From the NCBI GenBank assembly GCA_902628235.1, contig CACOMD010000005.1:1-64000 (forward strand): 64,000 nt of DNA, given 5' to 3'. The notes below the pieces were generated by a model that worked only from the letters and a program-made list of their open reading frames with translations, did not search any database and was not told the DNA's origin. This DNA comes from an uncultured Prochlorococcus sp. Its GTDB lineage: Bacteria; Cyanobacteriota; Cyanobacteriia; PCC-6307; Cyanobiaceae. Position numbers and translations under genes: made by a program. Shown piece after piece: positions 1-64,000 of this stretch. Numbering within the stretch: the stretch's first letter is position 1; the number at the start of each line of letters is the position of its first letter.

Positions 1-51
1 TGAGATAATTAAATAAATCCTATTAAAATTGATCTTTAACAGATAAAATAG

Positions 52-645
52 ATGATTTTAAAATTGATTATTGTTTTAGCACATTTACAAGCGATCCTAA
101 TTCCAATATTCATAGGAATAATATCTATAAATAAGCTTAATCACATTAAAAATTTTAAATTAATTTCTTGGGGTTTTGTTTCATTAGGATTAGCTTCTAT
201 GTTTGAGATGATTGATCATACTCAAACAGAATGGATATATATAGATCATTCATCATTCTTTAATTGGCTTTTTTATTCATTGCTATCAATAGGCTTAACA
301 TTTTTATCTATATCAACAATAAAAAATAAGTATTTAATACTGACAAATCTACTAACTTGTATTTTAGCTATAGTCTCTTACTGGATTTTTGGAAAATCTC
401 TTACACTAGCTTTTCAAGTTTTGATAAGTATATTTTTAATTATTAATTGGCAAAGAAAATTTAAAGACTGGATATTTATCGCTTACCCAATTTTTGGGAT
501 ATTTTTAACAACTTTTTTGGGGATAAAACTTTCATTAAGTGCTAATCAAATTTGGCATATTTTTATAGGTCCCTCAGGAACATTAAGTGTTTTAACGTTT
601 TATCTTGTATTAAATAGATCAAAAAAAAGATTTCAAGAAATATAA
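52..645 (+). CDS. hypothetical multi-pass membrane protein
   Basis: 197 aa ORF, ATG start, several hydrophobic segments; family not recognised. Confidence 0.7.
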   Translation: MILKLIIVLAHLQAILIPIFIGIISINKLNHIKNFKLISWGFVSLGLASMFEMIDHTQTEWIYIDHSSFFNWLFYSLLSIGLTFLSISTIKNKYLILTNLLTCILAIVSYWIFGKSLTLAFQVLISIFLIINWQRKFKDWIFIAYPIFGIFLTTFLGIKLSLSANQIWHIFIGPSGTLSVLTFYLVLNRSKKRFQEI

Positions 646-675
646 TTTAAATTTTATTATTTTTTAGATAAATAA

Positions 676-1113
676 TTAATATATTTGCATTCTCGCTGAT
701 TTACTAATTAGTGGTATTTCAGGTTCAATTCCAGAAATACATTGAATTAAACAAAATATAAATATTGCTAAAGTCAAAATAAATAAAAACAAACCTATTT
801 CAGCAATCGGGACAATCCTTAGTAAATATGAGAATAAAATAAGAGCTATATCTAAAAGTAAAGCTTGGCATCCATTGAATCTGACAAAATAAGGTACATT
901 TGGATTTCTAACAACTCCAGCAAATAAAATTAAAAATAATAATAAGCCTCCAAAAGGTAGGCTGTTTTCAATTATTGCGATTGGCAAAGTAATATAAAAG
1001 ATTAATTTTAAATAAGCGAATTTATAAAAAAAAATCGACCCAAAAGGTAACACAGCCTTTAAGGGAATAGTGTAAATGAGTATAGAGGAAATTCTTTGTA
1101 AGATTGAAGTCAA
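676..1113 (-). CDS. Tic20-like membrane protein
   Basis: 145 aa; four hydrophobic segments and a 'VPYFVRFNGCQALLLDI' segment typical of cyanobacterial Tic20-like proteins. Confidence 0.65.
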   Translation of the reverse strand: MTSILQRISSILIYTIPLKAVLPFGSIFFYKFAYLKLIFYITLPIAIIENSLPFGGLLLFLILFAGVVRNPNVPYFVRFNGCQALLLDIALILFSYLLRIVPIAEIGLFLFILTLAIFIFCLIQCISGIEPEIPLISKSARMQIY

Positions 1114-1252
1114 TTAATTCTTGAAAACCTACTTAATACTAACCTTTTAATTAGATATTTATAGATTAAGAATTTCTAAGTATAAATTTTTTAAAGTTCT
1201 AACCAATTCTTTAAATAAATAGCGAACTAAAACCTTTTATTAATTCTTTATT

Positions 1253-1280
1253 CAATCTAGAAACAATCTGTAGACAATCT
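1253..1280. repeat. three CAATCT hexamers at exact 11-bp period (candidate operator)
   Basis: CAATCT at 1253-1258, 1264-1269 and 1275-1280, 40 bp before the ATG at 1320. Confidence 0.6.
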
Positions 1281-1319
1281 ATATAGATATTATTAGGATA
1301 TATTTATAGAAACGAAATT

Positions 1320-1814
1320 ATGCCCAAGAATTGGTCTTACTACAGAGAAGAATGGCTTAAAAATACCTCGATTCAAGAAGAGGATGCCAAATGGGCTCTG
1401 GAAGCCCTTATTGATTCAGAAGAAGAATTTTTTGAGATAGAAAGAGGACTACAAAATAAGGAAGATATCTTTGGAAAAGTAAAAGTTCTTAAGAAGAAAG
1501 TAAAAGAAAATCTTTCTTCAAAGGAAATAAGCCTAGATAATATTTCTTTAAATGCTTCAAACTCAAATAAGTTGCAAATCTCAGTCCCATCGAATATTAA
1601 TTATCTTTTAAAGGTATGGGCAGCAGCAGAAGGAAGAGACTTGTCAAGTGTTGCATTTCAATGTCTTGAAACGGGTTTAAGAGAAATGAAAAGTAAAGGT
1701 AGCATACCTTCAATTGCTACCAGTAGATATGATTCTGCTTGCAAAAAAAGAATTGCCTTAGCAGAAGTTAATAATTTACTTGATAAATATGAGTCTGCCC
1801 AAAATAAAAATTAA
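1320..1814 (+). CDS. hypothetical protein with ribbon-helix-helix-like central segment
   Basis: ATG ORF; 'KLQISVPSNINYLLKVWAAAEGRDLSSVAFQCLETGLREM' reads as strand-helix-helix (RHH/CopG-like). Confidence 0.6.
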   Translation: MPKNWSYYREEWLKNTSIQEEDAKWALEALIDSEEEFFEIERGLQNKEDIFGKVKVLKKKVKENLSSKEISLDNISLNASNSNKLQISVPSNINYLLKVWAAAEGRDLSSVAFQCLETGLREMKSKGSIPSIATSRYDSACKKRIALAEVNNLLDKYESAQNKN

Positions 1815-1818
1815 ATTC

Positions 1819-2223
1819 ATGTTGAAAAAATACTTACAAAAAAAATATAAAATTTTTAATAATTCCTCACTTGGTGAGAAATTCATATTTAAAAGAAATG
1901 GTTTAAAGGATGGTTTTATTTATACACTTTATTCCGATAATTCAAATCTAATTGAAGTTGGATTTACTCAAAGCAATAAAATTCTAGAAAATATATTAAT
2001 GGATGAAAAATTCATTTTGCTAGACAAAAAAAAAGGTTCCTTAAAGGAACTAAGCACCTTAAAAAGAACATTAGAGGATCTTGGACTTTTAATTTTAAAT
2101 AATAGATACTATAAATATTCTGAATTACTAATGAGACATTTGCATACTCTTGGTTGGCCTATAGGCAGATCTCTTTATAAACATAGAATTATAAAGAAGA
2201 AGATACTTTACGCAGTTAATTAA
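1819..2223 (+). CDS. hypothetical protein, weak GIY-YIG/T5orf172-like resemblance
   Basis: ORF track starts at 1780, but the in-frame ATG at 1819 lies just after the upstream stop (1812-1814); 'GFIYTLYSDNSNLIEVGFTQS' resembles a degenerate GIY-YIG N-terminus. Confidence 0.55.
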   Translation: MLKKYLQKKYKIFNNSSLGEKFIFKRNGLKDGFIYTLYSDNSNLIEVGFTQSNKILENILMDEKFILLDKKKGSLKELSTLKRTLEDLGLLILNNRYYKYSELLMRHLHTLGWPIGRSLYKHRIIKKKILYAVN

Positions 2224-2225
2224 AA

Positions 2226-2693
2226 TCAACCGCAATCTAAAGTATCTATTGTTTTTCTATTTGTAAAAGAATTTATTCCATCTGCTTTTTTGCAAAATTC
2301 TCTTAAAACATCTTTTGTGAGATATACATTTGTAAAATCTGCTCCATTTATTTTAACATCTTGAAACTGAGCACTGAAAGCAAAAGAGTCTTCTAAATTT
2401 GTGTTAGTTAAGTCTGTTCCTTCAAGGTTTGCGGAGTCTAAGGTAACTTCTCTCAAGTTTGAATTACTTAAATTTGTATTTTTTAGTTTAGCTCCATATA
2501 AACTAGCTCCCTCCAAATTGCAGTCTGAAAGATTTGCGTCTTGCAAATCAGTTAAATAAAAAGTAGCTCCTTGCAAATCAGATCCAGAAAAGTCTACGCC
2601 TAATAGAGATTGTTTTCCGTAATCTAGTGCAGCGAAAGAGGCTCTCGGGAATAAAAGACTTAAGGTTAAATATAAGAGAACGAAGAACCTCAT
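2226..2693 (-). CDS. pentapeptide repeat protein with N-terminal signal sequence
   Basis: A(D/N)LxX-type repeats: 'DLQDANLSDCNLEGASLYGAKLKNTNLSNSNLREVTLDSANLEGTDLTNTNLEDS'. Confidence 0.9.
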   Translation of the reverse strand: MRFFVLLYLTLSLLFPRASFAALDYGKQSLLGVDFSGSDLQGATFYLTDLQDANLSDCNLEGASLYGAKLKNTNLSNSNLREVTLDSANLEGTDLTNTNLEDSFAFSAQFQDVKINGADFTNVYLTKDVLREFCKKADGINSFTNRKTIDTLDCG

Positions 2694-2801
2694 TTTAATC
2701 TTAAAAAGTACTAAAACAATTCTAACTTCTATTGAACAATTCTTGAAGTTTGGATTTTAAGTAGTGCTATATTGTATCAATAAAATAATATCTGCCAAAT
2801 T

Positions 2802-4439
2802 TTGGATTTAAATCCATACGATGCAATAATTGTTGGAACAGGTGCCACTGGGGGAATGGCTGCTCTTACATTAGCTGAACAAGGAATAAAAGTTCTAATG
2901 ATAGAGGCTGGACCATTTTTAAAAAGAGAAGAAGCTTACTCCAAGGAGCCACTTGACACTTTTAAAAGAGCATTTGGGTTCATATCAAAAAAACATAAAA
3001 ATCAAATTCAACATCCAGGTTATTGGAAAAACAATCCAGATCTATATGGCAATGAAAAAAAATATCCTTATACCTATCCAGAAGATAAACCTTTTCTATG
3101 GACACAAGGAAAACAAGTTGGTGGCAGATCTCTTACTTGGGGCGGAATTACACTAAGACTTTCTCCGAGCGATTTTAAACCAGCTGATAAAGATGGTTTT
3201 GGAGCAAACTGGCCAATCACATATGGTGAATTATCTCCTCATTACGATTATGTAGAAAAATCCTCCCAAATATTTGGCAAAAAAGATAATTTAGAACAAA
3301 TTCCTAATGGGCATTACATTGGCGAAGTACCTCTAACCGAAAGTGAGCTGATTTTTGGTGAAAAAATTTCATCAAAATTAAACTATCCCTTTGTGCAGTC
3401 GAGAGGATTTGATAAAAATGCTTCTATTAAGGAGGAAGACTGGCCAAAATCCTCAAGCTTAGGAAGTTCACTTAAAAGAGCTCTTAAAACAGGCAACGTA
3501 CAAATACTTCCCAATCATCTTGTGGAGTCGTTTCAAACAAATAAAGAAACTGAAATGGCTACCTCAATTAGAATAATTAATACCAATAATGGACTTAAAA
3601 AGGATTTAAATTGCGAATTAATCTTATTATGCGCATCTACAATTTCAACTCTTAGAATTCTTTTAAATTCAGAAAAAGAGTCGTGTGATTCTGGATTTAT
3701 CGATACCTCAGGAAAACTTGGTAGATATATTATGGATCATGTCTCTGTAAGTAAATTTTTTTCTATTCCTCGTACAAATAATTATCCAAATAAATCATTT
3801 AATCAAGCACCTCTTTCAGGAGCAGGTAGTTTTTTTATCCCATTCGGAACACAATTACCAGACGATATTGACTTCTTCAGGGGCTACGGGATTTGGGGTG
3901 CTATTGATAGATTAGGCATCCCTACTTTTTTAAAAAAAGAAGAGAATAAATCTATTGGCTTTCTTATATCTCATGGCGAAGTGTTACCTCGTAAAGAGAA
4001 CAGGGTTAAGCTTTCCAATCAAACAGATGAATGGGATATTCCCATCCCTAATATTGAATTTGAATGGAGTGATAATGAGCACAAAATGATTAAACATATG
4101 TCAAATACCATGGTGAAAGCAATTAATTATTCGGGAGGTAAAGTTAAGGATTTAAAAACTTTGCTAAATATTCCACTTTTAAATTTGCTTGAAAATAATT
4201 CTATCGCTCTTTCAGGGGATATACCTCCTCCTGGTTACTATATACATGAAGTTGGAGGAGCACCTATGGGTTTAAAGGAAGATGATAGTGTCTTAGATAA
4301 ATGGAATAGACTTTGGAGATGCAAGAATGTTTTCGTTTTAGATGGAGCTTGCTGGCCAACTTCATCTTGGCAGAGTCCTACTCTAACAATGATGGCATTA
4401 AGTAGAAGAGCTTGCTTAAGGATTAAAAAGCTGATTTAA
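2802..4439 (+). CDS. GMC-family / FAD-dependent oxidoreductase
   Basis: N-terminal 'DAIIVGTGATGGMAALTLAEQGIKVLMIEAG' FAD fold, 'GGRSLTWGG', C-terminal GMC-like segment; TTG start. Confidence 0.85.
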   Translation: MDLNPYDAIIVGTGATGGMAALTLAEQGIKVLMIEAGPFLKREEAYSKEPLDTFKRAFGFISKKHKNQIQHPGYWKNNPDLYGNEKKYPYTYPEDKPFLWTQGKQVGGRSLTWGGITLRLSPSDFKPADKDGFGANWPITYGELSPHYDYVEKSSQIFGKKDNLEQIPNGHYIGEVPLTESELIFGEKISSKLNYPFVQSRGFDKNASIKEEDWPKSSSLGSSLKRALKTGNVQILPNHLVESFQTNKETEMATSIRIINTNNGLKKDLNCELILLCASTISTLRILLNSEKESCDSGFIDTSGKLGRYIMDHVSVSKFFSIPRTNNYPNKSFNQAPLSGAGSFFIPFGTQLPDDIDFFRGYGIWGAIDRLGIPTFLKKEENKSIGFLISHGEVLPRKENRVKLSNQTDEWDIPIPNIEFEWSDNEHKMIKHMSNTMVKAINYSGGKVKDLKTLLNIPLLNLLENNSIALSGDIPPPGYYIHEVGGAPMGLKEDDSVLDKWNRLWRCKNVFVLDGACWPTSSWQSPTLTMMALSRRACLRIKKLI

Positions 4440-4661
4440 ATACATTTCTGTAACTTGACTATCGCCACATCCATTTTGAACTAGAAAAGTTGCTATGGCT
4501 GAATTAATAAGTTGATATTGGTCCCATTTAGGATTTTTTATAACAAAATCCTTCATACTTCTATAAAGACTTTCAGATAATTCTGTTTCTAAAGAAACAG
4601 ATAATCGAGGATTACATGAATAAGTATTTTCTACATTCTTTTCAAAAGTATTTAAATCCAT
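4416..4661 (-). CDS. DUF2811 family protein
   Basis: 'VSLETELSESLYRSMKDFVIKNPKWDQYQLINSAIATFLVQNG' matches the cyanobacterial DUF2811 pattern. Confidence 0.75.
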   Translation of the reverse strand: MDLNTFEKNVENTYSCNPRLSVSLETELSESLYRSMKDFVIKNPKWDQYQLINSAIATFLVQNGCGDSQVTEMYLNQLFNP

Positions 4662-4875
4662 TTGAATAAATCTCTTAGTTCAAAACAATAATCATATATT
4701 TTTTAAATACTGTCAAAACACAACATTAATTAATTATTAAGTGAGACTCATGTCATATTGGAGATTTAAAATTTTACACATCAAATTTATATTTTTAGAT
4801 AGAAAAATTTTAAATTGTCAACAATAATTAGGAAGTGAAGTTATCTTTATAAAAATCAATCCCTTACAAGATCAC

Positions 4876-4917
4876 TGTGGATATGGACGTGGAAAAATAA
4901 ATCTATTTTGTGGAAAA
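4876..4917. promoter_or_regulatory. cluster of three DnaA-box-like nonamers
   Basis: Reverse complements: ATATCCACA (4876-4884), TTTTCCACG (4888-4896), TTTTCCACA (4909-4917). Confidence 0.45.
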
Positions 4918-5028
4918 ACAATGAATAAACAATTTATTAATACTGATAAGCAATACTTATGATCTATAAGTCTATTAAGACACGAGTAAGAAAGAGACAG
5001 ATGATTCGGCAATATTCAACTGAATTTC

Positions 5029-6129
5029 TTAATGTTTAACTTTATTTGTTGATTGAAGAGTTACAGGCCCTAATGGGTGATTAGCATTTGGATAAACTTC
5101 ATGATGATGATGATGATGATTTTCTATTTCATCAGAGTTATTATTTTTCGATATATCTTTTTTGGTTGAATAGGAGGATATGATTTCAATTTCACAAGCT
5201 CCACTACACTCTGCCTCACAAAGCTCACAACTAATTCCTAAGCCCTCAACATGATCATGATGACTCTCTTGTATTAAGCCAACTTCTTTTTCAAACCCAA
5301 AAAGATTAGACCTATATTTACATAAAGAGCAGTTTGGAGAAGAATTATCCTCATTTTTTAATATTTCATCGATTCTCTCGACAAAAGTATCAATTACTCG
5401 AGGATGGGAAGACAGATATTTCGCATCAAAGAAGGAAACATTTGGATTTACTCCTGCAACTGCATCTTTTTGCCTTTTTATTCTACTGACTAAAACTCCT
5501 GTAAAAAGAAAATATGGGAACAAAATTATATTTTTATATCCAAGTTTAACAACATGATTCAACCCTGGTTCTACCAATGGAAAAGTAACTCCGGAAAAGA
5601 CTGTTTCACCCCATCCAAGTCCTACTCCTTCTACAATCATCCTTGTTATTTTTGCTACGTTTGAATTGGCATCTGGATCAGAAGATCCTCTACCAACAAC
5701 AACTAAAACAGAATCAGAAGGAATAATATTTGTATTTTCTTTGAATACTTCTCTAACTCTCTCACAGGCTGCACTTATCATTAGATTGTTAATCCCTAGT
5801 TCTCTCCCATAATTAATTTCAATACCATTTTTGTTAGCGTAAGACATTAAAACACTTGGAATATCATTTTTAACATGTCCAGCTGCAAATAACATTGCAG
5901 GAATTGCAATAATTTTTTTTACAGATTTTATTTTTAATTTTTCTAACCCATCGATTAGTGAGGGTTTTGCAAATTCTAAAAAACCATATTCAACATTAAA
6001 TAAAGGGAATCTTTTTTGAATACATTTTGTCAAATATTTAAATTCTTCTAATGCAAGTTTATTCCTACTCCCATGACCACAAATTAATATGCCTATATCA
6101 TTATTTAATTTTGAATTTAGAGTATCCAA
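5029..6129 (-). CDS. CbiX-type sirohydrochlorin cobaltochelatase/ferrochelatase-like protein with His/Cys-rich C-terminus
   Basis: 'GILICGHGSRNKLALEEF', 'AIPAMLFAAGHVKNDIP', 'LFPYFLFTGVLVSRI'; C-terminal CxxC motifs and His6 tract. Confidence 0.85.
   Translation of the reverse strand: MDTLNSKLNNDIGILICGHGSRNKLALEEFKYLTKCIQKRFPLFNVEYGFLEFAKPSLIDGLEKLKIKSVKKIIAIPAMLFAAGHVKNDIPSVLMSYANKNGIEINYGRELGINNLMISAACERVREVFKENTNIIPSDSVLVVVGRGSSDPDANSNVAKITRMIVEGVGLGWGETVFSGVTFPLVEPGLNHVVKLGYKNIILFPYFLFTGVLVSRIKRQKDAVAGVNPNVSFFDAKYLSSHPRVIDTFVERIDEILKNEDNSSPNCSLCKYRSNLFGFEKEVGLIQESHHDHVEGLGISCELCEAECSGACEIEIISSYSTKKDISKNNNSDEIENHHHHHHEVYPNANHPLGPVTLQSTNKVKH
5101..5120. repeat. ATG trinucleotide microsatellite encoding the His tract on the minus strand
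   Basis: ATGATGATGATGATGATGAT. Confidence 0.9.
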
Positions 6130-6175
6130 TTTATTCGTAGTATTAATATTATTATATAAATAATCACGCTAAATA

Positions 6176-7459
6176 ATGATAGATAAATCAAATTTATTTA
6201 TAGTACCAAACTCAAATTCTAATGACGCAAAAATTAAAAAAATTATTTACGAAATAGACAAAAGTTTTTTTGAAAAAATCAAGAAAGATTCTACTAATAA
6301 AGAATATTTATGCATTTGTAGCGGTGGAACTACTTCTGGTTGTGCAAAGGATAATTATATTACTGTTGATCTAAGAAAAAACTATAACCAAATTAAATTC
6401 GATAAAGAAACAGGCATTATTAATATTGGGGGAGGTGTTTTGATGGATGATTTATTAAGAAATTTAGATAAATTTAATAGAACTTTTCCAATTGGTTTAT
6501 CAACTCTTCCAGGGATAGGATATATTCTTACAGGAGGAATAAGTCCTTTAAGCAGGCGATATGGTTTAGCAATTGATAGTGTTATTTCAGTAAAAGGATT
6601 TTTTGGTAATGGTGAATATTTCTCACTAAATAACGAAAAAATAATTGAAGAAAAAGAACTTAAAATTATGGAGGGTATAAAGGGAGCCGCTCCATTTTTT
6701 ACAATAGTAACTGAAATTGGTCTTAAGACTTTTAAATCCTACCCAATAAAAATTTTTGAGGGTTTTATTAATAAAAATGAATTAGAAGAATTAATAATAA
6801 AGTCAGAAGAATTTCCCAAAAATATGAGTACTCAATGGATTTTCTCTGATCAGATATATATTTATATTGTTTCAGAAATAAAAACAGAAAAAGATAAAAT
6901 ATTAGCTGAAAAATATACAGTCGATTTTAAAAAATACTCATCTTTAAAAATAAGAAACTACAAAAGTTTTAATGATGTTAGATTTTTTCCGAAAGAATTA
7001 AATCTTTTTGAATTAAATTCAAATAACCATTCTGAAGTAATTAGTTTATTAGGTAATGATTTAAAAAATAATGTAAAAGATTTTATATCAATACTTAAAG
7101 AAATTAATTTCTTAAAACCAAATAAATCATGTTATGTTGCATCACAACAAATGGGTTGTAATTCAAATAAAAATAATAATTCTTCTAGCCTTTTTATACA
7201 TAGAGAATGTGCATGGAAACCATGGATTTATGCCTCATGGGAAAAGAATAATTACGAAGATAAGAATTTAGCACTAACTTGGATGAATCAATCTTGGGAT
7301 AAATTAAAAAGATTTTTCCCATATATACATTTGGCGCAAATACATAATCATCTTCATTCTCATAAAGAAGAAATGAATCTTGCTTTTGGTGATAAATTAA
7401 AAGATTTAAAACTTTTAAAGAAGTTTTATGATCCTACAAACATTTTGCCACCTTTATAG
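6176..7459 (+). CDS. FAD-binding oxidoreductase (FAD_binding_4 / GlcD-like)
   Basis: 'ICSGGTTSGCAKDNYITVDLRK', 'IINIGGGVLMDDLLRNL', 'GLSTLPGIGYILTGGISPLSRRYGLAIDSV'; C-terminal 'FYDPTNILPP'. Confidence 0.85.
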   Translation: MIDKSNLFIVPNSNSNDAKIKKIIYEIDKSFFEKIKKDSTNKEYLCICSGGTTSGCAKDNYITVDLRKNYNQIKFDKETGIINIGGGVLMDDLLRNLDKFNRTFPIGLSTLPGIGYILTGGISPLSRRYGLAIDSVISVKGFFGNGEYFSLNNEKIIEEKELKIMEGIKGAAPFFTIVTEIGLKTFKSYPIKIFEGFINKNELEELIIKSEEFPKNMSTQWIFSDQIYIYIVSEIKTEKDKILAEKYTVDFKKYSSLKIRNYKSFNDVRFFPKELNLFELNSNNHSEVISLLGNDLKNNVKDFISILKEINFLKPNKSCYVASQQMGCNSNKNNNSSSLFIHRECAWKPWIYASWEKNNYEDKNLALTWMNQSWDKLKRFFPYIHLAQIHNHLHSHKEEMNLAFGDKLKDLKLLKKFYDPTNILPPL

Positions 7460-7488
7460 AGTAAATTTTTCTAATAGATAAATTCAAT

Positions 7489-9057
7489 ATGGCAGATTTA
7501 AAGAATTATTTATCAAGAAATTGGTTTGGAGATCCAAAATCAAATATTCTCTCAGGTATAGTTGTTGCTTTTGCAATGATTCCTGAAGCTATAGCTTTTT
7601 CTGGAATTGCAGGTGTTGATCCGAAAGTTGGTTTATATGGAGCATTTTGCTTATCAATAACAATTGCTTTATTTGGTGGAAGGAGAGGAATGATAACCTC
7701 TGTAACAGGATCAACAGCTTTGCTAATGACAGGGCTTGTTGCTTATGGAGAATCTCAAGGCCCTGGGGTAGGTTTATCCTACTTAATTGCAGCTGGATTA
7801 TTAACAGGTATATTACAAATCACATGGGGATATTTAAGATTGGCATATCAAATGAGATTTGTGCCATCTGGAGTATTAAGTGGGTTTGTAAATGCTCTAG
7901 CACTACTTATTTTTCAAGCTCAATTGCCTCAACTCGGTATAGGTGTAAAAGAAACGAGTGATTTAGGAATTGAGAATATTTCAAGATATCCAGTCGCTGG
8001 GCAGATACCAACCGTTTGGATACTTGTAATTTTAGGATTAATAATCATTTATGGAGTTCCAAAGATAACGAAAGTTATACCTTCTCAATTAATTGCAATT
8101 ATTGTAATTACACTAATAAGTTTACTTTTTAAACTTGACATTCCAAAAGTTAGCGACTTAGGTACATTACCAAATGGCTTCCCTTCCATTTCATTACCTT
8201 TTGGTTTAATAGAGAATGGTAAAGTCCCATTTAATATGAATACTTTGGGTATTATTCTTCCAACTTCGCTCGCTATTTCATTAGTAGGATTAATGGAAAC
8301 TTTTTTAACACAAGATATTTTGGATGATGCTAATGATAGTAGTTCTAACAAAAATAAAGAGGCAAGAGGTCAAGGGATAGCAAATATTGTAGCTTCAATT
8401 TTTGGAGGAATGGCAGGATGCGCTCTTGTTGGCCAATCCGTTATGAATTCTGAGAATGGAGGAAAAACAAGATTATCTACACTTTCTTCCGGTTTATCTT
8501 TATTGTTAATGATTTTAATTTTCAAGTCATGGATAGGATCAATTCCAATGGCTGCATTGGTTGCTGTAATGATAACTATCTCAATTAGTACTGCAGATAT
8601 AAATGGTTTAAGAAATATTCGAAAAATACCAAAGAGTGATATTGCTGTTATGGTCACAACATTTTCAGTTACTATGCTTACTAAGCCACATAATTTAGCA
8701 TTAGGAGTAATTGCAGGTGTTGCTTTGGCAGCAATTCTTTTCAGCAGAAAAGTAGCAAAAGTTATATCCGTTAAAAGGAGTAAAAATGAGCAGAATAAAA
8801 TTATTTACAGGGTTAAAGGTCAGCTATTTTTTGTTAGTAAGATGTACTTCCTGCAAGGTTTTGATTTATATGAACATCCAGAAGAAATTATTATTGATAT
8901 GACCTCTGCTCACATTTGGGATCAAAGTGGTGTAGTTGCACTTGATCAAATCATAAGGAAATTTAAAAATGGTGGATCAAAAGTTGAGATAATTGGATTA
9001 AATAAAGAAAGCTTAAATTTATTTGAGAGACTAGGAGGTATGGAATTTAATCATTAA
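7489..9057 (+). CDS. SulP-family anion transporter with C-terminal STAS domain
   Basis: 'NILSGIVVAFAMIPEAIAFSGIAGVDPKVGLYGAF' SulP signature; C-terminal STAS-like segment. Confidence 0.93.
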   Translation: MADLKNYLSRNWFGDPKSNILSGIVVAFAMIPEAIAFSGIAGVDPKVGLYGAFCLSITIALFGGRRGMITSVTGSTALLMTGLVAYGESQGPGVGLSYLIAAGLLTGILQITWGYLRLAYQMRFVPSGVLSGFVNALALLIFQAQLPQLGIGVKETSDLGIENISRYPVAGQIPTVWILVILGLIIIYGVPKITKVIPSQLIAIIVITLISLLFKLDIPKVSDLGTLPNGFPSISLPFGLIENGKVPFNMNTLGIILPTSLAISLVGLMETFLTQDILDDANDSSSNKNKEARGQGIANIVASIFGGMAGCALVGQSVMNSENGGKTRLSTLSSGLSLLLMILIFKSWIGSIPMAALVAVMITISISTADINGLRNIRKIPKSDIAVMVTTFSVTMLTKPHNLALGVIAGVALAAILFSRKVAKVISVKRSKNEQNKIIYRVKGQLFFVSKMYFLQGFDLYEHPEEIIIDMTSAHIWDQSGVVALDQIIRKFKNGGSKVEIIGLNKESLNLFERLGGMEFNH

Positions 9058-9058
9058 A

Positions 9059-9955
9059 TTATTTACCTTTTAAACTGACTTTTTGATAACAGAACCAAAG
9101 CCATTGCTGAAATAACAAATTCCTATGAGATCTCCAAGAAGTTTTTGATACATTTACATCAAAGTTCTCAGGAGGTGGAACGTCACCTTTCTTTCTATCT
9201 CTATTAATTTCACTAATTATTCTATGAACTGTATATTCAGGATGCCCAAGATGAATAAGCTGTTTTTGATCAGTAGTTTCAAAAATGGTATATCCAACCT
9301 TATCTCCATGAGCCAACAAATTTAATTTACCTTCCTTTTGTGCTTTTTCCATTTCGAAATCAGGTAAGCCAGCGAATCTACTTTGAGGACAAATAAATTC
9401 ATCATCCTGTGTCCCCATTAAAGGATGTCCTGGGACTAAACTTTTTAATGAGTAAACTCCAAATAATTTTTTTTCAAAAATCTTCTTATTCACCCCTTCT
9501 AAGTAGGCCAATGCGAAGCCTGCCCAACACAGTCCTAGGGTATTCGCACAAATTTTTCTAGCCTGATTTACTATGATTACTAATTCTTTCCAATACTTTA
9601 CTTCTTCAAAATCAAGATGTTCAACAGGTGCACCAGTAATAATAAGTCCATCTAAAAACTGCTTATCATTTGCTTCTTCCCAGCTCAAATAATGATTATT
9701 CAAATGATCAATATCCCAGGTTTTATATGAATGAGTTTTTAACCTTATCCAAATAGGTTCAATCTGCAAGGGCGATAGGCCTAAAGGATGTAAGAGATTA
9801 AATTCATACTGTTTACCAAGTGGCATTATATTCAAAATGCCAATTCTTAAAGGCCGAATATCTTGTCTTTCGGCTAATTCTGGTTCAATCCAAGAAATGT
9901 GATTTTTTTCAACATCACGAATCTTGTGATAATTACTTGGTATTATTAATGCCAC
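9059..9955 (-). CDS. metA: homoserine O-succinyltransferase/acetyltransferase (MetA)
   Basis: 'IRPLRIGILNIMPLGKQYEFNLLHPLGLSPLQIEPIW', 'DGLIITGAPVE', 'LGLCWAG'. Confidence 0.93.
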   Translation of the reverse strand: MALIIPSNYHKIRDVEKNHISWIEPELAERQDIRPLRIGILNIMPLGKQYEFNLLHPLGLSPLQIEPIWIRLKTHSYKTWDIDHLNNHYLSWEEANDKQFLDGLIITGAPVEHLDFEEVKYWKELVIIVNQARKICANTLGLCWAGFALAYLEGVNKKIFEKKLFGVYSLKSLVPGHPLMGTQDDEFICPQSRFAGLPDFEMEKAQKEGKLNLLAHGDKVGYTIFETTDQKQLIHLGHPEYTVHRIISEINRDRKKGDVPPPENFDVNVSKTSWRSHRNLLFQQWLWFCYQKVSLKGK

Positions 9956-9968
9956 TAAATTTTTTTAA

Positions 9969-11327
<1,359 letters not shown>

Positions 11328-11367
11328 CTAAATATTTAATAAATAAAAATCTAATATGGCTAAATCT

Positions 11368-12048
11368 TTATAAATTATCTTTTAAAGAGGGATAATTACT
11401 AATCATAAATTCCTCTAAATTTTTCAAAACTTCAATTTTAATTTCTTCTGCATTCTTTTTGTTTAATATAGGAAATTGATTTTTTTGGGAAGAATCACTT
11501 TCAATCAAAGATTTCCAACTCTTACCAATAGCTTCTTCTTCTGAAGAAATCTTTTCTATATCAAAATCAAACAACTTATCACAATTTTTGGCTTCATAAT
11601 TATCAAAAGAATTTTGTAAGAGAATCGCCCTAACTTTATAAAGTTCTTTTGCTTTAATTGCATCTGGCAAACCCATGACTGGATTATATTTTTTTAATAA
11701 ATTTAATTCTTCCCCTATCAATATCTCCCAAACACTAAACATATTTTTTGGAACATATAAATCACTAAATATCTTTAATTTATTTAAGTAGAAATTTAAC
11801 CATAAATAATATGATTTTTCTTCAATAGACTTTTTATTTGATGTTTTCTTAGGTTGAAGTTTAGGAATAAGCTTTTCAGCTTTCTTAAGAAACTGTCTAT
11901 CCTCTCTTTCCAAATTTATTAATCCCCATCTCTGGCTATACTCCCATAATTCCTCATATCTAGTAACATCTTCTATATTCCAACCAATTGCCTTTAGTTC
12001 ATGAGATCGATGTGATGATTCTTTGTTCAAAAAATTTCCTAAATTCAA
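11368..12048 (-). CDS. hypothetical protein
   Basis: 226 aa ATG ORF in an otherwise unassigned stretch; no family recognised. Confidence 0.6.
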   Translation of the reverse strand: MNLGNFLNKESSHRSHELKAIGWNIEDVTRYEELWEYSQRWGLINLEREDRQFLKKAEKLIPKLQPKKTSNKKSIEEKSYYLWLNFYLNKLKIFSDLYVPKNMFSVWEILIGEELNLLKKYNPVMGLPDAIKAKELYKVRAILLQNSFDNYEAKNCDKLFDFDIEKISSEEEAIGKSWKSLIESDSSQKNQFPILNKKNAEEIKIEVLKNLEEFMISNYPSLKDNL

Positions 12049-12114
12049 TAGAATTTTACCCCTTCAATGGTTAGAAGTAAATAAATTTAACTAATAGGAT
12101 AAATTGGAAAAACA

Positions 12115-13593
12115 TTAATTCTTAAAATATTTATCTACTATCTTCATTACTTTTAAATATTTTTCTTCGTTACGATTATTCTTTAAAGAAATCTTTATCT
12201 GATTTTTAGTCAATATATTTACATCATTATTCTTAAAATCTTCAGAACTATTTTTACAAATTTTATAGATAATGTATGGTTTAACTGATTCCTGACAATA
12301 ATTTATAATTTCTTCTTCATCGGTAAGCACTTCATAAACATATTTTTTCTCTTCATAATTGGCATAAAAGCATATATAAATAAGATTAATCATAGAACAA
12401 TTATGATTGACAAGAAAATATTTCTCATAAATATAAGGCCAAAATTTTAAAGACTTTAAACCCTCCAGATCACCTTTACTTAGACAAAATCTTTCGCACC
12501 AATTAATAAACTCATCAATGTCATTTGGACATCTTTTAAGTTTTAAAATCATTTCAGATAAAACTTGACCCGCCTGAAAATTTCTTGTTGGCTTTCCTTC
12601 AACTGGTAAGGACATACTTCCAAGTACATCAGCGGTAACAGCATTTAGTTGAGAAAAAGTAAAGTCTCCTTTCTCTTGATTTATATCTTTATTGATCTCA
12701 ATTGCTTTTATGCTATCTACTCCATAACCTAACTCTTTAAGTGAAATAAATTGATCTGATAAATTAATTTTAGACCTTACAAAAGTTGAAATACTTGCAG
12801 CCTGATCAAAACATTGACTTAATAAAACGGTATTTATCGTAGGTAACATTCCAGGCTTATCTGAATGATATTTATTTACAAATCCAGCAAAAATTGATGA
12901 TATATTTTTAATTGCTTTTATATATTGACATTCAATATTATGAACACCGGCTGAAACTCTAATTTTAGGCGATAGATTATTTAATATTTGGGTTCCTAAA
13001 AATGATGTTAAAGAATCTGGATGACAAAAATTAGCACTGAATGAATCCTTCCTATTCCTAAGAGCACCATGCCGATGAAAGCCTGTAAAAAAAGCTAAAT
13101 CAGGATATTTTTCACACAATATAAAAGGCTTATTATTACTTTTATCCATACAAAATGAGCCCACTAGGCAGGTAAGAACTATATTCTCCCTACCTAGATC
13201 CTCTTTTAATTTAATTGCTAATTCAATATCATCTTGAATATGGTTGCTATTTGAAGCAAGAATAACAATCTCACAATTTAAGATAAGACTCTCAAGAGTA
13301 TTATATTTATCTTGGCTTCCTTGATTTACAGGAGAAGCCATTTTTACAATTTTCTCAATAATTTTTGGCTCCATATTTGATAAGACATCTTCTGAGAAAG
13401 CACCAAACAATTCTCTACCCGGACGAGGAGCTAATAAAATATTCAGTTCTTTAGAATGCATTGCGCAGTTATAAGCTAAAGAAGCTGGATATAAGCCAAC
13501 ACTATAAAAACCTACTTTTCTTTTATTTATATTTTGTAAAAATGAATCAAATGAAAATTTATCAATTTTTCCATAAAAAAATTTATTTTCCAT
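12115..13593 (-). CDS. divergent NAD(P)-dependent glycerol-3-phosphate dehydrogenase (GpsA)-like protein
   Basis: N-terminal Rossmann-like region; 'VSAGVHNIECQYIKAIKNISSIFAGF' and 'TADVLGSMSLPVEGKPTRNFQAGQVLSE' resemble GpsA C-terminal motifs; divergent. Confidence 0.5.
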   Translation of the reverse strand: MENKFFYGKIDKFSFDSFLQNINKRKVGFYSVGLYPASLAYNCAMHSKELNILLAPRPGRELFGAFSEDVLSNMEPKIIEKIVKMASPVNQGSQDKYNTLESLILNCEIVILASNSNHIQDDIELAIKLKEDLGRENIVLTCLVGSFCMDKSNNKPFILCEKYPDLAFFTGFHRHGALRNRKDSFSANFCHPDSLTSFLGTQILNNLSPKIRVSAGVHNIECQYIKAIKNISSIFAGFVNKYHSDKPGMLPTINTVLLSQCFDQAASISTFVRSKINLSDQFISLKELGYGVDSIKAIEINKDINQEKGDFTFSQLNAVTADVLGSMSLPVEGKPTRNFQAGQVLSEMILKLKRCPNDIDEFINWCERFCLSKGDLEGLKSLKFWPYIYEKYFLVNHNCSMINLIYICFYANYEEKKYVYEVLTDEEEIINYCQESVKPYIIYKICKNSSEDFKNNDVNILTKNQIKISLKNNRNEEKYLKVMKIVDKYFKN

Positions 13594-13752
13594 AGTAAAG
13601 TCTCAGAAATATACTTAAAAAACTTTTCTTTTAATTATCGTACAAAAATCACTATATGAAATAAATTTGCATAGTAAATTGTTATAATCAAAAAAAATAA
13701 TCAAATTTATTTTGAATTAATGCAATCTTCAAAAAGATAAAAATATTTTTAG

Positions 13753-14964
13753 ATGAAAATTAAAAGCAATACTATAAGTTTAGATAAAATAATATTATCT
13801 TCACAAAATATCTTATTTATACAGGACATAGATGGCGTTTGTATTCCTCTCGTAAAGGATCCAATGACTAGAAAATTAAATAAAGAATATATATTTGCTG
13901 CGAAAAAGTTAGATAAAGAATTCTTTGTTCTTACATGCGGAGAACATGAGGGTGAAAGGGGAGTTAATAGAATAATTGAAAGATCTTTAGGTAATAAGTT
14001 TAAACCTAAACAAGATGGACTTTATTTAAGAGGTTTAGCAGCATGCGGTGTTGAATATCAAGATAATAAAGGCGAGATAAATTCCGAAGGAATTTCAAAA
14101 GAAGAATTAGATTTTTTAGCTAATGTGCCTCAAATAATGCGCCCCAAATTTAGATTAATTGTTAAAGAACTATTTCCCAAAATGGATGATAATTTAATTA
14201 ATACCCATATGAGAAAATCAATTTGTGATACAAGATTTTCTCCAACAATAAACTTCAATAGCCTTTTTGAAATATCAGAAAATAATCTTAAAAAGATAAA
14301 AATTCAAAGATATTTTCAAAAAATGATGAATGAAATAATCTCTATAGGGGAATCTAGGGGATTAAGAAATTCATTTTTTCTCCACATATCGCCAAATCTA
14401 GGATCAAAAAATGGAATTGAAATATTAAAAGAATCAAAGAACAATGATATTGGTTCAACTGATATTCAATTACTTTTAAAAGGTGCACAAAAAGATGCAG
14501 GTGTATTGTGTTTATTAAATAAATTCATTGGAGATAGAAAAGGTAAAAAACCATTTGGAGAAAATTTTAATTTTAGAGATGCACCAATCGAGAAAAGTGA
14601 GAAGATAGCTTTCTGCAAAAAATATATCCAACCTAAGGATATGCCATTAATAATTGGAGTAGGAGATACTATTACTTCTAATCAAATTAAAAAGAGTAAT
14701 TCTTTTTCAAGAGGTGGAAGTGACAGATCTTTTTTAGAATTTATTCAATTGTTAGGTTATGAATTTGGAATTAAAAATAATATAATTTTTGTTGATAGCA
14801 GCTATGGAGAAGTATTCAGACCATCAACAAAAGAAACTGGTCTTAAAGGAATTACAGATAAATATGATAGCTTGAAATTTGACATTATTTTCCAGGATGG
14901 GCCAGAAGAATATATAAATTGGTTTACAAAAATAGCTCATAAAAGATATCTAATAAAAAATTAA
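13753..14964 (+). CDS. stpA: glucosylglycerol-3-phosphatase-like protein (StpA-like)
   Basis: 'ILFIQDIDGVCIPLVKDPMTRKL' HAD-like motif with long StpA-like body. Confidence 0.75.
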   Translation: MKIKSNTISLDKIILSSQNILFIQDIDGVCIPLVKDPMTRKLNKEYIFAAKKLDKEFFVLTCGEHEGERGVNRIIERSLGNKFKPKQDGLYLRGLAACGVEYQDNKGEINSEGISKEELDFLANVPQIMRPKFRLIVKELFPKMDDNLINTHMRKSICDTRFSPTINFNSLFEISENNLKKIKIQRYFQKMMNEIISIGESRGLRNSFFLHISPNLGSKNGIEILKESKNNDIGSTDIQLLLKGAQKDAGVLCLLNKFIGDRKGKKPFGENFNFRDAPIEKSEKIAFCKKYIQPKDMPLIIGVGDTITSNQIKKSNSFSRGGSDRSFLEFIQLLGYEFGIKNNIIFVDSSYGEVFRPSTKETGLKGITDKYDSLKFDIIFQDGPEEYINWFTKIAHKRYLIKN

Positions 14965-15026
14965 AATTTTTATATTTATTGACGAATTTAATTTTTATTG
15001 ACACTTTAAAAGTAAATAGATATTTC

Positions 15027-15959
15027 ATGAAAACTTCATTCCCGAATATAAAAAAGGAATCTATAGATACTTTACAAATTAATATTGGATATAAATGTAA
15101 TCAAGCTTGCAAGCATTGTCATGTGAACTCTAGTCCAAGTAGAACCGAAATGATGTCAGAAGAAATTTTAGATTTAATACCAAAGATAATAAAAAAATTG
15201 AACATAAAAACATTAGATATAACTGGTGGAGCACCAGAGATGAACCCTAATTTTAAGAAACTTGTATTAAGTCTCAAGAATCAAGATATAAATATTATAG
15301 ATAGGTGCAATTTAACAATTTTCTTTGAAAAAGGTTATGAAGACTTACCTAATTTTTTAGCTGAAAATAAAGTCACCATAACAGCTTCATTACCATGCTA
15401 TGAAAAAGAAAATGTTGAGAGACAAAGAGGTTCAGGTGTTTTTGATAAAAGTATTAATGCGATCAAAATCTTAAATAACTTAGGATATGGAAAAGATAAT
15501 ACAGAACTTGAATTAAATTTAGTATACAATCCTATAAATCCTACATTACCCCCTGCTCAAGACAAATTAGAAAAAGACTATAAAAAGGTTTTATTTGAGA
15601 AATATAAAATTACTTTTAATAAACTCTATACAATAACAAATATGCCTATTAATAGGTATGCGGACTTCTTAAAAATGACTGGGGAGCTTGAAAAATATTT
15701 TGAATTACTTGCAAAAAATTTTAATCAACAAAATTTAAAAAGTTTAATGTGTAAAAAAACTTTAAGTATTGATTGGGAAGGTCAGATTTATGATTGCGAT
15801 TTTAATCAACAACTAAAATTAAAAAGTGAAAGTGGACCAAAGAATCTTTATGAACTTTTAAATTACACATCATCATTTAATTATCCAATTGCAGCAAAAA
15901 ATCACTGTTTTGCATGTACCGCAGGTGCTGGTTCGAGCTGTGGTGGAAGCTTAAGTTGA
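15027..15959 (+). CDS. arsS: ArsS-like radical SAM protein (arsenosugar biosynthesis family)
   Basis: 'IGYKCNQACKHCHVNSSPSRTEMM' CxxxCxxC, 'DITGGAPEMNPNF', C-terminal 'HCFACTAGAGSSCGGSL'; track start 14979 is TTG, ATG at 15027. Confidence 0.85.
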   Translation: MKTSFPNIKKESIDTLQINIGYKCNQACKHCHVNSSPSRTEMMSEEILDLIPKIIKKLNIKTLDITGGAPEMNPNFKKLVLSLKNQDINIIDRCNLTIFFEKGYEDLPNFLAENKVTITASLPCYEKENVERQRGSGVFDKSINAIKILNNLGYGKDNTELELNLVYNPINPTLPPAQDKLEKDYKKVLFEKYKITFNKLYTITNMPINRYADFLKMTGELEKYFELLAKNFNQQNLKSLMCKKTLSIDWEGQIYDCDFNQQLKLKSESGPKNLYELLNYTSSFNYPIAAKNHCFACTAGAGSSCGGSLS

Positions 15960-15967
15960 AATCAAAT

Positions 15968-16420
15968 CTATAAACAATTTGGACAAATGGCTTTAACTTT
16001 AAATGATGACTCTATTAATTTAAAACCTTTAATACTCGCAGCTTTTCTACCCGCCTCTAAAACTTGATCACTTTCAAACTCTTCAGTTCTTCCGCATTTA
16101 ATACATATTAAATGATGATGATCCGGGAAATCATTACTTAATAATTCGTATCTATGGCCCCCTTCACTTAATTCTCTTTCATGAAGATATCCCATTTGGA
16201 CGAGAAGCCTTAAAGTTCTATAAATAGTTGCAAGAGAAACTTTTGAATTTAAGTCTTTTAATTCTGAATGAACTTCTTCAGCACTTAAGTGATTACCTGG
16301 TCCAATATTTTCAAATAAATTTAGTACTTTTAATCTTTGCTTGGTTAATCTTTTTCCTTCTTGATGTAAGCCAGATCCAAGAGGATTTCTTATAACTAAA
16401 TATTTTGAAACGACTTGCAA
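15968..16420 (-). CDS. Fur-family transcriptional regulator
   Basis: 'LTKQRLKVLNLFE...HLSAEEVHSEL...VSLATIYRTLRLLVQMGYLHE', 'HHHLICIKCGRTEEF', C-terminal CPNC. Confidence 0.92.
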   Translation of the reverse strand: MQVVSKYLVIRNPLGSGLHQEGKRLTKQRLKVLNLFENIGPGNHLSAEEVHSELKDLNSKVSLATIYRTLRLLVQMGYLHERELSEGGHRYELLSNDFPDHHHLICIKCGRTEEFESDQVLEAGRKAASIKGFKLIESSFKVKAICPNCL

Positions 16421-16534
16421 TTTATGATTAAGTTTTTCTTTATATTAACCTTTATAAATATTTTCACAAGAAAAATTAAATTTTAATTTGAAGTTTTTAA
16501 CAGTATATTTTATATGAAATAATAAATTTCTTAT

Positions 16535-17095
16535 ATGAATAACTTTATTAAACAAATTTCAAAAAGACAAACAGCTCTATTAATAATGGACGCACAAGCT
16601 AAAATAATTAATCCAATCAAAAATAAAGATTTAATATTAGAAAATATTTATAAGCTACTAAAAGCTTATGAAATTCTAGGTGAAAATATTTATATTTCTG
16701 AACAAAATCCACTTAAGTTAGGATCAACAGTTGAAAAACTTTTACCAAAAACGGATTTTAAAGTATTTGAAAAAATGGATTTTAGTGTTGCAAATAATCA
16801 AAAATTAAATAATGAATTATCATTAAATAAAATAAAACAATTAATAATCTGCGGATTTGAAACTCATATATGCATACAACAAAGTGTATTAGGTTTTTTA
16901 AAAAGCAATTTTAAAGTTTATATTGTGGCAGATTCAATGAGTAGTAGGAAAACAATAGATCATGATATTGCTGTTAAGAGGATGCAATCAGAAGGAGCCA
17001 TTATATCAACCTCTGAATCAATTATTTTTGAATTATGCGAGACTTCATCAAGAATTGAATTTAAAAATATAAGTAATATTATTAAAAACAATTAA
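16535..17095 (+). CDS. isochorismatase-family hydrolase
   Basis: 'ALLIMDAQAKI', 'KQLIICGFETHICIQQSVLGFL' with conserved catalytic Cys region. Confidence 0.88.
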   Translation: MNNFIKQISKRQTALLIMDAQAKIINPIKNKDLILENIYKLLKAYEILGENIYISEQNPLKLGSTVEKLLPKTDFKVFEKMDFSVANNQKLNNELSLNKIKQLIICGFETHICIQQSVLGFLKSNFKVYIVADSMSSRKTIDHDIAVKRMQSEGAIISTSESIIFELCETSSRIEFKNISNIIKNN

Positions 17096-17159
17096 ATTAA
17101 AAACTGGTTTGTTTTTTTATATATTTTAGAATCAAAATATAACTCTATTGCTAATTTAA

Positions 17160-18191
17160 ATGCAAATATTCAGTGAGAAAATCTTTTACGCTTTATTAAT
17201 ATTCTTAGCGGGGATTGTTTCAACAATATTAATAGCAAAAATCTCAAAAATATTTTTTAAGAGGATAACAAAAAGAACAAAAACTAATTTTGATGACTTT
17301 ATTTTTGAGTCTCTAAATAGCACAATAAAACCTATTGGAATTCTTTTATCAACTTATTTTACAATTGATTATTTATCAGTTAGCGATATTACCTTCATAT
17401 CAGTTTTACTTAATATCAAAAAATTATTGATCCTGATAATTATCATAAAAGCATTAAACAAAATATTAATAAGATTACTTTCTGAAGCTACCAGTAAAAT
17501 AAATGACTCTTCATTAAGTTCAATGATATCCTCCTTAACACCTTTAACAAAAGCATTTACATGGACTATTGGGTCAATATTTTATTTACAAAATATAGGT
17601 GTACAAATGACGGCAATATGGGCTTTACTGAGTGCAGGAGGAATTGGAGCTGGATTGGCATTAAAAGATCCTGTCCAAGAGTTTTTTGAATATATAACAA
17701 TTCTTCTAGATAAACCCTTTCAAAAAGGTGAGTTTATTAAAGCTGATGGAGTATTAGGAATGGTTGAGAGAGTAGGTGTTAGGTCATCAAGAATTAGAAG
17801 TATAAACGGAGAAATAATTGTTATGAGTAATAGTTCTCTTACCAATGGAATAATTGCAAATTATGCTCAGATGAAAAAAAGAAGGTTAGTGCATAAATTG
17901 GGTGTCGTTTATGAAACATCTCCAGAAATTATGAAGAGAATTCCATTGATTCTTAAAAATATTGTTAGTAAAACAGATAATGCAACATTTGATAGGTGTC
18001 ATTTTACAGACTTTGGAGATTTCAGTTTAAATTTTGAACTTGTTTACTATATCCCCACAAATAATTACTTCGCTGCTATGGAAGCACAGCAAAATATTAA
18101 TTTAAAGATTATGGAAGAATTTAAATTAAATAATATTGAATTTGCTTTTCCAACTCAAACTTTACAAATTGATAGGGGCAACTCCAAATGA
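17160..18191 (+). CDS. MscS-family mechanosensitive ion channel
   Basis: 'ALLSAGGIGAGLALKDPVQEFFEYITILLDKPFQKGEFI' and 'GMVERVGVRSSRIRSINGEIIVMSNSSLTNGII'. Confidence 0.93.
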   Translation: MQIFSEKIFYALLIFLAGIVSTILIAKISKIFFKRITKRTKTNFDDFIFESLNSTIKPIGILLSTYFTIDYLSVSDITFISVLLNIKKLLILIIIIKALNKILIRLLSEATSKINDSSLSSMISSLTPLTKAFTWTIGSIFYLQNIGVQMTAIWALLSAGGIGAGLALKDPVQEFFEYITILLDKPFQKGEFIKADGVLGMVERVGVRSSRIRSINGEIIVMSNSSLTNGIIANYAQMKKRRLVHKLGVVYETSPEIMKRIPLILKNIVSKTDNATFDRCHFTDFGDFSLNFELVYYIPTNNYFAAMEAQQNINLKIMEEFKLNNIEFAFPTQTLQIDRGNSK

Positions 18192-19187
18192 ATTACACAA
18201 ATCGGTACTAAATTCCCATAGCTTGGTTGCTAATTCTGGATCTGAGGCCTCCTCGCTAACATCAGTAACACTTAATTTATGTTTTCTAAAAGAAATAAGC
18301 TGATTACTTAAGTGTAGGTATTCAATATTATTATAATTTTTATCCATTGCAATTTTATAGAGTAAACTTCCTGCATCTTGGACACTTTCCGAAATTCCTA
18401 ATAATTTATTAGCGATTGTTGAAAATATAAGATATCCAGACTTATTAAATTTGCTGCTATACCTAAAAAAACCTAGACCTTTATCAGGGAAAACTAATCC
18501 TGGAGCCCAAGTAATTACAGAGATTTTTCTTTTTTGTATTCTTAATCTATTTATCAATTCTTTGGCAAATAAAATATTACATAATTTGCTATTTTTATAT
18601 AATTTATCTGCATTAAAATTTTTAAAATTGCCCATAACTTCTTCTTTTATATTATTTAAATTATTCAATCCTGCTTTCTCTCCAATATTACCTCCAGAAC
18701 TTTTTGGATTATGAACATCTGAAGAAGTAATAATAATTCTTGATTCTGATGAATCGTTAATTATTGAATTTAAAAGATTTATTATGTAAAAATGAGCAAG
18801 ATGATTTACAGCAAATGTTAATTCAATGCCTTGCTTTGAAACTTTTGGATATAAAGCCCCAGTATATTGCAAACCAGCATTTAGTATAAAAATATCAAAT
18901 TTTACATTTTCATTTACAAAAAATTTTTCTAAATTAGATATATTTTCAAGATTCGCCAAGTCAATATCACTAATTATTTTTAAATATTTGTTCAGGTGAC
19001 TTTCGCTATAAAAATTTTTTAAATCATTTATGAATAAATCTTTTCTAATTTTTGATCTTATAGGAACATATAAATAATTTTTAGTATCTAAAAATTTTAT
19101 TACTGAATAAAATCCTATACCTGAATTAGCACCAGTTATAAAAATATTCTTACCAAATTGATTAAAAACAGGAGAATTATTAGTCAT
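18162..19187 (-). CDS. SDR-family protein resembling light-dependent protochlorophyllide oxidoreductase (POR-like)
   Basis: 'FITGANSGIGF', 'LYKNSKLCNILFAKEL' active-site motif, C-terminal 'VSEEASDPELATKLWEFS'. Confidence 0.75.
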   Translation of the reverse strand: MTNNSPVFNQFGKNIFITGANSGIGFYSVIKFLDTKNYLYVPIRSKIRKDLFINDLKNFYSESHLNKYLKIISDIDLANLENISNLEKFFVNENVKFDIFILNAGLQYTGALYPKVSKQGIELTFAVNHLAHFYIINLLNSIINDSSESRIIITSSDVHNPKSSGGNIGEKAGLNNLNNIKEEVMGNFKNFNADKLYKNSKLCNILFAKELINRLRIQKRKISVITWAPGLVFPDKGLGFFRYSSKFNKSGYLIFSTIANKLLGISESVQDAGSLLYKIAMDKNYNNIEYLHLSNQLISFRKHKLSVTDVSEEASDPELATKLWEFSTDLCNSFGVAPINL

Positions 19188-19407
19188 TAAATTAATAAGT
19201 TAATAAGCGATTTAATAAATTAAGTTTATATAAAAATATTTATTCAAATGTAGCCATATAAATTATTGTTAAAACAGAGCTGCCATAACGCATATATTTA
19301 TTTTTTTTTATTAGTATAAACTTCTTCTTATTTAAATAAAAAGTTTATAAAAAGAGTTTCTAACTAAATCTTTTTATTTAAAACCCATCACTCTAAAGTT
19401 TAAATAA

Positions 19408-20691
19408 ATGACTACCAAAGAGTTGCCAGATGTACTTGTTCTTGGGGCGGGACCCGCAGGTATGGCAATTGCATCGGCTTTAGGGAAAGAGAGTTTAAAA
19501 GTAGATGTGCTTTCTCCTAAGGGGCCAGATGAACCTTGGCCAAATACATATGGTATTTGGGGAAATGAGGTAGATCAACTCGGTTTAGAAAATTTACTAG
19601 AACATAGGTGGAAAAATACAGTAAGTTTTTTTGGCAATGGATCATTAAAGGAACATGATTTTGAAAATAAGCCAACACAGCATCTATTAGACTATGGATT
19701 ATTTGATAAAAAGAAACTACATTCCTATTGGTTAAATGAATGCAATAATTCATTAATAAATTGGCATCAAGGATTTGCAAATAAAATTAATTTTGAGCAA
19801 CATAAAAGTACAGTTACAACTGACGATGGGAAAGTTTATTCTGCAAGACTTGTTATAGATGCGACAGGATATGATCCAATCTTTTTGAAATTAAAATCAA
19901 ATGAACCTCTAGCAGTTCAAACTTGTTATGGAGTAGTAGGCAATTTTAGTAAACCACCACTCGAAAAAGATCAATTTGTATTGATGGACTATAGGAGTGA
20001 TCACTTAAGTGAGACACAGAAAAAAGAACCTCCTACTTTTTTATATGCTATGGACATGGGAGATGGGAAATATTTTCTTGAAGAGACACAGCTTGGTCTC
20101 GTTAATCCATTAACGATGGATGACTTAAAAGGTCGTTTAGAAAAAAGACTTGCATATAGAGATATAGAAATAACAAGCAAACAGCATGAGGAATTAGGAT
20201 TATTTTTGCCTATGAATATGCCAATACCTGATTTTAAACAACCTATTCTTGGTTATGGGGGAGCTGCTTCAATGGTTCATCCGGCCTCAGGATATTTAAT
20301 AGGAAATGTTTTAAGAAGAGCCCCTTTAGTTGCTAAAGCGATATCTGATGCAATGCAAGATAAAAACCTTCCAACTATGTTAATAGCAAAAAAGGGATGG
20401 GAAAGTTTATGGCCTACTGAATTAATTAGGAAAAAATCTTTATATCAATTCGGTTTAGAAAAATTGATGAGATTTGATGAGAAACTACTAAGAGAATTTT
20501 TCGAAAGTTTTTTTCAATTACCTAAGAATCAATGGTATGGATTTCTTACTGATACTTTATCATTGAAAGAAATAGTAAATGCAATGTGGATAATGTTTCT
20601 TAAGGCTCCCTGGAGTGTGAAAAAAGGATTGATGATTATGAGAGGTAGAGAATTAAAAATGTTGTTTAAAATTATCTTTCCTAATATATAG
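19408..20691 (+). CDS. crtL: lycopene cyclase (CrtL type, possibly epsilon)
   Basis: 'DVLVLGAGPAGMAIASALG', 'WPNTYGIWGNEVDQLGL', 'FLEETQL', 'YGGAASMVHPASGYLIGNVLRRAP'. Confidence 0.92.
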   Translation: MTTKELPDVLVLGAGPAGMAIASALGKESLKVDVLSPKGPDEPWPNTYGIWGNEVDQLGLENLLEHRWKNTVSFFGNGSLKEHDFENKPTQHLLDYGLFDKKKLHSYWLNECNNSLINWHQGFANKINFEQHKSTVTTDDGKVYSARLVIDATGYDPIFLKLKSNEPLAVQTCYGVVGNFSKPPLEKDQFVLMDYRSDHLSETQKKEPPTFLYAMDMGDGKYFLEETQLGLVNPLTMDDLKGRLEKRLAYRDIEITSKQHEELGLFLPMNMPIPDFKQPILGYGGAASMVHPASGYLIGNVLRRAPLVAKAISDAMQDKNLPTMLIAKKGWESLWPTELIRKKSLYQFGLEKLMRFDEKLLREFFESFFQLPKNQWYGFLTDTLSLKEIVNAMWIMFLKAPWSVKKGLMIMRGRELKMLFKIIFPNI

Positions 20692-20693
20692 AT

Positions 20694-21404
20694 TTGATGA
20701 GAACAATATTAATAAGCGGCGCAAGTAGTGGAATAGGTTTAAAAATAGCTCACAAACAACTTAAGGAGGGAAATAGAGTTAGCGTTGGCATAAGAGATTT
20801 AGAATCTTTAGAAGGTAGCATTATTGATCCTCGTAATTGGCCTAAAGATCAATTAATTTTAAATAAATATGATGCTTTAGATAAAAATTCTTCTAAAAAT
20901 TGGATATCAAAGACTGTAAAGTCATTTGGCAGTTTTGATACTTTAATTAATTCTGCAGGGATTTTATCTAAAGTACCGTTTTTATGCAAAGATGATGATT
21001 TGGATGAAATAGATAAAACAATGAAAATAAACTTTTTAGCTGTATGGGAACTTGCAAGATTATCTTGGGAATATCTTTCTTCATCAAAAAATGGAAGGAT
21101 AATTTCAATAGTCTCAATGAGTGGTAAAAGATCTAAAGGAGATTTAGCTGCTTATTCTTGTTCTAAATTTGCGCTTATGAGTATATGTCAAACCATGAGA
21201 AATGTAGGATGGGAAAGAGGAATTAGGGTTACAACAATTTGTCCAGGTTGGGTAAACACAAAAATGGCTCAGGGGGTAAAAACTATTGATAAATTAGATA
21301 TGAGTCAACCTGAAGATATATCTGAAATATGTTCTACCCTTTTAAAACTTCCCAAACAATCTGTCCCTTTTGAGATAAAAATAAATTGCAATTTAGAAAT
21401 TTAA
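20694..21404 (+). CDS. short-chain dehydrogenase/reductase
   Basis: 'ILISGASSGIGLKIAHKQL', 'INSAGIL', 'YSCSKFAL', 'CPGWVNTKMA'. Confidence 0.92.
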   Translation: MMRTILISGASSGIGLKIAHKQLKEGNRVSVGIRDLESLEGSIIDPRNWPKDQLILNKYDALDKNSSKNWISKTVKSFGSFDTLINSAGILSKVPFLCKDDDLDEIDKTMKINFLAVWELARLSWEYLSSSKNGRIISIVSMSGKRSKGDLAAYSCSKFALMSICQTMRNVGWERGIRVTTICPGWVNTKMAQGVKTIDKLDMSQPEDISEICSTLLKLPKQSVPFEIKINCNLEI

Positions 21405-21943
21405 GTAGCGTTAATAATAGTGTAAGAAATTGAAAGCATAGCTAAAGCTATAAATAATGCTTTAATCCTATTTGTGATTAGTGAGAATAAAGAAATATCT
21501 TCAGCGAAATAACCTCCGAAGCTACCAGTTATGAAGAGAATTATCATAGGTACTGATCCAAAGATAAAAGAATAACCAAAAGAATTTAAAAAACCTAAAT
21601 TTAAATAATTGAACAGTAGAAAAGAAGAGAGAAATAACAGTGAGGAAGCAAATAAACTTATTGATACTTCTGCATCTAGGGTATGCGGAAGATTTCCTCT
21701 TAGCTCAAATTGTTTTTGACAATCTAATAATTGTCTTTTAGAGAGACGAAGATAGCCAGTCTCAGGAATTCTTTGATACCTATACTTTCTTAATAGTCTA
21801 GCTTTAAGTGTTTCAGGTTCTTTTGTGAGAATTGAAAATAATAGTTCATCAGGATTTAATTTTTTTATTTTTTTTTGAAGATTATCTGTTTTATCAATCC
21901 TATAAAGATCACCAACTCTTATTAGGTAAACATAACCCGACAT
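21401..21943 (-). CDS. GIY-YIG/T5orf172-like N-terminal domain fused to a transmembrane region
   Basis: 'SGYVYLIRVGDLYRIDKTDNLQKKIKKLNPDELLFS' followed by about three hydrophobic segments. Confidence 0.65.
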   Translation of the reverse strand: MSGYVYLIRVGDLYRIDKTDNLQKKIKKLNPDELLFSILTKEPETLKARLLRKYRYQRIPETGYLRLSKRQLLDCQKQFELRGNLPHTLDAEVSISLFASSLLFLSSFLLFNYLNLGFLNSFGYSFIFGSVPMIILFITGSFGGYFAEDISLFSLITNRIKALFIALAMLSISYTIINAT

Positions 21944-22016
21944 TTTTTTATTATGATAAAATTTACTTCTTTTTAAATAATACTAACAATTTCAAAAAAT
22001 ATATCTTTTTCATAAA

Positions 22017-22691
22017 ATGAATAAACATATCTTATTTTCATTTCGCAGATGTCCTTTTGCTATTAGAGCGAGATGGGCCATAAAAATGTGTGGGCTAGAA
22101 GTAGAGATAAGAGAAATTGACTTAAAAAATAAACCTTCAGAATTAATGCAAAATTCAGTCACAAAAACTGTACCTTTACTTATTTTAAATAATGGAAAGG
22201 TGATTGAAGAAAGTCTTGATATTATTATTTGGGCATTGAAAAATTCACCTCAGAATTATATGGAAAAATATTTTAATAAAAGTTATAGAGAAATAATTTT
22301 AGAAATTATTCATGAAAATGATCATATATTTAAATATCATTTAGATAGATTTAAGTATGATTCGAGGTTTAATCCAAATAAAAAGGAGTATCATTTCAAA
22401 AAGTCACAAGAATTTTTAAAGAAATTGAATATTTCTCTAAGTCAATCTTATGAAAATAGATGGCTCATCGGTGATCAAGAATCAATAGCTGATTGGTGTA
22501 TTTGGCCATTCGTCAGACAATTTAAAATTGCATGCGATAGTAAAAAAATTTTAGATTATTTTGAAGAGCCCATAGAATCTTGGTTTGATTATTTCTTTAA
22601 ACATGAAAACTATAAATTCGTAATGCACAAATATAGTGTTTGGGGATCAGGTTCATTAGTAGAAACTTTTCCAAAAAATTTAGATTTCTGA
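22017..22691 (+). CDS. glutathione S-transferase-like protein
   Basis: 'HILFSFRRCPFAIRARWAIKMCGLEVEIREIDLKNKP' thioredoxin-fold N-terminus and GST-like C-terminus. Confidence 0.85.
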   Translation: MNKHILFSFRRCPFAIRARWAIKMCGLEVEIREIDLKNKPSELMQNSVTKTVPLLILNNGKVIEESLDIIIWALKNSPQNYMEKYFNKSYREIILEIIHENDHIFKYHLDRFKYDSRFNPNKKEYHFKKSQEFLKKLNISLSQSYENRWLIGDQESIADWCIWPFVRQFKIACDSKKILDYFEEPIESWFDYFFKHENYKFVMHKYSVWGSGSLVETFPKNLDF

Positions 22692-22937
22692 TAATCTCCT
22701 TTTCTCAATTATTTTTGCCAACTCAAGGAAATAACCAGCTGTTCTGTATTTACCTATATTTTTATCTTTACCCTCTATATCACTTCTTATCTCAGCAGTT
22801 TCTGCCATCAAAAGATCAAGTTCATTTGGAATTAGACTATATAAATCTCCTAATTCCACTTCTCTACCTAGTAAATGACTTCTAAACCATTTTTCTTTAC
22901 TTTCTTGAGGTGGAATATCATAAGGACTATTTTGCAT
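22680..22937 (-). CDS. conserved-looking small hypothetical protein
   Basis: 85 aa ATG ORF, tail-to-tail 12-bp overlap with the GST-like gene. Confidence 0.65.
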   Translation of the reverse strand: MQNSPYDIPPQESKEKWFRSHLLGREVELGDLYSLIPNELDLLMAETAEIRSDIEGKDKNIGKYRTAGYFLELAKIIEKRRLSEI

Positions 22938-22984
22938 TTAATTCTTACTTTATAAATTTACTAACCTTAAGTTTATTAATTTTA

Positions 22985-24349
22985 TTATTTAAATAAAACT
23001 GTTAATTTATTATTTAAAAAGAATGCAATAATGACTATAAGGAGCGATATAACTCCACATATTTCAGTCCAATAAGTTAATCCAATTCTTGATAACAAGA
23101 ATGGCGATAAAACTGTAAAAAATCCTCCAGATAATAATAATTGCGCAAACAGTTGTTTAGATGTAAATATCGGCAAAGTTTTTGAAAGATTATTAGGGTC
23201 TGCCAATCTTAAAAGTAATAAACCGGAGGCAACGACACCGGTTGAATTGCCGAATTCTACTAATCCTTTTTCAAACCAAAAATCATCAAAAACAAAGTAT
23301 GAAAAAAAAGCAATACATAAAATATTCCAAAAAAGACCAAAAATAGTAAGCAAAAGTATAATAGTGAGATTCTTCATAACTATTGATAAATTTAAACTAG
23401 CCATAGCTGAAAATATCAGCAAATCTGTAGATAATATACCCATCTCCCTTTGAAGAATTTGCGAAATAAAAGCAGTTTTATTAGTCTTTTCAAGAACATA
23501 TCTTATTAATAAGGAACCAATTAGTATTAATGGGAAAACTGGTAAAGAATATATAACTTCCTTTGAGAAATCTCCAAAAATATTTGAAGAAAGTCTTATG
23601 GCTTTTATAAACAAAACGCCTATTAATATTGCTAATCCAGCAAATCCTACATTTACAAAAAGTGTTCTTAAATCATCATAAATATTGAAGTTAAATTGTA
23701 AATCTTTATTATCCTTACTTTCTATAAATTCAGTCTGTTTAGTTATTTTAAAAATCTTACCTAGAAGAATAAATAAGCTTCCAATTAATGAAGAGGATAA
23801 TAAACCCATAGTTGCCATAGCCAAACCTAGATCTAAACCTTCTGGAAATCCTAACTTATTAAAACTATTACCAATTATAGCTGCAGCACCATGACCACCT
23901 TCAAAGCCAACTTCAATTAAACAACCCATAAGCGGATTAACTTTTAAAGATTCTGGCAAAAGAAATTTGACAACTAATCCTCCAACAAAGAATTGTCCAA
24001 AGCCCAAAGCTAAAGCCAGTAAAAATTGATTCCCAATTGGCTTTAACAAACCCTTAATATCTGGGATAGATCTTCCTAGCATTAAAGTTGCAAATACGAT
24101 TGATAGAAGCGGAGTTAAAGACTCTTCCCAAATAGCAGTAGTTTCTTTAGTTAAAAAATTAAATATTCCATATGGACCGATTAGTATTCCAAAGATTCCA
24201 CAAATAACAGCGATTGGTAGTCCAAATCTTTCTAATTGAATAGCAAATTTCAATCTTCTACCAAAAATTAATAAAAAGCCTATTATTAATAATCCAGTAA
24301 TACTTACAAATATAGAATCTGAAAAAATATTACTATTCTCCATTGACAA
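22985..24349 (-). CDS. gltS: sodium/glutamate symporter (GltS-like)
   Basis: 'EVGFEGGHGAAAIIGNSFNKLGFPEGLDLGLAMATMGLL' GltS-type motif; polytopic. Confidence 0.8.
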   Translation of the reverse strand: MSMENSNIFSDSIFVSITGLLIIGFLLIFGRRLKFAIQLERFGLPIAVICGIFGILIGPYGIFNFLTKETTAIWEESLTPLLSIVFATLMLGRSIPDIKGLLKPIGNQFLLALALGFGQFFVGGLVVKFLLPESLKVNPLMGCLIEVGFEGGHGAAAIIGNSFNKLGFPEGLDLGLAMATMGLLSSSLIGSLFILLGKIFKITKQTEFIESKDNKDLQFNFNIYDDLRTLFVNVGFAGLAILIGVLFIKAIRLSSNIFGDFSKEVIYSLPVFPLILIGSLLIRYVLEKTNKTAFISQILQREMGILSTDLLIFSAMASLNLSIVMKNLTIILLLTIFGLFWNILCIAFFSYFVFDDFWFEKGLVEFGNSTGVVASGLLLLRLADPNNLSKTLPIFTSKQLFAQLLLSGGFFTVLSPFLLSRIGLTYWTEICGVISLLIVIIAFFLNNKLTVLFK

Positions 24350-24410
24350 GATTTCTCAAATTCAGTTCTTTATTTTATAAATTTAATTTAAATAAGAAAA
24401 AATTTCAAAT

Positions 24411-24442
24411 AAAAAAGCCCCAATCCTGTTGGGGCTTTTTTT
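24411..24442 (-). terminator. Rho-independent-type terminator downstream of pcb, symmetric enough to act both ways
   Basis: AAAAAAGCCCCAA-TCCTG-TTGGGGCTTTTTTT hairpin with T-run on both strands. Confidence 0.9.
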
Positions 24443-24461
24443 AGTAGAAATTTTTACTTAA

Positions 24462-25520
24462 TTAATCTTTAAGTGTAACTGTAGCACTATCAATGTTACT
24501 AATAGCATTTGTTACTCTCTTAAAGTCAAAGCCAAGTGCTCTCAGCGCATGCCATAGGTGTCCCTGAATAAAGAAGAAACCGAAGTAGTAATGCACATTA
24601 GCTAACCAAGCTCTTGAAGTATATTCACCATCTGGCAAGTCAACAGTATCAATCCAGTAAGGAGAAATACTAAACTTCAATTCAAGTGGCTCTCCAAAGA
24701 ATTCAGTTGGATAAACAGTTGTATTTGAAGCACTCCAGAAAGCAGCTACAATTGCCATCCAGCCAATACCTGCAAGTGACCATGATAAAACAGCTTCAGC
24801 AGAAAGAAGACCTTTACCTTTGAACTTAGTAAATTCTCCAACCTGTTTAGTAGCTATATGCCATGCGCCACCAGTGATCTCAACAAAGGCTAAGAAAGCA
24901 TGACCACCCATAACTTCTTCTAAACTATCGATAGTCAAAAAGTCTGTTTGATGATTCCAAATTTTAGCAAGATTTAATTCATATTCAACCTGTCTAACAG
25001 AACCAATAGCAGGATCATATATTCCGTGAACTCTTGCCCATTCAACAAATGCAATTACAGCAAATCCGAGAATGATTAAGTGATGACCAAGAATAAATGT
25101 CAATTTGTCAGGATTATCCCATTCAATATTGAATTTTCTTGCTCTGCCAATTTCTGAATCCTCTAAATTTCCTGGAAGGAGTAGAGAATGAAGAAGACCA
25201 CCAGCAGCTAGTACCATTGAAGAAACAAGGTGAACAATTGCTACTGCGATAACAGGTTTAGTATCTCCCATCGCAACACCATTAGCATCAAACCCTATTC
25301 CAAGGGTTGCTAAGTGTGGAAGAACGATAAGAGGTTGATTGCCCATAGGTACACTAGGGTCGAATCGTGAAAGTTCAAATAGGGTGAAAGCTCCTGCCCA
25401 GAAAACGATTAATCCAGCATGTGCTACGTGAGCTGCAATGAATTTACCTGAGCGATTTGCTACACCTGAATTACCAGCCCACCATCCATAGGTGACATCT
25501 GGATTTCCATAGGTTTGCAT
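24462..25520 (-). CDS. pcbA: divinyl chlorophyll a/b light-harvesting protein (Pcb antenna)
   Basis: '[60 protein letters not shown]'; IsiA/CP43-like six-helix Pcb sequence. Confidence 0.97.
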
Positions 25521-25701
25521 TTAGGAAGTGATTAGCTTAAACGTACTGAGAATACTTTATATTCAATCAAAGAGTTTAATTAATAACAAAATTGTAAAGG
25601 TTATTAATGCTCTATTAATAATTTAATCAAAAAAAAATAGAAATATTTTTAATTAAATTTGGACATTTACATTGATATATCTAGGTTTTACTAATTTATG
25701 A

Positions 25702-25804
25702 ATGAGGCAATAAAAAGTAAAAAAATAAAAAAAATTTTTTAAAATCTCTTAATGCTGACATTAATAATTTTTCGTGTAATAAAACAATTTTCACATTGCC
25801 TCAT
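25702..25804. repeat. perfect 10-bp inverted repeat flanking an A/T-rich stretch
   Basis: ATGAGGCAAT (25702-25711) and ATTGCCTCAT (25795-25804). Confidence 0.5.
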
Positions 25805-25846
25805 CGAAAAACAATTATTAAAAAGGGTGTAGGATATAAAATCTTA

Positions 25847-26023
25847 ATGACTATTTCTCAAAACCCTTCAGAAAAAATTTCACTCATAATGAAATCTGAA
25901 GGTCACTATAAAAAGGCTGCCGAGAGTTATAGAAGATCAGAGCAGTATATTAATATGATTAATTTATATCCAATATTGCAAAATACACTAATCGATTGCA
26001 AAAATGAAAATCTAATAGAATAA
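25847..26023 (+). CDS. small hypothetical protein
   Basis: Track ORF starts at TTG 25796; in-frame ATG at 25847 is more plausible; short. Confidence 0.4.
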   Translation: MTISQNPSEKISLIMKSEGHYKKAAESYRRSEQYINMINLYPILQNTLIDCKNENLIE

Positions 26024-26061
26024 TTATTATAATTTTTACAAATTAAAATTTGATAACTAAA

Positions 26062-26295
26062 TTAAGCAGCAATTTGATTAATTTTTAATAAATTATATTT
26101 ATTAATAACTTTTTTACAAGCATTAACATTGTAAATAGCGTCAGGACTCCAAGGTTTTATTTGTCCCAAAGGAGAACTTCTCCAATGGATTCCAGGTTTA
26201 AAATGTACATACTCTCTTAATTCGGATAATTGACTTTCTCTTATTCCAAGCTTCTCTGCTGCCAAGTGACATGGATACCATACATTTTCTAACAT
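26062..26295 (-). CDS. small hypothetical protein with possible HTH/excisionase-like segment
   Basis: 'CHLAAEKLGIRESQLSELREYVHFKPGIHWR' reads as HTH followed by a 'PGxHWR' segment. Confidence 0.55.
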   Translation of the reverse strand: MLENVWYPCHLAAEKLGIRESQLSELREYVHFKPGIHWRSSPLGQIKPWSPDAIYNVNACKKVINKYNLLKINQIAA

Positions 26296-26424
26296 TATTT
26301 TCTGATATATTGATATACCTTGATAACGCTTATTTATGCGTCAAGGAAGTACCTTTAAGAAATTCATTTCAAAAAAAATTTATAAAGTCTTCTTATTAAA
26401 CGCTTTTGCTCTTAAATTAATCAA

Positions 26425-26721
26425 TTAAGAAATATTAAATGTAGAGGTTTCATTAAGAATAATTTTATTGGTTTTATATTCTCTTATTGATGATTTGAAT
26501 TCTAGATATTCTTTAATATCAATATCATTTTCAAGATTATTCCAACCTTTTATCCATTGGCTTGATTCCTCAAGAACTTTTTTAGAAATTGTAAAACTAA
26601 TTGATTCATCTAAAACAGATACAAAATCTAAATAAACTTTCTTATTTAATTCGTATTGATTGATAACAACAAAGTGTTTTAATCCATTGATTGTTTTTTT
26701 TGAACTCCAATAAATTTCCAC
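26425..26721 (-). CDS. small hypothetical protein
   Basis: 98 aa ATG ORF in same-strand run downstream of hisS. Confidence 0.55.
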   Translation of the reverse strand: MEIYWSSKKTINGLKHFVVINQYELNKKVYLDFVSVLDESISFTISKKVLEESSQWIKGWNNLENDIDIKEYLEFKSSIREYKTNKIILNETSTFNIS

Positions 26722-26730
26722 AATTAAAAA

Positions 26731-26973
26731 TTAATTTTCCTCAATAGTATTTTTGTATTCATTTCTAATTTGTTTTAATAAATTCTTTCTGTCTATTGAA
26801 TAAATCATAGAATCTCTTTTATACAAATTAAATCTTTCTTTTTTAGTTAAATTCATCCAAGAATTTAAATTATTTTTATTAAATTTTAATCCATTTCTTT
26901 TTTTTAATATTTTATTAAAGTAATTAACCTTTATATAGGTAAATAACTTAGCTATTGATAACTTAATTCTCAT
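26731..26973 (-). CDS. small basic hypothetical protein
   Basis: 80 aa; start overlaps the hisS stop by 4 bp (ATGA). Confidence 0.55.
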   Translation of the reverse strand: MRIKLSIAKLFTYIKVNYFNKILKKRNGLKFNKNNLNSWMNLTKKERFNLYKRDSMIYSIDRKNLLKQIRNEYKNTIEEN

Positions 26974-28265
26974 TTTTTAGCGGAAATATTTAAATTTAGA
27001 TTTTTTAAAATCCATTCTTCTAACTTAGCATTATCTTCTATTGATATTTTCAACTCATTATTATTTTCAATACTGTTATTAAATAATTTTATTGAAAATT
27101 CATTTTTCTTAGCCTCTTCATCTCCAATAACTACAACACTTTTTGCATTACATTTATTAGCTTTTTTAAATTGCCTTGAGAAAGAAGATCCACTTAAATC
27201 TAATTCTGTTATGAGATCAAAATTACTTAATATCCTTGATAAAGCTATTGCGAGCGATTCTGCTAATTGGCCCTTATTAACAATATAAATATCTGGATCT
27301 CTGCCTTTCTCTAAACTTGTCCCAGCTATTAATATCAATCTTTCTAATCCAATTGCGAAACCAATAGCGGGTGTTTTATCACCTCCCATTTGATCAATAA
27401 GATCATCATATCTCCCCCCTCCACAAACAGTCGCTTGAGATCCCAAGGCACTACTTGTAATTTCAAAAGCGGTATGACTGTAATAATCTAACCCTCTAAC
27501 CAATTTAAGATTTTCAACAAAAGGAATTTTTAAAAATTCGAGCTGGTTCTTTATAAATGAATATCTTTCTAAGCTTTTTTCAGATAAAAATTGATTTAAT
27601 TTTGGGGCATTTTCTAAAAGTCTCTGCGTATCAGGATTTTTTGTATCCAGTATCCTTAGGGGATTTTTATTTATTCTTGCCTTTGAGTCTTGATCAAGAT
27701 CATCAAAGTTATCTTTAAGCCATTTTAAAAAAGCTATTTTATAATTCTCTCTATCAGTTCTATCTCCAAGACTATTTATTTCTAAATTTAATTCACTTAT
27801 ACCTAATTTTTGCAATATGTCCCAAGCTAGAGTGATAATTTTGATATCACTATTAGGAGATTCATATCCTATGAATTCTACTCCTAACTGATGAAACTGC
27901 CGTTGCCTCCCTGCCTGTGGCCTTTCATATCTAAACATTGGCCCCATATACCATAATTTATTAAAAGTTCCTTTTAAATTACCATTATTAATAAGTGCTC
28001 TAGCTACTGAGGCAGTACCCTCAGGGCGAAGTGTGCACGATCTTTCACCTCTATCTAGAAATGTATACATTTCTTTGTTAACTACATCCGTACCTTCTCC
28101 AATACTTCTTATAAATAGTTCTGTCATCTCAATGATAGGGGTTCTTATTTCCTTCACATTTGCTCTTGATAATTGATCTTTTATAATATTTTCAACATTT
28201 TGCCATTTCTTCAATTGTTCAGGAAGAAGATCTGTGGTTCCTCTGAGATTTTTTAAGTTATTCAA
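26970..28265 (-). CDS. hisS: histidyl-tRNA synthetase
   Basis: 'LRGTTDLLPEQLKKWQ', 'TLRPEGTASVARA', 'LVRGLDYYSHTAFEI', 'CGGGRYDDLIDQMGG'. Confidence 0.97.
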   Translation of the reverse strand: MNNLKNLRGTTDLLPEQLKKWQNVENIIKDQLSRANVKEIRTPIIEMTELFIRSIGEGTDVVNKEMYTFLDRGERSCTLRPEGTASVARALINNGNLKGTFNKLWYMGPMFRYERPQAGRQRQFHQLGVEFIGYESPNSDIKIITLAWDILQKLGISELNLEINSLGDRTDRENYKIAFLKWLKDNFDDLDQDSKARINKNPLRILDTKNPDTQRLLENAPKLNQFLSEKSLERYSFIKNQLEFLKIPFVENLKLVRGLDYYSHTAFEITSSALGSQATVCGGGRYDDLIDQMGGDKTPAIGFAIGLERLILIAGTSLEKGRDPDIYIVNKGQLAESLAIALSRILSNFDLITELDLSGSSFSRQFKKANKCNAKSVVVIGDEEAKKNEFSIKLFNNSIENNNELKISIEDNAKLEEWILKNLNLNISAKK

Positions 28266-28359
28266 GATAATAAATAATTCAAGATTTTAATTTTGAGTAA
28301 AGAATAAAGCTTAGTAGTACTCGTCATGTAGTAATTTTAACTTAAGAATCTTGTAAATT

Positions 28360-28788
28360 TTGGAAAAAGATAAAACATCAGATATTCAACATTGTGGAAC
28401 AAAACCCAAAAAAATTGCTTTTGGCATAGCACCACTTGGAATAATTTCTATTGGTATTGTTCCAATGGGTGTTGTAAGTATAGGAATTGTTCCAATGGGT
28501 GTTTTTTCTTTTGGAGCAGTTGCAATGGGTATTTTAAATTTATCTATTGTAGGGATGGGAATAATCTCTTCTGGTATTACCACAATGGGGGTTTGGGAAT
28601 ACTCACCTAGAGGAGGGACTCATAATCATAATTTAGAGAATAAATCTCTCCTTAAGAGGGAATCGAATTCAAAACAAACAAGTATACTTTTTGAAAATAG
28701 AATAGATGCAGAAAATAGAGCTAAAACAATTGGGTGCGAGGGGGCTCATAAGATGGGAGATAAGTGGATGCCATGTAATTCTCATTAA
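28360..28788 (+). CDS. decapeptide-repeat protein with C-terminal DUF3721-like domain
   Basis: Six ~10-aa repeats 'IVPMGVVSIG', then 'DAENRAKTIGCEGAHKMGDKWMPCNSH'; TTG start. Confidence 0.75.
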   Translation: MEKDKTSDIQHCGTKPKKIAFGIAPLGIISIGIVPMGVVSIGIVPMGVFSFGAVAMGILNLSIVGMGIISSGITTMGVWEYSPRGGTHNHNLENKSLLKRESNSKQTSILFENRIDAENRAKTIGCEGAHKMGDKWMPCNSH

Positions 28789-28806
28789 ATATATATAAAA
28801 AATATA

Positions 28807-29727
28807 TCAATTTAATATTTCAACTTTAAAGTCTAATTCTGTTGCTTCCGTTTCAGACAATTTCCTAGTCCATGCCCCCTGAACAGGGCTATTCCATCTG
28901 AAACCAGCATTTTTAGCCAATGATCTATCCTCATAACTAACTATTGCTTTATACAAATATTTAGGTTCGGTAGCTTTTAGTAAAATTTCTTCAAGATTAT
29001 CAATTTTCTTAAATACCTCTGAAATATAAAAACAGTCAGCTAAAGCCCTATGCAAATTCCACACTGGAATATTAAAACCTAATGCTAGATCTGTGACGGA
29101 TGGTCTACTTTTGATATTTTTTTTAAATGACCAATTTATATCTTCTAAACTACATATCCATTTTTTGTTTAGAAAAGGTAAATTATCTTTCCCGAACCAT
29201 TTCTTATCAAAAGCAGCATTATGAGCAACTATAAAATCACTGGTTTCAACAAGTTTTAAAAAGAATTGAACACCCTCTTTCCAGGGTTGGTTAACATTTG
29301 AAACATCCACAGATATTCCATTAATAAATTCAGCAGCATTTGACTCTACTGGCAATAAAAAAGATAATTGTGAAAGAACCGATTTGAAAGGAACATTAAA
29401 GAGGATACAACCTATCTCAATGACTTCATCATTATTTTCATCTAATCCAGTAGTTTCGGTATCTAATATGAGAATTGATTCAATAGATTTTTTATTGGGA
29501 TGAGTATCAATAATCAAATTATCTGATTGAATTAACCTATTTTTATTAGATATTTTCTTAAAATTTTTGTTAAGGAAATCAAGTTGATCTAAATTATTGT
29601 TACTAAAATTTTCCAACTTTAATGCATAAATTACTAATTTTATATTGACGCATTTAGTAAAAATTTCTTTTAAATTAATATTAATTAAATAATCTAGGAA
29701 AATATTTTTTAACTTCACGATAATCAA
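28807..29727 (-). CDS. DnaQ-family 3'-5' exonuclease (DNA pol III epsilon-like)
   Basis: 'SILILDTETTGLDENNDEVIEIGCILF', 'FIVAHNAAFDKKWF', 'LHRALADCFYISEVF'; true start may be downstream of 29727. Confidence 0.88.
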   Translation of the reverse strand: MIIVKLKNIFLDYLININLKEIFTKCVNIKLVIYALKLENFSNNNLDQLDFLNKNFKKISNKNRLIQSDNLIIDTHPNKKSIESILILDTETTGLDENNDEVIEIGCILFNVPFKSVLSQLSFLLPVESNAAEFINGISVDVSNVNQPWKEGVQFFLKLVETSDFIVAHNAAFDKKWFGKDNLPFLNKKWICSLEDINWSFKKNIKSRPSVTDLALGFNIPVWNLHRALADCFYISEVFKKIDNLEEILLKATEPKYLYKAIVSYEDRSLAKNAGFRWNSPVQGAWTRKLSETEATELDFKVEILN

Positions 29728-29750
29728 ATCCCAGTAAATTTGAAAAGTAA

Positions 29751-30473
29751 ATGATCTTCAAAAAATTCCAATTTAATACAAATTGTTATTGGCCATCAAA
29801 TCCTAAAAAAATTATTGAATTTATTGGTGGAAGTTATTTAGCGACTAGACCTGATTTCACATATAAAAGATTTATTGAAAATTTACTAAAAAAAAATTAT
29901 GCAGTCCATGCATATCGATATATCCCTCAGTTTGATCATCAAGAAATATCTTATAACGCATTAAAAGATTTAAAAAGCTGCAAAAGAAGCCTCTTTAAGA
30001 GACTTAATAAAGAGCTTAAGACAGTAAGAATAGGTCACAGTTTAGGATGTAAAATTCACCTAATAAGTCCAGATGGAGGAAGGAATTGCGAAAAATTTAT
30101 ATCTATAAGTTTTAATAACTTTTCTGCAAATAATTCAATTCCTCTTTTAAAAAATATGTCACAAAAATTTGAATTTAGAAGTGAATTCAGTCCCAGCCCA
30201 AAGAGAACGCTAAAAATTATTAACAATTCATATATCCAGAATAAAAATTTACTGATAAAGTTTGATGATGATAATTTAGATCAAACTGAATCTCTTCTCT
30301 CGACATTAAGACTCAGAGAAAATGACCTTAGCAAAGGATTATTAATGAAAGGTAATCATACTTTAATTGCTAGTGCAGGTTTAAGAGAAGACTTACTTGG
30401 CAAATGGGCTGATGATAATCTAAAGAAAAAAACAATCGAAAAAATTTCTAATTTAATAGATAATTTTACTTAA
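29751..30473 (+). CDS. DUF1350 family protein (alpha/beta-hydrolase-like)
   Basis: '[46 protein letters not shown]', '[12 protein letters not shown]'. Confidence 0.8.
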
Positions 30474-32452
30474 GTATCTTCTTTCAATTTTTCCAACACT
30501 GAACTATCTTCTAAAGTACTAATATCACCACTTACTTTTTCTCCTGAAGCTAAAGATCGTAAAATTCGTCTCATAATTTTTCCACTTCTAGTCTTCGGAA
30601 GTGAGTCAGAAATGATAATTTTCTCAGGCTTAGCGATTATTCCAATCTCATTAACAACATGCTGCTTTAAGTCATTAATCAAATTTAAAGATTTCTGAAA
30701 ATTTTTCTCTAGAGAAACAAAGGCAACTATAGATTCCCCTTTAATAGTATCTTTTCTACCAACCACTGCAGCTTCTGCAACCGATTCATGACTTACTAAT
30801 GCTGATTCTATTTCCATAGTGCCAAGTCTATGACCAGAAACACTTATAACATCATCAACTCTTCCCATTATCCATAAATACCCATCACTATCAATACGTG
30901 CACCATCTCCTGCGAAATAAACGTAATTTTTATCCTTCAAAGGGAAAAATTCCCAATAATTTTTTTTAAACCTATCTGGGTCACCATGAATAGTTCGCAT
31001 CATTCCTGGCCAAGGTTTCTTAATTATTAAATATCCTCCCTCATTTGAAGTTACTTCTTCACCTTCTTTATTCACAATTGAAACTTCTATACCTGGAAGT
31101 GGAAAAGTAGCTGAGCCAGGCTTAGCATCAACAGCCCCAGGAATAGGACTTACCATTATCCCTCCAGTTTCTGTTTGCCACCAGGTATCAACAATTGGAC
31201 ATTTATCATTACCTATTACATTCTTATACCAAACCCAAGCTTCAGGATTAATAGGTTCTCCCACTGTTCCCAAAAGCCTCAAACTTGAAAGATCATATTT
31301 GTCTGGAATTTCTCGCCCAGACTTCATGAAAGATCTTATAGCAGTTGGAGCAGTATAAAAAATAGATACTTTATATTTTTGAATAACTTCCCAAAAAGCC
31401 CCAAGATTAGAGGCTCTTGGAACTCCTTCATACATTAAAGTTGTAGCTCCATTTGATAAAGGACCGTAAACTATATAGGAATGTCCCGTTATCCAACCTA
31501 CATCAGCAGTACACCAATATATATCGTCATTTTTTATATCAAAAACCCATTTAAAAGTTAAATGTGACCATAAATTATAACCTGCAGTAGTGTGAACTAC
31601 ACCTTTAGGTTTTCCTGTTGAACCTGAAGTATATAGTACAAATAATCTATCTTCACTATTCATTATTTCTGGCTCACACCACTCATCTTGATTTTTCAAC
31701 AATTCATGCCACCACAAATCTCTAGATGGATCCATATAAATTTCTTTTTTGATTCTTTGTACAACAATAACCTTTTCAACTATTTCATTTGCACCAGCTT
31801 CAAGAGCTAAATCGACTGCCTTCTTTAATTGAATTTCTTTATCTTTTCGATAACCGCCATCTGCTGTAATTACAAACTTTGCATTTCCATCAATCAATCT
31901 ATCTTTCAAGGATTCAGAAGAGAAGCCTCCAAAAACGACTGAGTGCTGGGCTCCAATTCTTGCACAAGCAAGCATTGCAAACATAGCTTCAGGTATCATT
32001 GGCATATAAATACAAACCAAATCACCTTTCTTTACTCCTATTGATTTAAGTCCATTAGATGATTTACAAACTTCTTTAAGGAGCTCGCTATAGGTAAATT
32101 TTTTATCATCACCAGGTTCCCCTTGCCATATCAAAGCTGTTTTATCTGCAAGACCATTTTTTATATGCCTATCTAAGCAATTATATGAAATATTAAGTTT
32201 ACCTTCTGGAAACCAGTTAAAAAAAGGAGCATTTTTATCATCTAAAACAGTCTGATATGGCTCAAACCAATCTATTTCAGATTTAGCATAATCGTCCCAA
32301 AATTTTATTGAATCTTTTTTTGCCGCTTGTTTTAAATCAATTAATTCTTTAAAGTTTTTGATTAAAGCATTTTTAGAAAACTCTTTTGATGGAGGGAAAA
32401 TCCTATTTTCTTCAAGAATATTATTTATTGAATTTTTTTTGTTAAGTTTCAT
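30470..32452 (-). CDS. acs: acetyl-CoA synthetase
   Basis: '[22 protein letters not shown]', '[18 protein letters not shown]', '[14 protein letters not shown]'. Confidence 0.97.
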
Positions 32453-32538
32453 TTTTTTTTGTATTAATTAAATTGAAGCAAAAATATTAAAATTTCCAAC
32501 AAAAATTTAACGGTATTTAAATAAATATATTTATTTCT

Positions 32539-33522
32539 CTAGTAAAGACGACTCAATACAAATTCAGGTAATGCCATTAGTGCCCTTTTATACTCTGATT
32601 CAGGTAGCCATAAAATTGCATCTTTTGAATGAGTAGCAAAATCTTCAGCCAATATCCTTGATTTCTTGATGGCACCAGAACTCATAATTATTTCTAATGC
32701 ATCATTTAAATCATCTTTTTCTGCTAATTCTCTATTAATTAAAACGGATAAATTTTTATTCTCCTCTAAGGCATATAAAACTGGAGCTGTTAAATAGCCA
32801 CTTGCAAGATCACTTACGGCTGGTTTTCCTAACTGTTTATCATTTCCTGTGAAATCTAAAATATCATCTACTACTTGAAATGCTAAACCAATATTTTTTC
32901 CAAATTCATAAAGCATCTCCAATTTATCACCACTAATTTCACTTAAAACACCTGCTGCTTTGCAACTATTAGCTATAAGTGATGCTGTTTTGCAATAACT
33001 TTTATTTATATATTTTGAAAAAGTCTGACCAGAATCATATCTATTTAAATTTTGCTTAATTTCTCCCTCAGCTAAATCCATAATCACTCTACTCAATAAT
33101 TTAACTACATCAACGTTATCCAAATTTGCTAAATGCCAACTAGATTGAGCGAACAAAAAATCTCCAGCAAGAACAGCGACCCTCGTATTAAATCTACTAT
33201 GAACTGTCTCAACTCCTCTTCTCATAGAAGATTCATCAACTACATCATCATGAACTAATGATGCTGTATGAATCATCTCAGTTATTTCTGCCAATCTTTT
33301 ATGTTTTGTTGATAAAGAAGAATCAACTGAAATAGCTTTTGAAATTAATAAAACAATGCCTGGTCTTAACCTTTTTCCCCCTGCAGAAAATAAATGCTCT
33401 GCAGCAGCTTGTAATATAGGGTGTCCAGCCCCAATTAAATTTTTCAACTCTAAGACAAGATCTTCAAGATCTTTCTCAACTGGTTGTAATAGCTCTGTTA
33501 CTGTCTTCATATTTACCTCCAC
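32539..33522 (-). CDS. sds: polyprenyl (solanesyl-type) diphosphate synthase
   Basis: 'GGKRLRPGIVLL', 'LVHDDVVDESSMRRGVETVH', 'FQVVDDILDF'. Confidence 0.93.
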   Translation of the reverse strand: MEVNMKTVTELLQPVEKDLEDLVLELKNLIGAGHPILQAAAEHLFSAGGKRLRPGIVLLISKAISVDSSLSTKHKRLAEITEMIHTASLVHDDVVDESSMRRGVETVHSRFNTRVAVLAGDFLFAQSSWHLANLDNVDVVKLLSRVIMDLAEGEIKQNLNRYDSGQTFSKYINKSYCKTASLIANSCKAAGVLSEISGDKLEMLYEFGKNIGLAFQVVDDILDFTGNDKQLGKPAVSDLASGYLTAPVLYALEENKNLSVLINRELAEKDDLNDALEIIMSSGAIKKSRILAEDFATHSKDAILWLPESEYKRALMALPEFVLSRLY

Positions 33523-33537
33523 TACATACTAAAGGAA

Positions 33538-34329
33538 TCATGCCTCTCTCCGTAGGTTAACTAAAGTAATTTTTTTATTAATTTTTAACCAATTTGTCAC
33601 TTTGATAGAAAATTCGTCAATCTTTCCAGTAGCAAAAAATTCTACATTGTCATATTTATTACTATTATAAAATTTTTCTATTGGATTAAAAAATTTATTT
33701 AAGTTATTTATAAGAGCTATTGAAGGATCAATAATTTTTATATCTGACGCTATTTTTTTTCTTAGAATTTCAGCTATCAATGGATAATGACTACATCCTA
33801 GGATTATTTCATTAACATTCTCTTTTATTAAAGGCCTTAAATATAAATCTGCGAGGTAATTTATTTTTTTATAATCAATAGAATTTTTTTCTATTTCAGA
33901 TACAAATTTTGGACATGATTGCTGGAAGACTTTGACTTCTGGATTTATTTTGTTAATAATAATTTTATAAAAAGATGATTTAACAGTTGCAGTTGTTGCG
34001 AGTATGCCAATTGAATTAGATGTAATAGTCTCAGAAACGGAAGTTATTAAATCAAAACAAGGTATCTTTAAAGTATTCTTCACAAGATCTAAAGCACAAG
34101 CATTTGTTGTATTGCAAGCAATTAAAAGTGCATCAAGGTCTTTTTCTTTAAACCAATTTGATATTTGAATTGCGATATTTCTAATCTCAATATCACTTTT
34201 TTCTCCATATGGATTTCTAGCAATATCCGCTAAATAAATAACATCAACATCTGTTCTTGTTGAAAGGAGTGAGTTTAAAACACTAAAGCCTCCAATACCA
34301 CTATCAAATATTCCTAATCTTATTTTCAA
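33538..34329 (-). CDS. murI: glutamate racemase
   Basis: 'LGIFDSGIGGFSVLNSLL', 'IACNTTNACALD', 'ILGCSHYPLI'. Confidence 0.96.
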   Translation of the reverse strand: MKIRLGIFDSGIGGFSVLNSLLSTRTDVDVIYLADIARNPYGEKSDIEIRNIAIQISNWFKEKDLDALLIACNTTNACALDLVKNTLKIPCFDLITSVSETITSNSIGILATTATVKSSFYKIIINKINPEVKVFQQSCPKFVSEIEKNSIDYKKINYLADLYLRPLIKENVNEIILGCSHYPLIAEILRKKIASDIKIIDPSIALINNLNKFFNPIEKFYNSNKYDNVEFFATGKIDEFSIKVTNWLKINKKITLVNLRREA

Positions 34330-35411
34330 CCTACTCTCTTAAAATATTCAAGAATACCTTTAGCTATTGCAAAAGCAACTCTTCTTCTATGAATTTTCTT
34401 TTCAAGCCTTCTTGCATCTAATCTACCCGTAACAAAACCTATCTCTGCAAGAACTGCAGGCATATTAGTTTTTTTAATTACAAAATATCTCCCTCTCCTG
34501 ACTCCTCTATCAGGACTACCTGGAGAAACTTTTAATATCTCTTTTTGTATTTTCTCAGCTAAAAGTCTTCCTTTCCATCCAGAGTAATAAAAAGTCTCAA
34601 TTCCATTTATATTTCTTTTTTTTCCTCTTGAAGCATTTGCGTGAATACTAACGAAAATATCTGAATTTATTTTATTTGCTAGAGCAACCCTAGGGGACAA
34701 ATCTACATCTACCTCTTTATTTCTGGTCATCTTCACACTAATACCTTTTTCCTGGAGCAATTTGGTAACAATCTTTGAGACATCCAAAACAATATCAGTT
34801 TCTTTTAAACCATCTATTCCCACAGCTCCAGAATCTGGACCGCCATGTCCAGGGTCAATAACTACAGAATATTTATTTCTTTTAATATTAGGAAGATCTG
34901 CAATACGCAAATCGATATCTCTTAAGCTTCTTAACTCTTGTTTTTTAGGAAATGAAACAGAAGTTTTTGAGACATTCCCTTCCTTCATTGTCCTAAAAGA
35001 ATTTAGTGGAAAAGAAGTGAGTTTTATTTTCCACTTATTTTCATCTACGCCGATCAACTTTAATTGATAGGGATTAATACTTTTTTGAGGCGCAAATTCA
35101 ATAACTAATCTAGTTATGCCGCTAATAGGCTTTCCTAATCTAATTTCTTTTACAGGTCCATTTCCTTTTATTGTTCTTGGATTAAGTAATTCTCCCTTAA
35201 AATCAACCCAGAACCTATCACCATAGAGTTGATTAGCTTTTTGATAATAAGCTTTTAAATATGCATTTTTTTTGGTTCTCAGTTCTAAAACTCCATTTGA
35301 CTTGAGGGACCAAGCGGCTAGTGCACTAGAAGATGAAACAGGTAGACATGTACTATTTAGAAGAAAAATTAGAGGTAAAAATCTAGTAAAATAACTATTT
35401 ACTTTACCCAT
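34326..35411 (-). CDS. N-acetylmuramoyl-L-alanine amidase with AMIN-like N-terminal region
   Basis: 'VVIDPGHGGPDSGAVGIDGLKETDIVLDVS', 'FVSIHANAS', 'VLAEIGFVTG'. Confidence 0.94.
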   Translation of the reverse strand: MGKVNSYFTRFLPLIFLLNSTCLPVSSSSALAAWSLKSNGVLELRTKKNAYLKAYYQKANQLYGDRFWVDFKGELLNPRTIKGNGPVKEIRLGKPISGITRLVIEFAPQKSINPYQLKLIGVDENKWKIKLTSFPLNSFRTMKEGNVSKTSVSFPKKQELRSLRDIDLRIADLPNIKRNKYSVVIDPGHGGPDSGAVGIDGLKETDIVLDVSKIVTKLLQEKGISVKMTRNKEVDVDLSPRVALANKINSDIFVSIHANASRGKKRNINGIETFYYSGWKGRLLAEKIQKEILKVSPGSPDRGVRRGRYFVIKKTNMPAVLAEIGFVTGRLDARRLEKKIHRRRVAFAIAKGILEYFKRVG

Positions 35412-36238
35412 TATTTTGCAAATATATTTTTTTTTCTATGTTTTAAACTAGGCATTTGTTCTCTAATTTTTTTTACTCTTGCCTTATCAGCAGGTGCAAT
35501 AGCGGCACCTTGAGTTTTACCTGCATCTGAGAGAACAGTCCCCCAAGGATCAATAACCATTGCATGACCGTGACTCTGTCTTCTTCCATAATGAATACCA
35601 GTCTGTGCAGGTGCAACTACGTAAGCAGTATTTTCGATTGCTCTTGCTTGAAGTAGAATTTGCCAATGATCCTTACCTGTAAAAGCAGTGAAAGCAGCAG
35701 GTATCATTAATAATTCTGCTCCGTTGTCCGAGAGATAGCGATAAAGCTCAGGGAATCTTACATCGTAACAAATTGATAATCCAACCTTACATAAACCAGG
35801 GATATCAATAATAGGTGGCTTCTCTTCTCCTGATAAAATAGTTGATGACTCTTTATATAAATTTCCATCAGGTAGATCTACATCAAAAAGATGAATTTTA
35901 TCGTATTGACCGATTATCAAACCATCTTTTCCATATAAAGCAGATCTATTAAGTATATGAGAATTATCTCCTGCAGGGACAGGATATCCACCTCCCAAAA
36001 GAAAAACTTGATATCTTTGCGACATCGTTTTGAGAAAATTAGCGCATTTAACAGATAACTCGCCAGATAATTTAAGTTTTTCAGAATCATCTCCCAAAAA
36101 TGCAAAATTTTCAGGTAACCCTATTAATTCAGCACCTCTTCTTGTCGCTAATTCAATTTGTTCCTCAGCTTCTGCAAAATTAGAATCAACATTAGAAGTA
36201 CTTGTTATTTGTAATGCTGCGACAAGGAAATCAGTCAA
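35411..36238 (-). CDS. nitrilase-family carbon-nitrogen hydrolase
   Basis: 'LIGLPENFAFLGDD', 'YDKIHLFDVDLPDG', 'VGLSICYDVRFPELYR'. Confidence 0.93.
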   Translation of the reverse strand: MTDFLVAALQITSTSNVDSNFAEAEEQIELATRRGAELIGLPENFAFLGDDSEKLKLSGELSVKCANFLKTMSQRYQVFLLGGGYPVPAGDNSHILNRSALYGKDGLIIGQYDKIHLFDVDLPDGNLYKESSTILSGEEKPPIIDIPGLCKVGLSICYDVRFPELYRYLSDNGAELLMIPAAFTAFTGKDHWQILLQARAIENTAYVVAPAQTGIHYGRRQSHGHAMVIDPWGTVLSDAGKTQGAAIAPADKARVKKIREQMPSLKHRKKNIFAK

Positions 36239-36267
36239 TGTTTTAACTCCAGAAATAATAAAATCAT

Positions 36268-37002
36268 TTAAAAGGCTCGAATGACCCCTCTTTCAACTTG
36301 TGTGGGAACAATATCTAAGCAATCAATTTGAGAGCAGCATTTAAAATCATCTTCATAATCTCCAATGCTCGCCAATCTTTTACCATGAGTAGCTGTCTTA
36401 AGACATTTTAATACATCATCTTTCCAAAAGTGCCACAAAGCTAAAGCCGCATTTAATTCATCATTAACAATATTAACTTTTGTGTTGTGAGATTTTATTA
36501 GATAATCAGCAAGTGCACCAGCCGCTAATGAATCCTCTAAGGAATAATTTCCTTCCCATCCACTACCAAGAATTAATATATTACTTTTATTTAAGGAAAT
36601 TATTCTATCTGCAACTGATTTCCTATTTGTTAATGCCATTGGGAAGAGAAATTGACTATTCTCAACTTTTTGAAGAGCTTTTGTACCATTAGTAGTACTC
36701 ATAAATAATCTTTTACCTTCAACAATTTTTTTTGTCACTGTTAAAGGCGAATTACCTAAATCGAATCCATCTATTTTCTTACCACCACGTTCAGCTAACA
36801 TAACCCTTTTTTCAGGAGCCCATTTTAATGCTTTTTCTCTCAACAAATCCAAATCAGCAAAAACCTCTACAGAATCAGCACCATTTTTCAGGGCCCAAGC
36901 GATTGTAGTAGTTGCTCTCAGTACATCAATAACAACTGCTATATCTGTTTTATTTTCTGGAACATCAGAGGCAACGTGATAATAAGTAAGATTTAAATTC
37001 AA
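36268..37002 (-). CDS. comB: 2-phosphosulfolactate phosphatase-like (ComB family)
   Basis: 'AVVIDVLRATTTIAWALKNGA', 'LAERGGKKIDGFDLGNSPL', 'STTNGTKAL'. Confidence 0.9.
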   Translation of the reverse strand: MNLNLTYYHVASDVPENKTDIAVVIDVLRATTTIAWALKNGADSVEVFADLDLLREKALKWAPEKRVMLAERGGKKIDGFDLGNSPLTVTKKIVEGKRLFMSTTNGTKALQKVENSQFLFPMALTNRKSVADRIISLNKSNILILGSGWEGNYSLEDSLAAGALADYLIKSHNTKVNIVNDELNAALALWHFWKDDVLKCLKTATHGKRLASIGDYEDDFKCCSQIDCLDIVPTQVERGVIRAF

Positions 37003-37163
37003 ACTGAAAAACTCAATAAAATAAAAATATTATAAGTAAATAAAAAAGAAATTAAATAGATTTAAATTTATTTAATTTTGCATTGATTACAATAAATTCC
37101 TAAGTACTTAATTGATAATATATAAATTACATTAACTTTTGACTACCTTAAATTCAAAGCATT

Positions 37164-38471
37164 ATGAATAAATATCGAGCAATAGAAGGTGGTGGAAGTT
37201 TGCAAGGCGTTGTTGAAGTCCCTGGAGATAAATCAATATCACATAGAGCTCTAATTTTAGGAAGTATTGCAGAAGGGGTAACAACCATTAGTGGTTTTTT
37301 AAATTCAGAAGACCCAATATCAACCGCAAACTGTCTGAGGAATTTAGGAGTTAAAATTCAAAATATTATTGAAGGAGAGACTTTTGAAGTAATTGGTAGG
37401 GGGCTTGAAGGATATGAAGAACCTAAAGAGATTCTTGACTGTGGAAATTCTGGTACAACAATGCGTTTAATTATGGGGCTATTAGCTGGTCAAAAAGATA
37501 AGAATTTCATTCTAAATGGTGATAACTCTCTTATCGAAAGACCTATGGGAAGAGTCTGCAAGCCTTTAAGAATGATGGGTGGGAAATTATTTGGAAGAGA
37601 AGGGGGAAATAAAGCCCCCATATCAATTTCAGGTACAAACCTTAAAGGTTGCGTAATTGGAACCCCAGTAGCGAGTGCACAAGTTAAGTCTGCTATCCTA
37701 CTCGCAGGATTAACTGCTACAGGGCCAACTTCAGTTATTGAACCAGCCTCATCAAGAGACCATACAGAAAGGATGCTGAACGCCTTTGGCGCAGATATTA
37801 AGATTAGAGGAGAATTAGGTAGAAACGTCGTTATAAATCCAGGCAGATCCTTAAAAGGTCAAAAAATATTAATTCCTGGAGATATAAGTTCAGCCTCTTT
37901 TTGGATGATAGCAGCTTCTATTATTCCAAATTCAAACATTACTATCAAGAATGTAGGACTTAATCCTACAAGAGTTGGAATATTAAAAGTAATGGATATG
38001 ATGGGATGCAATTACAAAATTGATGGAAAATCTACTATAGCTGGAGAAATGATTGGCAACATTCATGTAAAAACAGCCAATGAACTTAAGCCTTTTACAA
38101 TTCGAGGAGATATTCTTCCAAAATTAATTGATGAAATACCCATACTTTCCGTTGCTGCTTGTTTCTGCGAGGGTATTTCACATATTAATGATGCATCTGA
38201 ATTAAGAGTCAAAGAAACAGATCGTCTAAAAGTTATGGCTAGGCAGCTAAAAAAATTTGGAGCAACTATTGAAGAGAAACATGATGGACTAGTAATTAAT
38301 GGTAATTCTAAATTTATTGGTGCAGATGTTGATAGTGAGACAGATCACAGAGTTGCAATGAGTTTAGCTATTGCCGCTTTATTAGCGAAAGGATCCTCTA
38401 AAATATTTAGATATGAAGCCTCTAATGTTTCATATCCAAGATTTTGGAATGATTTGGAATCTTTACTTTAA
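37164..38471 (+). CDS. aroA: 3-phosphoshikimate 1-carboxyvinyltransferase
   Basis: '[20 protein letters not shown]', '[19 protein letters not shown]', '[10 protein letters not shown]'. Confidence 0.97.
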
Positions 38472-38481
38472 TTTTTAATAA

Positions 38482-39357
38482 TTGAATAATTTAATTAAGG
38501 TGATTACTAAAGACGGGAGCATGTCTTTGAGAAGTGAAAAATTTAATGAAAATTTTCACAGCATAGCAGGAGCATATTATGAAACAAAAAGTAAATTTAT
38601 TAATCCCTCCATACTTAAAAGATTTCAAAATAAATCAATAAATGTTTTGGATATATGTTTTGGGATTGGATATAATTCAGCTTTGCTTTTTGAAAATCTA
38701 ATAAAAGATTTATCAACTTTAAATTGGTATGGATTAGAGATTGATAAAAGACCATTAGATTATGCTTTAACTGACAAAAAATTTAATAGCTTATGGAACC
38801 CAGAAGTAATTGAAATTCTAACTTCCTTAAATTTAAGAGGTTTTTATAAAAATAAGAAATTTGATTGCGAATTAATAGTAGGAGATGCAAGAAAAGAAAT
38901 ATTAAATTTACCAAAAGGAGTTAATTTTGATTTAATTTTTTTAGATGGTTTTTCGCCTCAAAAATGTCCTGAGATATGGTCTTATGAATTTCTTTCGAAA
39001 TTAAAAAATAAAATTAAATATGAAGGATACTTAATAACATATACTTCATCAGCAGCCGTAAGAAAATCTTTGCAAAATCTAGGTTTTAACTTATTTAAAA
39101 TAATTCCAACTTGTTCAAAAAAAAATCATTGGAGTAATGGAACATTAGCAACTTTTAATAATCAACAAGATAATCCATACATTACTTATTTATCAGAGAT
39201 GGAAATTGAACATCTAAATACAAAGGCATCTATTCCTTATAGAGATCCATCAGGAGAAATGTTATCAAAAGAAATTTTAGAAATCAGGAAAAAAGAGCAA
39301 CAATTTTCTAACCTTTTAGATACAAATCTATGGAGAAAGAAATGGGAGATGGCATAA
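38482..39357 (+). CDS. MnmC-like (tRNA mnm5s2U) methyltransferase-domain protein
   Basis: 'NVLDICFGIGYNSALLFENL', 'LIFLDGFSPQKCPEIWSYEFLSKL', 'YTSSAAVRKSLQNLGF'; track start is TTG, in-frame ATG at 38521. Confidence 0.85.
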   Translation: MNNLIKVITKDGSMSLRSEKFNENFHSIAGAYYETKSKFINPSILKRFQNKSINVLDICFGIGYNSALLFENLIKDLSTLNWYGLEIDKRPLDYALTDKKFNSLWNPEVIEILTSLNLRGFYKNKKFDCELIVGDARKEILNLPKGVNFDLIFLDGFSPQKCPEIWSYEFLSKLKNKIKYEGYLITYTSSAAVRKSLQNLGFNLFKIIPTCSKKNHWSNGTLATFNNQQDNPYITYLSEMEIEHLNTKASIPYRDPSGEMLSKEILEIRKKEQQFSNLLDTNLWRKKWEMA

Positions 39358-39402
39358 ATAACATCTAATAGTTAAATTTATGTAAAAGAAGAAAAAGAAT
39401 TT

Positions 39403-40749
39403 ATGCTAGCTATTGCGATACTTGCCGCAGGGAAAGGCACCAGAATGGCAAGCAATTTACCAAAAGTACTACATAGACTCTCAGGTAAAACTCTTTTAAA
39501 TAGGATTATAAATACTTCTAAAAAACTTAATCCAGACAAAATATTTGTTGTAATTGGTCATAAACCCGAGTTAGTTAAAGAGTCAATATTAAATGATAGA
39601 AAAGTAGAAATAGTTTTACAAGAACCTCAATTAGGTACAGGGCATGCTGTACAGGTATTATCAAAGAAATTTAATAAATTTAAAGGTAACTTACTAATCC
39701 TAAATGGCGATGTCCCACTTATAAAAACAGAATCATTAAAAGAACTATTAAAAGTTCATTCATTGAGGGACGCAGATGTTTCTTTGATTACAACTGAAAA
39801 AGAAAATCCAATTGGATATGGCAGAGTTTTTAAAAAAGATAACTTTATTGAAAAGATTGTAGAGGAAAAAGACTGCAGCTTAAATGAAAAAAAACACAAG
39901 CTAATTAATGCAGGAATATACTGTTTCAATTGGGAAAGGTTAAATAAAATTATAGATAATTTAGAATCAAATAATAATCAAAAAGAATTTTATATTACAG
40001 ATACTATTTCACTTTTAAAGAAAGCAATTTCTTATGAAATTCTTGATGAAGAAGAAATACTAGGAATTAATAATAGGATTGACTTAGCTAAGTGCGAGGA
40101 AATTATGCAAAAAAAAATTAAAAAAAAGCATATGCTAAATGGCGTGACTTTTTTAAATCCAGAGAGCTCATCAGTAAGTGAAGAATCTGAAATTGGAAGA
40201 GATGTGATTATTGAAGCAAATTCTCACATTAGAGGATTTTCCAAAATTTCTGATAATTGCATTATTGGGCCAAATACATTTCTAGAAAACACCTCAATCA
40301 AAAAAAATAGTAAAGTAGTTAATTCGACTATCTTTAATTCTGAAATAATGGATAATGTAAACATAGGTCCTTATAGTCATATAAGACCAGGCTCTACGAT
40401 TTCTTCTAATAGCAAAGTTGGTAATTTCGTCGAAATTAAAAATAGTCATATATCTCAATCAGTAAAAGTAAATCATCTAAGCTATATAGGTGATACCAAT
40501 ATTGGCAAGTTTACAAATGTTGGAGCTGGATCAATTACAGCAAATTATGATGGTACTAAAAAGAATGTCACAAACATAGGTGAATATTGTAGTATTGGCT
40601 CTAATTCAGTTTTAATAGCTCCAATAACTCTTGGGAATGCAGTAACAATTGGTGCTGGATCAGTTATTAATAAAGATGTCAAAAGTGATTCCTTAGCTAT
40701 CTCCAGAGTAAAACAATTAAATATAAAGAACTGGAAAAAATTTAATTGA
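39403..40749 (+). CDS. glmU: bifunctional UDP-GlcNAc pyrophosphorylase / GlcN-1-P acetyltransferase
   Basis: '[30 protein letters not shown]', 'VQVLSKKF', C-terminal hexapeptide-repeat region. Confidence 0.97.
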
Positions 40750-42115
40750 AATGAGGAATTAATTTATCTAATTGCCAGTATCTACTACCTTTAACCAATA
40801 AAACATCACCTTTAATTGTCATTTCATTAATCATAGTATTAATATTATCAATTCTATTTACGATTAAGATTTTCTCACTTATTTGCCAATATTTTCTAAT
40901 TTTAATTTCTAATTCTTTATCGCAAATAAATATACATCTCTGAATATCTGAAATATTTATTAATTTGAAAATTTCTCTATGATATTGTTCAGATTTATTT
41001 CCTAATTCCTTCATACTTCCAAAAATAAAGAAATGCCTTCCTGGATAATCAAGTAGTAGTTTAAGACAAGCTTTAACAGACTCTGGAGAAGCGTTATACG
41101 ATTCATCCATTATTAATAATTTGTTTGTATTTATAACATTGTTCCTCCCATCTGTACTTCTAAATTTAAATTTATTATATTTCTCAAAATTTAAACTTAA
41201 TTCTTTGGATATTGCATATACATAAAGAAAATTTAATGCATTATGAATTCCTTTAAAAGATATTTCAAAAAATTTTTTTTCAATTTGAATTATATTTTTA
41301 GAACTATCGTAAAAACCTAAAATAACGTTATCGCTGAAGGAATTTAATTTTATATTTTCTCTATTTTTTTCTAATTTTACTTTAATAACTTTGCCGTTCC
41401 AAATTTTCCTTAAATTTTCATCTAAAAGAGGATCCCCATCAGGAATTATTACTGCCCCCTCTGGATTTAGATGCTGAGTAATCTCACATTTTGCTTTGGC
41501 GATAGAATCTCTTGAACCCAATATTCCTATGTGTGAACTCCCAACATTAGTGATAACTGCGATATTAGGTTCAGAAAATTTTGATAAAATTTCTATCTGT
41601 CCTCTTCCTCTCATACCCATTTCTAATACTAATAAATCATCTGACTCTTCACATGAATGTATGGTAAGACCTACACCTATTTCATTATTATTATTTTTCT
41701 CTGAGACTTTTATCTTCCCATAACTTTTTAAAACTTCTAATGTCATTTCTTTAGTAGTTGTTTTGCCAACTGAACCTGTAATTGCAATAACTGGAATTTT
41801 TAATTTCCTCCTTTTAATTAAGGCTAAATTCTGAAAAGCTTCTTTAGTATCAGCGACCACCCAAAATGGACAATTTTTAGGAACAAGATTTTGTCTCCCT
41901 TGATTTATAACAACTGCTTTAACTCCAATTTTAAAAACGTTTTTTAGAAAATCATGCCCATCAAATTTTTCACCTTTTAGGGCAATAAATAAGTCTTCTG
42001 GAGAAATTGTTCTACTGTCTATAGAAACTTTTCTGAAGAAAAATTTACTCTTTACTGAGCCATTAATATTTATATTACCCAAAATTTGATTAATCTCACT
42101 TGTTGAGAATTTCAT
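40742..42115 (-). CDS. murF: UDP-MurNAc-tripeptide--D-Ala-D-Ala ligase
   Basis: '[20 protein letters not shown]', '[19 protein letters not shown]'. Confidence 0.95.
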
Positions 42116-42128
42116 TTACATCAAAATT

Positions 42129-43580
42129 CTAAGATTTCTTAAGTGATGGATCTGCCGATTGACCGTATGAAAATTTTTCAATTTCAACGATATCAGGTGA
42201 TGGCTCTTTTATTCCACATACATCTTTATACATAATTTCATATTCTAATGCTGATCTTTCCCAGCTGAACTCTTTCCCCATAGCTCTTTTTTGAAGTGAT
42301 CTCCAACTTTTTTTATGTCTGAAGGCTTCCCAAGCACGTACGAGTGCAGTGTAAAAATCAATTGGCTCGAATCTATCAAAACAAAAACCTGTCCCTAGAT
42401 CATTTTCTGGGTCATGAGGCAAAACAGTATCTACTAAACCACCCACTCTTCTAACAATTGGGATTGATCCATACCTCATAGCAAGTAGTTGACTTATTCC
42501 ACAAGGTTCAAATCGACTTGGCATCAAAAATGCATCTGAACCCCCATAAATGAGCCTGGAAAGAGCATCATCATAGGTAAGATACACAGCAAAACGACCG
42601 GGATGATCGACTGCTAATTGCCATAACCCAGATTCTAAATAACGATCGCCGGTACCCAATACTGCTATTTGAGAATCTGTATAAGCGAGCAATCTTTTAG
42701 AAACTTGTAATAGGAGATCAACACCTTTCTGATCAACTAATCTTCCAACCATTCCCAATAAAAATTTATTTCTATCAATATCTAAACCCATCTCTTTTTG
42801 TAATACTCTTTTATTTTCATAACGACCCTCCAGATTATTAATATCAAAATTAGAAGGCAAAGACTTATCAATTGAAGGATTCCAATCATCAAGATCTATA
42901 CCATTTAAAATTCCTCTTAATTTTCCAGATATGTAATTTAAAAGCCCATCTAAACTCTCTCCATACTCATTAGTTTTAATTTCATCGGCATAAGTAGGTG
43001 ATACAGCATTCACTCTGTCAGAATACAACATAGCAGCAGCCATTGTATGATCACCATGCATATACCAAGGGCACCAAGTCATTTTCTCTAGTTTCCATCT
43101 CCAAGGACCCTGATATTTAAGATTATGTATTGTAAATACCGTACTTATTTCAGGATCTTGATGCATCCATACAGGAATCATCCCTGTATGCCAATCATGA
43201 CAATGAAGAACTTGAGGTTTCCAGCAATTCCAAGCAAATTCTGCAGTTGCACTTGCAAAAAAAGTAAATCTCCAATCTTCATCTTCTCCTCCATAAATTC
43301 TTTCTGAATCAAATGAAGGATGTGCAACCAAATAAATCTTATAGGCATGAGTAGGATGAGCAGCCTCATATACAGAAAAGTCCGCACCCATTGTTTGAGC
43401 TCTAAATAATGGTTCCTTAGTGACTTTTAACATACTCCATAATTTTCCATAGCCTGGAATTATCACTCTTACATCGTGGCCTAGATTTATTAGAGAAGGA
43501 GGTAGAGAACCTACAACATCACCCATACCTCCAACTTTAATCATAGGGGCGCATTCTGCAGCAGCAAATAGTATTCGCAT
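42129..43580 (-). CDS. glgA: glycogen synthase
   Basis: '[27 protein letters not shown]', '[12 protein letters not shown]', '[21 protein letters not shown]'. Confidence 0.97.
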
Positions 43581-43621
43581 TTAATATTTTGAATTACTTT
43601 TCATTGCAAAATAATAAACGA

Positions 43622-44479
43622 TCAAGGGGACCATCCATAATCTGAATAATCTGGATTTCGTTTCTCAAGAAAAGCATCTCTTCCCTCTTGCGCTTCTGAA
43701 GTTCCATAAAATAATTGTGTAGCATACCCAGATAATTCTTGAATACCTGCCATCCCATCGTTCTCAGCATTGAATGAGGCCTTCAGGATTCGAATAGAGG
43801 TAGGACTATTACAAAGAATTTCCCTAGCCCAGATTACACCTTCAGCTTCCAAATTTTCATTTTTTGTAATTGCATTTATTAAGCCCATTTCTAAAGCCTC
43901 CTTAGCAGAATATTTTCGACATAAGAACCAAATTTCTTTAGCTTTTCTCTGGCCAACTACACGAGCAAGATAACTTGATCCGAATCCGCCGTCAAAACTC
44001 CCTACTTTTGGACCCGATTGACCAAAGATTGCATTATCCGCAGCAATACTTAAATCACAAATTAACTGAAGGATCTGACCTCCTCCAATCGCGAATCCAG
44101 AAACAAGGGCAATAACTACTTTAGGAAGACTTCTAATGATCCTCTGTAATTCAAGAACATTTAATTTTTGTTTACCATTTTGATCTAGATAACCATTTTC
44201 TCCTCTAATTCCTTGATCACCTCCAGCACAGAATGAAAAAACTCCTTTATTATCAGGGCCTTCACCAGTGAAAAGAACAACTCCTATTTTTTCATCATAT
44301 TTAACGTTAATAAATGCATCAATAAGTTCATCAATTGTTTTTGGACGAAAAGCATTCCTTTTCTCAGGCCTATTTATAGCAATTTTTGCTATCCCATCTG
44401 CAGATTTATAAAATAAAATATCTTCATAGGATCCCTGTTTCACCCATTCAACTTTTGCATTAATTGATAAATAATCCAT
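43622..44479 (-). CDS. menB: 1,4-dihydroxy-2-naphthoyl-CoA synthase
   Basis: '[23 protein letters not shown]', '[12 protein letters not shown]', '[28 protein letters not shown]'. Confidence 0.97.
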
Positions 44480-44493
44480 TTATTTTTTAAAGA

Positions 44494-46260
44494 TTAATTA
44501 TCAAAAATATATTTAAATAGATCTTCTCTTTGCTTAATTTCATAATTAGTATTGATATCAACTCTTATTATTACAGATTTTTGAATAGATAGGCTCCATT
44601 GAAAAGCTTCTTTTAATTTCTCAAGGCTGAATATATTTGTATAAGGGATTTCATGCGCTTCCGCAAGTTTTTTCCAATTAACAGAACTTTTCATTAAAAA
44701 TAAATTTTCAATTTCTAATTTCGTAAGATTATTTTTATAAAGTCTGTTGAAAATATTTCCTCCATGATTATCTATAAGCAAAATTTTTAAATTAATATCT
44801 TTTGCATCTTGATTAAGCCATCCATTAATATCATGCAAAAAAGAAAGATCTCCGGTCACTAGTAGGAGGGGATCCATAATACGTGCTATTCCTTGAGCGA
44901 TAGATAAAGTTCCATCAATTCCTGAAGCCCCTCTAAAACTAAAACATCTTCTAGAAAATACTTCTTTCCCTGAGAATGTTAGCCAATCTCTAATAGGACT
45001 ACTTGCTGAAATCATTATTGGATTATTTTTAGGCCAAATTTCTGGTACTAAATTTGCTATGGATAACTCAGTAATATGATCATTTATTAATACATATTTT
45101 TTTATTAGTTTTTTTATTCTTTTACCATTATCTATTAACTCATTAGTAATTGGCATTAAAGTTTTATTTGTTATTTGAGTAATATCTTTTTTATCCAATA
45201 ATTGGTTTACAAATTTATTTAAACCAAATTGATATTCTATAGCTTTTTTAACAGGATCTAAATCTCTTGAGTCTTTTTCTTTAATCAAAAAATGAGGGCC
45301 ATCAAAACTTACTAAGAATTCCTCTAAAACATTTGAAGAAGACATAGGTCCAATTCTTAATAACTGATCAAAATTAAGTGATATTTTACTTCTGGAAATA
45401 ATTATCTCCCAGTGATCAACAAGCCCTCTTAATGAAGAATTGATGCCAGATACGGGATCTGCAAAGACAGGCCATCCTGTTAACTTTTGGATTATTTCTA
45501 AGGACATATTAAACTCTAATAAATCCTTTGTTGAACCTCTATATGGGCCAACTATAATTAACCCTGAAAGATCAAGATTAATTTGTTTGATTATTTTATC
45601 CAAAATCTCACAGCTTTCATTCTTTATTTCATTTGCAGAAAAACTAATATTTTTATTTACATATTCTTTATCGAATATTTTTAAAACCTCTTTTTTATTA
45701 TTATTTGAAATTAATAAAGGTTTTTCAAAAGGAATATTTAAATGAATTGGGCCAGGCCTGAGTAAGTTTTCTCTAGAAATTAAACTTATTAAATTCTTAA
45801 TTTCTGAATCACTTGTTTTATGTAATCCATTCAAGTTAGTACTTAATGATAATTTACAAGCAGATGATAAAAATTCTTCTTGATTTACAGTTTGGTTAGC
45901 GCCGCAATCTTTTAATCTTAATGGTCTATCTGCAGTTAAATAAAGGATATTAATACAAGATCTATCAGCCTCAACAGCAGAAGGTAATAAGTTAGCAACA
46001 GCAGTTCCAGAAGTAGTTATTACAATAACATTACTTGCAGAAGCTGTTGATATTCCTAAAGCATGAAATCCTGCTGATCTTTCATCTAAAGAATTAATTA
46101 ATTTTATTTTTCCTATTTTAAAAAGTTCACCTGCAGCAATTGCTAAGGGAGCCGATCTACTTCCAGGACATAATATAAAATGACTTATACCCATATCTAC
46201 AAAAAGATTTAAAAGTTGAAAGCTTCTAAAAAAATTTTGGAATTCTATCGATGATGTCAT
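44494..46260 (-). CDS. menD: SEPHCHC synthase
   Basis: 'ILCPGSRSAPLAIAAGE', 'VITTSGTAVANLLPSAVEADRSCINILYLTADRP', 'GASGIDGTLSIAQGIA'. Confidence 0.95.
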   Translation of the reverse strand: MTSSIEFQNFFRSFQLLNLFVDMGISHFILCPGSRSAPLAIAAGELFKIGKIKLINSLDERSAGFHALGISTASASNVIVITTSGTAVANLLPSAVEADRSCINILYLTADRPLRLKDCGANQTVNQEEFLSSACKLSLSTNLNGLHKTSDSEIKNLISLISRENLLRPGPIHLNIPFEKPLLISNNNKKEVLKIFDKEYVNKNISFSANEIKNESCEILDKIIKQINLDLSGLIIVGPYRGSTKDLLEFNMSLEIIQKLTGWPVFADPVSGINSSLRGLVDHWEIIISRSKISLNFDQLLRIGPMSSSNVLEEFLVSFDGPHFLIKEKDSRDLDPVKKAIEYQFGLNKFVNQLLDKKDITQITNKTLMPITNELIDNGKRIKKLIKKYVLINDHITELSIANLVPEIWPKNNPIMISASSPIRDWLTFSGKEVFSRRCFSFRGASGIDGTLSIAQGIARIMDPLLLVTGDLSFLHDINGWLNQDAKDINLKILLIDNHGGNIFNRLYKNNLTKLEIENLFLMKSSVNWKKLAEAHEIPYTNIFSLEKLKEAFQWSLSIQKSVIIRVDINTNYEIKQREDLFKYIFDN

Positions 46261-46314
46261 AATTTATATATATTTCAAAGATACTTTCATCACTTAAAAA
46301 ATCTTTAATTAAAA

Positions 46315-46887
46315 ATGACAAATTCTTCAAAAAAATCAACTTCATTATTGAAGGATTTTAAGAACCTCATAATTTGGGTAATTATTGCATTAATTATACG
46401 ATGGCAAGTAATTGAACCAAGATGGATACCTTCAGGTTCTATGCTACCTACTCTACAAATTCAAGATAAAATTTTAGTAGAAAAACTAAGCACGAAAATT
46501 AACTTAAAGAATAATCTTATTAATTTAAAAGATAATATTGTTGTTTTTAAACCACCTGAAACACTTATTAAAGCTGGTTATGATTCAGATATAGCATTAA
46601 TTAAAAGAGTTATTGGGCTTCCAGGTGACAAAATTGAAGTTAAAGATGGGAATCTATATGTAAATGATGAAAAACAAAACAAATTTATAACTGATAAGAA
46701 TATAAATTATTCAATAGGACCAGTAATAGTTCCTGAATATAGCTTATGGGTAATGGGAGATAATAGAAATAATAGTTTAGATTCTCACGTTTGGGGTCCG
46801 TTACCATATGAGAAAATTATTGGAAGAGCTTTCTTAAGGTATTGGCCTTTAAATCATTTTGGACCTATTTATTTCCCTGCAGCTTAA
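46315..46887 (+). CDS. lepB: signal peptidase I
   Basis: 'WIPSGSMLPTLQIQDKILVEK', 'IALIKRVIGLPGDKIEV', 'VMGDNRNNSLDSHVWGPL'. Confidence 0.96.
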   Translation: MTNSSKKSTSLLKDFKNLIIWVIIALIIRWQVIEPRWIPSGSMLPTLQIQDKILVEKLSTKINLKNNLINLKDNIVVFKPPETLIKAGYDSDIALIKRVIGLPGDKIEVKDGNLYVNDEKQNKFITDKNINYSIGPVIVPEYSLWVMGDNRNNSLDSHVWGPLPYEKIIGRAFLRYWPLNHFGPIYFPAA

Positions 46888-46943
46888 TAAAAAATATATA
46901 CTTCATCGTGCTATTGTATTGTTTATAAGTAAGAGGAAAATAA

Positions 46944-47282
46944 ATGTTTAATCCTGAATTCCTTGCTACTGAAAACAATGATCCTAATGAGGGTAATGAT
47001 TTAATTCAGTATCTTCAAAAACAATCTCCAGAGGTACTTCAGAGAGTTGCTAAATCTGCTAGTGAAGATATTCAAGAGATAATAAGACATAACGTCCAAG
47101 GTTTATTGGGAATGCTTCCTTCAGATCAATTTGATGTTAAAGTAACTTGCTCTAAAGACAATATAGCTAACTTACTTTCATCAGCTATGATGACTGGTTA
47201 TTTTTTAAGACAAATGGAGCAGAGAAAAGAATTAGAACAAACTCTAATAAATGATGAAAATATGTCTGTAGAACCTGAATAG
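46944..47282 (+). CDS. DUF760 family protein
   Basis: 'SPEVLQRVAKSASEDIQEIIRHNVQGLLGMLPSDQFDVKV'. Confidence 0.8.
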   Translation: MFNPEFLATENNDPNEGNDLIQYLQKQSPEVLQRVAKSASEDIQEIIRHNVQGLLGMLPSDQFDVKVTCSKDNIANLLSSAMMTGYFLRQMEQRKELEQTLINDENMSVEPE

Positions 47283-47287
47283 ATAAA

Positions 47288-48448
47288 TTAGATATCAATA
47301 TTCTCAGGAATAATCCCAATCTTATATAGTCTCTCATAAAAATTATAAAGAAATTTATTATCTTCATTCAAACTATTCCATTCATCAGAATTTATATTGT
47401 CAATAATTTTTTGACAATCTATTTCAGAAAATTCTAGAGGTGATGAGTAATGAGCAGATATTAAGTATTTCATGCCCTTAAAGTCTTTAACTGCATTCAA
47501 CCAACTAGAGAGTAGTTCTTTTGATCTTGGGAAAATAAGTCTTTGTAAGACTGGGGCAATTTGTATCTTTGGAGAATTATCTCCAATAATAACTGCCTTC
47601 GATTCTTCCCAATCTTTATCCCAGAGAAATGGATAAATACCAAAATGTGATTTTTTATTTCTTAGTCCTTTTTTAAAAGAATATTTAAAAATATGATTCA
47701 AAGAAGGGATCTTAAGTTTACTTGGCCTCAAATAAGAGGCGAACAAAACTAATCTTGCCCATCCTTTTTTTCTTTTTTCGGGTGAATCTACTAAAAGCTC
47801 ATCACCTCGTTCTCTTGAATGAAATAATAAAGGAGATGGATCATAATCAAATATTTTAGGAGGATTACTTTCAATACCAACTATTGCATCAGTGACATGT
47901 AGTGATCCAGTAGGTTCATGGAAACAACTTATTTCTTGAAATCTACCTAATCCTAAATTAATTGGTCCAAGAGATGTCCATTTACAACAATACTCAAAGG
48001 GCAATCCATCCTGAAACAAAATTTTAGTTCTTTTAGAGGGTATACCTATAAAATCCAAGGGTAAATTAATAGGAAAACTCCATTGTCCAGGACATAGCCA
48101 AATTTCTGATTGATTAAAAATTCTTGCTAATGGAGGTAATCCTATTTTGTGTTCCAATCCTGAGGCTGTGGGCAAAACAATCGCCTTAATAGGACCATGT
48201 TTAAAGATTATTTCATTTAATTGATTGATTAATTCAATTGTGGGCGGCAATGGATTAAGGATCATTAGACCCTCATTAACCTTAATTACGGTCATTCTTA
48301 CTGGAACAGCTACATAATAAATTCCTTGAATTTGCTCTATAGACCAAATCTGTTCAGGGATTAATTCATTAATAATTGTTTTTTTTGATCCATATGGATA
48401 GAGGGGAAATAAAGGCCACCATGGCCAGATTTTATCTTTTTCTATCAT
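47288..48448 (-). CDS. DUF4336 family protein
   Basis: 'WPWWPLFPLYPYGSKKTI', 'IKAIVLPTASGLEHKIGLPPLARIFNQSEIWLCPGQWSFP'. Confidence 0.8.
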   Translation of the reverse strand: MIEKDKIWPWWPLFPLYPYGSKKTIINELIPEQIWSIEQIQGIYYVAVPVRMTVIKVNEGLMILNPLPPTIELINQLNEIIFKHGPIKAIVLPTASGLEHKIGLPPLARIFNQSEIWLCPGQWSFPINLPLDFIGIPSKRTKILFQDGLPFEYCCKWTSLGPINLGLGRFQEISCFHEPTGSLHVTDAIVGIESNPPKIFDYDPSPLLFHSRERGDELLVDSPEKRKKGWARLVLFASYLRPSKLKIPSLNHIFKYSFKKGLRNKKSHFGIYPFLWDKDWEESKAVIIGDNSPKIQIAPVLQRLIFPRSKELLSSWLNAVKDFKGMKYLISAHYSSPLEFSEIDCQKIIDNINSDEWNSLNEDNKFLYNFYERLYKIGIIPENIDI

Positions 48449-48451
48449 CTG

Positions 48452-49327
48452 TTATTTAGAAGATGATAATAGTTGTTTAACTTTAAAGATTCCATATCTT
48501 GGGGCAAATAAAAATGCGAATAGAAAAATGAATGTTTGAACTAAGACGATTGACCCACCAGGAGCAATATCTAACCAATAGCTTAAATAAATTCCTATTA
48601 AACTTGAAATAATACTACTTAAAATAGATATTATCGACAACTCATCAAATTTATCGGTAAGTAAATATGCTGTAGCTCCAGGAGTAATGAGCATAGCAAC
48701 AACTAAAACAATACCAACTGCTTGTAAGCCCACAACTGCTGCTAGAGATAAGCATGTAAGCAACAGATAATGTAAAAAGGAAACATTTATTCCTATAGTT
48801 TTTGCATGCCTTGGATCGAAGCAGTACAACATTAAATCTTTCCTAAATATTGATAAAAGAAATACAACTAAAAAAGAGATAAAAATAGTCTGCTTTACAT
48901 CTGATAATGGTATTCCTAATGGTGTTCCATATAAAATATGCATTAAGTCAATCTCACTTGTTATTTTAGAGATCAGGACAATTCCAAGCGCAAAAAAACC
49001 AGTAAAAACTAAGCCTATTACAGTATCTTCTTTAATCCTTGATTTGTGTTTAATAAATCCTATGAGAGCGACAGAACCGACTCCAAAAACAAAAGCACCT
49101 ATAGATAATGGTATCCCTATCGCATAAGCCACAACAACTCCAGGCATTACTGCATGAGAAACAGCATCTCCCATAAGAGCCCATCCTTTTAAAGTTAAAA
49201 AGCTTGAAAGCAAACCACAAACAGAAGTTATCAAAATGCTTATCAAAATAGCTTTTCTCATGAATTCATGAGCAATTGGCTCAAAAATAAATGAATTTAT
49301 ATCGATAGTTAAAAAAGATACATCCAT
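48452..49327 (-). CDS. metal (Mn/Zn-type) ABC transporter permease
   Basis: 'GDAVSHAVMPGVVVAYAIG', 'LQAVGIVLVVAMLITPGATAYLLT'; ABC-3 family. Confidence 0.93.
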   Translation of the reverse strand: MDVSFLTIDINSFIFEPIAHEFMRKAILISILITSVCGLLSSFLTLKGWALMGDAVSHAVMPGVVVAYAIGIPLSIGAFVFGVGSVALIGFIKHKSRIKEDTVIGLVFTGFFALGIVLISKITSEIDLMHILYGTPLGIPLSDVKQTIFISFLVVFLLSIFRKDLMLYCFDPRHAKTIGINVSFLHYLLLTCLSLAAVVGLQAVGIVLVVAMLITPGATAYLLTDKFDELSIISILSSIISSLIGIYLSYWLDIAPGGSIVLVQTFIFLFAFLFAPRYGIFKVKQLLSSSK

Positions 49328-49342
49328 TTACTTATGAGAAAA

Positions 49343-50107
49343 TTAAGATTCAGGACCAAACAAAAAATCTGGAGACATTCCTCCAAATGTACTAGTTATG
49401 TTTTCAGGAGTGAATACTTCTGATGTATCACCATATGCAACAACTGTTTTATTTATTAAGAGAACTAAATCGCAAAATTCCCGGACATGAATCATATCAT
49501 GAGTTGAAAGTAAGATTGTTTTACCTTCGTTTTTAAATTGGATAAATAATTCTGAGATAAGTTTTTCGGTCCTAATATCAACGCCTGCAAATGGTTCATC
49601 CAATAATAGTATTGAAGCTCTCTGTGCGATAGCTCTAGCTAAGAAAGTTCTTTTTCTCTGACCTCCTGATAAATTACCAATTGGTGTAAATGAATAATCA
49701 ACAAGATCAACTCTTTCAATAGCATTTTTAACAGCTTGAATATCAGATTCTCTCGGTGATCTAAAGATATTCATTGAACCGTATCTGCCCATCATAACGA
49801 TATCCCAAACATTCACAGGAAAATCAGCATCAATTCCCTCATTTTGTGGAACATAAGCAACTGCTTGATCTTTTTGAGAAGTTTTAAGTGTTTCACCATT
49901 TATTCTAATTTTCCCTTTTGAAAGATTTACGAATCCTGTTAAAGCATTAAAGAAAGTTGTTTTACCAGCTCCATTCATCCCTACTAATCCGCATATTTGT
50001 CCAGCTTTTAATCTTAAAGTTGCATCGTATAATGCAACTTTGCCATTGTAATCAACGCAAATATTTTCGGCTTCAATTCTATATTTTTCAAATTCCATTG
50101 ATTTCAT
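49343..50107 (-). CDS. metal (Mn/Zn-type) ABC transporter ATPase
   Basis: Walker A 'GMNGAGKTTFF', signature 'LSGGQRKRTFLARAIAQ', Walker B 'ILLLDEP'. Confidence 0.94.
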   Translation of the reverse strand: MKSMEFEKYRIEAENICVDYNGKVALYDATLRLKAGQICGLVGMNGAGKTTFFNALTGFVNLSKGKIRINGETLKTSQKDQAVAYVPQNEGIDADFPVNVWDIVMMGRYGSMNIFRSPRESDIQAVKNAIERVDLVDYSFTPIGNLSGGQRKRTFLARAIAQRASILLLDEPFAGVDIRTEKLISELFIQFKNEGKTILLSTHDMIHVREFCDLVLLINKTVVAYGDTSEVFTPENITSTFGGMSPDFLFGPES

Positions 50108-50110
50108 TTT

Positions 50111-51079
50111 TTAATTTTTTAAACTTGAATTAAAACCATTTTTTATTGTACCAAGATTATATTCAAGCATCTCCAAGTAATTTTCTGCAGGACCATTTTT
50201 TTTAGATAAAGAATCGACATATAAATTACCACCAAAAAAAGCTCCAGTTTCTTTGGCAACAGATTCTTGAGATTCTGAACTTACTGTACTTTCACAGAAT
50301 ACAGCTGGAATTTGTTTCTCTTTAACTAAATTAATCACTCTCGCCATCCTTTTCGGAGTAATTTGACTTTCTGCATTTACTGGCCATAGATATGCTTCCT
50401 TTAAATCATAGTCATTTGTTAGGTATGAAAATGCTCCTTCACAACTTACTAGATACCTTTTACTTTTCTGCAATGTATTAAGAAAAAGTGAAAAATCTTC
50501 ATCTATTTTTTTTATCTTATTTTTAAAGTTTTGAGCATTTCTTTTAAATTTTTCTTTGTTCTTGGGATCTAATTTAGATAGCTCTTCTAATAAGATATCT
50601 ACATATAAAATTCCTCTTTTAGGCGAAATCCATGCATGAGGATTTGGTTTCCCTTTGTATATATCTTCATTAATAAATATTGGTTCTAAATTATTTGCGA
50701 TAGTAATTCTCTCAACATTTAAATTAGTAACAAATTTTTCTGCCCATAATTCAAAACCAAACCCGTTTTGTATAAAAATGACCGCTTTTGAACCTCTAAC
50801 AAGATCACTTGGAGTAACTTGATAACCATGGACCTCCATTCCAGGCTTAGTAATTGACTCCACATTGTATTCATTACCAACAATATTTTTTACTATGTCT
50901 TCAAGGATTGTAAAGCTAACCAAAAGTAACTTTTTTTCTTTTTTAATAATATTATTTTGCTTAATTAATTTATTACCTTGATTGAAATTTAAATTACTAA
51001 TTTCATTATTTTTTTTACAAGCTGTCAATGGGAACAATAATAATAAACCAGATAAAATAAATAAAATATTTTTTTTCAT
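50111..51079 (-). CDS. metal (Mn/Zn-type) ABC transporter substrate-binding lipoprotein, MntC-like
   Basis: Lipobox 'LLLFPLTACKK', 'MEVHGYQVTPSDL', 'NPHAWISP', 'IPAVFCESTVSSE'; ZnuA/TroA family. Confidence 0.9.
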   Translation of the reverse strand: MKKNILFILSGLLLLFPLTACKKNNEISNLNFNQGNKLIKQNNIIKKEKKLLLVSFTILEDIVKNIVGNEYNVESITKPGMEVHGYQVTPSDLVRGSKAVIFIQNGFGFELWAEKFVTNLNVERITIANNLEPIFINEDIYKGKPNPHAWISPKRGILYVDILLEELSKLDPKNKEKFKRNAQNFKNKIKKIDEDFSLFLNTLQKSKRYLVSCEGAFSYLTNDYDLKEAYLWPVNAESQITPKRMARVINLVKEKQIPAVFCESTVSSESQESVAKETGAFFGGNLYVDSLSKKNGPAENYLEMLEYNLGTIKNGFNSSLKN

Positions 51080-51089
51080 AAATTAATAC

Positions 51090-52430
51090 TTAAGAAAATT
51101 TTAAATTTAGAGAATTTTGTAAGTCACCCAAAAATGATTGCCAATTAATTTTCTCACTTTTGAATGCATTTTCTACAATTTTTTCATTATTAGAAATTAT
51201 ATTTTCAAGATCAGATTCAGATACACCTTTATTAATTGCCATAAAATCAGCTAAAGATCGAGACACAACTCTTGTGAGATATGCAGCACTTGCCGCCTGA
51301 AATGAGCCTGCAACGAACCAATTAGGACCATGGAACTTAGAGATCCCTAACAGAGTTTGACCACTCCACTCAACAACTCCCAGAGTTATAGCCGTTTTAA
51401 GAATTTCTTTTGAAATCTTTTCTAAAATTTCGGGTGACCATGTGCATCCCCAAATTGACTTTATTTCATTAATCATTAAAGCATTTAAGACAGTCATTGA
51501 TAAAACATCTATAGAAGGGACTGGAGATGCGAAGACAGAGGCTGCTACGATAAATTGATTTTTTGTCTGAATTTCTTTTAACTTAATTCTTCTAATTACC
51601 TCAATTTCTGCTTGCCATTTAGAATGTAATTCTCTCAAAAGCCTTTTCTTAGTAGCTTCTATCGTAATCTTTGGTGTAAGAGAATTAATTCTAAAAGCCA
51701 AAGGAAGATTACTAATAAAAATGTTTCTTAAATCAATTTCCAAAATTTTTTGTTTAAGTTGTAAAGGAATTTCATGTTTCAATTCTTCTATATGTTCTTT
51801 TTCAAAATTATTAATAGGTGATGAAGTCATTAGCCAAAACCTTATATCTTTGGGAAGTTTATTGAGCCATAAAAGACTTTTAGCAGAAAGAGGAGGAGTT
51901 AAATGATAAAGCACAATATCATTCTGAAAAATTTTACTGTTTAATTCCTCCTCATTAGAAGTAGATGGTAAATTTTGTATTATGTTTAATGTGTAAGTAC
52001 CTTCTTTAAAATATTTTTTAATTAAACTTTCATAAAACAGACTGCATTCATCTCCTATTACTGTAATTAATTGTTTCTCATGATTTTCAAGAATATTTAA
52101 AAGCAAATTTTTTCTAAGATTTGTTTTTTTCTCCAAATTATTTTTTTCTTCTAATTCACTAAGAGAATCTAAATCCTCATTACATAACTTGACCCAGCCA
52201 TTTAAATCCTTTGGCTCATTAAATTTAGGTTTATCAGATTTAAAGTAAAAATATCCTCCAATACATAAAAGAATAAATCCTAAATTACCTCCCGAAAAAT
52301 TGAATAAGTCACTAATAATCCATTCACTAAATCCAAAAACTAAAAAAGTAAAAAGAATATTTGCCTTTGGAAATTTAAAAAAATTTTTAAATAAATTTGC
52401 CTTACTTATATTAATCAAAATACTTTTCAT
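51090..52430 (-). CDS. DUF697-like membrane protein with degenerate GTPase-like region
   Basis: C-terminal 'AASVFASPVPSIDVLSMTVLNALMINEI...SFQAASAAYLTRVVSRSLADF' DUF697-type; 'LITVIGDECSLFYESLI' where a P-loop would be expected. Confidence 0.75.
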   Translation of the reverse strand: MKSILINISKANLFKNFFKFPKANILFTFLVFGFSEWIISDLFNFSGGNLGFILLCIGGYFYFKSDKPKFNEPKDLNGWVKLCNEDLDSLSELEEKNNLEKKTNLRKNLLLNILENHEKQLITVIGDECSLFYESLIKKYFKEGTYTLNIIQNLPSTSNEEELNSKIFQNDIVLYHLTPPLSAKSLLWLNKLPKDIRFWLMTSSPINNFEKEHIEELKHEIPLQLKQKILEIDLRNIFISNLPLAFRINSLTPKITIEATKKRLLRELHSKWQAEIEVIRRIKLKEIQTKNQFIVAASVFASPVPSIDVLSMTVLNALMINEIKSIWGCTWSPEILEKISKEILKTAITLGVVEWSGQTLLGISKFHGPNWFVAGSFQAASAAYLTRVVSRSLADFMAINKGVSESDLENIISNNEKIVENAFKSEKINWQSFLGDLQNSLNLKFS

Positions 52431-52582
52431 ATCTTTTATTAGTTTAATGCATATTTAAAATGAAAAAAAGCTTGTTTAAATTATTTAATTTTTTGGAAAG
52501 GCTAAATTATTAGAATAATTTAAAGACTTCTTGCATATTTTGATGCTAAATTATTAATTCATGAAATTTAAATAGTAAGTAA

Positions 52583-52996
52583 ATGACCAATTCAAATTAC
52601 GAAAATAGCCAGGGGCAAAGAAACTTTAGAAATAATGATAACAATAATTATAGAAATAGATATGGAGGGAAAAGAGAATCAGGTGGCTTTAGAATAAGAT
52701 TAAGTGACAATGAAATGAAATCAGTAAAAACTATACAAGAAATATTTCAACTTAAGTCTACTGTTGCTGTACTAGGTTTCTCCGTACGCACGTTGAGCGA
52801 ATTAATAAAGAATGAGAATCTGAAAGAAGAGATTACTAAAATAGCAACTAATAATAGAAATTCTCTCCAAAAAGTTAATAACTTTGAAAAAAAAGAAATA
52901 TCCTCAATAAATGCGGCTAATCCTTTTGCAAGGCCAGAAAAAAAGCCCCAAATAATAGAGAATAAAGATAATAATGAAAATGTAGATGAAAAATAA
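52583..52996 (+). CDS. hypothetical protein: N/G/R-rich N-terminus plus RHH-like core
   Basis: 'NNDNNNYRNRYGGKRESGG' then 'FRIRLSDNEMKSVKTIQEIFQLKSTVAVLGFSVRTLSELI'. Confidence 0.65.
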   Translation: MTNSNYENSQGQRNFRNNDNNNYRNRYGGKRESGGFRIRLSDNEMKSVKTIQEIFQLKSTVAVLGFSVRTLSELIKNENLKEEITKIATNNRNSLQKVNNFEKKEISSINAANPFARPEKKPQIIENKDNNENVDEK

Positions 52997-54002
52997 AAAA
53001 AGAATTCTTTCAGGAGTTCAACCAACTGGTGAACTGCATCTTGGGAATTGGTTAGGGGCTATTAGAAATTGGGTAACACTTCAAGAACAATATGAGACAT
53101 TCCTCTGTGTCGTTGATTTGCATGCAATTACCGCTGAACATAATCCAAAAGAACTAACCCAAAATACTCTTTCTACTGCCGCTTTATATGTTGCTTGTGG
53201 AATAGATCCTAATATATGTTCTATTTTTGTACAAAGCCATATACCTGCTCATTCTGAGCTTTGCTGGATCTTAAACTGCATGACTCCAATTAATTGGATG
53301 GAAAGGATGATTCAATTTAAAGAAAAATCCATTCAACAGGGTAATAATGTTTCTATTGGATTATTTGACTATCCTATACTAATGGCTGCAGATATTCTTC
53401 TATACGATGCCGACTACGTCCCAGTAGGAGAAGATCAAAAACAACATCTTGAACTAGCTAGAGATATTGCACAACAAAGAATTAATGCCAAATTTAGTAA
53501 AGAGAAAGATATTCTGAAAATTCCTCAACCAATAATTATGAAAAATGGATCAAAAATTATGAGTTTAATTGATGGTTCTAGAAAGATGAGTAAAAGTGAT
53601 CCTAATGAAGGTAGTAGAATTAATTTGCTAGATACGCCTGAAATAATCTCGAAAAAAATAAAAAGAGCAAAGAGCGATAGTTATATTGGGTTAGAATTTA
53701 ATAATCCTGAAAGACCTGAATCCAGAAATCTGCTAATGATTTATTCAATATTATCAGGAAAGGAAATTTCTCAATGCGAGAATGAGTTTTCTGAAACTGG
53801 ATGGGGTACATTTAAAAAATTAATTACAGAACAAGTTATTGAATCCCTTTCACCTATTCAAGAAAAATATAAAATTTTAATTAATGATCCACATCAATTG
53901 AATAATATTCTCATTGAAGGGAAGGAGAGGGCTAATGAATTAGCACAAAAAACTCTTAAGAGAGTTAAATCAAAACTTGGATTCTTTGAAATGGGGAAAT
54001 AA
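52986..54002 (+). CDS. trpS: tryptophanyl-tRNA synthetase
   Basis: 'RILSGVQPTGELHLGNWLGAIRNW', 'SRKMSKSDPN'. Confidence 0.97.
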   Translation: MKNKKRILSGVQPTGELHLGNWLGAIRNWVTLQEQYETFLCVVDLHAITAEHNPKELTQNTLSTAALYVACGIDPNICSIFVQSHIPAHSELCWILNCMTPINWMERMIQFKEKSIQQGNNVSIGLFDYPILMAADILLYDADYVPVGEDQKQHLELARDIAQQRINAKFSKEKDILKIPQPIIMKNGSKIMSLIDGSRKMSKSDPNEGSRINLLDTPEIISKKIKRAKSDSYIGLEFNNPERPESRNLLMIYSILSGKEISQCENEFSETGWGTFKKLITEQVIESLSPIQEKYKILINDPHQLNNILIEGKERANELAQKTLKRVKSKLGFFEMGK

Positions 54003-54005
54003 TTC

Positions 54006-55922
54006 ATGCCAGTAATCACGCTGCCTGATGGGACCCAAAAGGTCTTTGATCATTCGGTAACAATTCTAGAAATTGCCCAAAGTATTGGAGCAGGATTAGC
54101 TAAAGCAACAATTGCGGGAAAAGTAAATGGCATTTTGCTTGATGCAACACTACCCATTAAAAATGATTCCAAAGTTGTAATAATTACATCAAAAGATAAA
54201 GAGGGCATTGAGATTATTAGACATTCCTTTGCACATCTCATAGGTCATGCAGTAAAACAAATTTACCCAAATATAAAAATGGCTATCGGACCTGTTATTG
54301 AAGATGGCTTTTATTACGATATCTCTTCAGAATATCGTTTTACTCCTGAGGATTTAATAAAAATAGAAGACAGAATAAATAAATTAATAAAAACAAATTA
54401 TGATGTGAAAATTTTACAAGTTTCCAAGAAAGAAGCTATTAAAACTTTTGAAGAAAGAGATGAGACTTTTAAATTAAGAATAATTGAAGACATAGATGAT
54501 AAAGGTCTGATTAATCTCTATAAGCATGAAGAGTATATTGATATGTGTAGAGGTCCTCATGTTCCAAATACAAGACATCTGCGACACTTTAAGTTACTTA
54601 AATTATCGGGTGCATATTGGAGGGGAAATAGTGAAAATGAATCATTACAAAGAATTTATGGTACTGCATGGGCTAAAGAGAAAGAACTTAAAGATTATTT
54701 AACAAGAATAGAAGAAGCGGAAAAAAGAGATCATAGAAAGCTGGGAAAAAAACATTCACTTTTTCACATACAAGAAGAATCTCCAGGTATGATTTTTTGG
54801 CATCCCAATGGATGGATAATTTACCAAGTTTTGGAGAATTACATACGAGAAATACTTAAAAAAAATAACTATCTAGAAATAAAAACTCCACAAGCAGTTG
54901 ATAAATCCCTTTGGGAAAAATCAGGTCATTGGGAAAAATTTAGAGAAGATATGTTTACAACAGCATCTGAGAATAGAACATATGCGATTAAGCCAATGAA
55001 CTGCCCATGCCATATCCAAGTATTTAATCAAGGATTAAAAAGTTATAAAGATTTACCTATTCGTCTAGCTGAATTCGGCTCCTGTCATAGAAATGAACCT
55101 TCTGGTGCCTTACATGGTTTGATGAGAGTCAGAAATTTCACTCAGGATGATGCTCATATTTTCTGTACAGAAGAACAAATGCAAGAGGAGGTATCTAATT
55201 TCATTGATCTCGTTTTCGAAGTTTATAGAACCTTTGGTTTTGATGAAATAATTATCAAATTATCAACGCGTCCTGAAAAGAGAGTTGGTAGCAAGGAGAT
55301 TTGGGATAAATCAGAGGAGGCACTTAAGATGGCTTTAAATAATAAGAATCTCGAATGGGAACTGCAGCCTGGAGAAGGAGCTTTTTATGGACCAAAAATT
55401 GAATTCTCACTAAAAGATTGTCTTAATAGAGTCTGGCAATGTGGAACTATTCAAGTTGACTTCTCCATGCCCATAAGACTTGATGCAACTTTTGTAGATA
55501 TCAACAATCAGAAGAAAAGTCCTGTAATGTTACACAGAGCAATTTTAGGATCTTTTGAAAGATTTATTGGAATCTTAATTGAACAATATGAAGCCAAATT
55601 TCCTTTATGGCTAGCTCCTTATCAAATTATTTTATTAAGTATTACTGATAGAAATAAAGATAAATGTCAGAAATTTAATCATTTATTGAATTTAAAGGGA
55701 TATCGATCAAAAGTTGATATTAGAAATGAGAAGATAGGTTACAAGATTAGAGAGGCTACAATTAGTAGAATTCCATTAATTGCTGTTGTTGGCGACAAAG
55801 AACAAGAAATTGATTCAGTTTCTTTAAGAGCCTTAGATGGTACAAATTTAGGAATTTTAAATTTGATTGATTTATACAAATTAATGGATGAATTAATTAA
55901 AAAGAAAGGAAGGATAGAATAA
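54006..55922 (+). CDS. thrS: threonyl-tRNA synthetase
   Basis: TGS domain '[28 protein letters not shown]', '[10 protein letters not shown]', '[21 protein letters not shown]'. Confidence 0.97.
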
Positions 55923-55932
55923 GTTTTAATAA

Positions 55933-56976
55933 ATGAATTTTCTTGCTTGCGATTTAGGAGGAACAAAAGTACTGATAGCTATTTACGAAGAGGTTAATAA
56001 AGATTCTCCTCCAAAATTAATTACAAAAGAAAGATATTTATCTGCAGAGTGGGAATCAATATATGCAATAACTAAAGATTTTCTAAAAAATAAATGTAAA
56101 AATAAATATTTTCCAAAGATAGCTTGTTTTGGAATAGCAGGGCCTATAGAAAAAAATAGTGCAAAAATTACTAACTTAAATTGGGAGATAAGCGAATTAA
56201 AATTAAAAAATGATTTTCACTTTGAAAAAGTTGAATTAATCAATGATTTTGCTGTTTTAATTTATGGGATACCATATTTAAAAAGTAATCAATTTAAGAC
56301 ACTACAAAATAATACAAATAAAAATAATAAGTTTGAGGGTTACCACACTATTGTTGGTGCAGGAACTGGATTAGGAATTTCTAGAGGTATCATTTCAAAA
56401 ACAAACATTTTAGTATTACCTAGCGAGGGAGGCCATATTGAATTTGCCCCTAAAACTCATGATGAGTGGGAACTAAAGCGATGGGTAAAGAGTTACTTAA
56501 ATATTGAGAGAGTCTCTTATGAAAGAATTATTAGTGGAGAGGGTTTATCGAACATTGCCAAATGGAAATTATCTAAAGAAGATATTAGAGATCATCCATT
56601 TAACAAGTATTTAGAGGAAGCTAAAGATTCAAAAATTATTGAAAAAAGTTTAGCAGGAAAAATCTGTCAACTAGCGAAGGCAGGTGATTCTTTAATGGCA
56701 GAAATAGAAACATTATGGTTTAATGTTTATTCTTCATTTATTGGAGATTTAGCAATACATGAACTCTGTTTTGGAGGCTTATGGATATCAGGAGGTACTG
56801 CCCCAAAACATTTCAAGAACTTTATTTCAGATTCTTTTTTGAAACAATTTTCAAATAAAGGGAGATTAAAAGATATTGTAAAAACAATACCTATAAGAAT
56901 TATTTTAGATGAGGAGTTTGGATTACATAGCGCTGCTTGCAGAGCGAAATCACTATTAAATATTCAATATAAATAG
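55933..56976 (+). CDS. glk: glucokinase
   Basis: 'FLACDLGGTKVLIAIYE', 'VELINDFAVLIYGI', 'VGAGTGLGISRG', 'PSEGGHIEFAP'. Confidence 0.95.
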   Translation: MNFLACDLGGTKVLIAIYEEVNKDSPPKLITKERYLSAEWESIYAITKDFLKNKCKNKYFPKIACFGIAGPIEKNSAKITNLNWEISELKLKNDFHFEKVELINDFAVLIYGIPYLKSNQFKTLQNNTNKNNKFEGYHTIVGAGTGLGISRGIISKTNILVLPSEGGHIEFAPKTHDEWELKRWVKSYLNIERVSYERIISGEGLSNIAKWKLSKEDIRDHPFNKYLEEAKDSKIIEKSLAGKICQLAKAGDSLMAEIETLWFNVYSSFIGDLAIHELCFGGLWISGGTAPKHFKNFISDSFLKQFSNKGRLKDIVKTIPIRIILDEEFGLHSAACRAKSLLNIQYK

Positions 56977-56980
56977 ATTT

Positions 56981-57934
56981 TTGACAATGACTATTCCAGA
57001 AGTAGGTAAAAAAGTTAACGTATCAGTCCCATCAACTACTGCTAACTTGGGTCCAGGTTTTGATTGTTTAGGAGCTGCACTTGATCTCAAAAATGAGTTT
57101 GTATTCACAAGAATTGATGGAGGAGGAGATAGATTTGATTTAATTATGGAAAGCACTGATGGTAATCACCTTAGAGGTGGTCCAGAGAACTTGGTATTTA
57201 GAGCTGCTCAAAAGGTCTGGGAAAGTGCAAATGTTTCGCCTTTTGCTTTGGAAGCAAGAGTAAAACTTGCAGTACCTCCAGCCAGGGGATTAGGTAGTAG
57301 TGCTACTGCAATAGTGGCTGGTCTAATTGGAGCAAATGCAATAATGGATTCTCCTTTGTCAAAGGAAAAGCTTTTAGAATTAGCTATAGATATAGAGGGT
57401 CATCCAGATAATGTAGTGCCATCTCTATTGGGAGGACTCTGCCTTACTGCAAAATCTTCCTCTGATAGATGGAGAATTGTGAGATGTGAGTGGCATAATT
57501 CAATCAAAGCAGTAGTGGCTATTCCCGCAATAAGATTAAGCACCAGTGAAGCAAGAAGAGTTATGCCTAAAAATGTGCCAATCTCTGATGCAGTTATAAA
57601 TATGGGCGCTTTAACATTGTTACTTAATGGATTAAAGACAGGGAATTCTGAATTAATAAAAGAAGGCATGTTTGATAAATTACATGAGCCTTATCGATGG
57701 AAACTAATTAAAGGGGGGTTGGAGGTTAAAGAGGCCGCACTAGAAGCTGGTGCTCTTGGTTGTGCAATAAGTGGTGCGGGTCCAAGCATTTTAGCTTTAT
57801 GCAAAAATGAATACGGAAAAGTTATAAGTCAGGCGATGGTGAAAGCGTGGGAAAAAGCTGGAGTAGCCAGTAGGGCACCTTTTTTAAATATTCAAACATC
57901 AGGAAGCAATTACAACTCATCTTTTTCTGAGTAG
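56981..57934 (+). CDS. thrB: homoserine kinase
   Basis: 'VSVPSTTANLGPGFDCLGAALDL', 'VPPARGLGSSATAIVAGL', 'EGHPDNVVPSLLGGL'. Confidence 0.97.
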   Translation: MTMTIPEVGKKVNVSVPSTTANLGPGFDCLGAALDLKNEFVFTRIDGGGDRFDLIMESTDGNHLRGGPENLVFRAAQKVWESANVSPFALEARVKLAVPPARGLGSSATAIVAGLIGANAIMDSPLSKEKLLELAIDIEGHPDNVVPSLLGGLCLTAKSSSDRWRIVRCEWHNSIKAVVAIPAIRLSTSEARRVMPKNVPISDAVINMGALTLLLNGLKTGNSELIKEGMFDKLHEPYRWKLIKGGLEVKEAALEAGALGCAISGAGPSILALCKNEYGKVISQAMVKAWEKAGVASRAPFLNIQTSGSNYNSSFSE

Positions 57935-58012
57935 TTTTACTTAGAGCAATAAAGTGTTATAGTCTCAACCTGTATACATCTTTAGTAGAATAACTAAATT
58001 GTTCATTATAAA

Positions 58013-59551
58013 ATGAATTTAAATTCTTTTCCATGGCTATCTGCGATTGTACTACTACCCTTAGTAGGTGCTCTTATCTTGCCATTTTTAGAATCCAAAG
58101 AAGGAGAAGATAATTCAAGACCAAGAAATATATCTTTAGCATTTTTATTCGTAGATTTTTTACTTATTGTTGCAGTTTTATTCAAGAAATATGATCCTAA
58201 CAATAGCTCCCTTCAATTAGTAGAGAGAGTTACTTGGTTACCTTCTATAGGATTAGAGTGGTCATTAGGAGTTGATGGTCTATCCGCACCATTAATTGTA
58301 TTAAGTGGATTAATAACTTTTTTATCAGCTGCTGCAAGTTGGAAAGTCAAGAAAAAATCAAATTTATATTTTGGCCTTCTTCTCATACAAGCATCAGCGC
58401 AGGGAATGGTTTTTCTTTCTCAAGATTTTTTATTATTTTTCTTAGCTTGGGAATTAGAATTAGTTCCTGTTTATCTATTGATAGCTATTTGGGGTGGTAA
58501 AAAAAGATTATATGCGGCCACAAAATTCATTCTATATACAGCACTTGCTTCACTTTTAATACTCATTAGCGGTCTTGCTCTTTCTTTAAGTGGAGATACA
58601 TTTACTTTAAATATAAGTGAAATAACAAGTAAGAAAGTTACTGGTAATCTTGCTTTATTATCCTATTTTGGTTTTTTAATTGGCTTTGGAGTGAAGTTAC
58701 CAATATTTCCATTACATACCTGGCTCCCTGATGCCCACGGGGAAGCCAATGCCCCAGTCTCAATGTTATTAGCTGGAGTTTTGCTTAAGATGGGAGGCTA
58801 TGCGTTATTAAGATTTAATGTTCAAATTTTGCCAGAGGTTCATCTTCAACTTGCCCCAGCATTAATAATATTAGGAATCATAAACATTATTTATGGAGCC
58901 TTAAATGCATTTGCACAAGATAATGTCAAAAGAAGAATTGCATGTAGTTCAGTTAGCCATATGGGATTTGTTTTACTTGGAATAGGGGCTGTAGATGCCT
59001 TAGGTATAAGTGGAGCTATGCTGCAAATGATTAGTCATGGTTTGATAGCTGCAGCAATGTTTTTCGTTACAGGTTCCTTTTATGAAAGAACAAATACGCT
59101 CTCAATTCCAAATATGGGTGGCTTGGCAAAAGTTTTACCAATTACATTTGCATTCTTTTTGGCAAGTTCCCTAGCCTCACTTGCTTTACCAGGAATGAGC
59201 GGATTTATTAGTGAAATAACAGTATTTTTAGGTATTACAAGTCAGGAAGGCTTTACTTCTTTATTTAGATCCATAACCATCCTTATAGCGGCGATCGGAC
59301 TTGTACTTACACCTATATATCTATTGTCTATGTGTAGGAGAGTATTTTTTGGGCCAAGGATACCTGCACTTGCAACGGTTGCAGAGATGAACGGTAGAGA
59401 ACTCACCATAGGTTTAAGCTTATTATTACCAACTCTTCTGATAGGTTTTTGGCCAAAAGTTGCAATTAATTTATACGAATCTTCAACCAATGCTCTCAGT
59501 CAGCAGCTAACTTTAGCTAAATTAGTTGGAATAATTCCAACCTTTAATTGA
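58013..59551 (+). CDS. ndhD: NAD(P)H-quinone oxidoreductase subunit 4 (NdhD)
   Basis: '[24 protein letters not shown]', '[36 protein letters not shown]', '[35 protein letters not shown]'. Confidence 0.96.
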
Positions 59552-59556
59552 ATAAT

Positions 59557-61653
59557 ATGACTGCTGATGTTGTTGATAAAGTCCTCTTTAAATGTGAGGG
59601 ATTGCCTAATTTTAACCAATTTACTACTCAAAGAATTGAAAAGGAATTTCCAGTTTTACTTGAGAAATTAAATTCAGATTTTAACGACATTGAAACCGAA
59701 TTTGCTTCATTAATAATTAATGAAAATTTAGATTGGGTCAAGGTAATGAATCCTCTTAATAAGATAAATGAAGAACTTAGGTGGAGTTGGGGAGTTATTA
59801 GTCATTTAAATTCAGTTAAGAATTCTGAGCAATTAAGAGAAGTTTACGCAAAATTTCTTCCAAATGTAATAAATCTTGGAAATAAGTTTGGTCAAAGTAA
59901 AATAATCTACAAAGCTTTAAAAATACTGAGAGAAGCTAATAATCTGGATTTGACTAGAAACAGAATTTTAGATAAAGAAATTATTGATATGGAACATAGT
60001 GGTATTTCTTTAAATGAATCTGATCAAAAAGAATACAATGCAATATCAGAAAGATTAGGAGAATTATCTACAAAATTTAGTAATAATGTTCTTGATGCTA
60101 CAAATAAATGGTTTTTAATTTTAGAGAGTAAATCTCAAATAAAAGGTTTGCCAGAAAGAGTTCTTGAATTAATGGCTTTATCTGCCCAAAAACATTTAAA
60201 AAAAGAGGGCAACGTTGAACCACAAGATGGCCCTTGGAAATTGAGCCTAGACATTCCAACTTATACAGCCTTTATGAGTTACGCAGAAGATAGCTCTTTA
60301 AGAGAAAAACTATATAAAGCTTTTGTAAGTAGAGCTTCGAATGGCAATGAAAATAACAATCAAATTATTGAAGAGATTCTAACTCTAAGAACTAAACAAT
60401 CAAAACTTTTAGGATATGAAAGTTGGGCTGAATTAAGTTTGTCAACCAAAATGGCTAGTAATACAGATAATGTAGAAAAGCTTTTAGAGGAATTAAGAGA
60501 GCCTTCTTTCAAGGCCGCTGAAATGGAGTTAAAGAATTTAAATAACTTTGCTCATGCAAACGGATTTAATGCTGATAATCAGATACAGCCTTGGGATATA
60601 AGTTATTGGTCTGAACTTTTAAGAAAGGAAAAACTTAATTTAGATCAAGAAGCCTTAAGACCATGGTTTCCACTCGAAGATGTTTTGAAAGGATTATTTA
60701 GGCTATGCGAAAAGCTCTTTGATATTAAAGTTATTGAAGCAAATGGAGAGGCACCTGTTTGGAATGAAGATGTTCTTTTCTTTAATATTTATAATAATTC
60801 CAATAATAAAATCGCCTCATTTTATTTAGATCCATTTTCACGTCCGGAGTCTAAAAGAGGTGGAGCTTGGATGGATGAATGTTTAAATAAAAATATTGAT
60901 TCAGAAGGAAATCATATCGTTCCTGTAGCCTATCTCGTATGCAATCAAACGCCTCCCTCAAAGAATAAGCCAAGCTTAATGAGTTTCGAGGAGGTTCAGA
61001 CGTTATTTCATGAATTTGGTCACGGACTACAGCATATGCTCACAACAATAGATTTACCTCAAGCTGCGGGAATAAATAATGTTGAATGGGATGCAGTTGA
61101 ACTTCCAAGTCAATTCATGGAGAATTGGTGCTTTGATAAGGAAACCTTGCTAAACATTGCTAAACACTATAAAACTGGCGAGAAGTTACCTGAAGAAGAT
61201 TATAAGAAACTATGCGCTAATAGAACTTTTAATTGTGGAATGAGTACTTTAAGGCAGCTACATTTCGCAATAACTGATTTAAGGTTGCACAGCAATTTAT
61301 CTTCTTATCAAGAATTAAATTCTGATGAGATTAGAAGAGATATCGCAAAAAATACGACTATAATTCCACCTATTAATGAGGATAAGTTTCTTTGCTGTTT
61401 TAGTCACATTTTTGCAGGAGGATATTCGGCAGGATATTACTCTTATAAGTGGGCTGAGGTTTTAAGTGCTGATGCATTTTCTATGTTTGAAGAAGCTGGA
61501 TTAGAAAATGATCAAAAAATTAAAGATATTGGGAAAAAATTTAAAAATACCGTTTTGAGTCTAGGAGGAAGTTTGCCTCCATTAGAAATCTTTAAATTAT
61601 TTAGGGGTAGAGAACCAAAAACTGATCCCTTAATAAGACATTTGGGTTTATAA
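59557..61653 (+). CDS. M3-family oligopeptidase (PrlC/oligopeptidase A-like)
   Basis: Zn motif 'TLFHEFGHGLQHML', 'DAVELPSQFMENWCFD'; track start 59548 is TTG overlapping the ndhD stop, in-frame ATG at 59557. Confidence 0.95.
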   Translation: MTADVVDKVLFKCEGLPNFNQFTTQRIEKEFPVLLEKLNSDFNDIETEFASLIINENLDWVKVMNPLNKINEELRWSWGVISHLNSVKNSEQLREVYAKFLPNVINLGNKFGQSKIIYKALKILREANNLDLTRNRILDKEIIDMEHSGISLNESDQKEYNAISERLGELSTKFSNNVLDATNKWFLILESKSQIKGLPERVLELMALSAQKHLKKEGNVEPQDGPWKLSLDIPTYTAFMSYAEDSSLREKLYKAFVSRASNGNENNNQIIEEILTLRTKQSKLLGYESWAELSLSTKMASNTDNVEKLLEELREPSFKAAEMELKNLNNFAHANGFNADNQIQPWDISYWSELLRKEKLNLDQEALRPWFPLEDVLKGLFRLCEKLFDIKVIEANGEAPVWNEDVLFFNIYNNSNNKIASFYLDPFSRPESKRGGAWMDECLNKNIDSEGNHIVPVAYLVCNQTPPSKNKPSLMSFEEVQTLFHEFGHGLQHMLTTIDLPQAAGINNVEWDAVELPSQFMENWCFDKETLLNIAKHYKTGEKLPEEDYKKLCANRTFNCGMSTLRQLHFAITDLRLHSNLSSYQELNSDEIRRDIAKNTTIIPPINEDKFLCCFSHIFAGGYSAGYYSYKWAEVLSADAFSMFEEAGLENDQKIKDIGKKFKNTVLSLGGSLPPLEIFKLFRGREPKTDPLIRHLGL

Positions 61654-61654
61654 A

Positions 61655-62251
61655 TTAATTTATTATTTTTTTTACAATTTCATTTATAGCATATTCGTTT
61701 TTCATCAAATTTTTATGTTTAAAAATATTTAACGAGTATTTATTACCTTTAGGCAAATAAGCTTTCCAACCTGGGAAAACCATTAAATCCCAATTTGTAA
61801 AAAAACTTATACAATTTACATTTTCTAGAAAGTCATTTGAAGAATAAAGATCTTTTAATAATTTACTGTTTATTTTCATTTCCGAGATTCCTTTTAAAGG
61901 AAAATCAGGAATTATTTGTGCAGTTAATGTGCCTTTATGAGGAGATCCAACGCTAATAAACTTTTTTATTCTTTTATTTCCCTCAAAATACTTTAACCAA
62001 TAACTTCCAATAATCCCACCCATTGAAAAACCTAATAAATCAATTTCCTCATCAAATCCATACTTACTAATTATCAATTCATTTAAAAATTTAGTTAAAT
62101 CAATAATTGAAACCTTACCAAAATCATGCCGAAGTGTAGGAGCAAAATAATCGATGTTGTATCGATCTAATTTCCTTGTCAAGGATTTGAAAATATCTGA
62201 AGTATTCCATAATCCATGTATCAAAACAATTGGCCTATTATTTGATTCCAT
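61655..62251 (-). CDS. alpha/beta-hydrolase / lipase-like protein
   Basis: 'PIVLIHGLWNTSDIFKSL', 'LLGFSMGGIIGSYWL', 'SVGSPHKGT'. Confidence 0.88.
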   Translation of the reverse strand: MESNNRPIVLIHGLWNTSDIFKSLTRKLDRYNIDYFAPTLRHDFGKVSIIDLTKFLNELIISKYGFDEEIDLLGFSMGGIIGSYWLKYFEGNKRIKKFISVGSPHKGTLTAQIIPDFPLKGISEMKINSKLLKDLYSSNDFLENVNCISFFTNWDLMVFPGWKAYLPKGNKYSLNIFKHKNLMKNEYAINEIVKKIIN

Positions 62252-62256
62252 ATTTA

Positions 62257-62619
62257 TTACTTTTCGAAAAATTTCACGATTGATACCTTACCATTAAAAC
62301 CCTCAATAGGTGGCTCGCACTTAGTTAAAATAATTTTTATTCGATCCGGATTAAATCCTCTTTGTATTATTTTTATAATTTCATCAGAATATTTCTCAAT
62401 AGTAAAACAAGAAAAATTTTTTGAATGAGATTTCACTTTATGGATTATTAAAGAGTAATCTAAAGTTTTTTTTATATCATCATTCTCACTACATTCATCA
62501 AAATCTGACCATAAAAGAATATCTAAATTAAACAATTGACCAAATTTTCTCTCTTTCTCTAAGACTCCGACTCTTGCCCATAATTCAATTTTTTCAATTT
62601 TTAAGAAGTTTTTTTTCAT
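62257..62619 (-). CDS. folB: dihydroneopterin aldolase
   Basis: 'IEKIELWARVGVLEKERKFGQLFNLDILLW', 'DYSLIIHKVKSHS', 'TIEKYSDEI'. Confidence 0.9.
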   Translation of the reverse strand: MKKNFLKIEKIELWARVGVLEKERKFGQLFNLDILLWSDFDECSENDDIKKTLDYSLIIHKVKSHSKNFSCFTIEKYSDEIIKIIQRGFNPDRIKIILTKCEPPIEGFNGKVSIVKFFEK

Positions 62620-63926
62620 TGATCTTCATGTATAAAATTCGCCTTGCCTGAGGCAAAATCATCAACAATATGACCTTCGCCTGTTAAAAAATATTTATAT
62701 GTAACTAATCCCTCTAAACCAACTGGTCCTCTTGGTGGCAATGATTGAGTACTGATTCCTACCTCAGCTCCAAATCCATATCGAAATCCATCCGCAAATC
62801 TTGTGGAACAATTATGATAAACCCCAGCACTATCTACTGCATTCATAAATAAAGATGCGGTATTAGAATTTTCTGTGATAATTCCATCAGTATGTTTAGA
62901 TCCAAAAGTTTGTATATGATCAATCGCATCATTCAAATCATCTACAATCTTTATTGACAAAATCAAATCAAGATATTCTGTACTCCAGTCATGAGACTCT
63001 GCAGATAATTTAACTCCCAAAGATACTGACTTGGCATCCCCTCTTAATTCGATTTCTTTTGAGCTAAATATTGGTATTGCTTTCGATAAAAACTCTTCCG
63101 CTATATCCTTATGAATTAATAAAGTTTCTATTGCGTTACAAGCAGCAGGATATTGAATCTTACTATCTAAAGCAACTTTGATTCCCAAATTAATATTACT
63201 TTCATTATCAATATAAAGATGGCATATACCATCCGCATGACCTAAGACTGGAATTCTTGTATTTGACTGAATGAACTTTACGAGTTCATTACTTCCTCTT
63301 GGGATTATCAAACTTATATCTTTATCTAGATGCAACATCGACATACTATCTTTTCTGCTGGTTAATAAACAAAGAGAATTTTCATCAAGAGATGATTTAT
63401 TAAGTCCAGACTGTAATGCATTAAATATTGCTTTATTAGTTTGGTTCGCTTCACTCCCCCCTTTGAGTATCGCAGCATTACCTGATCTTAAAGCTAATGA
63501 ACTGATTTGTATGAATGCATCTGGTCTAGATTCAAATATTACTCCAATAACACCAATTGGAACAGTCTTTCTTTGCAAGATTAAGCCTGAAGCAAGCTTT
63601 TTATTAATTTGCAACTGCCCTACAGGATCTGGGAGATCACTTACATTTCTTACGCCATCAATACCATGTAGAAATTTCTCTTTTGATAATTTTAATCTTG
63701 ATAATAAAGATTGAGAAATTCCTTTCTTTTTAGCGACATTAAAATCTTGATCATTTGCCTCTAATATTTCGTCAGAATTATCAACTAAAGAATCTGCCAT
63801 ATGTTTAAGAGCATTTTTCCTTTGTTCATTTGAGGCCTGGCAAATTTTTAATGCTGCTTTTCTAACTTTTAAAGCTTTTTCTTTAAGTTCTATATTAGGT
63901 ATAGAAATTTCAATCTTATCTTTCAT
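62616..63926 (-). CDS. proA: gamma-glutamyl phosphate reductase
   Basis: 'PIGVIGVIFESRPDAFIQISSLALRSGNAAILKGG', 'YPAACNAIETLLIH', 'HNCSTRFADGFRYGFGAEVGIST'. Confidence 0.97.
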   Translation of the reverse strand: MKDKIEISIPNIELKEKALKVRKAALKICQASNEQRKNALKHMADSLVDNSDEILEANDQDFNVAKKKGISQSLLSRLKLSKEKFLHGIDGVRNVSDLPDPVGQLQINKKLASGLILQRKTVPIGVIGVIFESRPDAFIQISSLALRSGNAAILKGGSEANQTNKAIFNALQSGLNKSSLDENSLCLLTSRKDSMSMLHLDKDISLIIPRGSNELVKFIQSNTRIPVLGHADGICHLYIDNESNINLGIKVALDSKIQYPAACNAIETLLIHKDIAEEFLSKAIPIFSSKEIELRGDAKSVSLGVKLSAESHDWSTEYLDLILSIKIVDDLNDAIDHIQTFGSKHTDGIITENSNTASLFMNAVDSAGVYHNCSTRFADGFRYGFGAEVGISTQSLPPRGPVGLEGLVTYKYFLTGEGHIVDDFASGKANFIHEDQ

Positions 63927-64000
63927 AAAATTTTATACTCTAAAGCCTAATAATAATTGAAAATAAGGATTCTTTAAACATTTCCAATTAATATCTAAAA

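Follow-up and report, generated by a model that had tools for sequence, protein, structure and literature searches.

Relatives of a Prochlorococcus decapeptide-repeat protein with a DUF3721 tail recurrently lie beside copper-control genes

The window analysed here is a stretch of 64,000 nucleotides from a Prochlorococcus genome that is 71% complete (genome G000, contig C5). It carries, at 28360..28788 on the forward strand, a gene with a TTG start that encodes 142 amino acids: an N-terminus with HCGTKPKK, six decapeptides, a His-containing linker, and a DUF3721 tail. The gene stands alone between hisS (26970..28265, reverse strand), its divergent neighbour, and an exonuclease-like gene (28807..29727, reverse strand), its convergent neighbour. 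Both are conserved wherever enough flanking sequence is available (77/77 loci for hisS upstream, 104/104 for the exonuclease-like gene downstream), and the repeat gene lies between them at every assembled Prochlorococcus locus.

The alignment of orthologs delimits an N-terminal element, QHCGTKPKK (residues 10-18; 28387..28413, forward strand), in which H11, C12, G13, P16, and K17 are invariant across the 35 aligned orthologs. The six decapeptide units, from IAPLGIISIG to ITTMGVWEYS (28429..28608, forward strand), are defined by the translation, its periodicity, and a match to the Pfam family GLTT (PF01744; E = 8e-15, 54.6 bits for a cut-off of 21). The protein has 30 self-matches at a lag of 10, whereas none of 2,000 shuffles exceeded 18. 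We call the fourth residue of the decapeptide, which precedes a Gly, the M-site; in the window protein it is Leu in unit 1 and Met in the other five. A variable linker follows (28609..28689, forward strand; from the ortholog alignment), with THNHN in the window protein and an HH or HxH motif in 99 of the 101 Prochlorococcus orthologs scored. The tail (residues 111-142, FENRIDAENRAKTIGCEGAHKMGDKWMPCNSH; 28690..28785, forward strand) is assigned to DUF3721 by Pfam match. It matches positions 1-32 of the 33 in PF12518 (E = 1.6e-16, 60.2 bits for a cut-off of 27), includes the conserved Cys ... Trp-Met-Pro-Cys core of that family, and has C126, G128, H130, M132, W136, M137, P138, C139, and H142 invariant in the 35 aligned orthologs. 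The first-pass annotation of this DNA had described a decapeptide-repeat protein with a DUF3721 tail, which the period-10 test and the two Pfam matches bear out; the six units it listed and the C-terminal stretch DAENRAKTIGCEGAHKMGDKWMPCNSH are found in the translation exactly as it gave them.

The TTG codon lies exactly ten codons 5' of the HCG motif in 102 of 104 Prochlorococcus orthologs, and in 102 of 104 it is the sole possible ATG, GTG, or TTG after the upstream stop codon. Pairwise comparisons of the repeat region with that of the window give dN of 0-0.04 and dS of 0.15-1.2, and dN/dS for the window gene is about 0.04 or less; by this measure, the repeat gene is under strong purifying selection. 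A mis-called ORF is ruled out by the conserved start, the synteny, and the dN/dS, and the notion that the ORF might go untranslated, raised by the annotation itself on account of the TTG start, fails on this sequence evidence. The Prochlorococcus assemblies in which the repeat gene was not found are the same 12 in which hisS was not found (G002, G003, G005, G006, G012, G018, G019, G030, G031, G033, G035, G036; one of them 99% complete). Because hisS is missing there too, the absence is most simply an assembly gap, and gene loss in these genomes is rejected as far as shown. A search for phage or plasmid carriage of the repeat gene gave no match, and the scan of viral contigs returned three short matches only, all to the DUF3721 tail.

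Some individual loci depart from this picture. One Prochlorococcus genome (G146; loci L204 and L205) has a second repeat-DUF3721 gene besides the hisS-linked one; this second gene has an ATG start and is paired with a small DUF3721 gene. The HNLC1 ortholog (L005:6001-6425) has a frame change in its DUF3721 tail (...NCKGLIRWVISGCHVILTK), which could be an assembly error. Locus L195 has an in-frame TGA within the repeat of its repeat-DUF3721 gene (L195:4133-4866), reflecting either a pseudogene or a sequence error, and the TGA-bearing gene is followed by an ORF of about 84 aa that has the repeat but no DUF3721.

The length of the array is fixed. In 103 of 104 orthologs, the block from HCG to EYS is 71 residues long; the remaining sequence does not fit the search expression. 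This survey of repeat number refutes the suggestion that the array may expand or contract, and the fixed length rules out array instability. The repeats had also been described as near-identical at the DNA level. This holds for units 2 and 3, which are 80% identical, and fails for every other pair (30-67%), so that the description does not apply to the whole array.

Prochlorococcus, Synechococcus-like, and other picocyanobacteria share one plan: a Cys-containing N-terminus, six or seven decads, and a DUF3721 tail. Far from being unusual, as it had seemed at first, the combination of the repeat with a Cys- and His-containing tail is the standard picocyanobacterial architecture, and the pairing of repeat and DUF3721, whose lack of conservation would have counted against the annotation, is the norm in this group. 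Among the 390 genomes of the class that were scanned, DUF3721 scored above the cut-off in 63, all in the family of the window's genome. Many picocyanobacterial homologs have a small DUF3721 gene directly before or after the repeat-DUF3721 gene, and several of the small products are putatively lipoprotein-like or secreted-like, judged by eye, with His-rich tails. Other cyanobacteria have a repeat that is up to 60-62% identical, without DUF3721 and mostly with a His-rich tail. In these non-picocyanobacterial homologs, the M-site is Met or His at 106 of 126 positions. His occupies it 19 times, confined to the first three units, and never occupies the equivalent half-repeat site (Fisher 8e-6, a value that is too small because the sequences are related). 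Since the M-site exchanges Met for His, and rarely takes Leu or Ile, it would be better explained as a soft-metal ligand than as a packing residue.

AlphaFold2 was run on the 35-ortholog alignment, a shallow one that leaves out the wider homologs from the genome searches; the repeats reach a pLDDT of about 44 and the DUF3721 tail one of 81-87. The tail is modelled as a helix (114-123) and two strands (129-132 and 135-138) that form a beta-hairpin; in sequence, its Cys, His, and Met residues flank the hairpin and fall within it. The repeats alone gave one low-confidence helix (pLDDT 43). The best Foldseek match against the PDB has E = 4. Searching PDB sequences for solved relatives gave only designed repeat proteins (SAKe), weakly aligned, and these were rejected.

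The gene neighbourhoods of the repeat family are more informative, with relatives recurrently beside copper-control genes. Four loci (L188, L191, L260, L264) have petR-petP immediately downstream of the repeat gene and in the same orientation, separated from it by a short gap in L188 and L191; the pair comprises genes for a repressor of the BlaI/CopY type and a protease of the BlaR1/M56 type, and here as below the names PetR, PetP, and PetJ denote Pfam class, sequence similarity, and gene order rather than full orthology. A pair of this type also occurs 1.7 kb away on the opposite strand in L252. PetRP is the copper-responsive switch of petE and petJ, which encode plastocyanin and cytochrome c6 (PMC7896320). 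In L189 and L239-L243, from six species of a single genus, the repeat gene is flanked by a cytochrome c6-like (petJ) gene and a DUF1775 gene, with CopC-CopD next in line in L189, L239, and L240, and a petJ-like gene adjoins the repeat gene in L259 and L261. In L249 and L250, DUF411, a multicopper oxidase, and a P-type ATPase are encoded within about 4 kb of the repeat gene.

Counting a strict set of copper genes, 15 of 60 non-picocyanobacterial repeat loci have a copper neighbour and 45 are without one; of 40 similarly sized control windows, drawn from these genomes or related ones, none has such a gene (Fisher 2e-4, with related genomes counted separately, so that the loci are not independent). 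By lineage, copper neighbours occur in families f4, f12, f35, f37, and f44, and also in f70 if the P-type ATPase is counted. The PetR, PetP, PetJ, CopCD, and DUF1775 queries were chosen after L188, L189, and L191 had been seen. L249 and L250 nevertheless provide independent confirmation, because they were hit by the multicopper oxidase and DUF411 queries, which had been taken from DUF3721 loci. No copper gene of the query set was found within about 6 kb of the window gene or in the 80 Prochlorococcus loci (up to about 12 kb each).

We also read 20 further DUF3721 loci, picked by hand rather than at random. Five have a cassette of multicopper oxidase, MerR, DUF305, DUF3721, and PepSY-like genes, the oxidase being partly visible in two of them; the DUF305 protein CopM binds Cu(I) (PMC4335983). 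Three, all from Prochlorococcus, have DUF411 with DUF3721, one has an RND pump, one has a YHS-containing P-type ATPase with MerR, and four have an ABC-3 permease, three of these with ZnuA. One (L228) has no metal-gene neighbour of these kinds and shares its contig region with another DUF3721 pair. As copper or other metal genes lie beside most of the DUF3721 genes read, DUF3721 is by context a metal-associated domain. The Prochlorococcus sets (L216:3744-4766, L217:3348-4885, L218:3994-5035) have the order DUF411, DUF3721, and a small protein like the PepSY-TM-like gene of L219, with a MauE-like gene upstream in L217; they are possibly reduced copper cassettes, an assignment tested with Pfam in L217 and L219 only. 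In four Synechococcus-like loci (L220, L222, L232, L234), genes for an ABC-3 permease and a cytochrome c6-like protein are found close to a small DUF3721 gene, and three of these loci also encode a ZnuA-type binding protein. In L204:2442-4379 and L206:2565-4635, an OprB-like porin gene (Pfam-tested in L204) is divergent to a small DUF3721/repeat-DUF3721 pair, and the N-terminus of the porin has a His/Met-rich stretch, e.g., HHDHHMHDSHMNM.

The metal could be zinc, iron, or manganese instead of copper, with the picocyanobacterial DUF3721 branch belonging to Fur/Zur control and Znu-type uptake. About half of 17 picocyanobacterial repeat-DUF3721 loci have Fur-family or Zur/Znu neighbours, which keeps zinc or iron among the candidates: a Fur-family gene directly adjoins the repeat-DUF3721 gene in L196, L197, L198, L201, and L203, L195 and L206 carry Zur-like and ZnuB/ZnuC-like genes within about 2-4 kb, and ZnuB/C-like genes are present in L202. 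Small DUF3721 genes lie beside ZnuA/ABC-3 operons in L222, L232, and L234. The Zur regulon of WH8102 is small and contains uncharacterised genes (PMC9337993). However, the adjoining Fur gene is convergent and not co-transcribed with the repeat gene, and we found no Zur-box-like palindrome at either the window gene or the repeat operons of picocyanobacteria, the only one in L195 being near znuC. Zur regulation of the repeat gene was rejected on this ground. The putative Met and His ligands and the petRP, petJ, CopCD, and multicopper oxidase neighbours also favour copper, and we consider a zinc, iron, or manganese protein unlikely.

The repeats might also be read as structural, as in the first-pass annotation: a hydrophobic beta-solenoid or membrane-associated scaffold in which Met is a mere packing residue. 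The fixed repeat number fits such a scaffold, as do the Gly at nearly every fifth residue, the absence of charged residues save one Glu in the last unit, and a 19-residue hydropathy of up to +2.35. Yet His replaces Met at the M-site only, which simple core packing would not predict, the copper-gene neighbourhoods would be left unexplained, and AlphaFold2 supports no fold for the repeats; this makes a purely structural role quite unlikely. The adjacency to petR-petP could also mean that the protein is a copper-sensing adaptor, a regulatory partner of the PetP protease and not a metal store or carrier, of which the picocyanobacterial form would be a repurposed descendant. The short gaps in L188 and L191 speak for this reading, but the majority of family members are away from petRP, and we regard it as improbable.

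The association of the relatives with copper-control genes indicates that the window protein is probably metal-handling, and not a variable repeat array. This role is drawn from gene neighbourhood and residue patterns, and we infer metal binding from these. We give a probability of about 0.5 to the window protein being a small metal-handling cyanobacterial protein whose most likely metal is Cu(I). The decapeptide scaffold, with Gly at each fifth residue, would present one Met or His per decad and so form a ladder of soft-metal ligands, assisted by the N-terminal Cys and by the His-rich tail or linker. Picocyanobacteria would have added the DUF3721 module to the tail (Cys-x3-His-x-Met ... Met-Pro-Cys-x2-His), a putative further metal site. 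The repeat protein may then buffer copper or hand it on, near the machinery of plastocyanin versus cytochrome c6. A bolder version, in which five to seven Met/His residues of a fixed-length decapeptide solenoid are stacked as a Cu(I) ladder that is ancient in cyanobacteria, tied to the plastocyanin/cytochrome c6 decision, and fused by picocyanobacteria to DUF3721 as an unrecognised copper-binding domain, would define a new class of copper proteins; we find it rather doubtful.

The protein resembles several known systems in part. Pfam describes DUF3721 as a 33-residue domain of unknown function; the window copy is the tail of a repeat protein, whereas many other members are small proteins that start with a putative signal sequence (judged by eye). 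GLTT repeats were first described in nematode proteins, and the family is named for five-residue repeats; the cyanobacterial repeats match it (54.6 bits in the window, 67 bits in a cyanobacterial homolog), but their unit is a decapeptide in which Met or His keeps a set position. Pentapeptide-repeat proteins, which form a quadrilateral beta-helix, share the Gly at nearly each fifth residue and the ten-residue super-period, but Pentapeptide_2 scores 12.4 bits, below its cut-off of 26.4. The repeat model has the low pLDDT given above. CopM, the DUF305 protein of Synechocystis, is likewise small and rich in Met and His, and belongs to copper cassettes of cyanobacteria (PMC4335983). CopM carries a signal peptide and folds as a helical bundle in the periplasm (PMC4335983, PMC12292863), whereas the window protein starts with a charged stretch in which no signal peptide can be recognised, and the sequence of its repeats is quite different. 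The likeness to the PetR-PetP switch lies in the gene order of the four loci; the repeat protein is not itself a regulator or a protease, and the picocyanobacterial members are unlinked to petRP in the loci examined. Our searches of open papers found no literature on DUF3721 or the 'GLTT repeat' and nothing relevant on a 'decapeptide repeat' in cyanobacteria.

What is new here is a testable role in metal handling, probably of copper, for two uncharacterised families, as proposed from their sequences and gene contexts. Prochlorococcus is one of the most abundant phototrophs. It is among the most copper-sensitive phytoplankton, with copper shaping picophytoplankton communities (PMC13374865). Tractable laboratory cyanobacteria would allow tests of the repeat homologs that adjoin petRP. 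If the reading is true, a Prochlorococcus-wide protein without a described function and the DUF3721 domain would provide two new handles on metal handling in these organisms.
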